Shown one piece after another: positions 1 through 64,000 of a DNA stretch of 64,000 nucleotides. How positions within the stretch are numbered: position 1 is the stretch's first letter; every line of letters starts with the position of its first letter. The notes under the pieces were generated by a model, which did not search any database, was not told the DNA's origin, and was given only the letters and a program-made list of their open reading frames with translations. This stretch comes from a virus. The position numbers and the translations under genes were made by a program. The stretch covers positions 1 to 64,000 of the IMG/VR virus record IMGVR_UViG_3300046313_000683; one strand, 5' to 3'.

Positions 1-136
1 CACCACTATACAACATCCACTTCATCAGTACGAGAGGATGGAATTGTTTCTGCTCACTCTCATTCAACTGCTCCCACAGGAAGTAGTTTTTCTTTTCAAT
101 CTCATTGAGAATTTGAAAGATGGTTAGATCACTCAT
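1..136 (-). CDS. clamp loader small subunit-like protein (gp62-like), N-terminal part
   Basis: The reading frame starts with ATG at 136-134 and runs off the window edge, giving about 45 residues beginning MSDLTIFQILNEIEKK and including a KQFHPLVLMKW stretch. That pattern resembles the N terminus of T4-type gp62, the small subunit that works with gp44 to load the sliding clamp, and it lies downstream of gp44 as in T4. It overlaps the stop of the upstream gene by 8 nt. The assignment rests on a short piece plus gene order, so it is tentative. Confidence 0.5.
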   Translation of the reverse strand, partial: MSDLTIFQILNEIEKKNYFLWEQLNESEQKQFHPLVLMKWMLYSG

Positions 137-428
137 TGATGTGAAAGAGGGTTTCGCAAAACTTGCACTTGATGGAGCCGTCCTCTTGCCTTGTGAGTTG
201 TTCAGGCGCGTGCGTACAATGAGCACGCGCCTCATCACGAAGCATGTGAACGGCATCGTACAGAGGGATCAGTTTCGCTCGTAGCTCGAGAATTTGTTGC
301 TCAATAGGGTTAATATCGTTCGTGATATACGCTTCTAGGTTGGTTAATCGACGTTGGAATGCAACTCGACTGTTTGGGTCAGTCTTTGAGATTGCGTTGA
401 TTGTAGTTTGCGATAGTTCATTAGTCAC
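129..428 (-). CDS. conserved hypothetical protein with possible zinc site
   Basis: A 99-residue protein. The N-terminal two thirds are predicted helical; the C terminus has a Cys/His pair (CTHAPEQ) followed by CKFC about 20 residues later, which could bind one zinc ion. It sits between the gp44 operon genes and the gp62-like gene, overlapping the latter by 8 nt, so it is probably co-transcribed with replication genes. No function is recognised. Confidence 0.6.
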   Translation of the reverse strand: MTNELSQTTINAISKTDPNSRVAFQRRLTNLEAYITNDINPIEQQILELRAKLIPLYDAVHMLRDEARAHCTHAPEQLTRQEDGSIKCKFCETLFHINE

Positions 429-434
429 TGTATC

Positions 435-809
435 TTACACCTTTACTATTTTATTCAAAAACACCAACGTATCGTCTAGTTTACCTGTTTCGTAGTCAAC
501 AAGGGTGTCTTGGTTCAATTTAACCCAATTTTGAATTTGAGTCATCGTATCTGTTGTTATCCATTTTGCAACTTTTACAGGGTTATAGTCCAAACTTGGC
601 ATTTGTATTACAAAGTTGTTGTGTGGATCGAATTTATTTTTTACGTTTGATACTTTGATCCGTAACCCGTGTTGCATGTTAGCCATACCAACCCAAATAA
701 CAACGTCTCGAATACCGTGCACACTGCTGTGCATGTTTGCCATTTCAAACAGTTCGAAAAAATCCTCTTGCTCACACATGAACTCGTATAGCTCAAACAT
801 CTTAACCAT
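435..809 (-). CDS. conserved phage protein in the clamp loader operon
   Basis: A 124-residue protein with HSSVHGIRDVVIWVG and the C-terminal pattern DYETGKLDDT. I recognise this as a protein family recurring in T4-like and other large phages but know no function for it. Its start overlaps the gp44 stop by 8 nt, indicating translational coupling. In T4 the gene following 44 is 62, but this protein does not resemble gp62. Confidence 0.65.
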   Translation of the reverse strand: MVKMFELYEFMCEQEDFFELFEMANMHSSVHGIRDVVIWVGMANMQHGLRIKVSNVKNKFDPHNNFVIQMPSLDYNPVKVAKWITTDTMTQIQNWVKLNQDTLVDYETGKLDDTLVFLNKIVKV

Positions 810-1719
810 TGGTTAGTTTCCGTAGTTCAGAGCACAGTGCGCAGATGCAGATAATAGGGTCAGCTGAGTGAGCGTGTTGATATTGATACTTTGCAAAAAG
901 TATGATTGCATCATCTAATACTTCCTCACTTGTTGTCAATGCTTCACACTGAGTGATATTTTCAAACAATTGGTTGTATACATTAATGACGTCTGCTGGT
1001 GGAATGTTTAGCATGATAAAATCACGCACACCGTTAAAGTCTCCTGCTAAGAATAGTTCGATTAGGTCACTGCGAGTAGTTTCACCAGAGTAAATCAATT
1101 TACCATCGATTGAGAACCGCTGGAGTGTGTTAATAACGCCACGCATATCCGGCAACTTATCATTAACCAATTGCATTACATCATCCAATTCAAACTCAAT
1201 GCCTTCGTTGGTTAAGATCTCACACGCTCGTTTCGTTGCACTTGCTGCTGGGAGCGATGCAAATGTGTAAGTCTGCACTCGAGACTTAATTGCATCTGTG
1301 ATCTTATGTGCATGATTTGCTGTGAGGATGAACCTCGCATCATCACTGTAGCGCACCATTAACTCGCGTAGCGTGTCCTGCGCAGCAACTGAAAATTTAT
1401 CAAATTCTTCGAGTAATACCACTTTAACATCACCAAATCCAGTAGTAGTGACAAAGGTTCGAATCTTGTCACGAACTGTATCTACTCCATTTTCGACGGA
1501 TGCATCTATAGTTAGTACGTCAGCTTTGTCGATTTCATTATACTCGATGAGTAAACGAGCTGCTGAACTCTTACCAACTCCTGCTACACCGCTCAAAAGC
1601 AGGTGAGGAATATCTTTCTCAGCTAGTAGTTTCTGAATTGTCTGACGCATCTGCTTATTTGCAAAGCAGTATTCTTCAAACGAAGTTGGTGCGTACTTTT
1701 TAACCCAAAGTTGTTTCAT
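802..1719 (-). CDS. 44: sliding clamp loader ATPase subunit gp44
   Basis: A 305-residue AAA+ ATPase close in size to T4 gp44 (319 aa). Walker A is GVAGVGKSS (about residues 44-52), Walker B is VVLLEEFDK (about 100-108), sensor 1 is FILTANH and the arginine-finger motif is KSRVQ. The C-terminal part is the helical collar. In T4, gp44 and gp62 open the gp45 clamp ring and load it at primer-template junctions. Walker B has EEFD where T4 has DEFD; the ExxD core needed for Mg and ATP is kept. It heads a run of overlapping small genes leading to a gp62-like frame. Confidence 0.93.
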   Translation of the reverse strand: MKQLWVKKYAPTSFEEYCFANKQMRQTIQKLLAEKDIPHLLLSGVAGVGKSSAARLLIEYNEIDKADVLTIDASVENGVDTVRDKIRTFVTTTGFGDVKVVLLEEFDKFSVAAQDTLRELMVRYSDDARFILTANHAHKITDAIKSRVQTYTFASLPAASATKRACEILTNEGIEFELDDVMQLVNDKLPDMRGVINTLQRFSIDGKLIYSGETTRSDLIELFLAGDFNGVRDFIMLNIPPADVINVYNQLFENITQCEALTTSEEVLDDAIILFAKYQYQHAHSADPIICICALCSELRKLTNG

Positions 1720-1757
1720 TTTGTATTTTATAGTGAATTATAGACAAGTATAGTTGA

Positions 1758-3173
1758 TTATACGGATTGGTGTCTCTGGATGAATGCAAGAATACGAGAG
1801 CGCAGTGCAGCTTCATCGTCATTGATCAATTCCTTACGCGCATCGAGTTCATCAATATATGCTTGAAGTTGTGCAAGATGGAGTTTAAACTCATTGGGAT
1901 CACGAGAGTTCTTAGCATTAGCCATTTTATTAGCAACGTCAACAAAATTATCCCATGCAACACGATTCGGTTGACCAAATCCGTTTTGTTCAATTCCGGT
2001 TGTGTCAACTGCGAGTTGTGGACCTTGTGCAATAGCGACTTCATTCAACAAACTATCTGCACTATCGGTCGATGACGTATCGAGTTCTGGTGTTGTAACC
2101 ACTGGTGTGTTGTTGGCTATGGGAGTTGGCTGATCATCTTCCGCGATTGGTGCATCAAAATCAAGTTCGAATTGCGCATCTGGCGGTTGGTGAGTATGAG
2201 TATCAACCAAGACAGGGAAAGCAGACAGAGGCTCTGGCTGTTCATCTGGTTGAGTGGTAGCTTGTTCATGTGGAATAACTTGTGGAGTGTTATAATCAGA
2301 TGCGATGGATTGTTCACTTATTTCACCAGTACGCTGGGGAGCGGTGTGATTATCGTCGTGCAGCTTGTACAACTGCCACTGCCCACTCTTGTACAACTCG
2401 AATAATTGATGCTCTTCATTGAAACGAATTGAACCTTCTGCCGGATTGATATTGGCAGGTAAATTAACAGGAGCTGGGACTGCAATCCTACCTTGCCTAT
2501 GGTGTGCAATTGCAATGTTGGTACACAGTGTTAGAACAACAGCAGCAGGATCTAACACGATCACCAATAATAGCGTGAACCAGGTTGTTGCAATATCTGC
2601 ATCCAACCCCATTGATTTGGCTAGGTAAATTAGTGGACCAATATCTGATTGTTGTGTAATTTCTGTAGTAGCGAGAGCAGCCTTTTCTTTTTCAATCTGT
2701 GGGACGCGAGTATTGATTTCCTTCAATTCGTCTTTAAATTGTTGATTTAGTCGAACCCGACCTCGCACATCGTCAGATTTTAACTGAGCAATCTGTTGAT
2801 CGATCTGTACTTTACGCGCATTCAACCGGGTTGCTTCGTCTTGTAATAACGATTGAGTTACATTAGTTTGCTTTAACCCAACCATATCACTCTGGTTTGC
2901 TTTGGTTAAAAATCCAAATACGCCGAAACTAGTGATCATCATCATAGAAATTATGATGATGCTCAACATACCTTTAAATCCGAGTGTTAGTCGATCTCGA
3001 AAGCGATATAAAAAACTAACGCCGACTAATTTTCCAAAGCCAATAGCGCAACCAAGTGCAACTACGGAGTTGAAAGAGCCTGCGTATGTTGTTGCAAGCC
3101 CGATAACACTAAAATATTCAGCTGTAGCAGCAAGACCCGCTGCTGCTAGTGCTAGCATTATAATAAGAGACAT
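1758..3173 (-). CDS. large membrane protein with coiled coil, function unknown
   Basis: 471 residues. The N terminus has about three closely spaced hydrophobic segments (residues ~1-25, ~28-50, ~70-92), then an Arg/Lys/Gln-rich helical region likely to be a coiled coil (~95-175), a fourth membrane segment (~195-225), and a long Pro/Thr/Asp-rich low-complexity stretch (~240-380) ending in a helical domain. Membrane anchorage with a large soluble tail is clear; the role is not. It lies immediately upstream of gp44 and downstream of a GroES-like gene. Confidence 0.75.
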   Translation of the reverse strand: MSLIIMLALAAAGLAATAEYFSVIGLATTYAGSFNSVVALGCAIGFGKLVGVSFLYRFRDRLTLGFKGMLSIIIISMMMITSFGVFGFLTKANQSDMVGLKQTNVTQSLLQDEATRLNARKVQIDQQIAQLKSDDVRGRVRLNQQFKDELKEINTRVPQIEKEKAALATTEITQQSDIGPLIYLAKSMGLDADIATTWFTLLLVIVLDPAAVVLTLCTNIAIAHHRQGRIAVPAPVNLPANINPAEGSIRFNEEHQLFELYKSGQWQLYKLHDDNHTAPQRTGEISEQSIASDYNTPQVIPHEQATTQPDEQPEPLSAFPVLVDTHTHQPPDAQFELDFDAPIAEDDQPTPIANNTPVVTTPELDTSSTDSADSLLNEVAIAQGPQLAVDTTGIEQNGFGQPNRVAWDNFVDVANKMANAKNSRDPNEFKLHLAQLQAYIDELDARKELINDDEAALRSRILAFIQRHQSV

Positions 3174-3179
3174 TTGTTT

Positions 3180-3467
3180 TTACTCGTCAATAGCCATTAC
3201 GTATTTTTCAGTGGTGCGCCATAGTGTGACCCCATCATACTCCATCCCTGTTGTCCACATTGTAGGTTCAATCAAAATGCGATCGCCACGTTGCACTTCA
3301 CGAACGTCGGGACCCACAGAGACTACCTTCCCCCAGCGAGGGGCATTAGCCGCGCGATGAGCACTGCGACCGAGATAGATACCAGATGAAGTCTGTTCGA
3401 CGAACGTACCTTTAACGACAGCATCTTCAAACGCGAAGATGATACTATCCTTAATCAATTCAAGCAT
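3180..3467 (-). CDS. GroES-like co-chaperonin (Cpn10 fold)
   Basis: 95 residues from ATG 3467 (MLELIKDS); this start overlaps the preceding stop by 8 nt, while the longer in-frame extension lies inside that gene. Motifs match the Cpn10 barrel: KVVSVGPDVREVQRGDRILI, then GxxxDGVTLW and a C-terminal YVMAIDE like the GroES ILAI end. A GroES-type mobile loop would fall near SSGIYLGRSAH. In T4, gp31 replaces host GroES to fold the capsid protein; this is probably the analogue, using host GroEL. Confidence 0.75.
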   Translation of the reverse strand: MLELIKDSIIFAFEDAVVKGTFVEQTSSGIYLGRSAHRAANAPRWGKVVSVGPDVREVQRGDRILIEPTMWTTGMEYDGVTLWRTTEKYVMAIDE

Positions 3468-3720
3468 TTTTACCTCGTTTTCCTGATTGTTGCTTCGAAT
3501 TTTCTTGTGATTCCATTGGTGCAACTGGTGCTTCGGCTTGTGCTACTGCTAGTAGGTTGCGAGCTGCTTCCATCCTAGCACGTTGTTGACGTCGCGCAGC
3601 AACTGCTGCTTGATCAACAACTTCAACAGGTTCTGCAACGTTGTTGTTTACTTGAGTTTGAATCTTCAATAGATCCCAATCAATCAGTTCACCTTGCGCT
3701 GTCTTAATCATTTTAGCCAT
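3460..3720 (-). CDS. small charged hypothetical protein
   Basis: 86 residues. An N-terminal conserved-looking MAKMIKTAQGELIDWD segment is followed by an Ala/Arg/Gln-rich helix and a basic C-terminal tail (GKRGKNA). It overlaps the GroES-like gene by 8 nt. I do not recognise a function. Confidence 0.6.
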   Translation of the reverse strand: MAKMIKTAQGELIDWDLLKIQTQVNNNVAEPVEVVDQAAVAARRQQRARMEAARNLLAVAQAEAPVAPMESQENSKQQSGKRGKNA

Positions 3721-3756
3721 ATTTGTATACTCCAGAGGTTGTCTATTTACTATCTA

Positions 3757-4311
3757 TCAATCGCGCAAAAACTCACGCCAATCTAAATCATACTGGATTG
3801 GATCAATGTCGTGAACACCTATCAAGTACAATACATAACTTGCAATACTACTTCCACGCCCAACTCCCCAAGGGATCTCATTATCCTCTAGCGTATCGAC
3901 TATGTACGCTAGTGTGCGCAACATATCTTGCTTGCGGTGTGTTAGGAACCACTCCATCTCATCATCGTACCGGTCAACACACTTTGTGTGATTGTGGACT
4001 GGTTGTACTTTGAGATCCTGAATTAATAGTGCTTTTGTATACTTGACAATGTTTAGTGTGCGATACTGAGCAGGTAGAATGAATTTCGGAGGCAGTACCA
4101 TGTAATCGTCGTCAGTAGGAGTTGTTACGGGAACGTCAGCAAAGCGATTGTACTGATCAATCGGTTTCGTGAGTTCGTTCACACGAACGGGGGCACCTGA
4201 TTGTAGCAAATTAATGACAAGCGGGTGAGGAGGATCAAACAACTTAGGGTCGACAATGCTGACACCAGTGTACGTCAACTCACGTTTGTCAAGCTGAGTT
4301 GTATTTTGCAT
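3757..4311 (-). CDS. DNA polymerase III alpha (DnaE)-like fragment
   Basis: 184 residues from ATG 4311; an upstream TTG is possible. The C-terminal third, IPWGVGRGSSIASYVLYLIG and then DIDPIQYDLDWREFL, closely matches the DnaE/PolC palm segment GxGRGSA..S....LGITD.DP..Y.LLFERFL. The protein stops there, so the catalytic PDxDxD aspartates that follow in DnaE are missing, as are PHP and fingers. It cannot be a polymerase alone. It might bind primer-template or host replisome parts, or be a relic fixed as an independent gene. It overlaps no neighbour and follows a conserved helical protein. Confidence 0.7.
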   Translation of the reverse strand: MQNTTQLDKRELTYTGVSIVDPKLFDPPHPLVINLLQSGAPVRVNELTKPIDQYNRFADVPVTTPTDDDYMVLPPKFILPAQYRTLNIVKYTKALLIQDLKVQPVHNHTKCVDRYDDEMEWFLTHRKQDMLRTLAYIVDTLEDNEIPWGVGRGSSIASYVLYLIGVHDIDPIQYDLDWREFLRD

Positions 4312-4313
4312 TG

Positions 4314-4688
4314 TCAAATAAACGGTGGAACGTACGCACCACCATCATCATTCACAGTATCCATTGCAGATGGTGCAGCACGTTGAGGTTGCTGTGTTGG
4401 CATAGGTTCCCACGTTGGAGACTGCTGCCAGTTATTCTGTGGAGCTTGATATGGCGGCGCAGATGTTGGTTGTGCAGTATTACCTGTAGTCGTCAACTTA
4501 TCAATGATAGCAACGATCGCTTCCCATTGCTCACGATCAGGTCGCCAAGTGGGTCCACCGACAAACATGATACCCTTGAGGTACGAGCGGAACTGATCGA
4601 GAGACATTGTCTCCACTTTAATCACTCCACCCTTCGACTTAGCTCGTTTTGTTGCTGGTACATCACCAGTATTATTTTCTGTTCCCAT
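4314..4688 (-). CDS. hypothetical protein with Pro/Gln-rich tail
   Basis: 124 residues: a basic N terminus (TKRAKSKGG), a folded-looking core with a Trp-rich segment PTWRPDREQWEAIVAIIDKL, and a long Pro/Gln/Thr-rich disordered tail. It is immediately upstream of the DnaE-like fragment gene. Function not recognised. Confidence 0.6.
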   Translation of the reverse strand: MGTENNTGDVPATKRAKSKGGVIKVETMSLDQFRSYLKGIMFVGGPTWRPDREQWEAIVAIIDKLTTTGNTAQPTSAPPYQAPQNNWQQSPTWEPMPTQQPQRAAPSAMDTVNDDGGAYVPPFI

Positions 4689-4700
4689 TGTATATCCTTT

Positions 4701-5189
4701 TTACATTAGAAAGTCGGCAAGTGCCATATTTTTCAAGTACTTCTGGTAACTATCATTTGGAGAAACGAGAATCCATTTGCCAGGAGATACTTCTGTGCAT
4801 AGTAACTGGTGTTTCCCTAGTACTGGGTGGAAGAATGTACGGGACTGATCGAAATCAATCACACGATACCCCGTTTCGGTAACAGTATGGTGCTTCGGAC
4901 CAACAACAAATAACTTGAAACTTGTATTCGTTAAATCATGCACCCTGATGGTATCGATTGATCCTGTCATCTTATCACATACGATTACAAACCAGTCTAC
5001 TGGTAGCGTTAGTGTTGTCTTGCCAACTGCAATAGTCAATGCAGAGGACTGCAGCTCGATTACTACGGATAAGGATGAACAAAAATAGTCCTGCTGACGT
5101 AGATCGTAGTTCCAAAAGCCTTCCAGCTTTTTGATGTCGGCAGTGGTCAGCGCTGGTTTCCCAATGTCGCTAATGTCGATTAAATTCAT
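4701..5189 (-). CDS. hypothetical protein
   Basis: 162 residues, mostly alternating beta-type segments, no membrane helix, no recognisable catalytic motif. It overlaps the upstream 62-residue gene by 4 nt (ATGA) and is part of the uvsW-led operon. Confidence 0.6.
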   Translation of the reverse strand: MNLIDISDIGKPALTTADIKKLEGFWNYDLRQQDYFCSSLSVVIELQSSALTIAVGKTTLTLPVDWFVIVCDKMTGSIDTIRVHDLTNTSFKLFVVGPKHHTVTETGYRVIDFDQSRTFFHPVLGKHQLLCTEVSPGKWILVSPNDSYQKYLKNMALADFLM

Positions 5190-5374
5190 TGTGGTGTCTT
5201 TCGTTTGAAAACTGGAAAATCACCAGCCATTCTCACATATTCCCAATGCTCGGGTAAATCATCAATGTTTGCAACGACAGTGAGTTCAAGTTGGTGACCT
5301 TTTTCGTCGTGCTGAATGAAAAAATGCAGGATTTTTCGATTTTGGTTTAGTTGTATATTGAAGTACTGTTTCAT
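5186..5374 (-). CDS. small hypothetical protein
   Basis: 62 residues, beta-rich, ending in a basic FKRKTPQ. Four-base ATGA overlaps with uvsW upstream and with the next gene downstream show it is translated as part of that operon. Confidence 0.55.
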   Translation of the reverse strand: MKQYFNIQLNQNRKILHFFIQHDEKGHQLELTVVANIDDLPEHWEYVRMAGDFPVFKRKTPQ

Positions 5375-6783
5375 TTGTAGTTGATGTAAGTTGTTTTATA
5401 CGGATAGCTAGCTTCGGCGTAATAAGAACACCGCTTCTTTGCGTGTGCTAACCCAAAACTATAGTTTGTTCCGATGTCCCACACCTCTGCGTGTGTCTTA
5501 TCACTCGCCATTCGTAGTGATCGTCCAATAGCTTGCACTACTCGTGTAAATGCTTTTCCAATATCGAGTAGCACGAGGTTAAAGATTCTATCTATGCTCA
5601 ACCCAACAGCAGCAATTTGGACATTCGCGATGACAATGATGTTGTTGTGTGTCTCGAACAGATCATATGCTTGTTTTCGCACCTCAGTATCATCTTTACC
5701 ATAGATAAATGCCGATCGTTCATCCCCAATCATCTTCTGCAACTTTTTACCGACTGGAATAGAGCTTACCAATACCATGGTGTTACCATCACTTTTAGCC
5801 AAATCAGCAATGAAGTCTGCAATCCATTTATTTCGAGGTGCATTTGCAACAAGTGCTTTCTTCTCGTGATCATACTCTGCAAATTTATCCTGTGCTGGGT
5901 TATCACTATCACGAAGCAGCATTTGGTTGATATTGACTGTAGCAAGTAATCCTTTATCTTGCAGCTCTTTTGCTGTTACTTCTACAACGATTTGTGCACC
6001 AATTCCAGCAAATACAGATTTATAGTCAGCAGGATCTTTCGGAAGTGTGCCCGTACAACCCATACGAACAGGTATATGTGAACCATGCTCGATTAGCAAT
6101 TTGGTTAATGATGTGCCTTTAACCCCATGGGTTTCATCAACAATTACAACTTGAAAGTTAAGTAGTACTGCTGGGTTATTTTGGAGTGCTTGCCAGGTAG
6201 ATAGCACGTGTTGGTGGTCTATATCTTTTGTGTCGCCTGTGTACTCCCCAATATCCATCTTCATTGCTGTATACGGTTCCTTGGATTGCCGGACGAGATC
6301 CACACTTGGCACAATAATAATCGATCGAAATCCAATTTGCTCATATACTTTCGATACTGCACATATAGCAAGACTCTTGCCAGCGCCTGTACAGGCAAGC
6401 ATTATACCTTTATGGTCATTATCAATAAGAGCGTTAACCATTCTCACTTGGTGTTCACGGAGAGTCCAGCCATGTTCGCTGAACAGGTTTTTGTCGATGT
6501 GTTGGACATTTATTTCAAGAGGGGCGCGAGTATCATTTAGTTTGAGCTTATAACCCCATCCAATAAGCTTCGGAATAATGTCAGGTAGCATTGCTTGGTA
6601 GGTTCGACCCTTCTTCGTGACGAAGTTTGTTCTACCGTCCCAAGCACCCATTTTATACAATGGCATAAATTTAAATCCAGGTACAAACTCAGCGTGCGTA
6701 TCCACAAGTTGATCAAGGTGATGTTGCTGTAGACCAGTAAGAGTGCAAGTCACTTCATCACGAATCGTTATTTGGCAGTGCAT
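5371..6783 (-). CDS. uvsW: UvsW-type superfamily 2 helicase
   Basis: 470 residues. Motif I (LACTGAGKS) lies near residue 130, motif II is VIVDETHG (DETH box), motif III is GCTGT, motif VI is AIGRSLR near residue 430. T4 UvsW (about 500 aa) unwinds R-loops and branched DNA, shifting replication from origin-dependent to recombination-dependent initiation. Placement beside uvsY, uvsX and gp32 supports the assignment. Start ATG overlaps the upstream AAA+ stop by one base. Confidence 0.9.
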   Translation of the reverse strand: MHCQITIRDEVTCTLTGLQQHHLDQLVDTHAEFVPGFKFMPLYKMGAWDGRTNFVTKKGRTYQAMLPDIIPKLIGWGYKLKLNDTRAPLEINVQHIDKNLFSEHGWTLREHQVRMVNALIDNDHKGIMLACTGAGKSLAICAVSKVYEQIGFRSIIIVPSVDLVRQSKEPYTAMKMDIGEYTGDTKDIDHQHVLSTWQALQNNPAVLLNFQVVIVDETHGVKGTSLTKLLIEHGSHIPVRMGCTGTLPKDPADYKSVFAGIGAQIVVEVTAKELQDKGLLATVNINQMLLRDSDNPAQDKFAEYDHEKKALVANAPRNKWIADFIADLAKSDGNTMVLVSSIPVGKKLQKMIGDERSAFIYGKDDTEVRKQAYDLFETHNNIIVIANVQIAAVGLSIDRIFNLVLLDIGKAFTRVVQAIGRSLRMASDKTHAEVWDIGTNYSFGLAHAKKRCSYYAEASYPYKTTYINYK

Positions 6784-7952
6784 TAGTAAAATCCAACTCT
6801 ACGCTTCGTTGTGGTGCGTCGCGCTTGCTTGGTGTGGTTATAAAGTTGAGCAAGGGAATATTCCTCACCAGGTGTCGGAGACCAATTTGTGATATTGTGA
6901 TCTTTGCAGAATGCAATCGACTCTGCACAGTTGAGTTTACGAAAATTGATAACAGCGTAGCATCGTCCAGGACGCAACAAAGCGGCGTCAATATCATCTA
7001 GTTTTTCTAAATTAGTTGAAAAAATCATCTTCTTACCATTCATAGAAACGATACCATCCGCCACATTGAGAAATTTTGTCATCATCAAATTACCTTCTGT
7101 GCGGGCGCCCAGAAAAGCGTCAGCATCTTCCATAATTAGAGAGCCATAATCTTCCTCGATAAAGTTAGCGAAAATATGATCTTTTTTCATCACTTCAGGA
7201 TCGTAGGTGATGAGAGCATTTTTTCTCGACTTCGCGATGATGTGTTTAATTAAATTTGATTTCCCCGAACCAGGAATTCCTAGTAATAAGAGAACATTTT
7301 CACTGGACGCTAGGAAGTCTTGCACAAACTGCTCGACACCTTCTTCAATAAAAGGATATGAACTATCTGTTATACCTTGCGGAGCACGTAGTGGGATTGT
7401 TGTCATGCCGCTATCCCCACCAATCACCCAATCGATTGTGGTGGCAATCTCGACGTAGTCTGCTAGCAGTGTATTCAGAACTTGATCAATAAGGTCTTGA
7501 TCTCCCAACACTTCAACGTACGATGAATTAGAGTTGGTGCGACAGCTAATAATACCACGACCTTCTACTACGATTTGTGCTCGTGAACTCGACTGACTAA
7601 TCAACGTATATTTGGAGCTTGTTTTAGCGAGAATTTTACACAAAACAGCAGGTAAGTTCGGAACAATTTCGAGTCTTACTTCGTCCCCGTAAATGTGAGT
7701 GCCTGTAGTAAGCCTGTTCATTACGAATTCGTTTTGAATATAATCACTAAATTCAGTTTCTACGTACGATAACATTGTCAGGTCCTTTTGTTGGATTGAT
7801 ACAGCAGCAGCGAGGTTTCCGGGATGCAGTGATTTCAGCTTGCGCCGCCGCAACTTAGTGGAACGTACTGTTCTGCGTTGAGTTGGTTTAGATGCGGATA
7901 GTTCCCGAAGAATACTGTCGAGGGTTTTGCTAGGAATTGTAATGTCACTCAC
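6783..7952 (-). CDS. AAA+ ATPase
   Basis: 389 residues. Central AAA+ domain: Walker A GIPGSGKSN (about residue 228), Walker B SLIMEDADAF, sensor 1 MIFSTNLE, and LRPGRC with the arginine typical of BCS1/Cdc48-like ATPases (ALLRPGR). The N-terminal ~200 residues are unlike anything I recognise and may bind a substrate. Similar proteins are common in large T4-like phages without an assigned role. Its position between uvsW and uvsY suggests DNA transactions. Confidence 0.75.
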   Translation of the reverse strand: MSDITIPSKTLDSILRELSASKPTQRRTVRSTKLRRRKLKSLHPGNLAAAVSIQQKDLTMLSYVETEFSDYIQNEFVMNRLTTGTHIYGDEVRLEIVPNLPAVLCKILAKTSSKYTLISQSSSRAQIVVEGRGIISCRTNSNSSYVEVLGDQDLIDQVLNTLLADYVEIATTIDWVIGGDSGMTTIPLRAPQGITDSSYPFIEEGVEQFVQDFLASSENVLLLLGIPGSGKSNLIKHIIAKSRKNALITYDPEVMKKDHIFANFIEEDYGSLIMEDADAFLGARTEGNLMMTKFLNVADGIVSMNGKKMIFSTNLEKLDDIDAALLRPGRCYAVINFRKLNCAESIAFCKDHNITNWSPTPGEEYSLAQLYNHTKQARRTTTKRRVGFY

Positions 7953-8410
7953 AGCACTAGGTTCCCATCAATAGATGCAACTTTTGATTTAACAATCGCA
8001 TTCAACATAAATCCCTTTTGCTTCAGAGCCTCACACATCGCTTCATATTTTTCTTCCATCTCCATTACTGCATGAAAGATGGATTTTAACTCATTAACAC
8101 GATCCTCCGTGTTAATGTACTGTTCTTTATCACGATACTGTAGCTCGCGCGGATGTTTCTCTGTGTAGTGTTTCCAATACTTGCCGCGAGTTTTATCGAT
8201 TACCGTCTCAATGTGTTTACGAATGCTTCGCAGTTCCGCATGACGGATTGCATAGTGCCCTACCCAACTCGCTTGCTCAATCAGTGATTGGTCAAGTGTA
8301 ATACCTTTGATCTTCAAGTGCTTTGCTGCATCTTTGAAGTCATCATCCATTTTATCTAATATGGTTGCTAGGTTTTCGAAATTGGTGCCGAGGTCGGCTA
8401 GAATAGTCAT
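7949..8410 (-). CDS. uvsY: UvsY-like recombination mediator
   Basis: 153 residues, nearly all helical and rich in Lys/Glu. The middle (GKYWKHYTEKHPRELQYRDK) and the C-terminal helix (EEKYEAMCEALKQKGFMLNAIVK) follow the layout of T4 UvsY (137 aa), which helps load UvsX onto gp32-coated ssDNA. Similarity is by pattern only, but position among uvsW, uvsX and gp32 supports it. Confidence 0.7.
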   Translation of the reverse strand: MTILADLGTNFENLATILDKMDDDFKDAAKHLKIKGITLDQSLIEQASWVGHYAIRHAELRSIRKHIETVIDKTRGKYWKHYTEKHPRELQYRDKEQYINTEDRVNELKSIFHAVMEMEEKYEAMCEALKQKGFMLNAIVKSKVASIDGNLVL

Positions 8411-8946
8411 TGTATTTTCTCTGCGACTGGATATTTAAATAACTGTCCCTTTGCTGACTGCACTTCAAGTTCAGCCAACCGATCGAGGTCCATGTACATC
8501 CCTGGATATTTTTCGAGAGTAAGTTGCAATTGCTTACGGTACCGTGTTTCAGGAGGGATATCACTAGTATCTGCATCATTTGGGGCGACAGGTAGATTCG
8601 TTAGATATTCGACTAGCCGCATACCGTCTTGTCCCGGATCAACAGCGAGAGACAGGGGAACAGGAATAGTATACACCACTGTATCCCCTTGCTCAAACAC
8701 ACTATACCTCAATACCTCTGTCGACGGCTCAAACGATAGCTCGCTCAATAGCAGATTGGTAATATTGTAAGTGGAAGCAAGATACCCTTCTACAACATCC
8801 CACGCATCAGGTAGTGTATTAGCAATCATTACACTCGCATCGAGCCACAATTTTTGTCTCTTGATGAGCATATCAATTACATCCCCCTTAGTGAGAGCCA
8901 CTTCGGGGGTATCATTCAAGGTTTCGTCATCATCGTCGTCAAACAT
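8407..8946 (-). CDS. hypothetical acidic protein
   Basis: 179 residues with a very acidic start (MFDDDDDE) and a helical core. It overlaps uvsY by 4 nt and lies 11 nt downstream of the uvsX C-terminal gene, so it is co-expressed with recombination genes. Function unknown. Confidence 0.6.
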   Translation of the reverse strand: MFDDDDDETLNDTPEVALTKGDVIDMLIKRQKLWLDASVMIANTLPDAWDVVEGYLASTYNITNLLLSELSFEPSTEVLRYSVFEQGDTVVYTIPVPLSLAVDPGQDGMRLVEYLTNLPVAPNDADTSDIPPETRYRKQLQLTLEKYPGMYMDLDRLAELEVQSAKGQLFKYPVAEKIQ

Positions 8947-8957
8947 AGGTGGTAGTA

Positions 8958-10400
8958 TTACTCGTCAAGTAGTTCTGCTGATAGTCGCTTCTGATTAGCA
9001 AAAGCAACAGGCTTGTCTCCATTATCGGTTTCCAAACCAGTGTCGACAAGGATAGATGCGTCTTTCATCATTTCTAACTTAATCAGTGTGTTTTCCTGGT
9101 GATCAGCAAAGTCAGCGGCGCGCCACTTTTCAGTAGGTGTTTCAGCCATTGCGTACCAACCACCAGTCTTAACAATCACACCAAGTGCCACTGCAACTTC
9201 GAATAGACCGTTGTATGGATCGATACCGGTGGAATAAGGCACTTCAAGTTCAATTTGTCCGAATGGTTGGGTGAAACGAGTCTTCGCAGCAGCAACCTTC
9301 AAACGAATACCTGTCACTTGTTTCGTCTTATCATCCTTCAACTTCAGACGAGATAGGTAGGCAATCTGATGGAATGCGAACTTAACTTGTTCATTTAGTA
9401 CAGCACCATCGATTGCAGTACCAGCCATAATCTGTTGGGCACGCGCTTGGTAAACCTGGTCTGTGCACAAGTACGTGACATTCAAGCCTGCAACAGCATG
9501 GGTGAGTTTCTTCAACAAGTCTTTGATCATGCGCTTGGTAGCACCTTGATCAGCTTTGAAGTCGCCTGACTCTGCGTTGTTGTAATCGCTGTCGGTCATC
9601 ATAAACCCCAGTGAATCAATTGTGATGTGGAGCTTTGGAGCTGCTGCTAAGTTTTCAGCATACTCTTTGAGGTACCCATCTAAGAATGATCGAATTAGGG
9701 TCCAAGCATCGGTGATCTTAACAACACGTTTGCGAAGAATACCTTCATCGTAATTCACACCAATCTTTTCGAGGTAATCACGATCAAGCGCATTTTCACT
9801 ATCGATGATTAAGTTGAATGCCCCAGACTTTTGAGCTTCACGAATTACATTGCCGGCAATGAATGATTTTCCAGTATTGTGGGAGCTGATTCCGTGCGAC
9901 CAATAGCGATGATTCTCGTGACCAACTTCGAAGTCATACACAACTTGTTTATTAGAATCTGTCGCTCTAGTAGCAACGGGTTGGTATCCCCGTTTGGTCA
10001 ACACCAACTGACCAACCTCCAAGTTTTCCGCTTTTACCCAGCCACTGTCAGTCTCAATTAAGTGGTCACTAGAGCAGCGTAGCGAATACTCGCCGACACT
10101 TATATGCTCAATTGTTCTTGGCTGCTTGATATAGTGAGCCATGATCATGTTGAATCCATCAGGAGTACTGACCAACATCGGATGGTCTACAGAGTACGTA
10201 GATAGGTTCTGTACTTCAATTTCTTCTGCGTGGTTGAGGCAGTGAGTTTGAAAAAACGCATACAGCTTTTCAGCTAACGCATCGGATATTGTAGGCTCTT
10301 TTTTATCAATAGAAGATGTCGATACAGCTAGATGGCCTGCAAGTTCTTCATTTGAGTAGAAAAATTTAAGCTCATTGAGCATGTCAATAGAAGCAATCAT
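8958..10400 (-). CDS. uvsX: split intein C-half fused to UvsX C-extein
   Basis: 480 residues. Residues 1-175 (10400-9876) form the C-terminal intein piece: block B around SSDHLIE, block F near VVYDFEVGHENH, block G ending GISSHN. The extein starts with Thr at 9875 (TGKSF) and contains the rest of RecA-like UvsX, including LIIDSENA and a DSLGF segment. Joined to the N-extein it restores Walker A GFSGTGKS and gives a 368-residue UvsX (T4: 391). Residues ~1-65 before the intein fold contain an HTH-like segment (YSNEELAGHLAVSTSSID). A Shine-Dalgarno AAGGA precedes ATG 10400. Confidence 0.9.
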   Translation of the reverse strand: MIASIDMLNELKFFYSNEELAGHLAVSTSSIDKKEPTISDALAEKLYAFFQTHCLNHAEEIEVQNLSTYSVDHPMLVSTPDGFNMIMAHYIKQPRTIEHISVGEYSLRCSSDHLIETDSGWVKAENLEVGQLVLTKRGYQPVATRATDSNKQVVYDFEVGHENHRYWSHGISSHNTGKSFIAGNVIREAQKSGAFNLIIDSENALDRDYLEKIGVNYDEGILRKRVVKITDAWTLIRSFLDGYLKEYAENLAAAPKLHITIDSLGFMMTDSDYNNAESGDFKADQGATKRMIKDLLKKLTHAVAGLNVTYLCTDQVYQARAQQIMAGTAIDGAVLNEQVKFAFHQIAYLSRLKLKDDKTKQVTGIRLKVAAAKTRFTQPFGQIELEVPYSTGIDPYNGLFEVAVALGVIVKTGGWYAMAETPTEKWRAADFADHQENTLIKLEMMKDASILVDTGLETDNGDKPVAFANQKRLSAELLDE

Positions 10401-10418
10401 ATTAATTCCTTTTTGTTA

Positions 10419-10685
10419 TTATTCATGCTTGACGTCAGTCTTACCTGTCATCGTTCGCATTTTATACACAGTAACTTTTTCCCCGGCTGGTAGACAGCCT
10501 GAAAATCCTGCAACCAATGCGCCTGTGCCTTGAGCAATACCCTTTGTGAACTCGCCACTCAATACACGATTCAATACGAAGTTGCCGTATGATACCCAAT
10601 AGCGACCGATTTCAACATCTCCACCAACGGATTTTAGGTCTTTGATTTCTTTCTCAAAGTCCTTTAAAAAAGCAAATTTTGCCAT
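10419..10685 (-). CDS. uvsX: UvsX N-extein fused to a short split intein N-half
   Basis: 88 residues. Residues 1-63 (10685-10497) are the UvsX N terminus ending in AGFSG, the first half of Walker A. Residue 64 is the intein Cys1 (CLPAGEKVTVYK), and only 25 intein residues follow before tandem TAA stops. Eighteen bases downstream the second gene starts with its own ribosome binding site. The short N-half matches the class of atypically split inteins known from phage-derived metagenomic sequences. Trans-splicing should be required to make functional UvsX. Confidence 0.9.
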   Translation of the reverse strand: MAKFAFLKDFEKEIKDLKSVGGDVEIGRYWVSYGNFVLNRVLSGEFTKGIAQGTGALVAGFSGCLPAGEKVTVYKMRTMTGKTDVKHE

Positions 10686-10715
10686 AGTTATATTTTCCTA
10701 CTGTAAAAACTAATA

Positions 10716-10747
10716 CACCCAGGAACATAGTAAAACATTCCTGGGTG
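10716..10747 (-). terminator. hairpin between gene 32 and uvsX
   Basis: A 9-bp stem CACCCAGGA/TCCTGGGTG with a 14-base loop lies directly downstream of the gp32 stop on the minus strand, followed by TATTAGTTTTT. It probably terminates or attenuates the abundant gene 32 message before uvsX. Confidence 0.6.
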
Positions 10748-10768
10748 GTGATCAACTAGATGCGTTGA

Positions 10769-11803
10769 TTATTCGTCTGCGGCCGCCTTAGCAGCTTGAC
10801 GCTTTGCGCGGATTTGAGCCAAGAATGCTTCAGCTTCTGCCTCATCATCTTCAGCAGGTGCTTCTGCTTTAGGTGCAGGCTTTGCAGCTGGTTTTGGAGC
10901 TGCACGCGGTGCAGGTACATCATCTTCGTCATCCTCATTTACAGGAGCACGAGGGGCAGCTTTTTGACCGAACTTGGATGCTGCTGAACCGGCTTTTGGA
11001 GCTGCACGTGGAGCTGGAGCATCTTCATCTTCGTCATCACTACGAGAACCGCCACCCAAACTCATCTCAAGTGTGTTCTCGACAAATTCAATGTCAGGCT
11101 TCTTTGGAAGCATTGTGGACAAGTCAATGAAGTTAGGTGTATTACCATTATCATCTTCAAATTCAAGCAGTGCCATTTCTTCATCTTCTAGCGCGCGTTG
11201 GGCACGAGCAAACTTAGACAGACCGTAGTCAGACCACTTTTCACCATTAGGACCAGGTTTGGTCGTACGAGTGATGATGAAGTCGAAACCGTTTTGGGTG
11301 TCGCATGGTAGATCTTCACCTAAGTCACCGCTGCTGATATTGTGAGCAATAATGTCATATAGAGTTTTACCGAGGTTAACCACAACAACCTTACCGATAT
11401 ACGTTTCACCAGTTTCAGGATCAGGTGGCAGACCATCTTTTACGACGATTGCTTTACTGATGTAGTCCTTTTTATGCCAATACTTCTTCCCATTGACAGT
11501 ATCTTTTGCTTTGTAATACTGACGAGATAGGTCACAGATTGGGCACTTATCCCCGTACATTTCAAGACATGCAACACGCGTCTTTTCACCATCCACTAAC
11601 AACTCATGCATACGGCGTTCGAGTAGGAAGCCGAGTTCATTGTCGGGGTTGGCATCAGGAATGAAACGCAGTGTAGCGCTTTTGTTTTCTGGTAGCTTGT
11701 GGAAAGGGTAGTAAGAAGGGCGGTCTGAGTTTTGATTACCTGGCTGCTTAGAGAAAGCAGCGCGTGCACGAGAGATGTCGAATTTAGATTTGGCGATTGC
11801 CAT
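10769..11803 (-). CDS. 32: single-stranded DNA-binding protein gp32
   Basis: 344 residues (T4: 301). N-terminal basic LAST-like start, YYPFHKLPENKSATLRFIPD, then the OB-fold core with the zinc-site segment CLEMYGDKCPIC and YYKAKD. The C-terminal third is Ala/Pro/acidic and repetitive (APRAAPK repeats with DEDED), matching the acidic tail that recruits partners such as UvsY and Dda in T4. The longer tail explains the extra length. It has its own upstream late promoter at 11906-11913 and a hairpin after its stop, suggesting independent high expression. Confidence 0.9.
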   Translation of the reverse strand: MAIAKSKFDISRARAAFSKQPGNQNSDRPSYYPFHKLPENKSATLRFIPDANPDNELGFLLERRMHELLVDGEKTRVACLEMYGDKCPICDLSRQYYKAKDTVNGKKYWHKKDYISKAIVVKDGLPPDPETGETYIGKVVVVNLGKTLYDIIAHNISSGDLGEDLPCDTQNGFDFIITRTTKPGPNGEKWSDYGLSKFARAQRALEDEEMALLEFEDDNGNTPNFIDLSTMLPKKPDIEFVENTLEMSLGGGSRSDDEDEDAPAPRAAPKAGSAASKFGQKAAPRAPVNEDDEDDVPAPRAAPKPAAKPAPKAEAPAEDDEAEAEAFLAQIRAKRQAAKAAADE

Positions 11804-11905
11804 AATGATTTCCTTTAAAAAGATGGTTTGTACGGTACCAACAAACTGATAATATTACCAATGTTTTAAAAAGAACCGCAAGACGGATTTCTTACGGAAC
11901 ATACC

Positions 11906-11913
11906 TATTTATA
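11906..11913 (-). promoter_or_regulatory. T4-type late promoter of gene 32
   Basis: The octamer TATAAATA reads leftward about 100 nt upstream of the gp32 start codon in a 140-bp intergenic gap. It matches the T4 late promoter consensus recognised by gp55/gp33/gp45. Confidence 0.6.
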
Positions 11914-11947
11914 ACAAATATTTGATGTGTATACAACATTTAATGTG

Positions 11948-12730
11948 TTATTTTGCTTTTAGTAGCGTATTTGATACCATGGCACCAGAAGCTGTTCCTG
12001 ATATAGTTAGCGATTGAATAGCTGTCCGAGCGAACGTGAACATCATAGCTGGGTAGTGTACTGAACTGTACCCTGGTTGACCGTGTATTTCTGTCATCGA
12101 TCGGCCAATGCGAGGATCATGGGTCATCATGCAAGCAAACTCGTTCCAATCACGGTCACTGAACTTGCCGAGCATCTGACTAAACTCACCAATCAGTGAC
12201 GCCTTCGTGGCTAAGAATGTGTCTGTAAACAACTTCATTAATATCGCTTCATTTAGCGACATCTCCATAAACCACTTCTTAACAACATTACTGTGTTCAT
12301 ATATCGCTTTAGCATCATCAATCAGTTGTTGATTGTCTGCACCAAGGATAATCATTGGCGATTCGACGAAGGTGCGGTTTGGTTGATACTCACCAACATT
12401 GTCTGGATTAATGACCAACTGTAAATCGCGTCGAATTTGTTTCCATTGATTGGTATCTACAATTCCGGGCGGAAGCATACTCTTGACGAATACCAGCCCT
12501 CTATATTTCAACCCAACCAGTTGCACAAGTGCTTTGGTTAAGTCAATAGTTTCTAATTGCTTGGTGTCGTCTGTTGTGATGCAGACAAACACAACATCCG
12601 TGTCTACTGCATCTCCTACAGTTGTGCTAGTGAGAGCTTCGTCCACGATAATGAACTGATTATTAGGTGAGTTGAATCCGTACTCCACCGCTTTGCCAAC
12701 ATTGTTGTACCCAATAATACCGATTTTCAT
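11948..12730 (-). CDS. UDP-glucose/GDP-mannose dehydrogenase-like NAD protein
   Basis: 260 residues. N-terminal Rossmann motif GIIGYNNVGKAVEYGF, then VDTDVVFVCITTD, SMLPPGIVD and a central helical part with LMKLFTDTFLATKASLIGEF, all as in nucleotide-sugar dehydrogenases. The family is usually about 400-450 residues; the C-terminal domain that carries the catalytic Cys is absent, so the full four-electron oxidation is doubtful. It could be a reductase or a partner of a host enzyme. It overlaps the next small gene by 4 nt. Confidence 0.65.
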   Translation of the reverse strand: MKIGIIGYNNVGKAVEYGFNSPNNQFIIVDEALTSTTVGDAVDTDVVFVCITTDDTKQLETIDLTKALVQLVGLKYRGLVFVKSMLPPGIVDTNQWKQIRRDLQLVINPDNVGEYQPNRTFVESPMIILGADNQQLIDDAKAIYEHSNVVKKWFMEMSLNEAILMKLFTDTFLATKASLIGEFSQMLGKFSDRDWNEFACMMTHDPRIGRSMTEIHGQPGYSSVHYPAMMFTFARTAIQSLTISGTASGAMVSNTLLKAK

Positions 12731-12981
12731 TTTTCGACAGCGTCCTTAACGATTTTTAGTTCTTTGAAGTCGACCCACTTGACAATTGGAGCATCCTTGT
12801 CTTGGATTTTAACTTCAACTTGTATCGTTCCGATAATAGCCTGAATTGTTGGTTGGTGTCCAGTTGGAGCAATTGGTGCAGCGTAACGCCCCGTTAGTTG
12901 GACGATCTCACCTTCCCACACAAATTCGGAGTGGAGGTAGTCATGAACAAGTTTTCCAGCTATATCAATATGAGTTGCCAT
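12727..12981 (-). CDS. small hypothetical protein
   Basis: 84 residues, beta-rich, first gene before the dehydrogenase-like gene with an ATGA overlap. No motif recognised. Confidence 0.55.
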   Translation of the reverse strand: MATHIDIAGKLVHDYLHSEFVWEGEIVQLTGRYAAPIAPTGHQPTIQAIIGTIQVEVKIQDKDAPIVKWVDFKELKIVKDAVEK

Positions 12982-13270
12982 TTTCTTTTCCTAAGATGTA
13001 ATTGGGGGTATCGATCAATTGCTGTGAAAGTAACAAAAGTTGTGCATACTTACGTTCTAGTACTGCACGAGGTGATTGCATAATCAAGTCGCTAACGGTC
13101 TGGTCTGGGAACTCATTGCGGAGATAGTTAAGGTACGCAGCGATGTCATCAATCTTTTGATAAGTCTCATTAGGCCGCGTTGATCTAGATCCAAACTTTC
13201 GCTCCCATTCAGCGATCGTTGCCCCCAATCGCTCGGAACTTTCACGAACGCGCCGCAGTTCTTCTTTCAT
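12965..13270 (-). CDS. hypothetical helical protein
   Basis: About 101 residues from ATG 13270 (MKEELRRVRESSER). The longer frame starting at 13360 is hydrophobic and lies inside the upstream gene, so I prefer the internal start, which overlaps that gene by 29 nt. The sequence is mainly helical and charged. Unknown function. Confidence 0.5.
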   Translation of the reverse strand: MKEELRRVRESSERLGATIAEWERKFGSRSTRPNETYQKIDDIAAYLNYLRNEFPDQTVSDLIMQSPRAVLERKYAQLLLLSQQLIDTPNYILGKENGNSY

Positions 13271-13502
13271 TTTTAATTCCAAAATGTTCTTCCAACATAA
13301 CACCATTAATACCGAGACCGAAACACGCTGACCCGCAACCATCATCAGCAATCTTAGCACATTCTTTCACAATCAGCGCGGCAAACTTTTCTAAAAACAG
13401 TTTCTTTGCGTCTTCACCATCCAGCGACCCCCAGATTGGATAGCCATACCCGTCGACGTTCAGCCCAGCCTGTTTAACAAGTTGTTTAATACGATCGTTC
13501 AC
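13242..13502 (-). CDS. small paralogue family protein (copy 1 of 3)
   Basis: 86 residues beginning MNDRIKQLVKQAG, with LIVKECAKIADDG and HFGI. The same layout (NxRIxxLAxxAGL ... FAxLIxKECA ... HFG/YFG) recurs in the genes at 13940-14170 and 14388-14627. Proteins of this type are widespread in phages and lack a known role. All three copies are interleaved with unrelated small genes in the same operon. Confidence 0.6.
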   Translation of the reverse strand: MNDRIKQLVKQAGLNVDGYGYPIWGSLDGEDAKKLFLEKFAALIVKECAKIADDGCGSACFGLGINGVMLEEHFGIKNERRTAARS

Positions 13503-13774
13503 TCTGGTAGCTCCTTGTAATCAACATCTTCTAGTAGTTTAGCAATTGTTGACAAGTTATTTGCCCACACTCCGCCGTCTATTGTTACCCAGTGCTCGTC
13601 AAGTACGATACTGTCACCAGTACTCACATTGTACTTAATGTTGTCAGCACCAGACACTTCGAGCGCCATAAACGCAGTAATGAATTTAGCACATTGCTGT
13701 TTGTCGTAGAACCTAAATTGCAGATCCCAAGTACAGATACTCGCTCTGTTGCGAATGGTTGGTCCGTATGTCAT
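13499..13774 (-). CDS. hypothetical protein
   Basis: 91 residues with alternating beta and helical segments (WDLQFRFYDKQQCAKFITAFMALE). ATGA overlap with the next gene and one-base TAATG overlap with the upstream small gene. No function recognised. Confidence 0.55.
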   Translation of the reverse strand: MTYGPTIRNRASICTWDLQFRFYDKQQCAKFITAFMALEVSGADNIKYNVSTGDSIVLDEHWVTIDGGVWANNLSTIAKLLEDVDYKELPE

Positions 13775-13939
13775 TATTCAACTACCTTCGCGAATTCACT
13801 TAGCCATTCTTTGTCATACGAAATGCTAGTGGTATAGCCTTCCCACAATACACAAATATCATTTGGCAGTTTTGTATTTGGTACAACAACTCCGCTGACA
13901 TCATTGCAAACTAATTTTGTTCCTTCTGTATACACCATT
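13774..13939 (-). CDS. small hypothetical protein, 54 residues
   Basis: ATG at 13939-13937, stop TAA at 13776-13774 overlapping the next ATG (TAATG). The protein starts MVYTEGTKLVCNDV and contains VLWEGYTTS. It fills an otherwise empty gap exactly between two coupled genes, which supports translation. Confidence 0.55.
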
Positions 13940-14170
13940 TCAATCCAATCCAAAGTGTTTGCGTATTTCGTCTCGATAATCTAACCAACCGTTATAGTGA
14001 TCATCATTTTTGTAGTCGAGGGTTAGTTCCGAACACTCCTTGATTGCGAGCTTTGCAAAATCTCGCCAGTCAAAATCAGCGAGAAATTCGGTATCACTGC
14101 CGTGTGGTTTTTTTAGTCCTGCCTGTCTGGCAAGTTCGAGAAGGCGTTCGTTCACGCTCGTGTGTTCCAT
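13940..14170 (-). CDS. small paralogue family protein (copy 2 of 3)
   Basis: 76 residues: VNERLLELARQAGL, FAKLAIKECSE and a C-terminal HFGLD. It is a paralogue of the products at 13242-13502 and 14388-14627. The start at 14170 lies inside the upstream Lar-like gene (19-nt overlap); an internal start is possible. Confidence 0.55.
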   Translation of the reverse strand: MEHTSVNERLLELARQAGLKKPHGSDTEFLADFDWRDFAKLAIKECSELTLDYKNDDHYNGWLDYRDEIRKHFGLD

Positions 14171-14391
14171 TTGTCAATAGCTTCTTGTTTGGTGTCACCT
14201 GACATTTCACATCCGCACCCACCACTGGTTGTAGGACAGTGCATGCTGTAACACCACTGCTCTCGTGGCACTTCTCTGAACGAGTGGTAAGACCGTCCGA
14301 AATTATTGTCTCGCCAGCCAATACTATTAGGGTAAACCGTGTCTCCGTTTTCGAGATCGACAGTGTGTCCACAAAATGGGCAAGGTTTCAT
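14152..14391 (-). CDS. Lar-like (restriction alleviation) zinc protein
   Basis: 79 residues. N-terminal KPCPFCG, a second Cys pair region (CPTTSGGCGC) and a C-terminal TKQEAIDKWNTRA follow the Lar family pattern CPFCG...C..C(G)...A...WN.R. E. coli Rac-prophage Lar modulates type I restriction-modification; most phage relatives have untested functions. Start ATG overlaps the upstream stop (ATGA). Confidence 0.65.
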   Translation of the reverse strand: MKPCPFCGHTVDLENGDTVYPNSIGWRDNNFGRSYHSFREVPREQWCYSMHCPTTSGGCGCEMSGDTKQEAIDKWNTRA

Positions 14392-14627
14392 TCTTTAACT
14401 CCGAAATATTTCTTCAAGCCTTCCGACACATGAAGTAGTTCTTCACCTACTGTAGTACAGCCACCACCAGCTAACATACCCTTGTCCACAACGTATAAAG
14501 CACATTCTTTCACAATTAACTCAGCGAACTTTACCATATCGTCTGGTAATTTTGTACCACCGTTGGCCCATACCATATGGTCATCCAACTTAGCAATGTA
14601 CGCAAGTTCCTTAATCCGTTCGTTCAT
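14388..14627 (-). CDS. small paralogue family protein (copy 3 of 3)
   Basis: 79 residues from ATG 14627 (MNERIKELAYIAKL), with FAELIVKECALYV and KKYFGVKE. The GTG-initiated extension to 14639 is unlikely. Paralogous to copies at 13242 and 13940. Confidence 0.6.
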   Translation of the reverse strand: MNERIKELAYIAKLDDHMVWANGGTKLPDDMVKFAELIVKECALYVVDKGMLAGGGCTTVGEELLHVSEGLKKYFGVKE

Positions 14628-14884
14628 TCCCACCCCCACTGATCTGCAATATATGAATCTCGATCGTCTTCGTCTTCGTATTTGGCATTTGCATCATCAG
14701 CAGCTTTACCTGGAGTGTCTCCGTATCCACGGAGCTGAAACACTGTCATCGTTTTAGAATCCGCCCAGTCAAGAAATGCTCGGTAATCTTCACCTTTACT
14801 TTTCTCTTGGACCGTTATTTTTAGAAAGTGAATCATAGTACGCAGTTCTGTGGCAGTTGTATTATTGTCAGTATTGTATAACAT
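14624..14884 (-). CDS. hypothetical protein
   Basis: 86 residues from ATG 14884. It contains a beta-hairpin-like FLKITVQEKSKG and an acidic C-terminal half (DDANAKYEDEDDRD). ATGA overlap with the following gene. Unknown role. Confidence 0.5.
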   Translation of the reverse strand: MLYNTDNNTTATELRTMIHFLKITVQEKSKGEDYRAFLDWADSKTMTVFQLRGYGDTPGKAADDANAKYEDEDDRDSYIADQWGWE

Positions 14885-14899
14885 GATTTGCAATGGTTG

Positions 14900-15154
14900 C
14901 TACCAGTCAGGTTGAGAGGTTGAAGTGTTGTGTAATTGGTTGAGCTCTTTAATTTCTTCCGCACTATAGTTATAGTTCCACCCACCAAACTTCCAGCTTG
15001 ATAGCGTTGCTTTAGATGTGCGTATCACGTAGTCAGGCATAGCACGAGACGTACCAGCAAACCACTCACCCTCGAACGCACACGCAGCACTTGCTAAAAA
15101 GTGTTCGTGTTCGAGTTCGTATATCCACCAAGGTAAGACATTATTCCACGACAT
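14900..15154 (-). CDS. hypothetical protein
   Basis: 84 residues, Trp-rich (five Trp), single gene directly after the GNAT-like gene upstream. No family recognised. Confidence 0.5.
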   Translation of the reverse strand: MSWNNVLPWWIYELEHEHFLASAACAFEGEWFAGTSRAMPDYVIRTSKATLSSWKFGGWNYNYSAEEIKELNQLHNTSTSQPDW

Positions 15155-15156
15155 AA

Positions 15157-15810
15157 TTATAGAATTCCTGCTAAAAATCGCATCCGCCGGGTATTGAAAA
15201 CTGATCTAACTTCACCAGTGTGAGTACCGGTTTCCGTCAATATGTACCGAAATCGTTTGTATGAGTTATCGTGTAGTCGAAAGTACTGCATCAGCTCCTG
15301 CTCGGTGTGTAAAGAAATCAACCCAGTATTTGGGTTACTCCCATCGTAAACGGAGATCGTGTGACCAGCACCCAGCAACCTTTTCCAAACAGCTAACCCC
15401 GCATCAGACAACAAATCATCGCTCATTAACCGCACTGCACACTTGGTGTCTTGAATGATTGTTAAATACAGTTCAGTTGCGCGTGTTGCACCCCCAGCAC
15501 GTTTTCCTACCCCAGTTATTACTAGTGTTTGTGGAGTTATCGACAACTCAACTACGATATCGATTTCACCGTTTTGTTCATGCCAGTAGTATGCAGTCTC
15601 TGTACCAATGATTTTTTTATACCCATTAGCCAGGTCAACAGCTTTGCTACCATACGCAACTCTATCACGAACTGCGTATGCTAGCGGCCCAAACATATCG
15701 CCACCAGAGTTACCTGTCCCAGACGGCGCTTCTGTTAGCCAGGATGTTATAAAATCCTGTCGATTATCCAGTGTTGGTACGCACAGACGTGACTGGTAAA
15801 GGGGGTTCAT
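15157..15810 (-). CDS. GNAT-like phage protein (paralogue group)
   Basis: 217 residues. The C-terminal half has LMSDDLLSDAGLAVWKRLL and GHTISVYDGSNP, matching the segment SDxxxxxGGxALWKRI and YDGSN in the protein at 20382-21008. This layout is common in large phage genomes and is usually described as acetyltransferase-like. No acetyl-CoA P-loop is obvious here, so enzyme activity is uncertain. Start ATG overlaps the preceding 44-residue gene (ATGA). Confidence 0.55.
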   Translation of the reverse strand: MNPLYQSRLCVPTLDNRQDFITSWLTEAPSGTGNSGGDMFGPLAYAVRDRVAYGSKAVDLANGYKKIIGTETAYYWHEQNGEIDIVVELSITPQTLVITGVGKRAGGATRATELYLTIIQDTKCAVRLMSDDLLSDAGLAVWKRLLGAGHTISVYDGSNPNTGLISLHTEQELMQYFRLHDNSYKRFRYILTETGTHTGEVRSVFNTRRMRFLAGIL

Positions 15811-15941
15811 GCTACCAATTTTGTGAGTCGTATACCGAAATACCAGAGGTCAATTCTTGCAAACCAAGCTCCGTTATTTTTACCAAACCCGATTCTGAGC
15901 ATTCTATTACCTGAATCGAGTTTAATCTTCGTTAGGGTCAT
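15807..15941 (-). CDS. small conserved phage protein, 44 residues
   Basis: ATG 15941-15939 to TGA 15809-15807. The segment FGKNNGAWFARIDLWYFGI is a pattern I recognise from many phage genomes as a short protein of unknown function. ATGA overlap with the next gene supports real translation. Confidence 0.65.
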   Translation of the reverse strand: MTLTKIKLDSGNRMLRIGFGKNNGAWFARIDLWYFGIRLTKLVA

Positions 15942-15942
15942 A

Positions 15943-16911
15943 TTACCAGCTTTGGCTGTTGTCGCCAATTAGAACCTGTAGTCGCGGTGTGATGTTGTAA
16001 CCGCGTTTTACCGCTTCACCAACAAGTTCTACAGTCGAGTGTTTGTTGTATTCACTCGCAGTACCCCCTTCGGCCATAATGTAGACAGGGATATCTACAC
16101 CAGCGTTACTGTATTGCAACACTACATCGTCGACTTCATCTAAATCACTTGGTGATTGGATTACAAATTTAAAGTACGCAGCTGTGTGAGCGATACTCAA
16201 ATATTCTGCAACAACGTCAGGTTTGATTGCCTCCTCAGCAGTGTGACCACTCGGAGACAACTTTGCACTAATGCTCCATGTAATATCACATAGCGATACC
16301 AAATCTTCCAAGAAGATGGTACCAGTCTTCTTATCAACCATTAAATGCTGAGTGCCATTCGTCTCGAAAGTTACTGGCAACACGAGTTCTGGGTGCTTTG
16401 ACCACACAGGATCCTGCTTACGAATCTCTTCAACGAGTTCGACATACGCACGTTGCCAGCCAAGCATTGGTTCACCACCTGTAAAGATCAGATGAGTTGG
16501 ATTGACAGGGAACTTGAAGAATGATCCGTCACTGGCTTCCAAGATTTGAGCCGCAAGTTCTTCTGTGGTTAGCATTGGTGCCAACCCTTTGAAATCTGGG
16601 TGCCAGCTGAAATAACTATCACAACCGTATTGTGCAGCAGGGAGTTGAGCAATGCTCTTGTACATTTGTACATTGGCGCCAATCACGTCAGGCTCTTTCG
16701 TCTTCACACCATGTGGGAGACCGAAGGACGGGCACGCGAGATTACAGCCGAAAGTGCGGATGAATGTAGAACGCTGTCCAATGAAGAGACCTTCGCCTTG
16801 TGTCACACCTGGTCGGTCGCGATATGTTGAGGCTATCCCCCCATCCTCACCCAACACATATTCCCAGTAACCACTTGGCCCAAATACTTCACATACTTTA
16901 ATTTTTTGCAT
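15943..16911 (-). CDS. QueE-like radical SAM protein
   Basis: 322 residues. TQGEGLFIGQRSTFIRTFGCNLACPSFG matches the QueE start (QGEG....G....F.R..GCN..C), and LIFTGGEPML is the SAM-binding GGEP motif. QueE makes 7-carboxy-7-deazaguanine on the route to queuosine and phage deazaguanine DNA bases. The classical CX3CX2C has Phe at the third Cys; YGCDSYFSWHP about 60 residues later may supply the third ligand. The protein is longer than typical QueE (~220 aa). No other deazaguanine gene is in the window. Confidence 0.7.
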   Translation of the reverse strand: MQKIKVCEVFGPSGYWEYVLGEDGGIASTYRDRPGVTQGEGLFIGQRSTFIRTFGCNLACPSFGLPHGVKTKEPDVIGANVQMYKSIAQLPAAQYGCDSYFSWHPDFKGLAPMLTTEELAAQILEASDGSFFKFPVNPTHLIFTGGEPMLGWQRAYVELVEEIRKQDPVWSKHPELVLPVTFETNGTQHLMVDKKTGTIFLEDLVSLCDITWSISAKLSPSGHTAEEAIKPDVVAEYLSIAHTAAYFKFVIQSPSDLDEVDDVVLQYSNAGVDIPVYIMAEGGTASEYNKHSTVELVGEAVKRGYNITPRLQVLIGDNSQSW

Positions 16912-17007
16912 AATACCATATTACCTCATAAAATATTAGTATACTTAGTTACCATTCTGTCGGCAATGGGTACCCTCTAGATCAGCGAGATTGCATCCAA
17001 GCGATCG

Positions 17008-17015
17008 CATAAATA
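17008..17015 (+). promoter_or_regulatory. late-type promoter of homing endonuclease
   Basis: CATAAATA, one base off the T4 late consensus, lies 21 bases upstream of ATG 17037 in the divergent intergenic region. It faces the only long plus-strand gene nearby. Confidence 0.5.
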
Positions 17016-17036
17016 GATGACCAACCCCAACTTACT

Positions 17037-18875
17037 ATGTTTACAAAACTCATCCAGAAGTACTCTACCCGAGGAACAAATGCATTATCGAAAATAGAAC
17101 CTGAATTTTATCAGTATCTTAAAGATACTACTGCTTTCTTACCCAGTGATGCATCATCCACACAGCGGTTGTGGCATCACATTAGTAGCACATTCGCTGT
17201 CCCACAATGCGATATGTGTACATCTCCCGTGAACTGGAACATTGTAACTCAACAATATCGTAAATACTGCAGCAGGCAGTGCAGCCCACCCAAGCCACAA
17301 AATAGAACCGTGTTTAAGACTTGTGCAGTGTGCAATAATCGACTTAAACGAAACAAATACACAACTTGCAGCACATATTGTCGGCAAATATATGATGAGC
17401 ATCAGTCATCAATTGTGTTGCCACTAGAAGAGCTTAAACGCCAGTTGCAACTATTGCCAACAATTGATATGTTTAACGGATTTAAGGTTGCTTATCCATG
17501 CTTATATCACAATATACAGCAGTATACAGAGCATTTACCTGTAAGCTACCAAATTAAAGAACGAATTGCATATGTCATCGATCCGGCAAAGTATGATGCA
17601 AAGATCGCAGCTCAGCAGACTGCAATCGATGAAGCGACAGATTTAGGTATTACAGTGCAAGAATTGTCAATACGATCGCGATATGCTAATAATACATGCC
17701 CGAAGTGCATGACTCGTCAACGCCCTGCGAATCTTGATACGAGAAAGCTTAAAAAATGGTGTGCAGACTGTACCAATCAGTTTAGCATGGCCCAACAAGC
17801 TCATAAATTGGCTAAATTAGACAAGATAACCAACCCTATCCCCAACGTTCCTGGAAATAAAAATACAGACACAAGATTAAATAACCCCGACTGGTTGTAC
17901 GACCAACACTATAACCACAAGCTCACAAAGCAACAACTTGCTACTTTAATAGGAGTTGATAAGGAAACGGTATCTAACCGTTTCAAACTGTATGGCATTA
18001 AAGCAATTAAACACAAGTTCAAGACTGCTCAACAAAATGAAGTTTTGAATTTTATTAAGTCTTTAGGCATTTCCAATATTATCGAAAATGATCGAACTTT
18101 AGTGTCACCAAAACAAATAGATATCTTTTTACCTGATTACAATCTTGCAATTGAATATTGTGGGTTATATTGGCATTCAACTTCACAAGAACGGATTACT
18201 CCATCATACCACAAACACAAAATGGATCAATGCCGAACAAAGGGTGTTAGATTATTGACAATTTTTTCAAATGAGTGGATTGATACTAGGAGAATATGTG
18301 AATTAAAGATTGAGTCCATACTTGGACTTGATGCGAGGAAAGTTGTGTATGGTAGAACAACAACAGTATCGTCAATTACTGCAGATGAGAAGCGAGATTT
18401 TTTCGAAGTCAATCATATTCAAGGAAATGGCCCATCTAGCTATAACATAGCGCTACAAGATGAGTGTGGCACGCCAGTTGCAGTGATGGGGTTTATTATT
18501 AGTGACAATGGAAATACAGCTACACTAAATCGATACGCAACCAGTTGTAGAGTAGTAGGTGGGTTTTCAAAGCTACTAAAATACGCAATTAATCAGCAAT
18601 CGTGGACACGGATTGTATCATTCGCTGATTTGAGGTGGAGCGATGGGAATTTATACGAAAAAACTGGGTTTACTCTTGAGGCTACGATTCCTCCAGACTA
18701 CTATTACACTAAAGGGGCTGAATTAATTCATAAATTTAATTTTAGACATTCTCGGCTGCCAAAGATATTAGGGGATTCGTATGATCCAACGATGAGTGAA
18801 ACTGAAAACACTAAACGAGCAAAATGGTACCAAATTTTCGATTGTGGTAAACAGCGTTGGGTAATGAATCTGTAG
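17037..18875 (+). CDS. Vsr-type (EDxHD) homing endonuclease, zinc-finger rich
   Basis: 612 residues on the strand opposite to its neighbours. N-terminal part has several Cys pairs (CDMC, CSRQC, CAVC, CSTYC, CPKC, CADC) forming zinc-finger-like units; a helix-turn-helix HKLTKQQLATLIGVDKETVSNRF follows near residue 300. The nuclease domain (about 340-440) shows IDIFLPDYNLAIEYCGLYWH, then HKHKMDQCRTKGVRLLTIFSNEW, as in Vsr-like nucleases. The C-terminal domain resembles an extra DNA-binding or GNAT-like fold. Own promoter and terminator indicate a self-contained mobile gene. Confidence 0.8.
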   Translation: MFTKLIQKYSTRGTNALSKIEPEFYQYLKDTTAFLPSDASSTQRLWHHISSTFAVPQCDMCTSPVNWNIVTQQYRKYCSRQCSPPKPQNRTVFKTCAVCNNRLKRNKYTTCSTYCRQIYDEHQSSIVLPLEELKRQLQLLPTIDMFNGFKVAYPCLYHNIQQYTEHLPVSYQIKERIAYVIDPAKYDAKIAAQQTAIDEATDLGITVQELSIRSRYANNTCPKCMTRQRPANLDTRKLKKWCADCTNQFSMAQQAHKLAKLDKITNPIPNVPGNKNTDTRLNNPDWLYDQHYNHKLTKQQLATLIGVDKETVSNRFKLYGIKAIKHKFKTAQQNEVLNFIKSLGISNIIENDRTLVSPKQIDIFLPDYNLAIEYCGLYWHSTSQERITPSYHKHKMDQCRTKGVRLLTIFSNEWIDTRRICELKIESILGLDARKVVYGRTTTVSSITADEKRDFFEVNHIQGNGPSSYNIALQDECGTPVAVMGFIISDNGNTATLNRYATSCRVVGGFSKLLKYAINQQSWTRIVSFADLRWSDGNLYEKTGFTLEATIPPDYYYTKGAELIHKFNFRHSRLPKILGDSYDPTMSETENTKRAKWYQIFDCGKQRWVMNL

Positions 18876-18882
18876 TAATAGG

Positions 18883-18905
18883 AAAGAGCCTCAAAGGGCT
18901 CTTTT
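18883..18905 (+). terminator. rho-independent terminator
   Basis: Stem AAAGAGCC/GGGCTCTTT with a five-base loop followed by TTTT, starting 8 nt after the homing endonuclease stop. Confidence 0.8.
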
Positions 18906-18924
18906 ACGTATGGCTGAAGGTAGT

Positions 18925-19200
18925 TCAGAAGGACGTTGGTTGCGCTACTGCACGTGTCACTGACATCAAACCTTTTTGCAAGTCGAGTGTACCTTCTTGC
19001 AACCACTTAATTGGATTCGCAGCTTTAATCCGTTCACACTCGTCTCGATCTCCATTATCATATTGGGTGTAGAGGTGTTGATGAACATCATTCACTAGGT
19101 CCTGCAACTGTGGACCGAACGCTTTGATCCGGTTCATTAGATCAATTTCAGTTTGCGTAAGGTCTCTGAAACCTTTGATTAACTTGTGTTGATTTTCCAT
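18925..19200 (-). CDS. Acb2-like cyclic-nucleotide sponge (anti-CBASS), T4 Vs.4 family
   Basis: 91 residues. It starts MENQHKLIKGFRDLTQTEIDLMNRIKA and ends LQKGLMSVTRAVAQPTSF, the two signature ends of the Acb2 / T4 Vs.4 family. Acb2 forms compact oligomers that sequester cyclic di- and trinucleotide signals and so block CBASS abortive defence. Length is in the family range (about 90-100 aa). The middle is variable as expected. It sits just after the homing endonuclease insertion and before small regulatory-type genes. Confidence 0.82.
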   Translation of the reverse strand: MENQHKLIKGFRDLTQTEIDLMNRIKAFGPQLQDLVNDVHQHLYTQYDNGDRDECERIKAANPIKWLQEGTLDLQKGLMSVTRAVAQPTSF

Positions 19201-19202
19201 AA

Positions 19203-19730
19203 TTACTTGCGGCAGATCATTTCAACGCCGGTAGCTTTGTCCTTCTTGATCGATACCTTAATGGCGGAATCCAGGAAGCGTTTGCTTTGGCGCAAGACAG
19301 TCTTGCTGATGCCATGCGCGGCAATGAATGCGTCGATTGGTTGAGGCGTAGTTGGGATTGCGTTTAATGCAGTGATAATCTTGCTGCCTGTGCGACCACG
19401 TTTCGCGCCTTGAATTGCAGGTTTTCGAGGCACAGCTGTCTTGACTGCTGTAGGTGCGATGGTGATAGAAGTTTGAGAAGCGATAACTGGTTTTGCGGAA
19501 CGAGTATTTGCAACGATTGGCTCCCACTTCGCACGCTCGTCGGCGTGTAGTGCTGGGATCGTCATCAGACCCTTTTCGACGAGTCCTCGTGCAGTTTGGA
19601 TTTCTGACTCTGTTGTGTTGAACACTTGGACAGCAGCAGCATTCGAAAGCTTAAACTCATTGATAACTGACAGCTTGTCGCGCCAGTTAGTTGGAGTGAT
19701 GCTAGCAGTGTTTGCGTTGATTGTGGACAT
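19203..19730 (-). CDS. hypothetical DNA-binding-like protein
   Basis: 175 residues with an Ala/Thr/Pro/Lys-rich middle linker and a basic segment AKRGRTGSKI before a helical C-terminal domain (PIDAFIAAHGISKTVLRQSKRF) that looks like a helix-turn-helix. It may bind nucleic acid. It resembles the basic KRGRK segment of the protein at 22975-23676. Function unknown. Confidence 0.55.
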   Translation of the reverse strand: MSTINANTASITPTNWRDKLSVINEFKLSNAAAVQVFNTTESEIQTARGLVEKGLMTIPALHADERAKWEPIVANTRSAKPVIASQTSITIAPTAVKTAVPRKPAIQGAKRGRTGSKIITALNAIPTTPQPIDAFIAAHGISKTVLRQSKRFLDSAIKVSIKKDKATGVEMICRK

Positions 19731-19785
19731 ATAAGTCTCCTATAAATGTTTCGTGAAAGGTTAATGAACTGACCAGGTCATGATA

Positions 19786-20334
19786 TTACATTGTGCGATT
19801 GGGGTCAACTGCACGTGCGTAATTAGTGTATGTTAGATCATTGGTTACATTTTGGGTGACGAAAGCGGGTGGGACCCAATCTTTAGGTGGATTTTCAATT
19901 TCAAGAATACCAGTCGTGGTACCATTGTCAGAAAAGAAATCGACGACGACTTCGACATTATTCCCAGGCCGGCGACCGTACAGTGCTGATGTAATGTTCC
20001 ATCGATCTTTAATTACCCCGTGCTTTGCAATATCAAGCACATCAATGAACTGTCCAATGTTAAAATCGTGAGTTGCATTAAAGTTAAATTCACCCCGAAT
20101 AGCTGGGTCGTCAGTTGGTACTTTGATTGTAAGCTGAGTAAGTTCTGTTTCACCATTTGGACGCAAGGTCTCGCGGATTCGAACGACGCCGTTATTAGCA
20201 ACTTTATCTGGTAGGTACCACTGGCGAATGATTCGTGTAGTAATCAACCCACGGGTGATAAACGGTTGTGCCCAGGCATAGAAGCTTGGCAGATCGATTG
20301 TATATTTGAGTTCGTGTTCAATATTTGTGTTCAT
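19786..20334 (-). CDS. CYTH domain (triphosphate tunnel) protein
   Basis: 182 residues. Signature N-terminal IEHELKY gives the ExExK motif; RIRE, QLTIK, VEVVVDFF and LEIENPP are the barrel strands with inward-facing charged residues expected in CYTH proteins. Family members hydrolyse thiamine triphosphate or polyphosphate, or act as class IV adenylate cyclases. Which substrate applies here is not evident. A conserved hairpin lies immediately upstream of its ATG. Confidence 0.75.
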   Translation of the reverse strand: MNTNIEHELKYTIDLPSFYAWAQPFITRGLITTRIIRQWYLPDKVANNGVVRIRETLRPNGETELTQLTIKVPTDDPAIRGEFNFNATHDFNIGQFIDVLDIAKHGVIKDRWNITSALYGRRPGNNVEVVVDFFSDNGTTTGILEIENPPKDWVPPAFVTQNVTNDLTYTNYARAVDPNRTM

Positions 20335-20378
20335 TTAGTTTGAGCAGCGTGAAACTGCCGAATCTTTAGTTCGGTAGT
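20334..20378 (-). repeat. dispersed hairpin element, CTAAAGA loop (copy 1)
   Basis: On the minus strand CCGAA-CTAAAGA-TTCGG (20374-20358) is followed by GCAGTTTCACGC and CTCAAACTAAATG. A copy with the same hairpin and flank is at 36208-36253, a related one at 46039-46061, and both ends of the IS200/IS605 element carry hairpins with the same CTAAAGA loop. It is probably a solo transposon end. Confidence 0.6.
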
Positions 20379-20381
20379 AGT

Positions 20382-21008
20382 TTACAGAGCTTTCCTTAAA
20401 GCAAAAAGAGTGTATTTGGTATCAGAGTTGGTGGACCAAAGTCGAGCATCATCAATATTACTACCATCGTACGTAACTAATTCACCTTTTTCATCAACGA
20501 GTGGCTCACCGTCTTTGATAATATACACTTTGTAGTGGTTGTGTAGAGTAGCACTGGCAATACGTTTCCACAACGCTTGTCCGCCAATGTATTGAGTGTT
20601 GTCACTAATGATCGTATACCCCACATCTGCAAGAGCGGTGTACAAACGCATCCCCCATCCTTGAGACTGACGTCTTGGTCCAATTTCGACTAATCCAACT
20701 TGTAGTACATTACTCGGAATATCAAATTCTTTCCGCCCAGATAACATTGTAGATGGTTTAAACTCAACCGTTCCAATAACGTCTAGTCCGTGCATACCAT
20801 CATCGCGTTGGCCAACTAATCCAATCGATGCAATGTGAAGGTTTTTTCGGAGCACGCACCAATATTCCTGTCCATCATTTTTTCGACCTCTGTACACTAC
20901 ATCGAAATTTCGCTGGATAGTATTAACAGAGTAAAACGGTCGAACAGGTTTTACATCAAGTTCGGTCTGTTTTATAATTGGCATTTCCAACAACTGTGCT
21001 AACTTCAC
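20382..21008 (-). CDS. GNAT-like phage protein (paralogue group)
   Basis: 208 residues. It has EIGPRRQSQGWGMRLYTALADVG, the Q/RxxGxG/A-like turn typical of GNAT acetyltransferases, then ISDNTQYIGGQALWKRI and YDGSN. Relatives in this window are at 15157-15810 and 60535-61152. Such proteins are frequent in T4-like genomes, with substrates unknown. Overlaps the ligase gene by 4 nt. Confidence 0.6.
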   Translation of the reverse strand: MKLAQLLEMPIIKQTELDVKPVRPFYSVNTIQRNFDVVYRGRKNDGQEYWCVLRKNLHIASIGLVGQRDDGMHGLDVIGTVEFKPSTMLSGRKEFDIPSNVLQVGLVEIGPRRQSQGWGMRLYTALADVGYTIISDNTQYIGGQALWKRIASATLHNHYKVYIIKDGEPLVDEKGELVTYDGSNIDDARLWSTNSDTKYTLFALRKAL

Positions 21009-22852
21009 AACATATCTTTCAGTTGGTCTAGTGAAATAACTTTAACACCTTTGTCAAGTGCTTTTTGGATTTTAGATGATCCGCTGTTTTTGTCTTTAGC
21101 TACTAAAGTAGTCACTTTACTACTGAAAGTATCAGTAACCACACCACCCTGGCTGGTGATCTTCTCAACCATATCAGGAGATAGACGCACACCTGTGGGA
21201 CAAAATACCTGACCGGACAAAGCACCACCTGTTACAGCAGCCTTAGGAGCAGTGAGTGTGACATACGATCGCACAGCTTCCCATTGCTCGCACGCATCGT
21301 CAATGCTATCGAGGATCTTGCGAGCAGATTTAGCCTCAAAGCCATCAATGCTGGTAATCTGTTCCACACTCACTTTACCAGCCAGTACGGTAGTGTGGGG
21401 AATTACGTTGAACAGGGCTTTTAACTTACGCTCTCCCATCCCGCGTCCAAATGAACCCAATGCAGCAAACAGTCGTTCGGGAGTGATGCAATCCAATTTG
21501 CCATGCAAACTGGTGTGAGCCTTTTTGCCGTTTGAGCCGAAACCTTCTGTGTACACATGCTGGTTGGCGGCTATCGCATCGATGGGGTTGGTGATGCCGT
21601 ACGCATACAACTTCTCCACATTGCCCGCGCCGACGTGCTCGACTTCTAGCTTGGCAAAAAAGTGTTCGAGAATTTGCTTGTCGATTTCAATCTGGTGAGC
21701 GGCATTGGTGGTATATAGATCCACCATCGTTTCACCCCACTGTGCGTGTGTTGGCATTTCGACTTCTGCTGCAACGATTACTTCATCACATTTCGGTATT
21801 ACATCGCCCATTCTTTTTATGATTACAACAGCACCAGGTCCGATCCCATTGTCAAATACATATTTCGCATTGTACCCACTTGCTTTACGAATTGTCACGC
21901 CGGCTAGTTGCACAGGTTCAAAATGGAGGGTTGGTTTTAACAGACCATCTTTTGAAGCGCACCACTCCACCTCTGTTATCATTGTCGTGGCAGCACCAGC
22001 TTCCGGTTTGATTTTGATTGCATGAGATGGATTGAGGTCATCCGAGTCCACTGATTGGTCGCGGCTGCTTGGTGCATCAATGTCCACCACAATACCGTCT
22101 GCTTCAAATTTGCTTCCATCAACCAATTCACCACACAGCTTGCGGCAAATATCAAAAGTTAGATTGCGCAATGTGATCACATCTGTCACTGGGACTGTGA
22201 AGCCAGCTGCACTTAGTGCGGAAATCATTTGCTGCTTACTCAACTTGGTGTCAATGATTTCAAACGCTACAAACTTGAAATATTTGTACAAGCCTTTCAT
22301 ACCAGTTTTCCCATTTAGGAATCCAGCCGTGAAGTTGCGCGCATTCGCATAATCTTTACCACTGTGGGTGGTAGCAAGTTCACGAACCTCTTCCCAGTCT
22401 TGTTTGAGAATAGCGATCTCGCCACGAATCAACCCAGTGAAGTTGTTACCGATTTGTTGAGGGATGCTAGACATCAGGCGAGTGTGACGAAGGTTGTTTG
22501 CACCTTGGATACCGTTACCACGTGAAAACGATGACATAAGGACGCCGTTTTTGTACTTCAACAGAGCACTATTACCATCAATCTTTTCAGTAAGGACAGC
22601 AATTGCATCAGCAGGATATTTTGCCGCCCACCGTGTTAACTCAGCTTGGTCAAATACTTGGTTCAGCGAGCCCATTGGCGCTGGTAATTGAACTTTACCT
22701 CCACGCTCAGGAGCACCAATTTGTAGCAGTAGTTCTGGACGTGTAGTGGCGAGTGTTCGCTCAAGCGCATCAAACGATGCATCGTCCATAATGGGCGTAT
22801 CGGTGTTGTAGTATGCGTGCTTAGCAGCGAGGTATTGTTCGATTGTAGTCAT
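21005..22852 (-). CDS. ligA: NAD-dependent DNA ligase (LigA type)
   Basis: 615 residues. An N-terminal Ia-like region is followed by the adenylation motif EKIDGNSA (KxDG lysine), GLIRGEI, NARNFTAGFLNGK, and FEADGIVVDID. An OB fold, HhH region (about 470-540) and a C-terminal BRCT domain (about 540-615) follow. The four-Cys zinc finger of bacterial LigA is not visible. T4 itself uses an ATP-dependent ligase, so the NAD type is a replacement found in some large phages. It should seal nicks in replication and repair. Confidence 0.9.
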   Translation of the reverse strand: MTTIEQYLAAKHAYYNTDTPIMDDASFDALERTLATTRPELLLQIGAPERGGKVQLPAPMGSLNQVFDQAELTRWAAKYPADAIAVLTEKIDGNSALLKYKNGVLMSSFSRGNGIQGANNLRHTRLMSSIPQQIGNNFTGLIRGEIAILKQDWEEVRELATTHSGKDYANARNFTAGFLNGKTGMKGLYKYFKFVAFEIIDTKLSKQQMISALSAAGFTVPVTDVITLRNLTFDICRKLCGELVDGSKFEADGIVVDIDAPSSRDQSVDSDDLNPSHAIKIKPEAGAATTMITEVEWCASKDGLLKPTLHFEPVQLAGVTIRKASGYNAKYVFDNGIGPGAVVIIKRMGDVIPKCDEVIVAAEVEMPTHAQWGETMVDLYTTNAAHQIEIDKQILEHFFAKLEVEHVGAGNVEKLYAYGITNPIDAIAANQHVYTEGFGSNGKKAHTSLHGKLDCITPERLFAALGSFGRGMGERKLKALFNVIPHTTVLAGKVSVEQITSIDGFEAKSARKILDSIDDACEQWEAVRSYVTLTAPKAAVTGGALSGQVFCPTGVRLSPDMVEKITSQGGVVTDTFSSKVTTLVAKDKNSGSSKIQKALDKGVKVISLDQLKDML

Positions 22853-22974
22853 GTGTTCGAATTATGTAAGTGAAGAGGTTATAAATCAGAAAGCCCACTA
22901 GCCTTGAATCTAACAGATCTCTCCTAGAATTTAAGGCTGTTTGGAAGTATATGCACCGCTGGGGTGCAATCTAG

Positions 22975-23676
22975 TTACTTCTTGGCGCTACGCAGGTGGG
23001 CTCCACCCACTGTATAGTAATATGTAGTACTACCAGCAGCAGTGAGTCCCAGTTCTTTCTGGAATCGTGCTACGATCGTAGCACGCGATTTGTCAGGTGC
23101 ACTTGCGAACAGCTTTGCAGCTTGCTCGCGCTTTGTGGGAGTACCAGCTGGAGTCTTACGTACATAGGCGACCTTAGCTAAAGCAGTTGGGTTTGCTTTG
23201 CGTCCACGCTTACCAGACTTTTCTCCACCTGCAGCATAATAGTACGTCTGAGCACCCAGAACAGAAGTTTGTAACTCTTTCTGAAAAACTTTCATTACAT
23301 TTTCCTTACTTTTATCAGCAAGACCAGCGTAGATACGCTTTGCAATGTCGCTCTTTTTCTCGGTTTTGACTTTGATTGCTTTTGGTACGGAGACTATCTC
23401 AACAGTTTCTTCGGCAGCAACTTCCGGTGTAGGCTCAACAAACAACCAACGATGACGATCTTTCAACGAATCTGCTTTTGACTTTGCAGCAGCAAATGTT
23501 GCAACTTCATCTTTCAACTCAGCTTGCTTCATGTAACCGAGGATCGTGTGAGCAAAACCCTGTTGAGTCTGTGCATCAGCAGTCTGGTCCATTTGACGAA
23601 TTAGTGCATTGATTTCATCAATAGACAAGTTGCGTGTTTTGTCGAGATATTCGTTAATTTGGACCAGAACTGACAT
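22975..23676 (-). CDS. protein with two copies of an 'FQKEL...TYYYxxGG' domain
   Basis: 233 residues. A helical N-terminal domain and a linker are followed by two homologous units of about 40-45 residues: DKSKENVMKVFQKELQTS...AQTYYYAAGG and DKSRATIVARFQKELGLTAAGSTTYYYTVGG, separated by a basic KRGRKANP linker. The pattern resembles a small nucleic-acid-binding module duplicated in tandem. A consensus sigma70 promoter (23710-23737) lies just upstream, so it is probably an early gene. Confidence 0.65.
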   Translation of the reverse strand: MSVLVQINEYLDKTRNLSIDEINALIRQMDQTADAQTQQGFAHTILGYMKQAELKDEVATFAAAKSKADSLKDRHRWLFVEPTPEVAAEETVEIVSVPKAIKVKTEKKSDIAKRIYAGLADKSKENVMKVFQKELQTSVLGAQTYYYAAGGEKSGKRGRKANPTALAKVAYVRKTPAGTPTKREQAAKLFASAPDKSRATIVARFQKELGLTAAGSTTYYYTVGGAHLRSAKK

Positions 23677-23709
23677 TTTAGTAATCCTTGTTTGCGTGCG
23701 ATGTAGTCA

Positions 23710-23737
23710 ATTATACTCGTTTTTTTGAATTAGTCAA
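23710..23737 (-). promoter_or_regulatory. sigma70 promoter
   Basis: TTGACT, 16-base spacer, TATAAT on the minus strand; the -10 ends 33 bases upstream of the gene at 22975-23676. Confidence 0.85.
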
Positions 23738-23794
23738 CAGCTTTTTCATGCAAGTTGAAGCATTTTAAGGGTGGACCCACTTTGGTCCACAAAA

Positions 23795-24079
23795 TCAACT
23801 CAAATCTTCACACACAATCAGCATGGGGCTGGCGAGAAATACATCGACGTTGTCGCAGTGATCATCTGTAGTTGCACAAACCTCAATTTTAACTGTTTCG
23901 AATGCATCAAGTTCACCACACTGAGCAAACGCCTCTAGCAGTTCGAATGCTGCTTCACTGGCAGCAGTACCATCGCCAAGACGGGTGTGTGATAGCAAGC
24001 TCTCAATTAGAGCAGCTTGCACTAGCGTCATTCCTTTGATGGATACGGTTTGTTTCTCAATATTAGCTTTGACTTTCAT
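23795..24079 (-). CDS. hypothetical protein
   Basis: 94 residues, mixed alpha/beta, acidic C terminus. Lies directly after the metallophosphoesterase gene in the same direction. No motif recognised. Confidence 0.5.
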   Translation of the reverse strand: MKVKANIEKQTVSIKGMTLVQAALIESLLSHTRLGDGTAASEAAFELLEAFAQCGELDAFETVKIEVCATTDDHCDNVDVFLASPMLIVCEDLS

Positions 24080-24092
24080 ATTTTACTCCTGG

Positions 24093-24911
24093 TTAAATTT
24101 CAATAAACATACACGGAATGTGGTTGTTATACTTGTTGCCCCATTCCCCGCGGTATCCGCATGGGTTAGCGACGTATAGGATACCGTCCTTCACAAACTC
24201 TTGGTGGTCATGTGTGTGACCAAAAATCCACATATTGGGTGCGCAGTTGGGTTCAACAATGTCATCACAGTTATTAACAAACGCACCATTTACAGTACTC
24301 GTGCGAAAACGCATGGACACAGCATCATATGTTGGCAAGTGGTGTGTCACAACGATCACCTTATCTTCGTTGGCACGAGCAAGTTCGTTTCGAATCAACT
24401 GACGATGCTCGCCAGAAATCCTACGCATGTACGCTGGTGTCATACGATAATCATCCCGACCGTGCTCACGAACACGAATGTATTCAAAGTCTGCAATACC
24501 ACGCTGAATATCTTGATTGTAGTCAGGTCTGTGGCTGCATTCGCCCCAGAGTGTACCTGCGATAAACTTTACACCATCTATGACGAATGACTTGACATCA
24601 TTCCCAGGACACAGCGTATTCTGTACTCCATACTTACGAAACTGTTCAAACATTTGATCTGGTAGATCATTGTATACGTGGTGATACATCTCGTGGTTTC
24701 CGAACACGTAGATTACCTTAATGAAGCGGTCTTCCAGTTGTTTGATAAACTGTGCTGCTTGGTTTGGTCTGCTAGAAATATCACCTGCCAATACAAGCAC
24801 GCTCTCGCTATCCCGCTCATCAACAGGAATGAAGTTGTCAACGAGTTTAGCAGCTGGCGTGCCATAAAAGCCTTCTAAGTGAGTATCGCTGCTAATACGA
24901 ATGAATTTCAT
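24093..24911 (-). CDS. metallophosphoesterase
   Basis: About 273 residues from ATG 24911 (MKFIRISSDTHLE), where ATGA overlaps the upstream stop; the longer frame to 24938 is unlikely. All five family blocks are present: SSDTHLE (DxH), LAGDIS (GD), FGNHEMY (GNHE), VVTHHLPT and FGHTHDH (GHxH). It is a calcineurin-like phosphoesterase probably acting on a phosphate ester or nucleotide; substrate unknown. Pairing with an RNA ligase nearby allows an RNA end-repair role, but that is speculation. Confidence 0.85.
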   Translation of the reverse strand: MKFIRISSDTHLEGFYGTPAAKLVDNFIPVDERDSESVLVLAGDISSRPNQAAQFIKQLEDRFIKVIYVFGNHEMYHHVYNDLPDQMFEQFRKYGVQNTLCPGNDVKSFVIDGVKFIAGTLWGECSHRPDYNQDIQRGIADFEYIRVREHGRDDYRMTPAYMRRISGEHRQLIRNELARANEDKVIVVTHHLPTYDAVSMRFRTSTVNGAFVNNCDDIVEPNCAPNMWIFGHTHDHQEFVKDGILYVANPCGYRGEWGNKYNNHIPCMFIEI

Positions 24912-25210
24912 GGTTCGAGAATAGTTGAGGTCAGCCATTTATCACGGCTATCGGTAAATTGTTCCAGCGTCATGCCTGGTTGTTCGGTAGATTGCATAAT
25001 CTTGACGATATCTGCATCTTCTTTCACACTATACACATTAGACACATTGGTGCCAACATGCCGTTGGAAGTAATTTATCGGACACTCATCCTGAGCTCGC
25101 TGCGCAGCTTGTTCAGCACTATCCGCCCGAACGAGTGTCACATTACGAAAGACTACGATTTCTTCGACAGCATACAGATTCTCATGACTTGGGGTCAAGA
25201 TGTTATCCAT
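24908..25210 (-). CDS. hypothetical protein
   Basis: 100 residues, alpha/beta, with an AEQAAQRAQDECP helix. Overlaps both neighbours by a few bases (ATGA downstream). Not recognised. Confidence 0.55.
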   Translation of the reverse strand: MDNILTPSHENLYAVEEIVVFRNVTLVRADSAEQAAQRAQDECPINYFQRHVGTNVSNVYSVKEDADIVKIMQSTEQPGMTLEQFTDSRDKWLTSTILEP

Positions 25211-25805
25211 TTTTTGATTCCTTTTCCATCATGTGTTGCTTTCCTTGCCTCAAGCAGCGACGATTGCTGCGTTCCATTAACAGTTCTGGTGTAGTACCAT
25301 CTTCCAAATCTTCATACATTGGGAACTGACGGTAATATCTACCATCAGCAAATTCAACACCAGCGGTGTGACCAAGAATGTTATACACACTGTACAAATT
25401 ATCCCACTCACCTGTTGGCGCAGTACGAGCACCTTTCGTGCGTACTTTTGGTAGATTTACATTACCACTTTCAATTTTCCGCATTGTAGTGACACGACGG
25501 ATTGCACGCTTAATGTGACCAATAATCACATTACGTAGCAGTTGAGAGATGAACTTACCCTCCACAACATCAGTACCTAGTTCAATCAAAGTTGCGTCAA
25601 TTCGCAATAGTCGCAATAAATTTGCAGCGACGTGCGCCGACATGTGTCCATCTGCAACAGCGTGCTCAATTTCATTGACGTTCGTGTTAAACGTACGAAT
25701 ACGATTACTGCAACTCTTCATTGCACCTGGGTTGCGTTCGTTGATGATTCGTGTCAAATACTGACCAGCTGGAGTATTTGAAAACGTATTTAAGTCGTAG
25801 CTCAT
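25203..25805 (-). CDS. hypothetical helical protein
   Basis: 200 residues, mostly helical, rich in Arg (RNVIIGHIKRAIRRVTTMRK), with a basic C-terminal tail. Could bind nucleic acid, but no family motif is visible. Confidence 0.55.
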   Translation of the reverse strand: MSYDLNTFSNTPAGQYLTRIINERNPGAMKSCSNRIRTFNTNVNEIEHAVADGHMSAHVAANLLRLLRIDATLIELGTDVVEGKFISQLLRNVIIGHIKRAIRRVTTMRKIESGNVNLPKVRTKGARTAPTGEWDNLYSVYNILGHTAGVEFADGRYYRQFPMYEDLEDGTTPELLMERSNRRCLRQGKQHMMEKESKNG

Positions 25806-25834
25806 AAGTGATCCAAAATAGCTAGTATCAATTT

Positions 25835-26050
25835 TTATTGTGAAGGTGGCAAATCAATCTGTGGTTCGGGTGCTGAATCTGATTGTGGTGCAGACTCAGC
25901 CCACCCAACGCGCCATTCGTATGCTTTAGCGATCGACTCAACTGACATTCCGTGCTGCTGTGCAAACTGTTCTGCTACAGCACGATTGGGCGCATACTGC
26001 ACCACATCACCGGTTGGGTTCTTGATCAAATATCCTGCAAATCGATACAT
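25835..26050 (-). CDS. small hypothetical protein
   Basis: 71 residues; starts MYRFAGYLIKNPTGDVVQYAPNRAVAEQFAQQHG. Start ATG overlaps the MazG-like stop by one base. Unknown. Confidence 0.5.
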   Translation of the reverse strand: MYRFAGYLIKNPTGDVVQYAPNRAVAEQFAQQHGMSVESIAKAYEWRVGWAESAPQSDSAPEPQIDLPPSQ

Positions 26051-26385
26051 TACATTTTACCTTTGAAATAATTTGCAACATTGGGGGCCCACCACTGTAT
26101 CTTGAGGGATTTTTTAAATCGTGCGACTTCGATAGCATCACGGTCTAACACTTTGTTATCAACAAGAATGCTGATCAGACACAACAAATCACCAACCTCA
26201 GTCTCCAGTTGTTGACGACTTGATTGCGTACTTCCCCAACCATCATCGAGTCCAAATCGCTTGACTTTGGATATCGCTTGAATGACTTCTGCACATTCTT
26301 CGGTTACCATGTCAAGTGTATCACGAAGATCGCTTGGATTCCCCTCTAGTGATGTCGGTTCTATCAACGTGATTTCAGATGTCAT
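26050..26385 (-). CDS. MazG-like nucleotide pyrophosphohydrolase
   Basis: 111 residues. The all-alpha NTP-PPase pattern is present: TEECAEVIQAISKVKRFG (ExxE) and LETEVGDLLCLISILVD (ExxD). These enzymes hydrolyse NTPs or dNTPs to monophosphates; phage versions have been proposed to adjust nucleotide or alarmone pools. It overlaps the RNA ligase C-terminal gene by 4 nt. Confidence 0.8.
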   Translation of the reverse strand: MTSEITLIEPTSLEGNPSDLRDTLDMVTEECAEVIQAISKVKRFGLDDGWGSTQSSRQQLETEVGDLLCLISILVDNKVLDRDAIEVARFKKSLKIQWWAPNVANYFKGKM

Positions 26386-26915
26386 AGGAATTTCCCCAAT
26401 ATCTTACATTGTAGGTTGATGTCTAATTGGCTGAAAGTATGACGAGCTCCACTATGCAGTGCCCGAGTCTTAAACAGCAGTGGAGCAAGAGGAGTATCCT
26501 TTACTGCTAGCGCAAAGTCTTTTTGAGTCGGTAGATCGTGAGTAGCCTCGACCAGTTGGTCAGCTTCAGTGAGTAATATTTCAAGTGCTTGCTCGATAGG
26601 TGCCACATATTCAGAAAATTCTGCGAAGTATGTTAGCAGCTCGGCTTGTTCGTTTTTAAGTACTAATTCCATCAACTTACCTTGTGATGGAATTCCATTT
26701 CCTCGCAGGTGGTGGACAGCAACATACACCGAACTCTTGATTTTTAACCGACGGCCAGATTTGTTATCGTATACAACGAACCCCTCTTGTAGTCTTGGTA
26801 GATCATTGGCTAACTTTACCAACGCCGCACCATCTGTAGCAGCATACGTAAACGGCAATCGAATATTCATTCCCTGTTGCTGCAATTGAGCGCAGATTTG
26901 AGGTAAGGTTTTCAT
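26382..26915 (-). CDS. rnlA: RNA ligase (T4 Rnl1 type), C-terminal part
   Basis: 177 residues from ATG 26915 (MKTLPQICAQL); the extension to 26975 lies in the inserted homing gene. QEGFVVYDN (motif IV) and KIKSSVYVAVH (motif V) are Rnl1 active-site motifs, followed by the helical C-terminal domain. The matching N-terminal part is at 27813-28421. Together they add up to 379 residues against 374 in T4 Rnl1. An opposite-strand GIY-YIG gene separates them. Whether the two parts assemble is unknown; no strong ribosome site is seen before this ATG. Confidence 0.85.
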   Translation of the reverse strand: MKTLPQICAQLQQQGMNIRLPFTYAATDGAALVKLANDLPRLQEGFVVYDNKSGRRLKIKSSVYVAVHHLRGNGIPSQGKLMELVLKNEQAELLTYFAEFSEYVAPIEQALEILLTEADQLVEATHDLPTQKDFALAVKDTPLAPLLFKTRALHSGARHTFSQLDINLQCKILGKFL

Positions 26916-26920
26916 TTTAG

Positions 26921-26928
26921 TATAAATA
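26921..26928 (+). promoter_or_regulatory. late promoter of GIY-YIG homing gene
   Basis: Perfect TATAAATA on the plus strand 35 bases upstream of ATG 26963. Confidence 0.75.
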
Positions 26929-26962
26929 GTCCATAACAATGCAATTATAAGGACAGCAATAA

Positions 26963-27871
26963 GTGTCAACAACATTCGTACCGACTTTTTTATACATCAA
27001 GCAGCACACAAAAACTGGAAAACTGTACTTCGGTAAAACAATAAAAGATCCAGAGAAATATGTTGGGTCGGGAGTTCATTGGAAACGACACATCGCAAAG
27101 CACGGAAAGAAGTTTGTTGCAACGCTGTGGTATTGTTTATTTTTAGACGAAAAATCATTGACAGAGTTTGCCATGAATTTCTCTATACAAGAAGACATTG
27201 TTGAATCCACTCTGTGGGCAAACCAAATATTAGAAAATGGGATAGATGGTGGATCTACTCCAGGCGTTGGGAATGGAGTTTTTGGAAAAAAGTTCCCAAA
27301 CCGCGTATACACCACGACGGAAGAGCTACGAGCACTGCGGTCTAAAAATAGAAAAGAACATGTCGCAAAGCATGGTGTCAAACAATTAACACCAGAGCAA
27401 CGAGAATTAAAGTCGATTAAAATGAAAGAACAGTTTGCTAATGGAACCCGTAGTCCTTTTGGGAAGTGTGGAGCTGAACATCCTATGTTCGGGAAGCATC
27501 ATACAGAAGAGCACAAGCAACGAATGAGTGAAAGATTCTCTGGAGAGAATAATCCAAATTACGGGAAGCATACTTCAGATGAAGTAAAGCAACGCTGGTT
27601 AGATAGTGGGCGAAATACTGGAGAGAAAAACGGTAACTACGGAAAGAGAGGAGAAAAACATCACTCATATGGTAAAAAAATATCGGCAGCAATCGTAGAA
27701 GCAAGAGCAGCATTAGTTCGAGGAACAAAACGGCCATTAGTTAAATGTCCGTTTTGTGAAAAACTTGGTGGCGACAGTGTAATGAAACGATGGCACTTCG
27801 ATAATTGCAAACTTAATTTAACAAAAGTTCCGCTCCAGTCTGATTGTGCACCACAGCCAATAATACCATAA
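26963..27871 (+). CDS. GIY-YIG homing endonuclease with NUMOD3 repeats
   Basis: 302 residues on the plus strand. N-terminal nuclease: FLYIKQHTKTGKLYFGKT and YVGSGVHWKRHIAKHG, a GIY-YIG variant as in the Seg/F-type enzymes. The middle has repeated NUMOD3-like motifs (HPMFGKHHTEEHKQRMSE; NPNYGKHTSDEVKQR; NGNYGKRG), which bind DNA. The C terminus has a Cys2His-type finger (CPFCEKLG...HFDNC). It splits the rnl1 gene and carries its own late promoter. Such insertions are known to split essential T4-like genes (for example nrdA in phage Aeh1). Confidence 0.85.
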   Translation: MSTTFVPTFLYIKQHTKTGKLYFGKTIKDPEKYVGSGVHWKRHIAKHGKKFVATLWYCLFLDEKSLTEFAMNFSIQEDIVESTLWANQILENGIDGGSTPGVGNGVFGKKFPNRVYTTTEELRALRSKNRKEHVAKHGVKQLTPEQRELKSIKMKEQFANGTRSPFGKCGAEHPMFGKHHTEEHKQRMSERFSGENNPNYGKHTSDEVKQRWLDSGRNTGEKNGNYGKRGEKHHSYGKKISAAIVEARAALVRGTKRPLVKCPFCEKLGGDSVMKRWHFDNCKLNLTKVPLQSDCAPQPIIP

Positions 27872-28421
27872 AATTATCAGAATATGGTGTAACAATTCTG
27901 TTTGCCATTCCACAAAACTCCATCACGTATGTGTAGTCTTGAGAAAACCCACTCATACATGACTGGAATTGAGACTCATTTAGTTGCATTGCTTTTAAGA
28001 TCCAATCATAAAATGTCCCACCAGCTGCTGTTAATGAAAATCCGAAACTCCCTTCTGCATAGAGCATTCCACGAGTACCGATGATCCATTTGTTATCGAC
28101 AGGTGACCAAGACACCATTACTAGTGATCCATCGGCTTTTTCATATACTGAACAATCTGAAAAATCAAACAATTTGGTATCCCCCTCGCCAAAATTATAA
28201 AATCTATTGAACGAACGAGATATAACAACAGACGAGTTGTCAGGTAATATCTGCAGTACTAATCCTCTACACTCATCACAAATTGGGTGATACTTTGGAG
28301 AATCAATTTGGCTGTAATTAAGCTTTACATACCCATTTTCGTATTTCTTAATATCAATGCTAAACTGTTCCGACAAAGAGTCGAGACCATTAGTAGCAAT
28401 AAATTTCTGTACATTTAACAT
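27813..28421 (-). CDS. rnlA: RNA ligase (T4 Rnl1 type), N-terminal part
   Basis: 202 residues. Contains SRSFNRFYNFGEG, the nucleotidyl-transfer lysine motif YEKADGSL (KxDG), and motif III/IIIa YVMEFCGMANRIVTPY. It ends shortly after, overlapping the 3' end of the inserted homing gene by 59 bp. The lysine is adenylated in T4 Rnl1, which heals tRNAs cut by host anticodon nucleases. The rest of the enzyme is encoded at 26382-26915. Confidence 0.87.
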   Translation of the reverse strand: MLNVQKFIATNGLDSLSEQFSIDIKKYENGYVKLNYSQIDSPKYHPICDECRGLVLQILPDNSSVVISRSFNRFYNFGEGDTKLFDFSDCSVYEKADGSLVMVSWSPVDNKWIIGTRGMLYAEGSFGFSLTAAGGTFYDWILKAMQLNESQFQSCMSGFSQDYTYVMEFCGMANRIVTPYSDNFMVLLAVVHNQTGAELLLN

Positions 28422-28487
28422 ATTACTTCTTTAAAACAATTAGAGAAACACTCACACAGAGTATGAGTGCTATTGGGATTGTGATGG

Positions 28488-28955
28488 TCACGCTACTTCT
28501 TTCAACTTTGCATCAATTTCGGTATAAAATTGCATGTATTTTGCAACCCGAGCGATGTCTTTTTCACTGACACCTTTCAACCGACGAATGTCGCTATTGT
28601 GCATTAGGTCTTTTTGTTTTACTCGCATCGCATCCACATTTCCAAACACCCCAGCTTTGTACTCTTCATAAGTCTGACCGCGTTGTTTTGTCAACGCACG
28701 AACCCCGTCGATAACTCGTTCGCTCATCCCTGCTGCTCGCAGATCTGCGTATGTAACATCCGTATCTTCTATGGTGTCGTGCAGAGCAGCAATGGATTTC
28801 AATTCAAGATCATCAGACCGAAGTTTGTGCATCACAGCAAGCACATGCAAAATGTAGGGATTTCCACCTTTGTCGAATTGACTAGCGTGTGCGTTTGTAG
28901 CGATTACAATAGCATCGTTGAGCATTTTTGCAAACATCTTATTTGTGGTAGACAT
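28488..28955 (-). CDS. HD-domain alarmone hydrolase-like protein
   Basis: 155 residues. The pattern matches the (p)ppGpp hydrolase HD family: HASQFDKGGNPYILHVLAVM, AALHDTIEDTDVTYADL (HD plus ED), VRALTKQRGQTYEEY and KQKDLMHNSDIRRL. Small stand-alone members degrade (p)ppGpp or related nucleotides. A phage copy could blunt the stringent response or nucleotide-based defence. A strong sigma70 promoter precedes it. Confidence 0.78.
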   Translation of the reverse strand: MSTTNKMFAKMLNDAIVIATNAHASQFDKGGNPYILHVLAVMHKLRSDDLELKSIAALHDTIEDTDVTYADLRAAGMSERVIDGVRALTKQRGQTYEEYKAGVFGNVDAMRVKQKDLMHNSDIRRLKGVSEKDIARVAKYMQFYTEIDAKLKEVA

Positions 28956-28979
28956 ATCGATTTCTCCTTAGATGCCCCT

Positions 28980-29007
28980 ATTATCCACAAAATAAGGAAA
29001 AGGTCAA
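28980..29007 (-). promoter_or_regulatory. sigma70 promoter
   Basis: TTGACC, 16-base spacer, GATAAT on the minus strand, 24 bases upstream of the HD-domain gene; AAGGAG-like ribosome site follows. Confidence 0.8.
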
Positions 29008-29010
29008 CAG

Positions 29011-29205
29011 TTAGAGTTCGCGAAATCCACCCTTACGAGTGTATGTGCCTACTTTTACTCCATTATGAGTCACACTGAAGCGAGCGTTACCCAACCATAT
29101 TAAACCAAGTAGTGCAACCACACCGAATAGTGCAAAGATGCTGTACAACCACACTGTAGCAAATGCAACAAAAGCAATGGCAGCAACTGCAGTTAGTGCA
29201 ACCAC
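29011..29205 (-). CDS. small membrane protein
   Basis: 64 residues: one or two hydrophobic helices (residues ~3-42) followed by a short soluble tail. Probably in the inner membrane. Not recognised. Confidence 0.55.
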   Translation of the reverse strand: MVALTAVAAIAFVAFATVWLYSIFALFGVVALLGLIWLGNARFSVTHNGVKVGTYTRKGGFREL

Positions 29206-29243
29206 TTCGAGAATAGTAATAAACAGTTTAGACTTTCAGGTTG

Positions 29244-29492
29244 TTAAAATTCGTTAGATGGGATGCAGTGGAGAAGTTCTTTTTTGTGGCGATTAAACAA
29301 ATATTCATCAAACCAGTATACAATCGCTTTTTCTACTGCTGCCGAGTCACTCATGTGTTCGGCATACTCGAGTATCGTGGACGCAATCTGATCATATTCG
29401 TCCTCCATATCTGAGTTAACATTGCAGCAAGTACCCATTGGGTCAGCATCGTGTAAAAGTCGCGAAAGTTCTTTCACGTTGGCGTGCATCAT
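29244..29492 (-). CDS. small protein, paralogue of 29860-30108
   Basis: 82 residues: ELSRLLHDADPMGTCCN, EDEYDQIA, and VYWFDEYLFNRHKKELL. The same positions occur in the gene at 29860-30108, so the two are a tandem duplication flanking one other gene. Unknown function. Confidence 0.6.
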   Translation of the reverse strand: MMHANVKELSRLLHDADPMGTCCNVNSDMEDEYDQIASTILEYAEHMSDSAAVEKAIVYWFDEYLFNRHKKELLHCIPSNEF

Positions 29493-29884
29493 TAATCGAT
29501 TTCAATCATTATAGGTGCGACACCCTCGATAAATACTTTTTTAGTATCAGGTCGAGCCCAGTCGTGTCCCGGGTCGAGAATTGTTACAATTCGCAACTGT
29601 GGGGCTGCGAAGTCAATATTACAAATCGCACCGCGATTTAAACCCTTGGAAAAAAACATATACAAGCCAGACCGAGTGATCCGCTGTAGTGGAGATTTTA
29701 AGCGCTTGACTATTCGCGCAATGAGTTCATCAATTTGGTGCTCAGCAGAGCGCTCGACATTACGCTCTAAACCGTGGCCTGATTTAACAATTTGCCAACC
29801 ATCGACAGTGTTGACAGCAGCGCTTTGTCCGGGTGTGTAGTTTGCGGCAGATAAATCGTTTAGGGCTTCTTGTAATATAGACAT
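29492..29884 (-). CDS. conserved phage protein
   Basis: 130 residues with FFSKGLNRGAICNIDF and LRIVTILDPGHDWARPDTKKV, a pattern recurring in phage genomes with unknown role. Start overlaps the next upstream gene by 25 nt; stop/start one-base overlap downstream. Confidence 0.6.
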   Translation of the reverse strand: MSILQEALNDLSAANYTPGQSAAVNTVDGWQIVKSGHGLERNVERSAEHQIDELIARIVKRLKSPLQRITRSGLYMFFSKGLNRGAICNIDFAAPQLRIVTILDPGHDWARPDTKKVFIEGVAPIMIEID

Positions 29885-30108
29885 TTTAGAATATCATCCT
29901 TGTGATAATTATACAGATATTCATCAAACCAGTCGATGATTGATTTTTTCAACGCTTCCTCATTGCTCATGGTAGCAGATAACTGAATTGCATACCCAGC
30001 AATCTTCTCATACTCATTCTCCATTCCTGGATTACCCCAACATGATGTATGCATCGGGTCTATTTCCCACATGATACGAGAGAGTTCTTGGATGGTATGT
30101 GCGATCAT
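29860..30108 (-). CDS. small protein, paralogue of 29244-29492
   Basis: 82 residues: ELSRIMWEIDPMHTSCWGN, ENEYEKIA, IDWFDEYLYNYHKDDIL. Homologous over its length to the neighbour at 29244-29492. A sigma70 promoter lies directly upstream. Confidence 0.6.
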   Translation of the reverse strand: MIAHTIQELSRIMWEIDPMHTSCWGNPGMENEYEKIAGYAIQLSATMSNEEALKKSIIDWFDEYLYNYHKDDILKCLYYKKP

Positions 30109-30140
30109 AATCAGGGTCTATTTTGGTTGCGATACTGTAT

Positions 30141-30168
30141 ATTGTATACCTATTTAGCAAAAAGTCAA
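30141..30168 (-). promoter_or_regulatory. sigma70 promoter
   Basis: TTGACT, 16-base spacer, TACAAT (minus strand), upstream of the gene at 29860-30108. Confidence 0.75.
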
Positions 30169-30383
30169 CAATCAAACTCACATTCTTGCATACCATTTAA
30201 CTCAACTTCCAGTGCGGCGTTGAGGATAGCAGCTTGCTGCTGTGCATCCAACTTATTGTTAGCGGGTGCAACTTTGCTACCAAAGCGGTTTCCGTAACCA
30301 TCATCGTAGGTCCACTCAACTACTTTCCACTCTGCAAGACGATCGTCATCCCCACAGTCAAATACTGCTTCAAAGCGTGCCAT
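30165..30383 (-). CDS. small acidic hypothetical protein
   Basis: 72 residues; KVVEWTYDDGYGNRFG and an acidic C terminus. Preceded by a near-perfect promoter and an AGGAG ribosome site. Unknown. Confidence 0.55.
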   Translation of the reverse strand: MARFEAVFDCGDDDRLAEWKVVEWTYDDGYGNRFGSKVAPANNKLDAQQQAAILNAALEVELNGMQECEFDC

Positions 30384-30414
30384 CTTGAACTCCTATTTGT
30401 TTGTCAATAGGGTT

Positions 30415-30443
30415 ATTATACCCTATTTAATCAAAAAGGTCAA
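30415..30443 (-). promoter_or_regulatory. consensus sigma70 promoter
   Basis: TTGACC, 17-base spacer, TATAAT on the minus strand, ahead of the gene at 30165-30383. One of the best promoter matches in the window. Confidence 0.88.
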
Positions 30444-30670
30444 CTACTAAATGCTACCACTACACCTAGTACAATCATGGAACTAACAAAGACACTGCTT
30501 CCCAAACACATCAGCATTCCAAGACCTTTGTCTGAAATCCAAGATACATACCGCTCTGTCTGAGTCTGCATATCAGCCGCTAATTGCTGATTGCGTCGTT
30601 CGATTGCAGCATTCCGTATTGGGCAGTTACGACCTTGAGTGCAGTTTCCGAAATCATCACAACAGTTCAT
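30440..30670 (-). CDS. small membrane protein with Cys-rich start
   Basis: 76 residues: CCDDFGNCTQGRNCPIR at the N terminus and one hydrophobic helix at the C terminus (LGMLMCLGSSVFVSSMIVLG). This layout, a Cys cluster then a membrane helix, is common among small phage proteins. Confidence 0.55.
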   Translation of the reverse strand: MNCCDDFGNCTQGRNCPIRNAAIERRNQQLAADMQTQTERYVSWISDKGLGMLMCLGSSVFVSSMIVLGVVVAFSS

Positions 30671-30763
30671 TTGAGTGTACTCCTAAAATTTGTAAAACAA
30701 CTCACAGGTGTTGTGAGATTTGTATACACTATCCAATGTAGTTATTGTGTTTGCAACATACGG

Positions 30764-31027
30764 TCAACCGTAATAACTTAGTTGCTCAAAGGTTTTTTCA
30801 CTACACTTACCACAAAGTGTACAGGCGTTCCAACTCTCTGTGTGAGCTTTGTTGTAGTAGTCGCCTTCGTAGTACGAACTTTCACGTTTCAGTTCGGTGT
30901 GCGGACAATCTTCCAACATTGTCTTCAGTACTTCCCGCTGCTCATCTGCAAGTGCTTGCTTGGCTGCTATGATCGCGCGTTGATTAACTACAGCAAACTT
31001 AAAAGCAGTATATTCGTGTTCAGTCAT
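30764..31027 (-). CDS. small protein with zinc-like Cys pair
   Basis: 87 residues, helical N-terminal half, then CPHTELKRES...CTLCGKC, a candidate zinc site. Overlaps the upstream gene by 8 nt. Confidence 0.55.
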   Translation of the reverse strand: MTEHEYTAFKFAVVNQRAIIAAKQALADEQREVLKTMLEDCPHTELKRESSYYEGDYYNKAHTESWNACTLCGKCSEKTFEQLSYYG

Positions 31028-31766
31028 CTCGTCTCACCTTTTGTATGATTTCAGTTACTGGTTGAGCATCACCAGTAACGCAGCCGTCTGTATACTGCGT
31101 TGAGTGCATTCGGATATGCACACCCATAGCACTAGCACCTTCAACAGTCATTTTCGAATTTACTAAACGGTTCGTCTTGAGTACACCCGTCTTTGTTAGT
31201 AGCTGTTGTAGCGCATGTAAGCTAGTAGCGTGACCGTTCCAGTGCTCTCCACCAAACATGACCACAGCTTTCCCAAAGTATTTTTTAGCACCAGGATTAT
31301 CCCAATCTCGTATACCCTCTGCAACATATAAGTCATCCCCATACCAATAGCACTTACCAGGATACACTCCACTGGATGTGTTCGATAGATACGGACCTTC
31401 GTCTTTTGTAAATGCATAGTTATCATCGCCAAACACAGACGGAGCCAGCGGAGGTTGATCCCACCAGTATTGCTCAATGCGATCAAACAAACAGTGTGGA
31501 CACAATGTTTTACCAATTGAATGATAGTATCCTCCAGTGTACTGAACCATCATTCGTTTGCCGTTGACATTACCTTCATACAGACCGGATTTGAACCGCG
31601 TATCAGTCGTACCACAATCAACGCACTTATACCCACCCTGCCATTTCACTAGTCGAATTTCGATATCGCGCACGAGCTTGCTGTACTGATCCTGTACCAC
31701 CCACTTGACGGATTTGTGCAGTGGAGTCCCATTGCGTGTCCAGAGTTTTTTAATTAGGTTTTTCAT
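31020..31766 (-). CDS. hypothetical Cys-rich protein
   Basis: About 248 residues from ATG 31766 (MKNLIKKLW), chosen because the longer frame overlaps the upstream gene. CVDCGTTDTRF and later CPHCLFDRI could form a zinc site; the remainder is Trp/Tyr-rich. Not recognised. Confidence 0.55.
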   Translation of the reverse strand: MKNLIKKLWTRNGTPLHKSVKWVVQDQYSKLVRDIEIRLVKWQGGYKCVDCGTTDTRFKSGLYEGNVNGKRMMVQYTGGYYHSIGKTLCPHCLFDRIEQYWWDQPPLAPSVFGDDNYAFTKDEGPYLSNTSSGVYPGKCYWYGDDLYVAEGIRDWDNPGAKKYFGKAVVMFGGEHWNGHATSLHALQQLLTKTGVLKTNRLVNSKMTVEGASAMGVHIRMHSTQYTDGCVTGDAQPVTEIIQKVRRDD

Positions 31767-31776
31767 ATGTTGTAAA

Positions 31777-32049
31777 TTAGAATGGTGCACTGTACCGGTC
31801 GTCGTATTCATCAACCTCACCTGCATCTTCAATAATGTTACACAATTGAAAGAACACTGGCGTGCGGATAGACTTGCTATCTGGTAAAGCGAACCAAAAG
31901 TTATTCAGCAATGAAATTGCATTCGGATTTGTGTGTAGGTGATACGTAGCGGGTCCACATACACGCTCGAATAGGTTGGTGTAGTATTCAGTTTCGTGCA
32001 CTGCAACCACAAGTGCTGCAATGCGATTTTGCATCATTTCATTTAGCAT
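31777..32049 (-). CDS. hypothetical protein
   Basis: 90 residues from ATG 32049, formed by a TAATG overlap with the upstream stop. Helical. Unknown. Confidence 0.5.
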   Translation of the reverse strand: MLNEMMQNRIAALVVAVHETEYYTNLFERVCGPATYHLHTNPNAISLLNNFWFALPDSKSIRTPVFFQLCNIIEDAGEVDEYDDRYSAPF

Positions 32050-32243
32050 TAAAGTACCCACAGTCTTTCTGGACAGTTGATTGCTACCTTGCTGTTGTCG
32101 AGGTACAGGCGACCGTTTTCAATCCGTGTGACAGTTCGTTGTTCAATGAATGCACTACGTCCGTGTACTAGCGGACGCAGAACAGATTGTCCGAGAGTGA
32201 ACACGACTCCGTTCATAGATTTCGTTTGGATGATATCAGTCAT
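32049..32243 (-). CDS. small beta-rich hypothetical protein
   Basis: 64 residues from ATG 32243 (MTDIIQTKSMNGVVF). The internal start is preferred to an upstream GTG because it overlaps the previous stop by 4 nt. Unknown. Confidence 0.5.
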   Translation of the reverse strand: MTDIIQTKSMNGVVFTLGQSVLRPLVHGRSAFIEQRTVTRIENGRLYLDNSKVAINCPERLWVL

Positions 32244-32407
32244 TGTGCAGCAGAGTTTGCAGCTTGTTGTTCTGCAGTCAGTGGAACCCATTGTTGATTT
32301 AGGGTCGCAATGACACCATTCTGAACGTCGTCAACATATTCCATTGTACAGTCTCGTTGGAACAATGCGGCGCGGAGATTTGCGATTTGTTGAGCAATTG
32401 TTGTCAT
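32240..32407 (-). CDS. small hypothetical protein
   Basis: 55 residues from ATG 32407 (MTTIAQQIANLRAALF). A sigma70 promoter at 32442-32470 fits this start; longer frames would run through the promoter. Confidence 0.5.
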   Translation of the reverse strand: MTTIAQQIANLRAALFQRDCTMEYVDDVQNGVIATLNQQWVPLTAEQQAANSAAQ

Positions 32408-32441
32408 AAATTTTGCTTTAAAGTAGTGAAGCGTGTTGTCT

Positions 32442-32470
32442 AATATAGTGAATTTGGTAAATGGGCTCAA
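32442..32470 (-). promoter_or_regulatory. sigma70-like promoter
   Basis: TTGAGC, 17-base spacer, TATATT on the minus strand, driving the small-gene operon 32407 to 29.9 kb. Confidence 0.65.
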
Positions 32471-32486
32471 CCACAAGTACCCTCGG

Positions 32487-32494
32487 TATAAATA
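32487..32494 (+). promoter_or_regulatory. late promoter of fibre-like gene
   Basis: Perfect TATAAATA on the plus strand, 32 bases upstream of ATG 32526. Confidence 0.75.
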
Positions 32495-32525
32495 GCCACT
32501 ACGACTGATCAAAAGCTGGTGCAAT

Positions 32526-33956
32526 ATGCTTCATTCCCGTTTACTGCCATCTGATAACCACCCTTTTTACAAGTGGGAATTTTCCAACTCTGCGGCACGG
32601 GGTGCTATGACGACACTGGCACTGAGTGATTGTGGTAAAGTGGCTTGGGAAATCGACACGAATACGTTTTGGATTCTAACCAGCGCCTCGCCTATCACTT
32701 GGGTAGCGCTTGGAACTGCTCCAGCCGCCGCCAGTTCATCCAACGTAGGTGATTCGATTGTATTGCGAAACGCTACTGGTAACTTTGCAGCCAATGTGAT
32801 TACTGCCACATCACTAACAGGGAATGTTGCCGGAAACGCCACGACAGCATCTCGGTTATTCACTCCTCGAACAATAGCTCTAACAGGTGCTGTAACTGGT
32901 ACTGCTACATTTGATGGTTCAACTAATTTAACAATTGCAACAACAGCTGCAGGTGCACAAACATACATAGGAACAATCGATGTAACTGGTAATGGTCTTA
33001 CAGCAAGTGTTGTTGGAACTACAGCCACTATTTCGTCAAACGCGACTGCAACTAATGTTGTGAATACAATTGTTAGCCGCGATGCATCTGGAAGTTTTTC
33101 TGCTAATAATATCACTGCTACAACTGTAACCAGTGCACTAGTAGGGAACGCAACGACAGCATCCAAACTACTTACGCCACGCACAATTACGCTAACAGGT
33201 GCTGTGACTGGTACTGCTATATTTGACGGTTCGGCTAATTTGGCAATTACAACAACATCGACTCAATCAGCCGGCATTGCAGAGATTGGTGTGTCTGGCG
33301 TTGGACTTTCCACTAGTGCAGTCGGAGGGGTTGCTTACGTATCTTCTAATGCAACAGCGAGCAATACTGCGAACACAATTGCTAGCCGTGATGCATCCGG
33401 ATCACTATCTGTCACATCCATACGATTACCACACGGGGTAGCACCAACCACTCCGTTAGATGGAGATCTCTGGACAACTACAACAGGATTGTACGGACGT
33501 ATCAATGGAGTAACAACATCAATTGTTACCGATGCAACGACGTCTGGATTCGTAAGCAAGACTGGTGATACAATGTCTGGTGACTTAACGATTGTTGGTA
33601 CATTGAGCGCTACAACGAAAAACTTCTTGATACCGCATCCAACCAAGCCTGATATGATGTTGCGCCATGGATCGTTAGAGGGAGGAGAAAATGGTGTGTA
33701 TGTCCGCGGTAAGACAACATCTAGTGTAATTGAGTTACCTGAATATTGGACTAAGTTAGTAGACCCAGAATCGATCACGGTTAGCTTGACTGCAATTGGC
33801 GCCCCACAGGATTTGATCGTCGCTGGCGTTTGGGATAATAAGATATTCATCATCAATAGTGCAAATACTGGAGCAATCAATTGCTATTACCACATATTTG
33901 CAGAACGCTGTGATGTCGAAAAGATGCAAGTAGAAGTCGCAAACCGTTGCGCATAA
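32526..33956 (+). CDS. repeat-containing structural (tail fibre-like) protein
   Basis: 476 residues, Thr/Ala/Ser-rich and beta-type. A unit of roughly 100 residues (ATGNFAANVITAT...TPRTIALTGAVTGTATFDGS) occurs twice with small changes, and a third partial copy of its start (ASRDASGSLS) follows. The C-terminal 120 residues form a different, non-repetitive domain. Such architecture is typical of phage fibres and virion decorations. Late promoter and plus-strand location support virion function. Confidence 0.75.
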   Translation: MLHSRLLPSDNHPFYKWEFSNSAARGAMTTLALSDCGKVAWEIDTNTFWILTSASPITWVALGTAPAAASSSNVGDSIVLRNATGNFAANVITATSLTGNVAGNATTASRLFTPRTIALTGAVTGTATFDGSTNLTIATTAAGAQTYIGTIDVTGNGLTASVVGTTATISSNATATNVVNTIVSRDASGSFSANNITATTVTSALVGNATTASKLLTPRTITLTGAVTGTAIFDGSANLAITTTSTQSAGIAEIGVSGVGLSTSAVGGVAYVSSNATASNTANTIASRDASGSLSVTSIRLPHGVAPTTPLDGDLWTTTTGLYGRINGVTTSIVTDATTSGFVSKTGDTMSGDLTIVGTLSATTKNFLIPHPTKPDMMLRHGSLEGGENGVYVRGKTTSSVIELPEYWTKLVDPESITVSLTAIGAPQDLIVAGVWDNKIFIINSANTGAINCYYHIFAERCDVEKMQVEVANRCA

Positions 33957-33974
33957 CATACAGGAATTATTCAA

Positions 33975-34288
33975 ATGGCTGGCAAAATACTAATCACCTC
34001 AAGCACAGGATCGACTACAATCGTTACTTCTGGGTATCGCAGACCCTTGACAACGGAGTGTATACGATTACAAACACTCCGAAGGATAGTACTACACTGT
34101 CGCTACTAGATTCGAGCATGGCACAGGCTGAGATTAAGCAGATTGAAGAGCAGTCTCTCCTACCTCGGGTTCTTAGAATCTTTTTGCTAAGCACTCTCGA
34201 TCCAACATCATTCGAGTATGCAAAAGTGAAAGAGGTCGATGACAAAATCACCAACCTCCGCACACGTATTATCTCGCCAGCAGCATAA
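33975..34288 (+). pseudogene. frameshifted small structural-type gene
   Basis: ATG 33975 follows an AGGAA ribosome site and opens MAGKILITSSTGSTTIV, but that frame ends after about 44 codons. A second frame, one base off, continues through VSQTLDNGVYTITN to LRTRIISPAA and stop at 34288. The two halves fit one protein of about 104 residues, so either a sequence error, a real frameshift mutation or programmed frameshifting joins them near 34010-34040. Confidence 0.5.
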
Positions 34289-34293
34289 ACCTG

Positions 34294-34734
34294 TTAAGCC
34301 ACTGTAAAACTCACAATGCTATCCCGTCGAAATGACCGGATAGCTTTTTTATCGAGGTCAAACACAACCTGGACATCAGGATTGGAAGCCTTTGTGGGTT
34401 CTGTTGATTCGCGCACTGGAAATGCTGATGGATTAGAAGTGCAACGCATTGTTCGCAGTGTGCCGTCAGACTTTTTGAATGTTACATTGAATACTTCTGT
34501 GCGCAAACGCTCTCCGAGACCTTCCAACACAAAGAAGTTGTAGACATTCATTGCACGAACTGCATCAGGAATATCTGGATATAGGATATCATCACCAGAG
34601 CTCCCAGTTTCGGTTGTCCAGACAAATTTACCATCCACCGTTTGCCACACATGCGGAACCTGAGTTGCGGTCCACGTGGCGGTGGTGATACTAACTGGTT
34701 GTTGATTAACGTCTTGCATATAGAATGTCTCCAT
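34294..34734 (-). CDS. SH3-like beta-barrel protein (DUF2693-like)
   Basis: 147 residues from ATG 34734; a GTG start at 34830 is possible. The segment FNVTFKKSDGTLRTMRCT matches the phage family with F.K.DGT.R.M.CT, thought to be an SH3-like barrel. Role unknown; the family is widespread in T4-like phages. Confidence 0.65.
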   Translation of the reverse strand: METFYMQDVNQQPVSITTATWTATQVPHVWQTVDGKFVWTTETGSSGDDILYPDIPDAVRAMNVYNFFVLEGLGERLRTEVFNVTFKKSDGTLRTMRCTSNPSAFPVRESTEPTKASNPDVQVVFDLDKKAIRSFRRDSIVSFTVA

Positions 34735-34857
34735 TGATAATTGAGGGTGGTGCGCTATTCGTGCGCAGGTGAGTACTTTGGTGCCCATGCTCGGTACCGA
34801 GCCGAGTTTTCCAGTTTTAGAGACTGACACTTCACCTTAAAGTTTCATGGGCGCATC

Positions 34858-35385
34858 TTACGTAGAAAGCAATCGCTTACCTGCTTTCTCTATCTGTTTC
34901 AACTTTATCTTAAAAGAGGTTTGGTCATAACCGCCAAACATTTCCGCATTTGCATGCAACTCTGCTGATGCAGTCAGCCACAAAATCCCAATGTAGTCGA
35001 ATGATTTAAGGAACTGACAAAGCTCTTCACCACGCAGTATGTGCAGGTGCATATCGTGTTTGATAAGTGTAGCAGCCACCACATCATCATTGTACTTGGA
35101 GAACAGCTGGTAACTGTGCTCCGCATGGTTTGGATAATGCCGGCGGCCTTCGTTATCAATCGTCAGTGACAAGTGCTTGCCACAATCGTGATACACATGG
35201 TACAACCGGATTGTTTCAAGGCTTGGCAAAGTCGCTCGATACTTGTGCCAAATCTGCGCTGTACACGCTGGATACTTGGACAGATTGTCATTTTCAATAT
35301 CACCAACGATCTGCATGTATGCTGCGTGGACCATGTTTCCGTGGTCCAGCATATCGATCGTCTTGAACTGAAAACAAGTCCTCAT
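34858..35385 (-). CDS. HD-domain hydrolase
   Basis: 175 residues. HGNMVHAAY, YHVYHDCGKH and RRHYPNHAEHSYQLF supply the H...HD...H metal ligands of HD phosphohydrolases. Possible substrates are nucleotides. The C-terminal helical part is unassigned. Confidence 0.7.
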   Translation of the reverse strand: MRTCFQFKTIDMLDHGNMVHAAYMQIVGDIENDNLSKYPACTAQIWHKYRATLPSLETIRLYHVYHDCGKHLSLTIDNEGRRHYPNHAEHSYQLFSKYNDDVVAATLIKHDMHLHILRGEELCQFLKSFDYIGILWLTASAELHANAEMFGGYDQTSFKIKLKQIEKAGKRLLST

Positions 35386-35422
35386 TTGAGCTTCGAGCTC
35401 AGTCTTGTCAATCTACCACATT

Positions 35423-35728
35423 TTATGCCACCTCCACGTGCGTAGCTGCATATAGTTCTGCTGCACGCACTTTTGAAGCATGGCGAGTGTCAATCGCCTT
35501 ATTAGCTCGTTTGCTGTGGCTCGTTACCTGGCAGCGAGCTGCGGTAGTAGCAATGTACAGTGCAGATGTACCTGTGGCAGAGTATTCACGGTTAGTGCTA
35601 CGTAGCTTAATCTTTGCAACACGAATGTCGAGTGTTAGTTGAGCGTATTCTGCTCTCCATGCTGCTCTCCATGTTTTGTAGTCATCCATGGTTGCAAAAG
35701 CTGGTAGTGTAGTTAGGGTAGTAGTCAT
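35423..35728 (-). CDS. hypothetical protein
   Basis: 101 residues from ATG 35728, overlapping the upstream stop (ATGA). Ala/Arg-rich, helical. Unknown. Confidence 0.5.
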   Translation of the reverse strand: MTTTLTTLPAFATMDDYKTWRAAWRAEYAQLTLDIRVAKIKLRSTNREYSATGTSALYIATTAARCQVTSHSKRANKAIDTRHASKVRAAELYAATHVEVA

Positions 35729-36051
35729 AGTGGGGATCTCCAAAGTCTATATTGCCGAAACTCGGCGCGAAGTTCTTCTGCCACAGGAATAGTAGCAAAA
35801 GAGGTAAACGAAGACTCGTATCCAAGAGCTTCGCCATCTGGTTCGAAGAAAATCTCACATGGAATCCTGAGGGACGTGATGCGAGCGTGAGCTTTGAGTA
35901 GCTTTGCTTCGTTCGAAATCTGTAATAAAACTATAGAAGGGGTCTGTGTATAACTATGACCGGATTGCCCGGCTAAAAGACCAGCGTGAAGGGTCGAGTG
36001 ATTCGCCTGCACGATTTGCTGTGCTAATGGAATATCCGTCCGGATGAACAC
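35725..36051 (-). CDS. PTH2-like protein (peptidyl-tRNA hydrolase fold)
   Basis: 108 residues. IRTDIPLAQQIVQANHSTLHAGLL, followed by a beta strand, LLKAHARITSLRIP, FFEPDGEALGYESSFTSFATIP. This order (Q..VQ..HA, L..A..L...GI, EPD..G...AFAT.P) is that of PTH2-like proteins common in phages. Archaeal/eukaryotic PTH2 frees tRNA from peptidyl-tRNA; activity of the phage relatives is unproven. Interesting in a phage with a large tRNA island. Confidence 0.6.
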   Translation of the reverse strand: MFIRTDIPLAQQIVQANHSTLHAGLLAGQSGHSYTQTPSIVLLQISNEAKLLKAHARITSLRIPCEIFFEPDGEALGYESSFTSFATIPVAEELRAEFRQYRLWRSPL

Positions 36052-36122
36052 GTAGCAGTATGTTTTGTGAGAAATCTACAACATTTTAAAATCCTTTGGT
36101 TGATGAATGTATATATGCTTTT

Positions 36123-36151
36123 ACTTTAACCACCTCAATATAAGTGGTCAA
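36123..36151 (-). promoter_or_regulatory. sigma70-like promoter
   Basis: TTGACC, 17-base spacer, TAAAGT on the minus strand, upstream of the PTH2-like gene. Confidence 0.6.
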
Positions 36152-36206
36152 CTTTTAATTTGATCGACCATTTGTTGCTTGATGCACACACCTTCTAGTA
36201 TTTCAT

Positions 36207-36293
36207 TTAGTTTGAGCGGCGGGAAATTGCCGAATCTTTAGTTCGGTCGATGGAGACTGCACCACTAGGACCACGAATAATTATTTCAATCAT
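36207..36293 (-). CDS. possible 28-codon ORF overlapping a hairpin repeat
   Basis: ATG 36293 overlaps the upstream stop (ATGA). Its second half encodes the hairpin element shared with 20334-20378. It may be a truncated gene whose end was replaced by a transposon end, or untranslated. Confidence 0.3.
   Translation of the reverse strand: MIEIIIRGPSGAVSIDRTKDSAISRRSN
36208..36253 (-). repeat. dispersed hairpin element, CTAAAGA loop (copy 2)
   Basis: Core CCGAACTAAAGATTCGG (36246-36230) and the downstream flank through CTCAAACTAAATGAA match the copy at 20334-20378 with only a few changes. Loop sequence is the same as in the IS ends at 48362-48384 and 50098-50120. Confidence 0.6.
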
Positions 36294-36520
36294 TTGATCT
36301 CCGTATATTTTGTCGTCACGGTAAACCCATCCTCAAAGTGTATCACGACGATGTGAGCGATTCGCCATCGTATGGCTGAGTCGTCCGTGCAATTGCGTTC
36401 AATATACTCTAATGCGGTCTCATACGTTGGAAAACGGGCGTCGAAGCGATTTTGTTTAACTTCAAACCAGCTAACACCATCAGACCAGCCAGTATTTTCA
36501 ACAGTAAAGTAATCGTTCAT
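36290..36520 (-). CDS. small hypothetical protein
   Basis: 76 residues from ATG 36520 (MNDYFTVENTGW), ATGA overlap with upstream stop. It has the strand-helix pattern FEVKQNRFDARFPTYETALEYIE seen in several small phage proteins. Unknown. Confidence 0.55.
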   Translation of the reverse strand: MNDYFTVENTGWSDGVSWFEVKQNRFDARFPTYETALEYIERNCTDDSAIRWRIAHIVVIHFEDGFTVTTKYTEIK

Positions 36521-36852
36521 TTTTTCTTCGATTCTTCTGCCAGCGCGCCCCATATCGCACCCCACCACTGAGCATGTACCTGAAGATACGGGTCTTCATG
36601 CTTGTCGAGCGCGTCATTTAATCCAGCTAAACTTTCGCGGAGTTTTTGTCGGACATCATCATATCCTCTACTGTATTTGCCAGTTTCAGGGTTGAAGAAG
36701 TGTTTTTCTACTATACCGCACGTGTCCCATGCTACTGCTTGTGGCTCCCAGCTAAAACATCGCTCCCCTGCTTCGTCACACGCCACAACATCGTACGAGC
36801 ACGCACCGCACATTTCTTCATACAACTGTGTTAGTTGACTAGATAACTTCAT
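36517..36852 (-). CDS. hypothetical protein
   Basis: 111 residues, several Cys in the N-terminal half and a helical C terminus. Coupled to both neighbours by ATGA overlaps. Unknown. Confidence 0.5.
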   Translation of the reverse strand: MKLSSQLTQLYEEMCGACSYDVVACDEAGERCFSWEPQAVAWDTCGIVEKHFFNPETGKYSRGYDDVRQKLRESLAGLNDALDKHEDPYLQVHAQWWGAIWGALAEESKKK

Positions 36853-37004
36853 TTTGATGTATCAGTAGTAAGGATCGAATCCAAATGGCTCAGTAAGTTG
36901 TCAAGCTCGCTATTCACTTCATTTAACATTTCTAAGATTCGTCGTTCATCGGTAGGTTCTGTTGGAGTGCTGAGCGATTGAAGGGTAATTGGTAATAAGT
37001 TCAT
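36849..37004 (-). CDS. small hypothetical protein, 51 residues
   Basis: ATG 37004, stop TGA 36851-36849; ATGA overlaps on both sides fill a gap exactly. Acidic amphipathic helix (ILEMLNEVNSELDNLL). Confidence 0.55.
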   Translation of the reverse strand: MNLLPITLQSLSTPTEPTDERRILEMLNEVNSELDNLLSHLDSILTTDTSK

Positions 37005-37348
37005 ATTTTAATTTTGTTGCGAATAACCAACTCTAAAAGTTCTTCGTGTTCCAAGTTCATTGCAACATATGCATTCGGGAGAATATACAATTGATCACTA
37101 ACATCCTCCCACTGAGGAATTTCGAGTATCTCAAATATTTCTCGCTTTGACGTCAACATACCACGTAGATGATTGACCCAGATAATTGTCATAAATGAGC
37201 ACACAAATACCAACCTATTGTCAGTGATTCCTTTATCTTCCAACCACTCGACTGTGGTCTTCAGATAGTACTGCATATCTTCTAGCTTCAGATACTGCTC
37301 GTGTATCCACAGTTGGGTATCCTCTGTCGTCCATTCATATGTCGCCAT
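37001..37348 (-). CDS. hypothetical protein
   Basis: About 115 residues from ATG 37348 (MATYEWTTED), which follows a GGAACGGAG ribosome site and clears the NUDIX stop at 37377. Mainly helical. Unknown. Confidence 0.5.
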   Translation of the reverse strand: MATYEWTTEDTQLWIHEQYLKLEDMQYYLKTTVEWLEDKGITDNRLVFVCSFMTIIWVNHLRGMLTSKREIFEILEIPQWEDVSDQLYILPNAYVAMNLEHEELLELVIRNKIKI

Positions 37349-37376
37349 TCGTAGTGCTCCGTTCCAACGAGAATAC

Positions 37377-37985
37377 TTATAGTACCCAATCGACACGAGT
37401 GTCTTTCGCAGTACCCCGCAATGTAGCACGGAGTGTTGCTAGACACGACTTAACCACAAGGGATTGTTTTGTCGTCATATCTTTGTAACAACGATCGAGC
37501 TTAACAAGATCATATTTGTCAATCTCGGGTTTTTGAGTACCGTCCTTATCTGTAAACATTGATTCGCAGTGCAGTGTAGTGATGTCAATTTCATAATCAA
37601 GTTTCACCGCAAACAGACGATACACCTTTTCCTTAGTATAATCAAATGTTCCACAATTGATGTACAGCATATCATCGGGTAGGTCTATTCCAGTTTCTTC
37701 ACGCAGTTCTCGGCGGGCGGCGGAGATTTCATCAGCATCGGTATCATCCTTAATACCCTTTGGAAACCCCCAGCCGAATTTGAATGGACCGTTAGTTGGG
37801 TGGCAGATTAACACCCGCCCCGATGGTGTAATACAAGCTAGTGCACAGGTACATTTTTTACCAGCGCGCCAGTTCACTGGTCTTTTGTCTTTTGGAGGCT
37901 TTGTCCCTTTTGCAGATTTGACTTTAGGCTTAAGAAAATCGTACTCGTGACCGTAGATGGATGGTGGGAAGTAAGGGTTGTTCAT
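37377..37985 (-). CDS. NUDIX hydrolase
   Basis: 202 residues. The Nudix box is complete: GIKDDTDADEISAARRELREETGI (G5xE7xREUxEExGU), preceded by GWGFPKG. A basic N-terminal leader precedes the domain. NUDIX enzymes cleave nucleoside diphosphates linked to another group, for example damaged NTPs, ADP-ribose or capped RNA; the substrate is not evident. Confidence 0.85.
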   Translation of the reverse strand: MNNPYFPPSIYGHEYDFLKPKVKSAKGTKPPKDKRPVNWRAGKKCTCALACITPSGRVLICHPTNGPFKFGWGFPKGIKDDTDADEISAARRELREETGIDLPDDMLYINCGTFDYTKEKVYRLFAVKLDYEIDITTLHCESMFTDKDGTQKPEIDKYDLVKLDRCYKDMTTKQSLVVKSCLATLRATLRGTAKDTRVDWVL

Positions 37986-37999
37986 AGTGCGCTAAAATA

Positions 38000-38584
38000 T
38001 TACGACATGCGCCACCGTGGGCGATTTGGTTGAGATAAATTGGGTTGGAAAGTCGAATCATATTGGGCGGCGATCCCTTGTAGATGGTGATCACTAATCA
38101 CAAAACCAGGGGCACTATTTTTGGCAGCGCCTACATATCGTGTAGTTGATGTTTCATAATCATTTATCCCCATTCCTTTTCGTTTTCGTATTACTTCAAG
38201 CAATAAACTGGTAGGGACATCACGCATAGCAATTGGGGAAATTGCAACTATGTATTGCCAACTTTGGTGATCAATTTCAGATAAAATCGCATTGGCACAA
38301 GCCCCTACGATGTTAGCCATATCAGATTTCTGTTCATCGAACCATTCGTATGGTTTACCAATCCACTCTACTTGTTCAATAAATTGTACCCCGTCCCATA
38401 TCGCAATATGCGGAACAATCCCCAAAATATTATCTATGATAACTTGATCTAATGTCAACTGCACTTTATACTTGCTGGACAGTACTGTATCGATGCACGT
38501 ATTTTCTTCCCATACAACAGGAGAATCAAATTGAGTATAATACTCCGGAAAGTATTGCAAGCGGCCTGGGTTGATTGCATCCAT
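38000..38584 (-). CDS. 'AKD..R..LY' family protein, divergent copy
   Basis: 194 residues. Aligns by layout with 38584-39126 and 42507-43007 (VVWEENT, VPHIAIWDG, NIVGACANAIL, WQYIVAISPIAMRDVP) but lacks the AKD motif. The two genes overlap by one base, so they look like a tandem duplication with one copy decaying or specialised. Confidence 0.55.
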   Translation of the reverse strand: MDAINPGRLQYFPEYYTQFDSPVVWEENTCIDTVLSSKYKVQLTLDQVIIDNILGIVPHIAIWDGVQFIEQVEWIGKPYEWFDEQKSDMANIVGACANAILSEIDHQSWQYIVAISPIAMRDVPTSLLLEVIRKRKGMGINDYETSTTRYVGAAKNSAPGFVISDHHLQGIAAQYDSTFQPNLSQPNRPRWRMS

Positions 38585-39126
38585 TACCGAAATACCTGTG
38601 AAGCAAGTTGCCTGATCGGCTCCATGTCCTGCTGCCGTGCCATAACTACGCCACCACTGTGTCGATCAGCCACGGACCCGACTACCATATTGTAATGTGA
38701 AGCAAACCGAGAAAATAATGCAGTATACAAGCGCACTCGTCTTGGGACACTATCTTTTGCTTCTGCATACATAAAATCCCAGTGGGTGGGCAGATCTCCT
38801 CGCAACACATTGATTACGGCACCAAATATTTGCCCTGTTGGAACAGTTGGTGCCGAACCAATGTCGTAAGCGTATTCTGTAGCACCAGGTGCAAGTATGC
38901 CAAATTCAACACCCGCTCCAATGAGATTGAGTGGAGCAATGTGAGTAAATTTAACCGACACCACTACACTAAGCTCTCCTAACTGACCTACACGGAGATG
39001 CGTATTTGCATCAGATTTTTTGTGCCACGAGGACAGATTAGTGAGATTAGTATCAAAATTCGCCTCTGCTAATTGATTTAGTATTTGGTTAATTTTCACC
39101 GATTTGCTTTCTATTGCTTGTTTCAA
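38584..39126 (-). CDS. 'AKD..R..LY' family protein
   Basis: 180 residues. IFGAVINVLRGDLPTHWDFMYAEAKDSVPRRVRLYTALFSRFASHYN is the family core, repeated in the products at 42507-43007 and 53057-53566. I have seen related proteins (AKEPSR..LY) in many large phages, with unknown roles. N-terminal ~60 residues are family-variable. Confidence 0.6.
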   Translation of the reverse strand: MKQAIESKSVKINQILNQLAEANFDTNLTNLSSWHKKSDANTHLRVGQLGELSVVVSVKFTHIAPLNLIGAGVEFGILAPGATEYAYDIGSAPTVPTGQIFGAVINVLRGDLPTHWDFMYAEAKDSVPRRVRLYTALFSRFASHYNMVVGSVADRHSGGVVMARQQDMEPIRQLASQVFR

Positions 39127-39182
39127 TCATGTGTGCAGTCGCAACATACTAGTAGTAAATAGTTGCTCATACGAGAATTATC

Positions 39183-39965
39183 ATGCAACGAACACTTTTA
39201 TTTATTGTAGCTCTACTGGCAGGATGTTCACAACTCCCGATGATTACCACAGCACCAGCTACTGCACTCAATATTAATGTTGAAGAAATATTGCGTCAGT
39301 CTACCAATGCAGGATCTACATCAGCACCAGTCAATGAGCGCGAGACTTCGAGTACTCTCGCAAAGGTTGTATCTACACCAACGCTAATTAACAAAGTAGC
39401 AAAACAACTCAACATCGCACCAAAGTCAGTAGGTGCTACCGTGGAGCAGACTGCGGATCTAGTGTCATCTCAGTTAAAAAGTGCTACGATGACGTTTGAA
39501 GCACCTACCACAGCCAATGTTAATGATACAGTACACGCTGTACTGCGGATCGATCCAAATATAGTTGCTATATCAACAACTACTCACAGTTCGACACGAG
39601 CAGTGATACAGGTGTCGAAAATACTCAACGTCACTCTACTTGCACCAGACTTTAAGGTACTAGCGCTTACACCAGATCGTCAAGCACTATCAGAGACGGA
39701 GATTACGGAGTGGAAGTGGGATCTGTCAGGTGCACCACCTGGTAAGCACGATATACATTTGTCCATCAACGCAATCGTGACTGTAGATAACGATCGTGCA
39801 GAACGGTCTATTAAGACGTTTGAGAGTACTATAACGGTGGAGATCGCACCACAACAGCGGCTACTTGCAATGTTGAAAGAGCACATGCAGTGGATATGGT
39901 CAACACTGTTGCTACCGGCTGGGATGTGGTTATGGCAATTATTTAAAAAAGGAGATGTGAAATGA
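39183..39965 (+). CDS. lipoprotein with C-terminal membrane anchor
   Basis: 260 residues. Signal peptide with lipobox LLAGC (Cys15), a Ser/Thr-rich stretch, a beta-sandwich-like middle (HAVLRIDPN...PPGKHDIHLSINAIVTVDN) and a C-terminal hydrophobic helix before a Lys tail. Probably envelope-located in the host. A late-like AGTAAATA sits 24 bases upstream. It overlaps the next membrane gene by 4 nt. Confidence 0.65.
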   Translation: MQRTLLFIVALLAGCSQLPMITTAPATALNINVEEILRQSTNAGSTSAPVNERETSSTLAKVVSTPTLINKVAKQLNIAPKSVGATVEQTADLVSSQLKSATMTFEAPTTANVNDTVHAVLRIDPNIVAISTTTHSSTRAVIQVSKILNVTLLAPDFKVLALTPDRQALSETEITEWKWDLSGAPPGKHDIHLSINAIVTVDNDRAERSIKTFESTITVEIAPQQRLLAMLKEHMQWIWSTLLLPAGMWLWQLFKKGDVK

Positions 39966-40312
39966 ACTATGTAGGTTGGACGGTACTGTATTTTATTGGA
40001 TCGCTATATGTGTTATGGATGTTCTACCTTGCGGGGTGTGCGCTAGTTAGAGCAAAAGATAATCACACTATCTCTCTTCCCGCACTTGTGCTGGGTTATC
40101 CAGTAATTGGCTTACTCGCACTCGTTGATGTGCTTGTCAATATATTTGTAATGTCGATTTTGTTTCTGGAACTACCACGACAGTGGTTAGTAACACAACG
40201 ACTAAGCATGTGGTGCTGCACGGAGCAAGATTCATGGCGAAAAACCGTTGCTCGATGGGTATGTGTTAAATTTTTGGATACATTCGATCCAAGCGGATTA
40301 CACTGCAAATAA
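39962..40312 (+). CDS. conserved phage membrane protein
   Basis: 116 residues with two or three membrane helices (MNYVGWTVLYFIGSLYVLW; LVLGYPVIGLLALVDVLVN) and a C terminus with DPSGLHC. This family recurs in many phages of different hosts; its role is unknown. ATGA overlap with the lipoprotein gene suggests they function together at the envelope. Confidence 0.7.
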   Translation: MNYVGWTVLYFIGSLYVLWMFYLAGCALVRAKDNHTISLPALVLGYPVIGLLALVDVLVNIFVMSILFLELPRQWLVTQRLSMWCCTEQDSWRKTVARWVCVKFLDTFDPSGLHCK

Positions 40313-40313
40313 G

Positions 40314-40337
40314 AAAAGGCTCCAATTGGAGCCTTTT
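40314..40337. terminator. bidirectional terminator
   Basis: Perfect stem AAAAGGCTCC AATT GGAGCCTTTT between the plus-strand lipoprotein operon and the minus-strand tRNA/TROVE transcript; U-runs on both strands. Confidence 0.9.
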
Positions 40338-40341
40338 AACT

Positions 40342-40449
40342 TGGTGGGACCCCCCGGGTTCGAACCGAGGCCTTAGGAATTATTTTGAACACCCGCTTGT
40401 GCAGATGCTCCGTAAGAGTTCCCAGCACTACCAATTATGCTAGAGTCCC
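40342..40449 (-). tRNA. tRNA-Lys(CTT) with 32-nt anticodon-loop insertion
   Basis: Acceptor GGGACTC/GGGTCCC, A73 and encoded CCA; D stem GCAT/GTGC with GG in the loop; anticodon stem GGGAA/TTCCT; five-base variable loop; T arm CTCGG TTCGAAC CCGGG. The anticodon loop (40418-40380) is 39 nt instead of 7. Removing 32 nt at any of three equivalent points leaves CTCTTAA, the standard Lys(CTT) loop; another split would give CTCATAA (CAT). The insert forms a 7-bp hairpin CATCTGC ACAA GCGGGTG. It resembles an intron but no splicing system is evident. Confidence 0.75.
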
Positions 40450-40477
40450 AACATGCTCCAAACTACGTTAGAGCACC

Positions 40478-41911
40478 TTATTTCACATCATATCGCGGTA
40501 CACAGACGGATTTGATCATTAATGCATATGGTGTGAAATCATCTGGATCCGCACTCAGAATGCTTGCTACAATCGCTGGGCTAAACCCCGATACAAGTGC
40601 TGCGCCCTGCTCATTGGCTGTCACAGGTACGTTACCTTTGTGATTTAGATTCCACCACACCAACTTTGGGCATGTGTAGTTGGCTGCAGCATATTGAGTT
40701 CGCACGCTTTCCATCGCACTATCGTTTGCCTCTGCTGCCTCATTGAATTGCATGTCGGACATCACACACAAGATTTCTGGCATTTCACCTTGAGGTACGT
40801 TACCAGCAACAGCGACTTCCAAAATCTTAGCAAGTGCCTTGACAATGTCAGTGCTCATGTCCCATTTGCTACGATCCATTGTTTCCAAACGATCCATCAC
40901 GTCACCAGTTAGGTGCAGTAGTTCAGGATCTTCGGAGAACGTCAGGAACATATCTTTAAACTTACCAGTATTCTTTTCAGACAGGTACAGACCGAGTGAT
41001 AGTGCAACATCGTGGCAAGTCACTGAAGTGTCTCCACCAGCTGGGCAATTCATCGAACCAGATACATCAACTAATGGCAAGATACTCGCATTACCTACGT
41101 AGTTTGGTAGTGCTGCCCACTGTGCATTCACATGAGCACGAATCGTTGGATCAATGCGAGAAGAATGCCAGCCTTTGATCACTGTGTACGGGAAGATTGC
41201 GCTTGAGTTTACCTTTACGGACGGATCGCCTTTGGTCAGTTTTTCAACATATTCAGTAAACACAACGGGAGCATTTCTTTTAAATGCTTTTTTGTAACGT
41301 GAGGCAGCAACAGAAGGCACGTGGCTAAAGTTGATGTTATCCCAATCCTTCGCACACATCTGTGTTTCGGTAACAGTAGTATTAGCAGAAGCCAGCTTAC
41401 GGTACTGACGAGGAGTCAATCCGAAGAATGAACGGAGTTCTGCTGCGAGACGCTTCTTTGCGCTTTTTTCACGAGGTAGGAATTTGTAGAATAGTCCATT
41501 ACCGTTGCGAAGTTGTTCCCCATATACAGTAAATGCATAGTTACGAACCCCCACTGTCTTCCAATTGATCAACATATCATCAGCACGCCCAATTTCTGGA
41601 ATCTTATCGATTAGTGCTCGTACTTGCTGATCTTGATTCGTAATTTCCAAGTGAGCAAGAATATCTTTGAAAATTTGACGCTCTCCTGCTCCACCACGAA
41701 TGTCACGGCTCCATTGTGCGATTCGCAGTGCAATTTCCATGTTTTCTGCATAGGCTGCTTTAAACAATGGAATAACGTCTTTACCACGCATCGCACCGAT
41801 CGCATAGAAAAGTTGAACACAAGCGTTACCAGTGCCAGCGAATGCTTTCATGCCATTGGTTGTTGTAGTTGGTTGAGTTAAAACTGCGTGTGCAAATGTT
41901 GCTGTTGTCAT
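40478..41911 (-). CDS. TROVE/vWA Ro60-like protein (DUF2828-like)
   Basis: 477 residues. N-terminal helical-repeat part with SRDIRGGAGERQIFKDIL and LIDKIPEIGRADDML; C-terminal von Willebrand A domain with MIDAS motif DVSGSM and later MSDMQF. This is the order of domains in Ro60/Rsr, which cradle misfolded RNAs and Y RNAs; bacterial Y RNAs include tRNA mimics. Assignment to the DUF2828/TROVE-like group is by motif. It is the gene nearest to the tRNA island and is co-directional with the intron-like tRNA-Lys downstream. Confidence 0.7.
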   Translation of the reverse strand: MTTATFAHAVLTQPTTTTNGMKAFAGTGNACVQLFYAIGAMRGKDVIPLFKAAYAENMEIALRIAQWSRDIRGGAGERQIFKDILAHLEITNQDQQVRALIDKIPEIGRADDMLINWKTVGVRNYAFTVYGEQLRNGNGLFYKFLPREKSAKKRLAAELRSFFGLTPRQYRKLASANTTVTETQMCAKDWDNINFSHVPSVAASRYKKAFKRNAPVVFTEYVEKLTKGDPSVKVNSSAIFPYTVIKGWHSSRIDPTIRAHVNAQWAALPNYVGNASILPLVDVSGSMNCPAGGDTSVTCHDVALSLGLYLSEKNTGKFKDMFLTFSEDPELLHLTGDVMDRLETMDRSKWDMSTDIVKALAKILEVAVAGNVPQGEMPEILCVMSDMQFNEAAEANDSAMESVRTQYAAANYTCPKLVWWNLNHKGNVPVTANEQGAALVSGFSPAIVASILSADPDDFTPYALMIKSVCVPRYDVK

Positions 41912-42290
41912 GTCTATGTGCTCCTTGATATAAGCCGGGTTACTGTTTTATTTTCAGTACAAATGAAGATGGTGGCTGGAAGTAACCCTAAAATTAAACG
42001 GGAAGCCTTTTTACGGGTTAGATTAAAAGTCTAGTGTATAAAGTTGGCTGCAAGCTTCCCTAAAATAACTAACGGGGTGGTGCGGTCGATGCAAATTGTT
42101 TTAGCAATTCTTTACACTTTTCAGTGTGCTTGTTTTTTTCATGCAGAGCCTACCATTCTCTGCCATATCTCTGTCATGTCTGGACAGGCACATATCTAGT
42201 CGAGTTTCCAGACAAGCTGGAAATTATCAAACTATCAGTCCATTTTAATTTATGTTGCTGGATCCACCCCTGGATCTGGTTAAACAGAGT
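41912..42290 (-). ncRNA. non-coding stretch with consecutive hairpins
   Basis: No supported gene. Perfect hairpins include GCAGAG/CTCTGC (from 42142), CTGTC/GACAG with a 7-base loop, TTTCCAG ACAAG CTGGAAA and GATCCA CCCC TGGATC, in close succession. Two related stretches with CCCTAAAAT lie at 41984-42065. The arrangement resembles the multi-hairpin modules of the RNA island; strand and boundaries are uncertain. Confidence 0.35.
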
Positions 42291-42446
42291 TTACTTATCT
42301 GCTTTTTCTTTTTTGATTACAACCTGAGCAGCGAGTTGCCCCTGGATCATAATTCTTTTAAATTCATTGCGCGCTTCTGCGTTGGTTAGAGTTGACATCA
42401 TACGTTTGGTCGTTTTGCTGAGCTTGAAAGTTTTGGTTGGTTTCAT
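42291..42446 (-). CDS. small basic hypothetical protein, 51 residues
   Basis: ATG 42446 to TAA 42291; MKPTKTFKLSKTTKRMM then helical ARNEFKRIMIQGQLAAQVV and a Lys-rich end. Basic and amphipathic, possibly nucleic-acid binding. Confidence 0.55.
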   Translation of the reverse strand: MKPTKTFKLSKTTKRMMSTLTNAEARNEFKRIMIQGQLAAQVVIKKEKADK

Positions 42447-42506
42447 TTTTTACCTTTGTGCGTTTCAGTGTTTAAAATCTTACTTTACAAGTTTATGAGA
42501 TTGTGC

Positions 42507-43007
42507 TCAATGTTGAATGTTATCGATTATGTCTTGACAACTATACTGTTTAGAGACTACTGCAATCCCTATATTGTTAACAACTCCAGAACCGTACTGC
42601 CAACTATTTGACCGAGCGATTCGTTCCACGATGCGAGTGTATAACTTCATCCGGATTGGAACAGCATCTTTTGCATCTGCTACAATAAAATCCCACTCGT
42701 ACTCATTTAACCGATTAAGCAGGGCGTTTGTAACCGCACCAATTACTTTTGCAGAACTGATCGTTGATACAGCTCCAATGTGTTCAACATAATCAGTACC
42801 GTTCCACAATAAGAAACCAACTCGCAATCCTGATAACTGCTTATATGTTATGGCTGATATCACCAGTTTGAGATTAATGCTTCCACCATCGATTGAACAC
42901 TTGCAGATATCCTGCTGATGCTCTTGCTCCCACACAACTGGTTCATCTAGTCTCGTATTCAGCATCTCCATTACTGGAAAACTTTCTAATATTTGCGTTA
43001 TTTTCAT
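42507..43007 (-). CDS. 'AKD..R..LY' family protein
   Basis: 166 residues from ATG 43007 (MKITQILESF). Core: KVIGAVTNALLNRLNEYEWDFIVADAKDAVPIRMKLYTRIVERIARSN. Paralogue of 38584-39126 and 53057-53566. Upstream frame extension is unlikely. Unknown role. Confidence 0.6.
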   Translation of the reverse strand: MKITQILESFPVMEMLNTRLDEPVVWEQEHQQDICKCSIDGGSINLKLVISAITYKQLSGLRVGFLLWNGTDYVEHIGAVSTISSAKVIGAVTNALLNRLNEYEWDFIVADAKDAVPIRMKLYTRIVERIARSNSWQYGSGVVNNIGIAVVSKQYSCQDIIDNIQH

Positions 43008-43277
43008 TGCCAAAAATATCCTAATATTGTGTAGGCTTTCCACCTACCTGGGAGGTTTGAGCCCGCTGTTCCGGCTTCGAACTTACGCATCCGCTAGTAG
43101 TAGGCTATTAACCCTAACTTAGACACTAGGGAGTCCTGTTAAATCAGGCATTCCTTACAGCAAGTGCATGCTTCAACGCTTACGTACCTTCGCTCCACAT
43201 GCACCGTTCTTTTGTCCACTCCACTATTGCAGTTCTGTCTATTACCAGACCGGAATTCGGGCAGAACTGCTCATAAA
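43008..43277 (-). ncRNA. non-coding stretch with inverted-repeat modules
   Basis: No gene seen. Contains GTGCATG/CATGCAC closing a 26-base interior, and GCAGTTCTG/CAGAACTGC (9 bp) closing two small inner hairpins (TCT..AGA and CCG..CGG), a three-way junction. Same style as modules at 47.8-58 kb. Confidence 0.35.
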
Positions 43278-43559
43278 TCAATCATCACATAAAGCGTCCT
43301 TGTGCTCAACATACTCCTGTAGTCGATCTTGAAACAATCGTTGTTCTTGAATAGTGAGCTCGCCTGTTGCGCGACGTGGATTCATGCACATTACGCAATT
43401 GCTGTTACCACAGGTTGCGAATGATCTCTTGTGATAGACGTGTGGCTCTTTTACCACTTCTTTGAATATTTGTTTCGATAGCGTCCACTGACGATGAGTA
43501 CGCGTTTGCTTGTTGTGGATCCGCTTGCTATGCTTGACTTTGTCCTGCTCTGTGCTCAT
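43278..43559 (-). CDS. conserved phage protein with CxxCxN motif
   Basis: 93 residues from ATG 43559 (MSTEQDKVKHSKRI). CGNSNCVMCMNPRR followed by ELTIQEQRLFQ is a pattern found in small phage proteins; probably zinc-binding. Overlap-free with the next gene. Confidence 0.6.
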   Translation of the reverse strand: MSTEQDKVKHSKRIHNKQTRTHRQWTLSKQIFKEVVKEPHVYHKRSFATCGNSNCVMCMNPRRATGELTIQEQRLFQDRLQEYVEHKDALCDD

Positions 43560-43573
43560 CTTGTAGTCCTTTT

Positions 43574-43930
43574 CTAACTCCAATCCCAACGACAGCTGCG
43601 AGGATTCGCTTCTACCATTGGTTCATAGTCAGGAATCATGCGATATTTATGCAATTCTCGTCGCGTGATAGCTCGATTTTGAGTCATGCGTGGGTGACGA
43701 AAGCTATGACCCGGACTCCAACTGTTCGCGGACTTGCTTTCGCCATGTGCCCAAGTATATTTTTTGTAGAACTGTGCTTTTGTCGGGATCTCGTACGTAT
43801 GGAAGTACTGACCACTAGCAACCCAGTGGGATACGCGCTCAGTATAAAACCCAGCTGTCTTTCGGCCTTGCACATCCCACGAGGTATTGTTTTCAGCCTC
43901 GTAGTTCTTTCTTCGGAAAGTTCTGCTCAT
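43574..43930 (-). CDS. conserved basic phage protein
   Basis: 118 residues from ATG 43930 (MSRTFRRKNYE). Contains GRKTAGFYT and a His/Arg-rich C terminus (RAITRRELHKYRM). I recognise the MSRTxRRKxYE opening from other phages; unknown function. Confidence 0.6.
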   Translation of the reverse strand: MSRTFRRKNYEAENNTSWDVQGRKTAGFYTERVSHWVASGQYFHTYEIPTKAQFYKKYTWAHGESKSANSWSPGHSFRHPRMTQNRAITRRELHKYRMIPDYEPMVEANPRSCRWDWS

Positions 43931-43995
43931 TGTGTTCTCCTTCATGTAATGTACACAATCGGGAACACTTCGAGTGGGATGTAAAAAAGGTCATA

Positions 43996-44259
43996 TTACT
44001 TGGTTGTAGTTGTTGGGGCAATGAACTTATATAGCTCAGTTGCCTTTGCCATTACTTCATCTACGGTAAGAGCAGCGGGAGAAAATTCTTTCCACTGGTT
44101 AATAGTAGCTTGGTTTGATTGAATAGCAAGTGTGAATGCTTGGGTAGCGAAGTCAGTAGTTAGTTTAGCTTGCTTTTCGACAAGCTCTTTTGCCATCTGC
44201 AGAACTTCGAGACGGATTTCAAAGCCGGATTTGCCGGCAGATTTAGATGTAGTAGCCAT
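43996..44259 (-). CDS. conserved small phage protein
   Basis: 87 residues from ATG 44259 (MATTSKSAGKSGFEIRLEVLQMAKEL), preceded by AGGAG. Helical. The GFEIRLEVLxMA opening recurs in T4-like phages. Unknown. Confidence 0.6.
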   Translation of the reverse strand: MATTSKSAGKSGFEIRLEVLQMAKELVEKQAKLTTDFATQAFTLAIQSNQATINQWKEFSPAALTVDEVMAKATELYKFIAPTTTTK

Positions 44260-44305
44260 TTTAGATTTCTCCTGTATGTGTGTATGAAATGTATCGACAA
44301 AAATA

Positions 44306-44491
44306 TTACCGATAACTAAACATACCACCACGGGCACGTTGTTGTCTACGATCATACTGGGTAATCCAGTATTCTACATCAGCTGATGTAGATGGGTTGT
44401 GAGAAACAACGAATGTTTCCAATTCTTCACCGTAAGTGGTGGGTTTGAAAGACTTCTTGATTTTTTCGATTAGATATGCTAGTAAAAACAT
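44306..44491 (-). CDS. small conserved phage protein
   Basis: 61 residues from ATG 44491; ELETFVVSHNPSTSADVEYWITQYDRRQ and a GG-rich end. The pattern (L..FI.S..P....DVE.W..+YDR) is common in phages and phage-related regions. Unknown. Confidence 0.6.
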   Translation of the reverse strand: MFLLAYLIEKIKKSFKPTTYGEELETFVVSHNPSTSADVEYWITQYDRRQQRARGGMFSYR

Positions 44492-44537
44492 TGGTATAAC
44501 TCCTGTGTATGTGTGTATGGGTGTAACCACCCATCTC

Positions 44538-44568
44538 TATTTATACCAGTTACCGAGTGTGTACTCAA
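44538..44568 (-). promoter_or_regulatory. overlapping sigma70 and late promoter
   Basis: TTGAGT, 17-base spacer, TATAAA; the -10 is part of a perfect TATAAATA on the minus strand. It lies 47 bases upstream of ATG 44491 and could be used both early and late. Confidence 0.7.
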
Positions 44569-44576
44569 CATATAAA

Positions 44577-44622
44577 GCGACAGTGGTGACCCACAAAATG
44601 TGGAACCTATTGGGCTGTCGCA
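44577..44622. other. stem-loop upstream of promoter
   Basis: GCGACAG/CTGTCGC closes an interior hairpin CCACA AAA TGTGG, just upstream of the promoter at 44538-44568 and at the end of the YqeY-like gene. Could be a terminator for that gene. Confidence 0.4.
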
Positions 44623-44637
44623 CCTCCGTATCTCTAT

Positions 44638-45072
44638 TTAGGCGAGTACTGCTTTGACCACAGTAGAAGCCATCTTACCATCATACTGGCCTTCGTGTCG
44701 TGTCTTCAATAGACCCATCACTTTGCCCATATCTTTTTGTCCAGCATTCAGTTCAGCCTTGATAGCAGTCACTGCTTCGGTCAGTTGCTGTTCGTCCATT
44801 TGACGCGGTAGAAAGTGTTCCAGAACAACGCGTTCGTCTTGTGCAGCCTGTGCACGAGCATCTTCCACACCAAGTGCTTTGATTGTTTCGTCAATGTTCT
44901 TGATAAACTTTTTGATTGTTGCAACCACTTCTGCATCAAGCACTTCACGGCCAGCATTCTTGCCGACCATTTCTGCTTCACCGATGAGGGTAGTTAGCAG
45001 TGATGCCATTGGACCATTTCGGTCCTTACGAGCAGTCAACTGCGCAGACTTGATTTCTGTAATAAGGCTCAT
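44638..45072 (-). CDS. GatB/YqeY-like protein
   Basis: 144 residues, all helical: MSLITEIKSAQLTARKDRNG..ASLLTTLIGEAE, KKFIKNIDETI, FLPRQMDEQQL and GKVMGLLKTRHEGQYDGKMAS. This is the YqeY family, related to the tail domain of amidotransferase subunit GatB that contacts tRNA. The function of stand-alone YqeY is unclear; a tRNA link is plausible given the island. Confidence 0.75.
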   Translation of the reverse strand: MSLITEIKSAQLTARKDRNGPMASLLTTLIGEAEMVGKNAGREVLDAEVVATIKKFIKNIDETIKALGVEDARAQAAQDERVVLEHFLPRQMDEQQLTEAVTAIKAELNAGQKDMGKVMGLLKTRHEGQYDGKMASTVVKAVLA

Positions 45073-45096
45073 GGGTTTCTTTCAATTTTCAAACTA

Positions 45097-45435
45097 TTAT
45101 ACTTCAGTGCCATCAACAGGCGTTGGCAGCAAGTCGCGCACAGCAGATTCGTAGATGCGGTTGTACACGCTACGGAACACAGTCGAGATAGCAGTACGGA
45201 TCATGTTGATAACATCACCAGCCAAGTTCTCAACCATGCTGAATGGCCAGATGATTACCCAGGCAGTTAATGTGCTCAACATTGCCAGCGGATGTAGACG
45301 ATCAGCAGCACCTTTACGCACATAAAATCGATCGTCGTTACGGTATTGCTCGACGATCGATTTTATGTGTCGACGGTAACGCCAGATGCTCCACGCAAAT
45401 CCCAGTCCAAAGTACGCCACAATATACATCACCAT
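45097..45435 (-). CDS. membrane protein
   Basis: 112 residues; N-terminal helix (YIVAYFGLGFAWSIW), basic cytoplasmic loop, second helix (LAMLSTLTAWVIIWPFSMV), helical tail. Probably inner membrane. Overlaps the neighbour by 7 nt. Confidence 0.6.
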   Translation of the reverse strand: MVMYIVAYFGLGFAWSIWRYRRHIKSIVEQYRNDDRFYVRKGAADRLHPLAMLSTLTAWVIIWPFSMVENLAGDVINMIRTAISTVFRSVYNRIYESAVRDLLPTPVDGTEV

Positions 45436-45611
45436 TGATTGGATATCAAGCTGGAAGTAAAATACGCACTAACTGCTGCAACGATACCAAGGAAAGCTGC
45501 TGTTGCGTGACTCGAGGCTGATTCGAACATGATACCCAATGCGATCAATATAGCGATTGCTGGCCACGTAAACAAATAGCCAGTTACAAGGCCTAGGAAA
45601 AATTCTGTCAT
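45429..45611 (-). CDS. small membrane protein
   Basis: 60 residues from ATG 45611 (MTEFFLGLVTGYLFTWPAIAILIALGI), two hydrophobic helices. The TGYxFTWPA segment is common in small phage membrane proteins. Upstream promoter at 45753-45781. Confidence 0.6.
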   Translation of the reverse strand: MTEFFLGLVTGYLFTWPAIAILIALGIMFESASSHATAAFLGIVAAVSAYFTSSLISNQW

Positions 45612-45752
45612 GTAAACTCCATTGGTAGTTAATAAAGTACCACACCCAACTAACTGCAAATCCTGAGAAGGAATTTATCGACTTTGTCAGCAGTTTATTG
45701 TCATTAGCAGAGTTGTCTCGGTTACTAGCTCTGTTGGTGTAGTATTAAGTCT

Positions 45753-45781
45753 ATCATAAGGGATTGGGGTATTGTGCTCAA
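45753..45781 (-). promoter_or_regulatory. sigma70 promoter
   Basis: TTGAGC, 17-base spacer, TATGAT on the minus strand upstream of the two membrane-protein genes and YqeY-like gene. Confidence 0.65.
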
Positions 45782-45809
45782 CCCATCGTTGCCGCAATAC
45801 CGAGTGATG

Positions 45810-45995
45810 TTAGAACGTGTGAGTTCTGATCACGCCTTCAATGTGATCGATACGAGCTTTCAGTTGTTTAATATAGTCATCACGATCATTGCACTGCGTT
45901 TGCAAGTCAAGTGCTAGTCGAGCTATGCGATCGTGCTGAGTTTGCAAGGCGGCAATGTCGCGCAGCGGTTTAGTGATCCAAGAAAAGATGGTCAT
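45810..45995 (-). CDS. small coiled-coil protein
   Basis: 61 residues: a membrane-proximal MTIFSWITKPLRD start then one heptad-rich helix (DLQTQCNDRDDYIKQLKARIDHIEG). Unknown. Confidence 0.5.
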   Translation of the reverse strand: MTIFSWITKPLRDIAALQTQHDRIARLALDLQTQCNDRDDYIKQLKARIDHIEGVIRTHTF

Positions 45996-46038
45996 TTTGT
46001 TTGAGTTTTTATTATATTTATCGGGTGTGTACGTAAAA

Positions 46039-46061
46039 CTGCCGGATCTTTGGTCGTGCAG
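46039..46061 (-). repeat. dispersed hairpin element (copy 3, CCAAAGA loop)
   Basis: Minus strand CTGCACGACCAAAGATCCGGCAG followed by TTTTACG. It resembles the left IS hairpin stem (CTGCACGA) and the flank of copies at 20358 and 36230. Probably a decayed IS200/IS605 end. Confidence 0.5.
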
Positions 46062-46071
46062 TAGTTGACGG

Positions 46072-46288
46072 TCATTTTGAGTATTTTAAAATGATCCGGT
46101 TACAAATCCGGAGGCGCCTTATCGGAGCGTCTGCTCATTATCCCGCAGCATCACCACAGCTTGTTAAGCAGTGTAATAACGCCTATTGCTAACGGCAACT
46201 ACTCGGACGCCTGAGCAGCCTACGCCACCCTACCGTTGACATCAAACGGTCCTAAGGGGGATTCTATCGCGATGCAAAATCAGCTGTG
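46072..46288 (-). ncRNA. non-coding stretch, structured
   Basis: No gene. Minus strand holds ACCGTT TGATGTC AACGGT (perfect 6-bp stem, 7-base loop), CTGCTCA/TGAGCAG enclosing about 75 bases, and TCCGG/CCGGA. Looks like another multi-hairpin module; fold not resolved. Confidence 0.35.
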
Positions 46289-46371
46289 CTCACCAGGTTG
46301 GCTTCGAACCAACAGTGCAATTAAGCGTCTGATTAACAGTCAGGTGAGTTTACCAATTCCTCTACTGGTGA
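46289..46371 (-). tRNA. tRNA-Asn(GTT), copy A
   Basis: Acceptor TCACCAG/CTGGTGA; D loop AATTGGTAAA; anticodon loop CTGTTAA (GTT at 46337-46335); T arm GTTGG TTCGAAG CCAAC. Variable region is 14 bases, unusual for Asn. No encoded CCA. Flanking bases extend the acceptor stem (GCTGTGC/GCGCAGC) to about 14 bp in total. Confidence 0.85.
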
Positions 46372-46387
46372 GCGCAGCCATCTTGCA

Positions 46388-46510
46388 TCATATTATTCCA
46401 CTATCTATCACTATCACTTTGTACACAACGGGGTAGTTGTTAGCTGCTTGTTTTAACTGGGCAACAACTCCAGTTTGAGATCGTTGGGCAAGCCCATTGA
46501 CTTCAGCCAT
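46388..46510 (-). CDS. possible small protein, 40 residues
   Basis: ATG 46510 to TGA 46388: MAEVNGLAQRSQTGVVAQLKQAANNYPVVY... Fits a gap between two tRNAs. No ribosome site is clear. Confidence 0.4.
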   Translation of the reverse strand: MAEVNGLAQRSQTGVVAQLKQAANNYPVVYKVIVIDSGII

Positions 46511-46554
46511 ATTTTAAGGTTGCTGAACCTACCCCTTTTTGTAAGTATGCATAG

Positions 46555-46628
46555 ATGCGCAGGCTGGATTTGCACCAGCGACCTCCGTGGTTATGAGCCA
46601 GGTGGGATAGCTACTTCCCTACTGCGCG
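46555..46628 (-). tRNA. initiator-type tRNA-fMet(CAT)
   Basis: Anticodon loop CTCATAA; D stem GGGA/TCCC; T arm GCTGG TGCAAAT CCAGC; acceptor CGCGCAG/CTGCGCA with the C1xA72 mismatch that marks bacterial initiator tRNAs. Two consecutive G:C pairs remain at the anticodon-stem base. The acceptor is continued by a 7-bp flanking inverted repeat (TCTATGC/GCATAGA). Initiator tRNA in a phage is uncommon. Confidence 0.82.
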
Positions 46629-46654
46629 TCTATGCACACACATACTATTGTGAT

Positions 46655-46728
46655 TGGAGCAGGCACCCGGTAATGCTCCGGGGACTTAACTTTGGCAAAG
46701 TTATGAGTTTCTTTTACACCATGCCTGC
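46655..46728 (-). tRNA. tRNA-Gly(GCC) copy A, non-canonical elbow
   Basis: Acceptor GCAGGCA/TGCCTGC, T73 and encoded CCA; anticodon stem TAACT/AGTTA with loop TTGCCAA; T stem CCCGG/CCGGG. The T loop is AGCATTA instead of TTCRANN, and the D loop (TAAAAGAAA) lacks GG. The same T loop and a similar GG-less D loop occur in tRNA-Tyr at 62718-62802. Confidence 0.78.
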
Positions 46729-46835
46729 ATAAATCTTTCCAACTGTTAGCTTACAGACTCCCCGTTGGCGGTGTCCAGCCAGATTAAAAAAGTTCTGGAA
46801 GACTTGATCTCGATACTACTATATATGCGAGATGG

Positions 46836-47636
46836 TTAAAACAGATCCAAACCAGTGCCACAACTGTTGCAGAATTTTGATCCAACTTTGTTCACCTTAC
46901 CACAGCTTGTGCATTTGGGCTTACTTTTCACCGTCACGGGAGTTGGAATAGGTTTGTTGTCGGCGGTCTCACCAAGTATTTTGAGCACAATTGTGTGCTT
47001 TTCTATCTCTGTTGGGAACCAAGACACTGTATCAAACTTCTGCTCGCTTTTGCCACCTGGTACAGTAATACCAACATCATTCACGGATTGTGCGGTTGCA
47101 GTGAGCATTGTCATATTCTGCGCAGATGCACCACCATCTAATGTTGCAACACAATTCGCAGATCCAGCAATGTTGATATTACTCATTCCGCGCACAATAG
47201 AACTTTGCGGTACTTGCGCATTACCGAATGTGATTGGGCAGCCGTATAAGTCAGTATTCCATTGGATACCATCTTGGCGTTGATACACCTTTTCAAACTG
47301 GTACTCGATCCGAATAATACCATCTTCTAACTTTATTCCGCGGTGATTCTCGATATCACTTGTGCGAGAAATGAATTTAAACTTATTTCCTTCGTTGAGA
47401 TTTCCGTTCTTGATGCTGCGTTCGAGATCAATCTCCTGACCAGCAGCTAGAACAAGTCCACCTGGAACAACATTATCACCGTCAATATAGATGTTAAAAA
47501 TTGCTCGGACTGAGTTTAGATTTTTGATTAGTAGTGAATACTCACTACCAAAGGGTACGAAAATAGTATCTTTAAATTCGCGGAGAACTTTACCGTTTGC
47601 CTTAGCAGCAACTACACACTTGTTGTTATACATCAT
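46836..47636 (-). CDS. zinc-ribbon protein of unknown function
   Basis: About 266 residues from ATG 47636 (or the ATG just after it). Beta-rich N-terminal part with VRAIFNIYIDGDNVVPGGLVL, a middle domain with DGGASAQNMTM, and a C-terminal zinc ribbon CTSCGKVNKVGSKFCNSCG. Phage and bacterial relatives exist without function. It is the only long non-mobile gene inside the left part of the island. Confidence 0.6.
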   Translation of the reverse strand: MMYNNKCVVAAKANGKVLREFKDTIFVPFGSEYSLLIKNLNSVRAIFNIYIDGDNVVPGGLVLAAGQEIDLERSIKNGNLNEGNKFKFISRTSDIENHRGIKLEDGIIRIEYQFEKVYQRQDGIQWNTDLYGCPITFGNAQVPQSSIVRGMSNINIAGSANCVATLDGGASAQNMTMLTATAQSVNDVGITVPGGKSEQKFDTVSWFPTEIEKHTIVLKILGETADNKPIPTPVTVKSKPKCTSCGKVNKVGSKFCNSCGTGLDLF

Positions 47637-47730
47637 TTTATTTCCATTGTACTGGTCACTGCCTAAGACCATTAATTTTAAAGACAGTTTGCATATGAAC
47701 CACAGGATGTGGCCCACATAATTCTATATA

Positions 47731-47844
47731 TGGTGGGGAGGGGTGGCCACGATCCACCGACATGCGCATATCTACTAACAGAGCCATAAAGCCGGCCTGT
47801 CTCTGCATTCGATTACGTTGCTCTGCCAACTGAGCTACCTCCCC
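47731..47844 (-). tRNA. tRNA-like gene with ~38-nt anticodon-loop insertion
   Basis: Acceptor GGGGAGG/CCTCCCC, A73, encoded CCA; D arm GCTC AGTTGGCA GAGC perfect; T stem GGTGG/CCACC with loop ATCGTGG (54/58 exchanged from T/A to A/T). Anticodon stem ACGTA/TGCGC (4 pairs) encloses 45 nt that includes a CAGAG/CTCTG hairpin. Removing 38 nt leaves ATCGATA, anticodon CGA, but the short variable loop does not fit Ser, so identity is open. Confidence 0.6.
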
Positions 47845-47927
47845 ATATTTGAGTGTATTACCCAGCTAAGCTTTGTGGGCCGTTTTCCGGAATACTGTTT
47901 GTGCGATAGCAATACACTCAAATATGG
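47843..47927 (-). ncRNA. inverted-repeat module, 17-bp perfect arms
   Basis: Arms CCATATTTGAGTGTATT (47843-47859) and AATACACTCAAATATGG (47911-47927) enclose 51 bases. The module abuts the preceding tRNA-like gene and the next module (4 bases away). Confidence 0.6.
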
Positions 47928-47930
47928 ACA

Positions 47931-48009
47931 ATATAAAAGTTAGCTCGACCAATGCGCTATACTGGGATTACGCAGTGTTCTACCTCCAAATGGGAACTAA
48001 CTTTTATAT
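47931..48009 (-). ncRNA. inverted-repeat module, tRNA-like
   Basis: Arms ATATAAAAGTTAG and CTAACTTTTATAT, 13 bp perfect. The arms continue as GTTAGTT/AGCTAAC like an acceptor stem; the interior includes ACTG/CAGT with an 8-base loop. No canonical D or T loop. Confidence 0.5.
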
Positions 48010-48011
48010 GG

Positions 48012-48129
48012 AAAGTTGGATGGGGCTCGAACCCACACTTTGCCAGCGGTTTACGAGGAAAGGTTTTGGCGTCCTTCTCGAAGATAAATTCCTCTAACCG
48101 CTTATGTTTACCAATTACATCACCAACTA
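48012..48129 (-). tRNA. tRNA-like gene with ~41-nt anticodon-loop insertion
   Basis: D arm ATGT AATTGGTAA ACAT, T arm GTGGG TTCGAGC CCCAT, anticodon stem AGCGG/CCGCT (perfect) and a six-pair acceptor (AGTTGG/CCAACT). The anticodon loop is 48 nt; it contains stem GAGGAA/TTCCTC directly inside the loop. Removing 41 nt can leave TTGTAAA (Tyr GTA) or TTAGAAA, so the anticodon is ambiguous. Flanks TTTTATATG/CATATAAAA extend the acceptor. Confidence 0.6.
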
Positions 48130-48130
48130 A

Positions 48131-48264
48131 TCATATAAAAATGTACTACAATCATCGTCCTTTGGCATCGGTGCAACCCGAGTGCATCCATCAGATAGAT
48201 AACGAGCAGATCCTTCCAACCACTGTCTGCCACCCTTTGGGTAGGACAGTACATTTTTATATGA
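48131..48264 (-). ncRNA. inverted-repeat module, 17-bp perfect arms, cloverleaf-like interior
   Basis: Arms TCATATAAAAATGTACT and AGTACATTTTTATATGA. Interior hairpins: ACCC AAA GGGT, CAGA/TCTG with a GG-containing D-like loop, a small ATC/GAT hairpin, and GCA.TCGG/CCGATGC. It looks like an altered tRNA cloverleaf without a recognisable anticodon. Confidence 0.5.
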
Positions 48265-48358
48265 TGACAATAGGTAGTGGGAATTTCTGCCGTCCCAACA
48301 CTATCCAAACTCTATGAGTTCGCCTGGCTGCTTCCGCTTTTGTTCGAACCACTGTCAA
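48265..48358 (-). other. short non-coding segment left of the IS
   Basis: Contains a T-loop-like GGTTCGAAC next to the IS end and TTGGGA/TTCCCA pairing. Possibly the remains of a tRNA-like unit interrupted by the IS; the missing part was not found across the element. Confidence 0.3.
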
Positions 48359-49633
48359 CTACTGCACGACTAAAGATCGTGCAGCTTGCCCACTCCCATA
48401 ACCAACTGACAAGCATATGCCAGATCTCTCGATTTTACTAGTCATTTTCTGTAGGGCCAATGGAATTTTTAATTCCAAATCGCCTGTTGCTTGCGACTCT
48501 ATTACCTCTTCGTAGCAGTCAATCTGACCAACACGAAGTATATTCTTTGCTGCATTTAGATCCCGATCGTGAAAGACTCCACAGTTAGGACAAGTCCATT
48601 CTCGGGTTCCAAGATCGAGCTTTTCAAGTTTGTAATTGCATGAACTACAAGTCTTACTGCTCGGATACCATCTACTAATTCGATGATATGTCCTACCTGC
48701 CTGATTTGATTTGTATGAAATCATTCCAGTCAGTGTGGCCCATGCTGCCTCGTGAATTGCTCTACTCAACTTCCTGTTTTGTAGCATATTCTTACTCGAC
48801 AAATCTTCAACGTAGATGGAATCATAATTATCGACTAAGTAGTTTGATACTAGATGATAATATTCATTTCGTTGTCTTGTGATCTTTGAGTACAATCTTG
48901 CTACTTGGAGTCGAATTGATTCATGATTTTCACTGCCTTTATCAGTTCTTGCAAACTGCTTTTGTTTTGCCTTCAACAATTGTTTTGTTTTCACAATGTT
49001 TAGCAAATCATTCGGTCTTTTGAATTTTATCCCATCTGAAGTGATGAGTAAATCTTTTAGACCCACATCGCAACCAACTTCTCTACCAGTCGTTGGCTTT
49101 AATGCTACTTCTGTTTCAACTAAAATCGATGCGTAATATCTTCCATCCGTATTCTTTGATATGGTTGTTGATTTGATTGTCGAATCACCTGGAATTTCTC
49201 TATGGATGACTGCTTCTACTGCTTTTAGTTTTGGTATTTGTAAAGAACCATTTTCATTGATACGAACCCCACGAGTTCTATACGACTGCCGAGAATTCTT
49301 GGTTTTGAACTTAGGAGCCGCTATCTTCGGACCCTTTCTCTTACCAGTAGTTGATTTGAAGAAATTGTCATATGCCAACGATAGGTCTTCTGCTGCCATC
49401 TGCAATGCAATAGAATCTACTTCCCGTAACCAGTCCTTCTCATCCTTCAGTTTAGTAATGTCTCTATTGATGTCATAGTTGCTCAGGTGCTTTTCTTTGT
49501 TCTTGAAATTTGTTTGTTGCACATTTAGGTAATGGTTGAATATTACCCGTTTACAGCCAAAGGTTTTACTCAGAAGGATTTGTTGGTCTTCTGTTGGGTA
49601 AATCCTATATTTGTAAGCGAGCAGCTGTTTCAT
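48359..49633 (-). CDS. tnpB: TnpB (RNA-guided nuclease of IS200/IS605)
   Basis: 424 residues from ATG 49633 (MKQLLAYKYRIYPTEDQ); upstream extension is not coding. The typical N-terminal helix-turn-helix region, GCDVGLKDLLITSDG (RuvC I Asp), YVEDLSSKNM-like (IYVEDLSS, RuvC II Glu), zinc ribbon CSSCNYKLEKLDLGTREWTCPNCG, and HDRDLNAAKNIL (RuvC III Asp) are all present. The catalytic D/E/D set is intact, so nuclease activity is plausible. The 3' end encodes the IS hairpin. Confidence 0.9.
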   Translation of the reverse strand: MKQLLAYKYRIYPTEDQQILLSKTFGCKRVIFNHYLNVQQTNFKNKEKHLSNYDINRDITKLKDEKDWLREVDSIALQMAAEDLSLAYDNFFKSTTGKRKGPKIAAPKFKTKNSRQSYRTRGVRINENGSLQIPKLKAVEAVIHREIPGDSTIKSTTISKNTDGRYYASILVETEVALKPTTGREVGCDVGLKDLLITSDGIKFKRPNDLLNIVKTKQLLKAKQKQFARTDKGSENHESIRLQVARLYSKITRQRNEYYHLVSNYLVDNYDSIYVEDLSSKNMLQNRKLSRAIHEAAWATLTGMISYKSNQAGRTYHRISRWYPSSKTCSSCNYKLEKLDLGTREWTCPNCGVFHDRDLNAAKNILRVGQIDCYEEVIESQATGDLELKIPLALQKMTSKIERSGICLSVGYGSGQAARSLVVQ

Positions 49634-49702
49634 ACTATTATTTATGCAGTTGATTTGATTGACATAAATATATTTATACAAAATTGAAAATATACCATCA
49701 AA

Positions 49703-50083
49703 ATGGGGAGAAAAGCTACACTCAAAAGCCATATTGTGTTCTGCGTCAAGTATAGAAAGAAACTTCTGTCTAAGCCACAACTAATACAGACCATCAAAGA
49801 TACAATACTAACAAATCAAACAGCCGATTTCAAAATACAAGTAATGGAAGTGGACAAAGATCATATCCATTTACTGGTTGATTACTCGCCAAATGTGTCA
49901 GTTTCACAAATTGTCAGATTATTGAAACAAACGACTACTGCAAAAGTTTGGTTCTTACACAGCTCCGAACTGAGAAAACATTTTTGGAAGAATTGTATAT
50001 TTTAGTCATCTGGTTATTTTGTTTGTTCTACTGGGGATGCCTCGACCGAAACAATAGCTAAATATATAGCTGAACAAGGATAA
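49703..50083 (+). pseudogene. tnpA: tnpA (Y1 HUH transposase) with in-frame amber stop
   Basis: The first 100 codons encode IS200/IS605 TnpA: HIVFCVKYRKK, the HUH motif DHIHLLVD and VSQIVRLLKQTT. TAG at 50003-50005 interrupts the frame, which then continues without change through SGYFVCSTG and the catalytic-tyrosine helix KYIAEQG to TAA 50083. The product as read lacks its nucleophile. Either the element is recently inactivated or the stop is read through. Confidence 0.85.
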
Positions 50084-50188
50084 TTGCTCGCTTACATCTG
50101 CGGGACTAAAGATCCCACAGTTTTACGCTCGGACTATAAATCAAGATCGCCCCGAACTTAATCAAGTTACAAACTCTCGACCCACTAT

Positions 50189-50318
50189 CACCATATAAAA
50201 ACACTATCAATACTGCTTGCGCTGCTGGCACAACACAAGGTTCGCCCCTGCCAGGGAACCGAATAGATGCCCTGCGGTGTATGCAGGGTCTACCCGTCAA
50301 TAGTATTTTTATATGGTG
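50189..50318 (-). ncRNA. inverted-repeat module with three inner hairpins
   Basis: Arms of 19 bp with one mismatch (CACCATATAAAAACACTAT / ATAGTATTTTTATATGGTG). Minus-strand interior has CCCTGC ATACACC GCAGGG (7-base loop), GGTTC/GAACC and TTGTGC/GCGCAA hairpins: a four-way junction the size of a tRNA, but no D- or T-loop consensus. Confidence 0.55.
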
Positions 50319-50420
50319 ACTGTTTAGTCTGATAACAGTCAAGAGTTGTGGTAGTCCGGCGTACCTTCGATCAAGGCCATTTAAACCTATCAGCAGGGCC
50401 TTCACGTTGCCCGTTATTAC

Positions 50421-50511
50421 AAACACATTCACACCCCTCGACTGCATTGCTACAGTCCCGTACAGCCTTGCGGAGATCCGTACGCCATTGGAGACAGCCC
50501 GGAATGTGTTT
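50421..50511 (-). ncRNA. inverted-repeat module
   Basis: Arms AAACACATTC/GAATGTGTTT (10 bp). The interior has GACTG/CAGTC with an 8-base loop near the 3' side and GTAC/GTAC. Adjacent to the Arg tRNA-like gene. Confidence 0.45.
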
Positions 50512-50515
50512 TATA

Positions 50516-50590
50516 TGGTCCCAAAGGGGTGGATTCGAACCACCGACCTCTCGTTTAGAGAACGAGCGTTCTACACAGAGAGACTTGCCA
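50516..50590 (-). tRNA. tRNA-Arg(TCT)-like, 5' acceptor not resolved
   Basis: T arm GGTGG TTCGAAT CCACC, five-base variable loop, anticodon stem CTCGT/ACGAG with loop TCTCTAA (anticodon TCT, C at position 33), and an encoded CCA. I cannot find a 5' strand pairing with the 3' acceptor; the D-arm region is degenerate. A stem CAGATT/AATCTG lies just upstream. Either a pseudo-tRNA or one with an insertion in its 5' part. Confidence 0.5.
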
Positions 50591-51032
50591 CATCAGATTC
50601 GTCAGCCGCGTGCTGATTACTAACCAATGCTACTCCACAATCTGCGGGAAGATAACCGTAGTGGGCGTTCCTTACCACTGATTACCAACCATCCACTGAA
50701 CTACCTCGGGAAAATTTGTGACTGGCTTCCATCACCAGTCGTGTCACTTGTAATTGGGTTTTATACAACTTTTGCAAGTTGGTGCTCGGGCGTGCTTCAC
50801 CTTAAACCGAGAATGGATTATTTGGCGACCCTTTGCAGAGTGAACTGCTATGGGAAACGAGAGCGTTACTAGTGTTCCTTATCGTATGGCCGGTTAGGCC
50901 TATTGTCAGGAGTTTTTAAGCGTTTAGGATTCCACATTACCACCGACCAAGGCGGTCTGTTTGGTCACCAACTACTTCACCTAGCAGAGTCACTGAGAGC
51001 TCGCTTACCATCCCTAATGGGAGGGTCATAAA
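50591..51032 (-). other. non-coding interval with hairpins
   Basis: No supported gene in about 440 bases. Visible are GACTGG/CCAGTC, a CTCGG/CCGAG minihelix followed by CACCA near 50783-50810, and tRNA-like D-arm text (GTAGTTCAGTGGATGG) on the minus strand near 50690-50705 without a matching 3' half. Probably further tRNA-like RNA. Confidence 0.3.
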
Positions 51033-51298
51033 TCATATCATATTAGCGTCCGGGGCTTGATTCCCAGTCAGCACACCCTAGCAGTGCCCTCCGTCGAGAT
51101 GTGCGTCCACAGTGCTCGCCTACTTACCTCTGAATGCATTCTCAGCACAATCTGGTGGTTTTGCAGTCCGAAGCGAGGTAATTAATCTCTTGGACATCGA
51201 GGCTGTATTAACTGGTGTGTGAACGCCCCCACTATTGTGATGCTTGTTTCTGTATTGCATCTACGCTGTCCTTCCAGCGTGCCGCTAATATGATATGA
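51033..51298 (-). ncRNA. large inverted-repeat module, expanded tRNA-like
   Basis: Arms TCATATCATATTAGCG/CGCTAATATGATATGA (16 bp perfect). Continuing inward, TAGCGGC/GACGCTA pairs 6 of 7 like an acceptor, GCTG GAAGGA CAGC like a D arm, and CTGGG AATCAAG CCCCG like a T arm; about 200 bases separate the D-like and T-like arms. Could be a tRNA-derived RNA with a large insertion. Confidence 0.45.
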
Positions 51299-51427
51299 CT
51301 ATCTTTAAAAAATTGGAGGGTAAGTTTTACACCATGTGCCTCCATTGGGTGATTCGACTAACGAATAGTGATTTGAAGCCTGTATGTTGACATTGTAGCC
51401 ATACAGTGCTGTGTCCTACTTCAAATT

Positions 51428-51507
51428 TGGTGGAGCACCTCGGATTTGAACCGAGCTGAATATCTACAGTGCAAGTGTAGTGGCCACCCCAAGCAGCCCC
51501 GTGCCCC
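51428..51507 (-). tRNA. tRNA-Ala(TGC), copy A
   Basis: Acceptor GGGGCAC/GTGCTCC, A73, encoded CCA; D stem GGCT/GGCC with GG; anticodon stem CTACA/TGTAG, loop CTTGCAC; T arm CTCGG TTCAAAT CCGAG. Flanks CAAATTTGG/CCAAATTTG extend the stem by 9 bp, overlapping CCA. Confidence 0.9.
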
Positions 51508-51579
51508 AAATTTGTGCTAGTTAAATTTGTATAGACGCCCAACTAGAAATGCGCCATTGTTTTGGTTTAATGTTATTTA

Positions 51580-52368
51580 TTACTTTGGCCCTAAAAACTT
51601 CTCCAGCTTTAGTACTTCGTTTTTGCGGCCGAGTTGAATCACCCAACCTATTGCAACTTCATTAGTGGTCAGAGCAATGAACTTTTTAGTTGTGACTCTG
51701 TATCCGATTCCTAATTGATCACAGCTTCCACAAAATAGATCAATAATGTCCTTCGATCTGTTGACGAATGCGTATTTAACCGATTGGTATACTTTATCGC
51801 CTTTTTTGTCCGTGTGAATATATCTACACCCATCAGTATGATACAACCCCCTTACAAAATATTGGGGATACTTTGTAACAATCTGTTGTTGCCAATGGTC
51901 GAGGTTGATCCGTCTTGTGTGTTTTCGTCCTGGACCAACCTGAGGGAACATTGCTGCGATATGTTTTCCGTATGCGTACACTTCAACACAATTATCGCTA
52001 CCAGTTTTACAGCATGCTGCGTTTACAAACCCCAATTGCACTAGTGCTCGCGTAAGTGCGTTTATAACGCCTGGGTACCTCACGTCACATGAAAATCTAA
52101 TTTTCCAGGTATAGCGCTCTTTGTTGATATACCCATCACCAAGATATGCTCCAAGTAAATATGCGTAGTACTCACCAACTGCTTGCAACAATTTAGGTGA
52201 AAAGTCAACTTCGGTTGCTAATTCTGACACTCGAGCTTGTTTGCGACACCAATAATCGACCTGTTTCCACTCCAAACCCAGTTGGTTCGAAATATCCATT
52301 CTAGACATCCCTTGAGTGAACATATCGATAATTTGTTGCTTTGTAGCTGTTGATATTCTATTCTGCAT
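51580..52368 (-). CDS. LAGLIDADG homing endonuclease
   Basis: 262 residues. An N-terminal helix-turn-helix (ATKQQIIDMFTQGMSRMDISNQLGLEWKQVDYW) precedes two LAGLIDADG helices: LLGAYLGDGYI (about residue 92) and VRGLYHTDGCR (about 175), each with the catalytic Asp. One polypeptide with two motifs acts as a monomer. It stands between two tRNA genes in the island and may have spread the surrounding sequence. Confidence 0.85.
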   Translation of the reverse strand: MQNRISTATKQQIIDMFTQGMSRMDISNQLGLEWKQVDYWCRKQARVSELATEVDFSPKLLQAVGEYYAYLLGAYLGDGYINKERYTWKIRFSCDVRYPGVINALTRALVQLGFVNAACCKTGSDNCVEVYAYGKHIAAMFPQVGPGRKHTRRINLDHWQQQIVTKYPQYFVRGLYHTDGCRYIHTDKKGDKVYQSVKYAFVNRSKDIIDLFCGSCDQLGIGYRVTTKKFIALTTNEVAIGWVIQLGRKNEVLKLEKFLGPK

Positions 52369-52405
52369 AACTAAGATGTGATTACCTGTCTTATTTTAAG
52401 ATTAA

Positions 52406-52488
52406 TGGTGGGCCGCCCCGGACTCGAACCGGGAAAAACCTCGGTTCTAAGCCGAGTAGCTGTGCCAATTTGCATATGTCAGCGGCCC
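52406..52488 (-). tRNA. tRNA-Leu(TAG), copy A
   Basis: Acceptor GGGCCGC/GCGGCCC, A73, encoded CCA; anticodon stem CTCGG/CCGAG, loop CTTAGAA; T arm CCCGG TTCGAGT CCGGG. The variable region is only six bases, unlike bacterial tRNA-Leu, while the D region is about 6 nt longer than usual. Confidence 0.82.
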
Positions 52489-52553
52489 AAAGTATCGGGT
52501 ATTGGTGGTAGAACCAGTTACACACTGTCGTAACTGCACCACTTGCCCAATTT

Positions 52554-52724
52554 TTACTGGAAGAGTCGCCAAAACGACTCTTCGTCCATATCTAACTCCT
52601 GCACCACTGTCCCACGCTTCGCTTCTGCAAACGGATCCAGAGGGTTAAAGGTATCACACTCGAATGGCATTACATCCGTAGGTGGGAAGCCATCGTCTTC
52701 ATCACCAGACGTAATATTTACCAT
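52554..52724 (-). CDS. small acidic hypothetical protein, 56 residues
   Basis: ATG 52724 to TAA 52554: MVNITSGDEDDGFPPTD then FNPLDPFAEAKRGTVVQELD and a WRLFQ end. Composition is protein-like and the frame fills the interval between tRNAs. Its last codons overlap a 9-bp hairpin (GAAGAGTCG/CGACTCTTC) that may terminate transcription. Confidence 0.55.
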   Translation of the reverse strand: MVNITSGDEDDGFPPTDVMPFECDTFNPLDPFAEAKRGTVVQELDMDEESFWRLFQ

Positions 52725-53056
52725 CACTGCACAAAGTACTGATGATAATATTTACTCTATTACACTTGTACTTTGTGCTCAAATTCTGATTGCTCTACTT
52801 TCAGACTTTTACTGCAGTTTTTCTCAACCTTGCGGGCTGACGCGGTGGATCACCGCAAAGATCGCCGAGCAACCATGGCGCATCTACTGTTTACTTTTCG
52901 GTTAGCTACTCCGACTAATTCTGGAGCATTCGCCCGGTATCGCGCCGGGAACTCTTCGGTGGAAGCGAAGAATGTATCTATTAACACCTCGAATGCTAAA
53001 TGCGTTACTTGAGATTATTTTTTAATTCACTCATCACTGCCAGTGGCACACCATAT
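52725..53056 (-). other. non-coding interval
   Basis: About 330 bases without a supported gene. It holds AAGTACTGATGATAATATTTACTC-type AT-rich DNA, a CGCGGTGGATCACCGC hairpin and imperfect repeats, but no confident RNA call. Confidence 0.3.
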
Positions 53057-53566
53057 TTAATCAACACTACTACCTTGTTGTTCTAGTTTTTTAATCAAAT
53101 CGAGAGGAAGGTCGTGGTTAATCATAATAACAACTTTGTTTTCTCCGTATGCAACAGTTCTAGCATGCATCTGCCGACTACGTGCAAATCGTTCAGCTAT
53201 CATTAGATAAAGCGAAGCTCGCTTATCAACGTTGTCTTTGGCTGCAAGACACAAAAAGTCGAAGTTAAAATCAGTCAATTTCTCATTGAATCCATTAACA
53301 ACAGCACCAATAATTTTAGATGCACTTTGCCCAAATTCGTTTCGGAACACCTCAACAGGTTCACCATCTTTATCAGTAGCAAATGCTAGATTACAACCAT
53401 TGTACCCACTGTACACTAGGGACGATATCGTTAGTGTTATTATTACACCATCAATGACACCAGTGCCAGTAATAGTAGCTGGGGTAGATTGTTCCCATGT
53501 GATAGGAACTCGGGTCGTTAGCGCCTCCACGATGTGGACACTGCATAAAATGTCAGACAACTTCAT
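53057..53566 (-). CDS. 'AKD..R..LY' family protein
   Basis: 169 residues. KIIGAVVNGFNEKLTDFNFDFLCLAAKDNVDKRASLYLMIAERFARSRQ is the family core. Fourth member in the window; the others are at 38000, 38584 and 42507. Unknown function. Confidence 0.6.
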   Translation of the reverse strand: MKLSDILCSVHIVEALTTRVPITWEQSTPATITGTGVIDGVIITLTISSLVYSGYNGCNLAFATDKDGEPVEVFRNEFGQSASKIIGAVVNGFNEKLTDFNFDFLCLAAKDNVDKRASLYLMIAERFARSRQMHARTVAYGENKVVIMINHDLPLDLIKKLEQQGSSVD

Positions 53567-53770
53567 TCGCTTATCCTCTACGTATACTGTTGGATATTTT
53601 TACAAGAGCAAATCATTGTAATGGCTCCCCAACAGTTTCGCTGAAATTGCATCAGCTCATCAGTACGTTTAAATATGGCTTACGGGGTTTTACCGTACTT
53701 GAAACTTGTTCCACCACTCTAGTCAAAGAGATTTATGTGGCGCTCCCGTGCATTCTCATTACACTATACC

Positions 53771-53844
53771 ATATTGAAACACACTGTTACACTTGTGCAC
53801 CAAATAACGACCCTCATACGAGAATCGCCAGTGTGTTTCAATAT
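53771..53844 (-). ncRNA. inverted-repeat module, 14-bp arms
   Basis: Arms ATATTGAAACACAC/GTGTGTTTCAATAT perfect, interior 46 bases with a CTC/GAG hairpin. It directly abuts the tRNA-like gene at 53847-53949. Confidence 0.5.
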
Positions 53845-53846
53845 AG

Positions 53847-53949
53847 CGCGCTTGGTGGGATTCGAACCCACGTCCAACAGAGCCAGTGCTTTTACGGCGT
53901 ATCGTGCCATCATAGCTGGGTGACCTTCTAACCACTGAATTACAAGCGC
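53847..53949 (-). tRNA. tRNA-like, possibly tRNA-Ser(GCT), long variable region
   Basis: Acceptor GCGCTTG/CAAGCGC perfect, D loop AGTGGTTA, T arm GTGGG TTCGAAT CCCAC. Total 103 nt. The best anticodon arm is TCACC CAGCTAT GATGG (one mismatch, A at position 33), anticodon GCT, leaving a 35-base variable arm. An insertion elsewhere with another anticodon is possible. Confidence 0.6.
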
Positions 53950-54171
53950 ATTTATCTGGTGTTGGGCCTAAGGGGTCTTTTCCCAACGGTGCAGAACTAT
54001 CTAACTACCCTGCGAGCTTTTGTTCCGTGAAATGGAGAGGCTGCGCGTCTGCATCGCAAAATTGGACCGGACTGCTTGCACCGGAAAGGAACATCATTCT
54101 CATGCTCTGAGGCGTGCAGCGCGACTGCATCATGCTCTTGGCTCCCTTGCGTCAGGCTATAGGGGGAATAT

Positions 54172-54304
54172 TGGTACGGCTGAGAGGATTTGCACCCCGA
54201 CTCGTGATTTATTGTACATTCAATCACAAGTTAGACTATTAACAGCTAAGATACCTCGTTACTTCTCATCCGGAGTTGAAATAATTTAGTTAGCCATCAA
54301 CCGC
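54172..54304 (-). tRNA. tRNA-like gene with expanded D arm
   Basis: Acceptor GCGGTTG/CAGCCGT pairs at all seven positions with wobbles, A73 and CCA encoded; T arm CGGGG TGCAAAT CCTCT. The D stem GGCTAA/TTAGCT closes about 40 nt instead of 8-10. A hairpin TTGTGATT/AATCACGA follows, either as long variable arm or enlarged anticodon arm. Anticodon not assigned. Confidence 0.5.
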
Positions 54305-54316
54305 GTTAAATTATAA

Positions 54317-54417
54317 ATTTGCTGGCCCTGCTTTGGAGGATAGAGATTTTTATTGACAACCAGAATAAATTTCTAAATTCTGTAAAATCACTTTTACGAC
54401 GTATTCTTACCAGCAAA
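54317..54417 (-). ncRNA. cloverleaf-like RNA without tRNA consensus
   Basis: Acceptor-like TTTGCTG/CAGCAAA; hairpins GTAAAA GTGA TTTTAC, CAGAA/TTCTG and a T-arm-like ATCCT CCAAAGC AGGGC directly before the 3' strand. Order and spacing are tRNA-like but conserved bases are absent. Confidence 0.4.
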
Positions 54418-54775
54418 ACCTTATTTATCAGTGGACACTCAAAGCATGCCGATGGGGTCCAGACCATCTATTTACAGCTTAGGCAGAGGTGTTTTCTATA
54501 ATGGCGAACGACATTTCCATTTTCATCCCCGCAATTTATAGCATAGTTGAATACATTGGTGTTCTTCAATAAACTACAACTTGACTGGGCTTGACTGGGC
54601 TTGACCAATTCTTTCAATGTATTCAACTATACAACCGAAGGACGACTCCGGCGCGGATATCCTCCAGTCAGTGGTATAGTGGTTCAGCATTGGAAGTCGT
54701 TTAAACTTCACCAAAGTGTGCCTTGATGAGTTTTACTCGAGTTTGCTCATCTTCCGTTATGATAACTTTCGAACA

Positions 54776-54850
54776 TTATCATATTCAAGTTCTATCTGCT
54801 GGGAGTCTCGAATTTTGCGAGCCATACAAAATAAAACTTGAATATGATAA
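54776..54850 (-). ncRNA. inverted-repeat module, 16-bp perfect arms
   Basis: Arms TTATCATATTCAAGTT/AACTTGAATATGATAA; interior 43 bases with CTCG CAAAATT CGAG. Confidence 0.5.
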
Positions 54851-54897
54851 GTCTACCCTGTTTTTACCTAGCACTCCGCTTCAACAGTCGGTAACCC

Positions 54898-54946
54898 GAG
54901 GTATCTAGGGATTTGCACCCTCTAAGAACGGATATTTTGAGTACCC
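54898..54946 (-). ncRNA. acceptor/T-arm minihelix
   Basis: GGGTACT/GATACCT (six of seven pairs) joined by 17 bases to a T arm with loop TGCAAAT and stem GAGGG/CCCTA. D and anticodon arms are absent. About 49 nt. Confidence 0.4.
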
Positions 54947-55122
54947 ATATTTAGAATAGACTATTTATCATATTTTTGTTAGTTAGCTTGCTATTACGCC
55001 AAAGAGAACGTCAGCCTTACCATTTCTGGGGTGCCTCTGTACTTAACCAAGTGGCTCACGCGAAACTCGCACTCAGGGAAGCTATCCCATTGCTTTAGTA
55101 ACTAGCGAAGTTACCGTACTGT

Positions 55123-55175
55123 GATTTTTGGGTCAGCAAACCTTTTGAGTTTGTTATCTAACATTACCAAAAATC
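55123..55175 (-). ncRNA. short inverted-repeat module
   Basis: Arms GATTTTTGG/CCAAAAATC enclose a CAAAC TCAAAAG GTTTG hairpin (5 bp, 7-base loop) placed like a T arm. Confidence 0.4.
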
Positions 55176-55283
55176 CTATTGTGCTTTCATCTGGATTGCT
55201 GCCCTACACCAGATTACAATGTTTCAACGTGCCTTCGTCTCACTTATTAAAGGGTGGCTGCTCCTAAGCCTACCTACTGACTA

Positions 55284-55378
55284 ACAAATTAAAGTGTACT
55301 TAAACCACTTAGAGTAACTTTGAAATTATCGACCGTCGCCCTTTAGGAATCGAACCTATAAAATACACTTTAATTTGT
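55284..55378 (-). ncRNA. inverted-repeat module containing a T-arm-like hairpin
   Basis: Arms ACAAATTAAAGTGTA/TACACTTTAATTTGT, 15 bp perfect. On the minus strand the first inner hairpin is ATAGG TTCGATT CCTAA, a canonical T loop in the position a D arm would occupy. No partner acceptor found. Confidence 0.45.
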
Positions 55379-55388
55379 AATCAATCAC

Positions 55389-55475
55389 TAAAGAGAGTAA
55401 TTCTATCCGCCAGCATCGCGGCGCGGGTATCACTACCTAATGCAAGTCCTGCAGAACTCAGAATTACTCTCTTTA
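55389..55475 (-). ncRNA. inverted-repeat module, four-way junction
   Basis: Arms TAAAGAGAGTAATTCT/AGAATTACTCTCTTTA, 16 bp perfect. Inner hairpins GTTC TGCA GGAC, GGTA GTGA TACC (GNRA loop) and CGCC/GGCG. No tRNA consensus. Confidence 0.5.
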
Positions 55476-55493
55476 CTGACAAATTTGCGACCC

Positions 55494-55553
55494 TATTTGC
55501 AGGTGGCTTCGAACCACCCTCTCCTGCGTCTTAGCCATTAGACGACTACGAAC
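55494..55553 (-). ncRNA. tRNA-like RNA lacking the anticodon arm (1)
   Basis: Acceptor GTTCGTA/TGCAAAT (six pairs), D arm CGTC TAATGGCTAA GACG perfect, T arm GGTGG TTCGAAG CCACC perfect. Only eight bases (CAGGAGAG) link D and T arms where an anticodon arm of 17 plus variable loop should be. About 60 nt. Confidence 0.6.
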
Positions 55554-55556
55554 AGA

Positions 55557-55612
55557 GTTCATAGGTTGGAATCGAACCAACATTTCTTACGTTTTGCCGA
55601 ATAAACTATGCA
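55557..55612 (-). ncRNA. tRNA-like RNA lacking the anticodon arm (2)
   Basis: Acceptor TGCATAG/CTATGAA (six pairs), D stem TTT/AAA with GG in the loop, ten-base link, T arm GTTGG TTCGATT CCAAC perfect. Lies 3 bases upstream of the previous unit on the minus strand. Confidence 0.55.
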
Positions 55613-55663
55613 AGGGTCATCGAGTTAATTACTCTCGATTGTAATTTTGGTTAATTAGACCAA

Positions 55664-55707
55664 TTTCACATGTAGTAATTATAACATAACTTTTACTACA
55701 TGTGAAA
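55664..55707. other. 15-bp hairpin
   Basis: TTTCACATGTAGTAA/TTACTACATGTGAAA with a 14-base AT-rich loop. Isolated strong palindrome between tRNA-like units. Confidence 0.5.
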
Positions 55708-55819
55708 ACTATTTCTAGTAATACATGATGTGGAGCGTACTCACCACCCGTTGGATAGTCTCTACTATCGCCATTGCACATGACATTAAGAACTTTGCTG
55801 TTCACGTTGCGTCATAACT

Positions 55820-55902
55820 TGGTGGAGAAGTGAGGTTCCGACCCTCTCCCCGAAGGACGAGTTTTACAGACTCGGTGCTGAAGCCATCAGCTTTCCTTCT
55901 CC
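55820..55902 (-). tRNA. tRNA-Tyr(GTA), copy A
   Basis: Acceptor GGAGAAG/CTTCTCC, A73, encoded CCA; anticodon stem CGAGT/ACTCG, loop CTGTAAA; long variable arm TCC TTCG GGGA as expected for bacterial Tyr; T stem GAGG/CCTC with loop GTCGGAA; D region with TGATGGCT. Confidence 0.85.
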
Positions 55903-55908
55903 AAAGTA

Positions 55909-56030
55909 TCATATTCATCCACCCTGTTAATTCAAGCTATACCTCCTTACCAGAGGTCAACGCTGCAACACGTTTAGGGTTAATTCCCCTGTTGTAATCC
56001 CCGTTGCAAGAGACTTGTGGATGAATATGA
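55909..56030 (-). ncRNA. inverted-repeat module with D/anticodon/T-like hairpins
   Basis: Arms TCATATTCATCCA/TGGATGAATATGA. Minus-strand hairpins in order: AGGG GAATTAA CCCT, AACG TGTTGCAG CGTT, CCTC TGGTAAG GAGG, separated by one and two bases exactly as D, anticodon and T arms would be, yet with no tRNA consensus. Confidence 0.45.
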
Positions 56031-56103
56031 TTCTATGCTATTGTCGAAGACCCCGAAGCGCCCTAGTCACTATCGTCGCATAGATAATCATATTCAAATA
56101 CCG
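56023..56103. repeat. 81-bp exact repeat B, copy 1
   Basis: Identical to 56836-56916. It spans the right arm of one module, a TCTATGC/GCATAGA stem unit, and the left arm of the next. Confidence 0.8.
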
Positions 56104-56164
56104 TTCAGATCAGGGAAGTTCACCGTAACCAGCGTACTATCATCACCTACGATATTTGAATATG
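56088..56164 (-). ncRNA. inverted-repeat module A0 (same arms as A1/A2, different core)
   Basis: Arms TCATATTCAAATA and TATTTGAATATG equal those of A1 and A2, but the 52-base core is unrelated to theirs. Confidence 0.5.
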
Positions 56165-56171
56165 CCAAGTC

Positions 56172-56253
56172 ATCCATAACTCCGAATCGAACGGAAGGGG
56201 CTGTATTACTGCCTGCGACCTCGCTAGAATGTTGCAACATCCTTTGCTATGAA
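56172..56253 (-). tRNA. tRNA-like gene, anticodon unresolved
   Basis: Acceptor TTCATAG/TTATGGA pairs at all seven positions (wobbles allowed) and the T arm is TTCCG TTCGATT CGGAG. Interior has GGC/GCC and GCGA/TCGC hairpins but no clear seven-base anticodon loop. 82 nt. Confidence 0.45.
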
Positions 56254-56382
56254 TTGTTGTTTGTATCTGAGATTCCGAGTCCCAGTATCTACCTTTGGAG
56301 TAGCAGCCCCGGTTGAGAATCTTCAGAAGGTCGCTAAACCAACTTACTGCAATTCTCTATGACCCACAAACAACCGACTTAC

Positions 56383-56454
56383 CATATTTAAGTACTACAA
56401 ACTTCCCCTGCTTGAACTACCAATGCACGATCCTATAAGGAGTACTTAAATATG
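56383..56454 (-). ncRNA. inverted-repeat module, 14-bp arms
   Basis: Arms CATATTTAAGTACT/AGTACTTAAATATG perfect, 44-base interior without clear tRNA features. Confidence 0.45.
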
Positions 56455-56539
56455 AAGCCCGTCTTTCCGAGATGTCATACGATGATTACTTGCCCTGTGA
56501 GTAACATCACGGCTACTCGAACACTCATCGATCATATCA

Positions 56540-56624
56540 AAGAATAAGAAGGATTCGAACCTCCGACTACAGCGCCAGAATTAACTGGATGGCCTACCAA
56601 CTTGCCATTACCTGCGATTATCCT
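56540..56624 (-). tRNA. tRNA-like gene with extended acceptor stem
   Basis: Acceptor AGGATAA/TTATTCT perfect and continued outward by ATCATATCAA/TTGATATGAT to 17 bp. D stem ATGGC/GCCAT with AAGTTGGTAG loop, T arm GGAGG TTCGAAT CCTTC. Nine bases precede the D stem instead of two, and the anticodon arm CCAG TTAATT CTGG has a six-base loop, so no anticodon is assigned. Confidence 0.6.
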
Positions 56625-56679
56625 TTGATATGATTCCATGCTATCGTTGCGCGCTATTGTCACATGGATTCATATTGAA

Positions 56680-56754
56680 CAAAAGTTGTTGGAATTGAAC
56701 CAACTCAGCATGCCGCGTTCTTATGGCAGTGACATACCTAACCCATTCACCTTT
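56680..56754 (-). tRNA. tRNA-like gene with 10-base anticodon loop
   Basis: Acceptor AAAGGTG/AACTTTT (six pairs), T arm GTTGG TTCAATT CCAAC perfect, anticodon arm TGCC ATAAGAACGC GGCA. 75 nt. Anticodon not assignable. Confidence 0.45.
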
Positions 56755-56755
56755 A

Positions 56756-56843
56756 TCATATTCAAATACCGCGTCCGGCTCGGCTATGCAGTGGCCGTCT
56801 TCAGTTGGGTTGCACTCCTCGCTTACTCGATATTTGAATATGA
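56756..56843 (-). repeat. 88-bp exact repeat module A1
   Basis: Inverted-repeat module with arms TCATATTCAAATA/TATTTGAATATGA; identical over 88 bp to 56901-56988. Interior has CGGC/GCCG hairpin. A1, B2 and A2 overlap head to tail. Confidence 0.75.
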
Positions 56844-56916
56844 TTCTATGCTATTGTCGAAGACCCCGAAGCGCCCTAGTCACTATCGTCGCATAGATAA
56901 TCATATTCAAATACCG
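56836..56916. repeat. 81-bp exact repeat B, copy 2
   Basis: Identical to 56023-56103; sits between the two A modules. Confidence 0.8.
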
Positions 56917-56988
56917 CGTCCGGCTCGGCTATGCAGTGGCCGTCTTCAGTTGGGTTGCACTCCTCGCTTACTCGATATTTGAATATGA
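56901..56988 (-). repeat. 88-bp exact repeat module A2
   Basis: Second copy of module A1, same orientation. The A-B-A arrangement shows recent duplication or recombination through the shared arms. Confidence 0.75.
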
Positions 56989-57386
56989 CTCCTCCAACCG
57001 GGCGGTTAAACCACCAGCTGTCTCCCGACATTGGACTGTGAAGTCGATGTAGAGGAATATCACTCGGTAAATTATTAAAGAACAAAATCTATTAGTTACG
57101 AATGTGTTATTACACTAAAGGCTTCAAACGGTCCCAGTATCTCTCCCACATTGCTGCGGTCGCTCAGGTCTTTAGACCTCCTGCATTTACAAGTATCTGG
57201 ACTGACTTACACTTCCCGTATGGCTTCCCGTATTCACTTCCCCTGGCAATTACTGCGCGGGTGGTGCACTTCGAACCATTTGCCACTCATTATCAGATGG
57301 ACACTACTAATCCTACTGTTTCGTAACTTTAGATTTTTAATGAACTTTGCAGTTTACTGTGATCAGTCTTAACTGCCTTAGGGTCT
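56989..57386 (-). other. non-coding interval
   Basis: About 400 bases with no supported gene; frames here are short shadows. Contains GTTCGAA-like text near 57270 without pairing arms. Confidence 0.3.
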
Positions 57387-57415
57387 ATTATCACACACTT
57401 TTCAGTATGTGTCAA
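57387..57415 (-). promoter_or_regulatory. sigma70 promoter P1
   Basis: TTGACA, 17-base spacer, GATAAT. Confidence 0.85.
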
Positions 57416-57421
57416 CAGAAT

Positions 57422-57545
57422 CTTTTAAAAAGTTTTGTGATACGCTTGGTATGATCCAAGTCATCCCACTGTTCGTTCTTTTTTGGCGCTACCCAGCATC
57501 TCAGCTGGCGTCACTATGAACAGCGGTTTCACTAACTTTTTAAAG
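57422..57545 (-). ncRNA. promoter-linked module u1
   Basis: Arms CTTTTAAAAAGTT (57422-57434) and AACTTTTTAAAG (57534-57545). Inner hairpins CCAGC/GCTGG and CTTGG ATCATA CCAAG. Located just downstream of promoter P2; same arms as u2 and u3. Confidence 0.5.
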
Positions 57546-57581
57546 AACTCTATCAAGCAGCTCGATCACTGCTTAGTCTCC

Positions 57582-57609
57582 ATTATACCCCAATTTTGGC
57601 TAGGGTCAA
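57582..57609 (-). promoter_or_regulatory. sigma70 promoter P2
   Basis: TTGACC, 16-base spacer, TATAAT; faces u1. Confidence 0.85.
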
Positions 57610-57615
57610 CAGAAT

Positions 57616-57739
57616 CTTTTAAAAAGTTTCGTTTGTTAAAGTTATTTCTGCTATCAAACGGATCTGATAACTTTCTTATTACCTTCTCCCCACAAGACAG
57701 TGGGTGGACCTTTCAGCACAACAAACTAACTTTTTAAAG
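57616..57739 (-). ncRNA. promoter-linked module u2
   Basis: Same arms as u1. Acceptor-like GTTTGTT/AACAAAC (7 bp) inside the arms, hairpins CCCAC/GTGGG and AAAGTTAT/ATAACTTT. Confidence 0.5.
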
Positions 57740-57778
57740 AACTCTATTATTAGTAGTGCGATCACTATCTGTACGTCT

Positions 57779-57806
57779 ATTATCCCCTAAAATCTTTTAA
57801 GGTCAA
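57779..57806 (-). promoter_or_regulatory. sigma70 promoter P3
   Basis: TTGACC, 16-base spacer, GATAAT; faces u2. Confidence 0.8.
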
Positions 57807-57832
57807 CAGAATCTTTTAAAAAGTTGCTTATT

Positions 57833-57925
57833 AGCGTCGTGGAGGAGTCGAACCTCATCTATTGTGGCTGGCGACCACTACCTCACACTCTTACCAGGCG
57901 AGCATGGTATCCCAGATTACGACGC
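57833..57925 (-). tRNA. tRNA-Gly(GCC) copy B with enlarged D arm, in module u3
   Basis: Acceptor GCGTCGT/ACGACGC perfect; anticodon arm AGTGG TCGCCAG CCACA; T stem GAGG/CCTC with loop TTCGACT; five-base variable loop. The D region is about 40 nt: TACC/GGTA enclosing CTC GCCTGGTAA GAG. The acceptor is extended by the module arms (57813-57825 and 57934-57945) to more than 20 bp. Promoter P4 lies just upstream. Confidence 0.75.
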
Positions 57926-57982
57926 TAACAAGCAACTTTTTAAAGAACTCTGTTTAGCAGCTCGATCACTGCATTAGGGTCT

Positions 57983-58010
57983 ATTATATACCGTTTTCTA
58001 TTAAAGTCAA
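57983..58010 (-). promoter_or_regulatory. sigma70 promoter P4
   Basis: TTGACT, 16-base spacer, TATAAT; faces tRNA-Gly module u3. Confidence 0.85.
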
Positions 58011-58073
58011 CAGATATTTGAAAATATTTACAAGTCTTTTATTTACCAGCGATATTTCCCAGACACAGGGAGC

Positions 58074-64000: not shown

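Follow-up and report, generated by a model that had tools for sequence, protein, structure and literature searches.

The ligase locus

The window analysed here is a stretch of 64,000 nucleotides, positions 1 to 64,000 of the 109,810-base IMG/VR virus record IMGVR_UViG_3300046313_000683. An RNA ligase is encoded in it by two open reading frames (ORFs) on the minus strand, 897 nt apart, and not as a single polypeptide as in T4 Rnl1-type enzymes. A homing endonuclease gene (HEG) lies between the two frames on the plus strand. The locus contains the following features.

26050–26385, minus strand: MazG-like pyrophosphohydrolase directly downstream of the C-half; its start overlaps the C-half stop (ATGA)
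26382–26915, minus strand: C-half of the RNA ligase, 177 aa (PHROG profile, ORF list)
26916–27812: span between the halves, the inserted cassette, 897 nt, edges within a few bases
26921–26928, plus strand: TATAAATA, late-promoter-like element of the HEG, found at the same place in the related locus L021
26949–26953, plus strand: AAGGA, ribosome-binding site of the HEG (duplex −5.9 kcal/mol)
26963–27871, plus strand: free-standing HEG with a GIY-YIG-like N-terminus and NUMOD3 repeats, 302 aa, GTG start (Pfam, PHROG)
27813–28421, minus strand: N-half of the RNA ligase, 202 aa, ATG start (Pfam, PHROG, ORF list)
28488–28955, minus strand: metal-dependent (HD) phosphohydrolase upstream of the N-half (PHROG)

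The N-half matches the Pfam family RNA_lig_T4_1 (E = 1.8e-12) and positions 18–190 of the PHROG 562 profile ‘RNA ligase’ (E = 5e-26). The C-half matches positions 230–334 of the same PHROG profile (E = 2e-11); searched alone against Pfam, it gave no ligase match. Motif I K95-x-D-G (K95, D97, G98) and the motif III glutamate E168 are found in the N-half, motif IV E44-G45, motif V K58-x-K60 and the C-terminal domain in the C-half. ORFs, profiles and residues agree with the sequence-only reading of this DNA, which had placed motifs I–IIIa in 27813–28421 and motifs IV–V with the C-terminal domain in 26382–26915. Its statement that nothing was lost also holds: the summed length is 202 + 177 = 379 aa, compared to 373 aa in the intact relatives L017 and L018 and to the 375-residue chain of T4 Rnl1 (2c5u), and codon-by-codon comparison shows that the linker is not shortened in the window, its pieces having about the length of the L017/L018 linker. 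The N-half ends in a TAA stop at the insert junction, and the reading frame of the C-half is open further, up to the ATG at 26975.

A redundant split copy beside a second ligase was considered and rejected, given that the profile search found neither a second PHROG 562 match nor any other ligase-family match in the 109,810-base record. An HD phosphohydrolase gene with identical annotation is located upstream of the intact ligase in Vibrio phage vB_CoeS_P1. Between the HD phosphohydrolase and the N-half of the window, a 22-codon frame with a GTG start (28422–28490, minus strand) was noticed by eye; its predicted product is the hydrophobic peptide MTITIPIALILCVSVSLIVLKK.

In Rnl1-Pnkp tRNA repair operons a kinase adjoins the ligase. 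Such a neighbour was not found in the record of the window, possibly a fragment, and tblastn with the kinases of relatives found no polynucleotide kinase anywhere in its 109,810 bases, the record being possibly incomplete. ORFs resembling polynucleotide kinase (by eye) directly follow the ligase in the related loci L021, L202 and L420, similar ORFs (also by eye) lie near it in L017, L019 and L020, and annotated kinases are present in five phage records.

The inserted gene

The product of the HEG matches Pfam NUMOD3 in two stretches (E = 9e-16) and the PHROG homing endonuclease families with E = 2.6e-13 and 2.5e-12, whereas its match to Pfam GIY-YIG (E = 0.016, 15.9 bits) is under the cut-off of 22.6 bits. 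No further NUMOD3 match was found in the 109,810-base record. The 3’-end of the HEG is antisense to the N-half over 59 nt, and its start is 48 nt from the ATG of the C-half. The octamer TATAAATA occurs in the record twice on the plus and six times on the minus strand, with about ten occurrences expected from base composition. It was therefore rejected as a genome-wide late-promoter signal, and since its frequency in the record is about that of chance, assignment of the HEG promoter rests on its position and its recurrence in L021. The sequence-only reading had put a GIY-YIG gene with a late promoter between the halves. The HEG is indeed in place, with NUMOD3 and PHROG matches; the assignment to GIY-YIG is weaker and the promoter is supported by position and by L021, not by octamer frequency. 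A hairpin masking the ribosome-binding site of the window HEG was also tried and rejected, as shuffled sequences fold equally well (z = −0.13).

Intact and split relatives

The window and 404 further loci contained 328 N-domain matches. In 319 of these the same ORF also contained the C-domain; of the remaining nine, seven were split and two showed just the N-domain. The matches include many duplicate contigs and represent 141 distinct N-domain sequences; 138 distinct intact proteins were used for the analysis of conservation and for the tree. The window accounts for one of the seven split matches, L021 for three and L093 for two; the last is L089, which has a nonsense codon and no insert. We left out of the counts L089 (nonsense codon only; L079 and L080 are intact), L348 and L349 (N-part joined to unrelated sequence), L421 (frameshift without an insert) and duplicate contigs. 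The FastTree tree comprises the 138 intact and four split ligases, with L412–L419 omitted. In L348 (3489–4331) and in L349 the sequence fused in frame to the ligase N-part is unrelated and lies close to an ORF that by eye resembles type I restriction genes; the fusion may be a chimera or a relic.

In L017 and L018, the nearest relatives found, a single ORF of 373 aa encodes the ligase. The N-half of the window is 60% identical to L017 and 59% to L018; for the C-half the values are 51% and 54%, respectively. The locus L021 (IMGVR_UViG_3300002026_000158) repeats the arrangement of the window: N-half, opposite-strand HEG, C-half. Its HEG is 45% identical to the window HEG in the same place and is preceded by TATAAATA and a ribosome-binding site; at the junctions there is a stop on the N side and an ATG on the C side. 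L202, a near relative from the same metagenome as L021, has an uninterrupted gene, with DNA identity of 84% and 80% on the two sides. L202 thus serves as the empty site for L021, while for the window this role falls to the intact sisters L017 and L018, only 59–60% identical in the N-half. The comparison with HEG-free relatives proposed in the sequence-only reading could be made with these one-ORF homologues and the empty site. Since L021 shares the arrangement and its near relative L202 has an uninterrupted gene, the split is not a quirk of assembly.

Two further splits have a sense-strand insert. In L093 a different GIY-YIG gene occupies the same linker, and its product has no significant similarity to the window HEG. 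The frame of this endonuclease is broken by a frameshift at 4957–4964, due to a sequencing fault or to decay. A scan of bacterial and archaeal genome contigs yielded seven relatives; by profile search L415–L419 are intact, L421 has a frameshift without an insert, and L420 is the fourth split, with a sense-strand gene that resembles the L093 endonuclease (by eye) and runs in frame into the C-half. At L420:3130–4341 a fused endonuclease/C-half protein is thus possible, besides internal initiation at ATG 3823.

On the tree the sister of the window is intact L017 plus L018 (support 0.995) and that of L021 is intact L202 (1.0); L093 pairs with intact L347 (0.917), and L420 falls within intact L070, L010 and L006 (0.992). 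As each split ligase has intact nearest relatives, the tree suggests four separate insertions into the same linker. This is the simplest reading of these sequences, the alternative being repeated precise loss.

Three apparent signals were not retained. Cultured phages Comrade, Beuffert and Thunderclap were examined because other genes overlap or adjoin the match; the ligase is annotated as one gene in all three; N and C profiles fall in one ORF in Comrade and Beuffert, and only the N profile passed in Thunderclap. The motif [IL]C..L heading the C-half was seen in 3/3 splits then known and in 0/138 intact ligases. It is given no weight, since it was picked by eye post hoc and is missing in the fourth split, L420. 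Finally, the identity of L021 to L202 drops around the insert, with both dN and dS higher there; co-conversion of the flanks is not claimed, because synonymous divergence varies in a mosaic fashion over the full length of the gene.

Conservation and evolutionary rates

Twenty-one alignment columns are at least 95% conserved among the 138 intact ligases. All 21 residues are kept in the window (N-half 12, C-half 9), among them K95, D97, G98 and E168 of the N-half and E44, G45, K58 and K60 of the C-half, and the same 21 positions are retained in all four splits (window, L021, L093, L420). The motif I KxDG lysine and the motif III glutamate are present in 138/138 intact relatives.

For L021 compared to L202, dN/dS equals 0.103 in the N-half (193 codons) and 0.090 in the C-half (179 codons); these low values may in part be older than the split. 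Relative-rate counts for the C-half of L021 versus L202 with four outgroups (1 v 2, 2 v 2, 1 v 4 and 3 v 2) show no excess. For the window, rate comparisons rest on distant relatives only. Its C-half has somewhat more changes than that of L018 (28 v 15 and 32 v 17 with outgroups L019 and L020, χ2 = 3.9 and 4.6; 18 v 12 with L202), but is not clearly faster than that of L017 (26 v 20, 28 v 20 and 16 v 14). No rate excess was observed in the N-half, and relaxation of the window C-half is mild at most. Between L420 and intact L010 synonymous sites are saturated, and the two share 74% of their amino acids over the N-half and 51% over the C-half; the C-half of L420 being more diverged, it gives no argument for constraint there.

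Predicted initiation of the C-half

The anti-Shine–Dalgarno duplex at the start of the C-half is −3.0 kcal/mol in the window, +1.6 (no duplex) in L021 and −6.8 (strong) in L093; in L420 GAGG lies upstream of the C-half ATG. Compared to 1317 chance ATGs the window value is unremarkable, ranking between their third and fourth deciles. Judged from these sequences, the start of the C-half is the weak link of the two-piece reading in the window and in L021. We prefer ATG 26915 to ATG 26975, since the former is aligned with the start in L021, whereas the 20 additional residues of the longer form, which L021 lacks, are read antisense to the promoter and start of the HEG. These residues, MLLTLIAVLIIALLWTIYTK (26916–26975, minus strand), resemble a membrane helix, probably by chance for the same two reasons. 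A σ70 promoter for the C-half was rejected: the scan gave 7 sites versus 7.7 expected, none of them at the C-half start. Translation of the C-half and mazG may be coupled, given the overlap of the C-half stop with the mazG start.

Position of the split in the fold

Aligned to T4 Rnl1 (2c5u), the nearest solved structure by sequence, the N-half covers residues 46–189 and the C-half profile covers 227–302, so that the split falls in the segment 190–226. In the model of intact L017 (mean pLDDT 93.8) it lies in the loop between strand 183–191 and helix 201–209. The top Foldseek matches of this model in the PDB are three structures of T4 Rnl1 (E from 4e-18 to 3e-16). The C-half of the window modelled alone has a mean pLDDT of 94.0 and begins with the helix that follows the split loop. 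In these models the split crosses the nucleotidyltransferase domain, leaving the AMP-accepting lysine and motifs IV/V on different chains. As the N-half has the AMP-taking lysine and the C-half has motifs IV/V, neither half should adenylylate alone; by analogy with the known chemistry of the family, each would need the other.

Probable origin and function of the two-piece ligase

We consider it probable, on the sequence evidence, that the locus encodes a functional two-piece RNA ligase derived from an HEG-split Rnl1 gene, its halves being predicted to assemble. A GIY-YIG-like/NUMOD3 HEG would have homed, in antisense orientation, into the surface loop between motifs IIIa and IV of an Rnl1-type ligase made as one chain. 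The cassette would supply the stop of the N-half and the ATG of the C-half with all ligase residues kept. Both polypeptides would then be made separately from the minus-strand operon, the C-half from ATG 26915, and would reassemble into one nucleotidyltransferase fold with RNA ligase activity, presumably for the repair of cut tRNA. The idea of a gene in pieces that still works, put forward in the sequence-only reading, is supported by the one-ORF homologues, the empty site in L202, the retention of 21/21 positions, the C-half dN/dS in L021/L202 and the three further splits. The broader proposal that the motif IIIa–IV linker has repeatedly served as a homing site, with at least four entries by at least two unrelated GIY-YIG lineages in either orientation and each entry leaving a working two-piece ligase, seems to us slightly better than evenly balanced. 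The L420 version would perhaps consist of an endonuclease/C-half fusion and an internally started C-half.

Where hosts leave tRNA uncut, Rnl1 is dispensable. The HEG could thus have knocked out the ligase, with both halves now decaying and the loss tolerated in such hosts. The poor initiation signals of the C-half in the window and L021, the mild excess of changes in the window C-half relative to L018 and the failure to find a kinase in the window's record fit such decay. We nevertheless consider it unlikely, as the frames are open over 202 and 177 codons, all near-invariant positions are retained in 4/4 splits, dN/dS of the L021/L202 C-half is 0.09, and a kinase-like ORF still adjoins the split ligase in L021 and L420. 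It is highly improbable that only the N-half matters, for instance as an AMP- or RNA-binding protein beside a silent C-half: motifs IV/V, of little use without motif I, are retained in all four splits, and dN/dS of the C-half equals that of the N-half in L021/L202, even though the N-half is better conserved and the start of the C-half is weak.

Restoration of one chain by removal of the insert, as a spliced intron or through a split intein, has precedents in phages, namely the spliced tape measure gene of ICP1 and the fractured genes with split inteins in work cited in the consulted portion of PMC10448857. Here we give it scarcely any credence. A group I or II intron was rejected after the search of positions 24000–30500 against Rfam, which gave no match up to E = 1; moreover, there is no space for a ribozyme outside the HEG frame, because the HEG and the N-half share 59 nt and the HEG start is separated from the C-half ATG by 48 nt. 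A split intein was rejected as well, since neither half has an intein match in Pfam up to E = 0.1 or residues outside the ligase homology.

Comparison with known split genes

MobE of Aeromonas phage Aeh1 is of the HNH type. The splitting of Aeh1 NrdA by MobE was reportedly described by Friedrich et al. in 2007. Genes split by HEGs are a kind already known: the portion of the phage HEG review used here (Edgell et al., PMC2988022) lists mobE/nrdA, mobA/gene 60 and seg43/gene 43, and reports activity both for split NrdA and for the co-purifying pair of gene 43 products. In the same portion, RNA ligase is not mentioned among HEG-split genes. The parallel with Aeh1 NrdA, drawn already in the sequence-only reading, appears apt by analogy: in both cases an HEG lies inside an enzyme gene and two polypeptides replace one (PMC2988022, same portion). 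The two systems differ in that the Aeh1 enzyme is known to be active (PMC2988022, as above), whereas the window ligase is known from its sequence; in the enzyme concerned; in the window HEG being GIY-YIG-like/NUMOD3 and antisense to the gene that it splits; and in the ligase linker having been entered about four times by two HEG lineages. T4 topoisomerase gene 60/mobA and gene 43/seg43 of Aeromonas phage 25 likewise combine HEG-associated splitting with reassembly of the parts, in other genes; for gene 43, it is described as hard to tell if the HEG caused the split (both in that portion of PMC2988022).

Structures of T4 Rnl1 (2c5u, 5tt6, 9do4) show the same fold and motifs in one chain. According to the consulted part of PMC2988022, T4 HEGs share the orientation of their neighbours except for segD, which in its opposite orientation is like the window HEG. 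Unlike the latter, segD leaves all genes whole, lying between genes 23 and 24, and no promoter of its own has been identified.

Our search of the open-access literature found no split or two-part RNA ligase. These searches also retrieved no published case of an RNA ligase among HEG-split genes, of an antisense insert with a late promoter, or of one linker entered repeatedly by two HEG lineages. RNA ligase joins the few genes known as cut by homing endonucleases, and the recurrence raises testable questions of why this loop is entered and whether the ligase works in two parts. If it does, the core sheet of a nucleotidyltransferase would have been cut repeatedly in nature and still work, and such an enzyme, split by nature, would offer a proven site at which to cut an RNA ligase so that its activity requires the joining of two parts.

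A putative hairpin leader of homing endonuclease genes

In several relatives of the window HEG, TATAAATA upstream of the gene is followed by a hairpin of about 40 nt. This leader consists of TATAAATA and a two-stem hairpin (..GTAGTTCRCG..AACTACTCTAR..) and precedes GIY-YIG and HNH genes by about 20 nt. The window HEG is without it, and it was not found elsewhere in the window's record. Scanning viral contigs for the pattern gave at least 120 stretches, for example:

L422:6152–6199, minus strand
L168:2944–2989
L112:2923 and L112:5143
L115, L120, L132, L021 (two places) and others

In the loci examined there were 121 elements, and an ORF of at least 50 aa starts within 60 nt of 110 of them, at 18–25 nt in 97/110. 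Among the 85 distinct downstream ORFs, 56 match PHROG 314 and 35 match PHROG 655 (both homing endonucleases; the families overlap), while Pfam matches include NUMOD3 (37), HNH (16) and GIY-YIG (10), again with overlap. The leader had no Rfam match at the gathering threshold in 12 loci, where only tRNAs were found, nor any up to E = 1 around one element. Forty elements were aligned, taken from the 101 distinct ones among the matches listed; 98.7% of cells pair, and both-side changes are observed in 9/10 pairs. Only stem 2, with both-side changes in 12, 21 and 8 sequences at three pairs, provides independent evidence of covariation, because the search either demanded stem 1 or kept it fixed. From these sequence patterns, late-expressed homing endonucleases whose folds are unrelated seem to share this element as a leader, and it may be a mobile one that serves their expression.

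What the first reader, a model, noticed from the sequence alone, without database searches (positions are those of the whole stretch)
40478..41911. Ro60-like TROVE/vWA protein beside a tRNA-mimic RNA island
Bacterial Ro proteins bind Y RNAs, some of which mimic tRNA, and act in RNA quality control. Here a TROVE/vWA-type gene borders a set of tRNA-like RNAs without decoding ability. The modules could be Y-RNA analogues or clients.
Basis: inference. Interest (0 to 1): 0.7.

Follow-up and report, generated by a model that had tools for sequence, protein, structure and literature searches.

The report
Phage Ro60-like protein with adaptor RNAs
This phage carries a relative of the human Ro60 RNA-binding protein and, just upstream of it, a row of small RNAs built on one shared handle that holds interchangeable, often tRNA-imitating parts, which looks like a viral RNP toolkit of a kind known only in outline before.

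Summary
The gene is real and its predicted fold is full-length Ro60 (helical-repeat ring plus vWA): all six Foldseek hits with E ≤ 1e-3 are Ro60/Rsr/TROVE structures, Z 17.1 against Ro60. By sequence it belongs to DUF2828/DUF7788 (PHROG_850), not Pfam TROVE, and is common in phages. The 105-nt RNA 3' of the gene is a tRNA-Met relative with an insert in its anticodon loop. The true Y-RNA candidates lie 5': tandem modules with one handle (7-bp stem A-G…C-U-GU, 3-nt linker, CAGCAA) enclosing interchangeable payloads. In 80 viral relatives the handle occurs 192 times on the Ro strand, 3 times on the other, against 1.8 expected. Payloads include anticodon stem-loops, acceptor-less tRNAs and circularly permuted tRNAs matching Rfam YrlA. 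Handles follow Ro into bacterial contigs without tRNAs and are absent from 32 Ro-less T4-like phages; many start at a sigma-70 promoter. The handle also resembles Dictyostelium Class I RNA, described as unique to dictyostelids. Best reading: Ro-type RNP adaptors displaying tRNA mimics. Binding is untested. The phage Ro/Y-RNA kind is known; the shared handle, payload range and Class I link appear new.

The parts
40478..41911 (-). Ro60-like protein gene (DUF2828 + DUF7788 vWA, PHROG_850), 477 aa, MIDAS motif DVSGSM
   Evidence: AlphaFold2 pLDDT 79, pTM 0.80; Foldseek/VIA top hits Ro60/Rsr/TROVE
41937..41988 (-). Handle-RNA module M3 (52 nt): GGGUUAC-UUC-CAGC...GUAACCC, 25 nt before the Ro start codon
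   Evidence: model R1, trained on other phages: E 4e-4 in own genome
42000..42060 (-). Handle-RNA module M2 (61 nt): GGGAAGC-UUG-CAGCCAA...GCUUCCC; payload is an anticodon stem-loop mimic UAGA-CUUUUAA-UCUA (Lys UUU-like)
   Evidence: R1 E 5e-6; compensatory stem change against L031; fold
42074..42270 (-). Handle-RNA module M1 (197 nt): GGGGUGG-AUC-CAGCAAC...CCACCCC-GUUAG with large structured payload
   Evidence: folding z -3.4, 0 of 200 shuffles as stable; conserved in L031
46430..46535 (-). Handle-RNA module M4 (106 nt): GGGGUAG-GUU-CAGCAAC...CUACCCC-GUUGU, between two tRNA genes
   Evidence: R1 E 8e-5; fold z -2.0
40345..40449 (-). tRNA-like RNA, 105 nt, 3' of the Ro gene: counterpart of tRNA-Met(CAU) in L031 with a ~32-nt insert holding its own hairpin in the anticodon loop
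   Evidence: RF00005 44.6 bits; L031 canonical tRNA-Met 3849-3924; fold z -2.7
40314..40337 (-). Intrinsic-terminator-like hairpin directly after the tRNA-like RNA
   Evidence: consensus match only

Best explanation
A phage Ro60-Y-RNA system. The DUF2828/DUF7788 protein has the Ro60 ring and vWA domain. It most likely binds a family of small RNAs through one common handle: a 7-bp stem joining both ends (A-G...C-U followed by GU) and a single-stranded motif, 3 nt then CAGCAA, beside the 5' strand. Each RNA carries a different payload on this handle: an anticodon stem-loop, a tRNA lacking its acceptor, a circularly permuted tRNA with closed acceptor, or larger domains. The RNP would display tRNA-like surfaces without an aminoacylatable end. 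The likeliest use is to recruit or occupy enzymes that act on tRNA (host anticodon nucleases, modification or repair enzymes, exonucleases) so that the phage's own tRNAs survive. Shown: fold, handle, payload classes, co-occurrence with Ro, promoters. Inferred: binding through the handle, and the enzymes engaged.
For: Ro60 fold. Handle: 192 sense vs 3 antisense vs 1.8 in shuffles; consensus of 191 modules. Stem: 7 pairs, 5 with changes on both sides; 100% pairing is expected since exact complements were selected; slid controls 29-49% paired. Model R1 on 1.35 Mb outside its training set: 26 hits at E <= 1, 20 within 1.5 kb of a Ro gene; within whole phage genomes 8 of 14 within 1.5 kb and all 14 on the Ro strand. 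Window modules M2-M4 E 5e-6 to 4e-4. Same handle beside Ro in Listeria, Mycobacterium, Staphylococcus, Enterococcus, Bacillus, Campylobacter, Klebsiella and Cronobacter phages. Eight of 13 Ro loci in bacterial genome contigs have it, seven without any tRNA gene. Absent in 32 Ro-less T4-like records: one hit at E 0.046, 1.6 expected. Payloads: 21/50 short ones are anticodon stem-loops with U33/R37/A38 (0.33 in shuffles); 18/34 of the 105-145-nt class are permuted tRNAs (0 in shuffles); YrlA matches to E 5e-10 beside Ro. Promoters: 25% of modules have a near-perfect sigma-70 site (0% in shuffles), often ending 7-9 nt before the handle.
Against: No binding, expression or processing data. Some Ro phages (Synechococcus B23, Felix-like radambza, Aeh1, Wae14, Lak-A1) show no strict handle within 4 kb, so the partner RNAs may be elsewhere or diverged. 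The window's own modules carry no clear permuted tRNA (YrlA search negative), and M2-M3 depart from the consensus (CAGCC for CAGCA; GGG start). No sigma-70 site was found upstream of the window modules. The protein model has low confidence near residues 180-187 and 390-395, and the Ro match is distant (13% identity).
Confidence: 0.72

Rival explanations
1. The modules are cis-acting leaders: structured 5'UTR elements through which the Ro-like protein regulates its own mRNA, not free RNAs.
For: The last module often lies 76-90 nt before the start codon; M3 ends 25 nt before the Ro ATG.
Against: Modules also lie 3' of Ro (Mycobacterium Lolly9, Staphylococcus, Klebsiella), within tRNA arrays and 8-10 kb or 48 kb away; many have promoters placed at their own 5' end; payloads are tRNA parts, unusual for leaders.
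Confidence: 0.12
2. The handle RNAs are decoys or processing units of the phage tRNA arrays that work without the Ro-like protein; the two share a neighbourhood only because both belong to the tRNA island.
For: Most viral Ro loci lie in same-strand tRNA arrays; payloads mimic tRNA and anticodon arms.
Against: Handles sit beside Ro in seven contigs of bacterial assemblies with no tRNA gene in the locus, and the model finds none in 32 T4-like records without Ro, although T4 itself has a tRNA cluster.
Confidence: 0.1
3. The tRNA-like gene directly 3' of Ro (40449-40345) is the Y RNA, and its anticodon-loop insert is its Ro-binding part.
For: It directly follows Ro on the same strand, is structured (z -2.7) and cannot decode as it stands.
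Against: Its counterpart in the nearest relative L031 is an ordinary tRNA-Met; it has an open acceptor with CCA and no handle; three other tRNA-like genes far from Ro have similar insertions.
Confidence: 0.06

Closest known systems
Bacterial Ro60 (Rsr) with YrlA-type Y RNAs (Rfam RF02553)
   Same: Ro60 fold; noncoding RNAs beside the gene; ends joined by a stem; a tRNA-mimic domain matching YrlA in many relatives.
   Different: Protein is DUF2828/DUF7788, without a Pfam TROVE hit; the CAGCAA handle is shared by many RNAs per phage; payloads range far beyond the YrlA domain; matches stay below Rfam's cut-off of 69 bits.
Phage TROVE/Ro60 proteins (Thermus phage phiLo 9l5y, Vibrio phage pir03, jumbo-phage ROT/TROVE)
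   Same: Phage-encoded Ro60 fold; jumbo-phage review links it to RNA repair with a tRNA-like partner (PMC7824862).
   Different: No handle in the pir03 TROVE locus; our family profile finds no Ro60 or TROVE chain among solved structures by sequence.
Dictyostelium Class I RNAs (Rfam RF01414)
   Same: Short stem joining both ends, start AAG, end CUGU, conserved 11-nt motif (...UUACAGCAA) after the 5' stem, variable remainder (PMC7919456; consensus). RF01414 finds handle modules in Ro phages.
   Different: Eukaryotic, 42-65 nt, known binder is the RRM protein Rnp1A/Cibp; about 1 nt longer between stem and CAGCAA; all phage matches lie below the family cut-off; reported as unique to dictyostelids.

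Membership tests
Ro60/TROVE protein superfamily | Helical-repeat ring plus vWA domain fold | tested here: met
   Foldseek top six all Ro60/Rsr/TROVE (E 1.1e-7 to 5e-6); VIA Z 17.1 over residues 12-458, best non-Ro hit Z 10.4
Ro60/TROVE protein superfamily | Pfam TROVE (PF05731) sequence match | tested here: not met
   No hit up to E 0.1; family profile finds no Ro60 chain by sequence. So it is filed as Ro60-like by fold, not as a member of the Pfam TROVE family
Ro60/TROVE protein superfamily | vWA MIDAS motif DxSxS | tested here: met
   D282, S284, S286 invariant in 48 sequences
Ro60/TROVE protein superfamily | Binds Y RNA / misfolded RNA | not testable with these tools
   Needs CLIP or binding assays
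Y RNA (bacterial, YrlA type) | Noncoding RNA encoded beside a Ro gene, ends paired | tested here: met
Y RNA (bacterial, YrlA type) | tRNA-like domain | tested here: inconclusive
   Met in relatives; in the window only an anticodon-stem-loop payload (M2), and no YrlA match in the own genome
Y RNA (bacterial, YrlA type) | Score above the Rfam YrlA cut-off | tested here: not met
   Best 44.9 bits against cut-off 69
Dictyostelium Class I RNA | Rfam RF01414 above cut-off | tested here: not met
   Best 35.4 bits against cut-off 41.5
Dictyostelium Class I RNA | End-joining stem, terminal AG...CUGU, UUACAGCAA-type motif, variable rest | tested here: met
   Consensus of 191 modules against and PMC7919456; 18/26 Ro+ records match at E <= 0.05 versus 3/32 Ro-less

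The most novel reading that the evidence does not exclude
The phage handle RNAs and the Class I RNAs of social amoebae are one RNA class: ligands of the DUF2828/DUF7788 branch of Ro60-like proteins, with a universal protein-binding handle and free exchange of payloads, so that Class I RNAs would be unrecognised Y-type RNAs.
Probability: 0.3. Interest if true: 0.88.

Novelty: new variant of a known kind. Interest (0 to 1): 0.74.

Why it matters
It would turn a large, mostly unnamed phage protein family (680 of 50,697 phage records searched) into an RNP system with a defined ligand code, and name a set of phage noncoding RNAs that tRNA finders miss. It offers concrete candidates for how tRNA-rich phages protect or control tRNA during infection: anticodon-loop and whole-tRNA mimics that cannot be charged. 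If the link to Class I RNAs holds, it would also give those abundant RNAs of unknown function a candidate partner protein and an origin.

Tried and rejected
Rfam at gathering score names none of the window modules and lists no non-tRNA family for them in relatives apart from tmRNA models in L077 (five low-scoring rows not shown). The 'skipping-rope' RNA motif, recalled as a possible match, found only one unrelated paper and no hit in L020 at E <= 5. A CAAC/GUUG pseudoknot across the handle was considered and dropped: neither side is well conserved. A DNA pattern from module M1 found only the L031 contig, so close relatives of this virus are scarce. T4 stable RNAs rnaC/rnaD do not carry the handle. 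PF25043 also rang in none of its 14 control genomes, so the Ro-less status of the T4-like set rests on that one profile. Several key papers on bacterial Y RNAs are not held in the library; from memory, Chen et al. 2014 already reported Y RNAs near Ro60 in phages, so the general kind is treated as known. Whether the handle was described there could not be checked.

Full report
Observation. The ORF at 41911..40478 (-) encodes 477 aa. It matches DUF7788 (E 2e-41), DUF2828 (E 3e-23) and PHROG_850, annotated as RNA-binding protein (E 2e-128), but not Pfam TROVE. Relatives lie in 680 of 50,697 phage records, several named Ro-like RNA binding protein. The window is part of a 109,810-base virus record.

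Fold. An AlphaFold2 model built on 48 sequences has pLDDT 79 and pTM 0.80. The six Foldseek hits with E <= 0.001 are all Ro60, Rsr or TROVE structures. VIA-align gives Z 17.1 to Ro60 (1yvr) over model residues 12-458, against 10.4 for the best other vWA protein. By sequence the family is remote: a profile search of solved structures finds no Ro60.

The tRNA-like RNA 3' of the gene. The 105-nt RNA at 40449-40345 is a tRNA by Rfam (44.6 bits) with about 32 extra nt in its anticodon loop. In L031, whose protein is 78% identical, the syntenic gene is an ordinary tRNA-Met(CAU). Three other tRNA-like genes of the window (47844, 48129, 53949) also have large anticodon-arm insertions, while many in the 46-63 kb array have normal anticodons. 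They are odd, but nothing ties them to the protein.

The handle RNAs. The region upstream of the gene in 80 viral relatives contains a repeated arrangement: seven nt, three nt, C(A/C)GCA, a variable stretch, then the reverse complement of the seven nt followed by GU. A strict scan finds 192 on the Ro-sense strand, 3 on the other strand and 1.8 in shuffles. The consensus of 191 copies is UUUU-AGGNUNN-NU(U/A)-CAGCAA ... NNANCCU-GUU. Stem pairs change on both sides at five of seven positions; since exact complements were selected, the meaningful controls are the antisense strand and the shuffles. The window has three in tandem between 42270 and 41937, directly 5' of the Ro gene, one at 46535-46430, and one outside the window at 90324-90260 of the record. 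A covariance model trained only on other phages finds four of these five in the own genome, with E from 3e-10 to 4e-4; M1 (42270-42074) rests on the strict scan, folding and conservation.

Payloads. Short modules (49-66 nt) carry hairpins with 7-nt loops; 21 of 50 nonredundant ones have an anticodon-type loop (U33, purine 37, A38) against 0.33 in shuffles. The window's M2 has UAGA-CUUUUAA-UCUA. Modules of 84-101 nt include tRNAs whose acceptor stem is replaced by the handle (L068, L052). In the 105-145-nt class, 18 of 34 hold a circularly permuted tRNA whose acceptor is closed by a loop, 0 in shuffles. Rfam YrlA recognises these below its cut-off (38.4 bits in L020; E 5e-10 beside Ro in Enterococcus phage SHEF13). 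Longer payloads are structured but unidentified.

Link to the protein. The handle occurs beside Ro in phages of Listeria, Mycobacterium, Staphylococcus, Enterococcus, Bacillus, Campylobacter, Klebsiella and Cronobacter. Of 13 Ro loci in bacterial genome contigs, eight have it, seven of them with no tRNA gene in the locus (several are short metagenome-derived contigs that may be phage). In 1.35 Mb of sequence outside the training set the model gives 26 hits, 20 within 1.5 kb of a Ro gene; among whole phage genomes all 14 hits share the Ro strand. Thirty-two T4-like records without DUF7788 give one hit at E 0.046, where 1.6 are expected. A quarter of module upstreams hold a sigma-70 promoter with at most one mismatch (0% in shuffles), often ending 7-9 nt before the module, so transcription would start at the handle. 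This is the pattern of stable RNAs bound by the protein. Binding itself remains an inference.

Resemblance to Class I RNAs. Rfam's Dictyostelium Class I RNA model, unrelated to this analysis, matches handle modules: 18 of 26 Ro-bearing viral records at E <= 0.05 (best 5e-6) against 3 of 32 Ro-less records. The features in Kjellin et al. 2021 (PMC7919456), an end-joining stem, start AAG, end CUGU, a conserved 11-nt motif and a variable rest, are those of the handle. No match passes the Rfam cut-off, and convergence is possible. That paper found these RNAs only in dictyostelids.

Mechanism. Ro60-Y RNPs elsewhere tether Ro to effectors, and the YrlA tRNA mimic has been suggested as a competitive inhibitor of an anticodon nuclease (PMC7790460). 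The phage version would extend this: one protein, one handle, many displayed tRNA-like surfaces, none with a chargeable 3' end. Shown are fold, handle, payload classes, association and promoters. Binding, RNA ends and target enzymes are not shown.

Known versus new. Phage Ro60 proteins and tRNA-mimic Y RNAs are known in outline (PMC7824862, PMC7765460; 9l5y). The shared handle of the DUF2828 branch, the range of payloads including bare anticodon stem-loops, and the Class I resemblance were not found in the papers that could be read; key Y-RNA papers were not available.

Noticed in passing
47731-47844, 48010-48129, 53844-53949 (-): tRNA-like genes whose anticodon arm is extended by roughly 20-50 nt of extra structure, with intact acceptor and T arms; with 40449-40345 a set of four.
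   Followed up: partly
34779-34852 (-): tRNA-like gene with a CUA anticodon (called tRNA-Pyl by ARAGORN), a possible amber suppressor.
   Followed up: no
43060-43300 (-): Structured noncoding stretch sharing GGAGCGAAG..ACGUAA..GCGUUGAAG with the large payload of a module in L011, without an obvious handle.
   Followed up: no
L031 800-1440: In the nearest relative an apparent insert, homing-endonuclease-like by appearance only, interrupts the third handle module upstream of Ro; a second insert lies between Ro and the tRNA.
   Followed up: no
L077 1658-2002: A permuted tmRNA (RF04321, 85 bits) lies upstream of the Ro-like gene in another viral contig.
   Followed up: no
90260-90324 of the record (outside the window): A perfect-consensus handle module with payload hairpin UUUGA-CUUUUCU-UCAAA.
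   Followed up: partly
38584-39126 and 42507-43043 (-): Two paralogous proteins of unknown family (27% identity, E 8e-19) flank the Ro region.
   Followed up: partly
44638-45072 (-): YqeY-like protein (tRNA amidotransferase-type domain) close to the tRNA island.
   Followed up: no
L096 6818-8029: Listeria phage P100plus has an RtcB-type RNA ligase 1.3 kb from its Ro-like gene, echoing bacterial rsr-yrl-rtcB operons.
   Followed up: no
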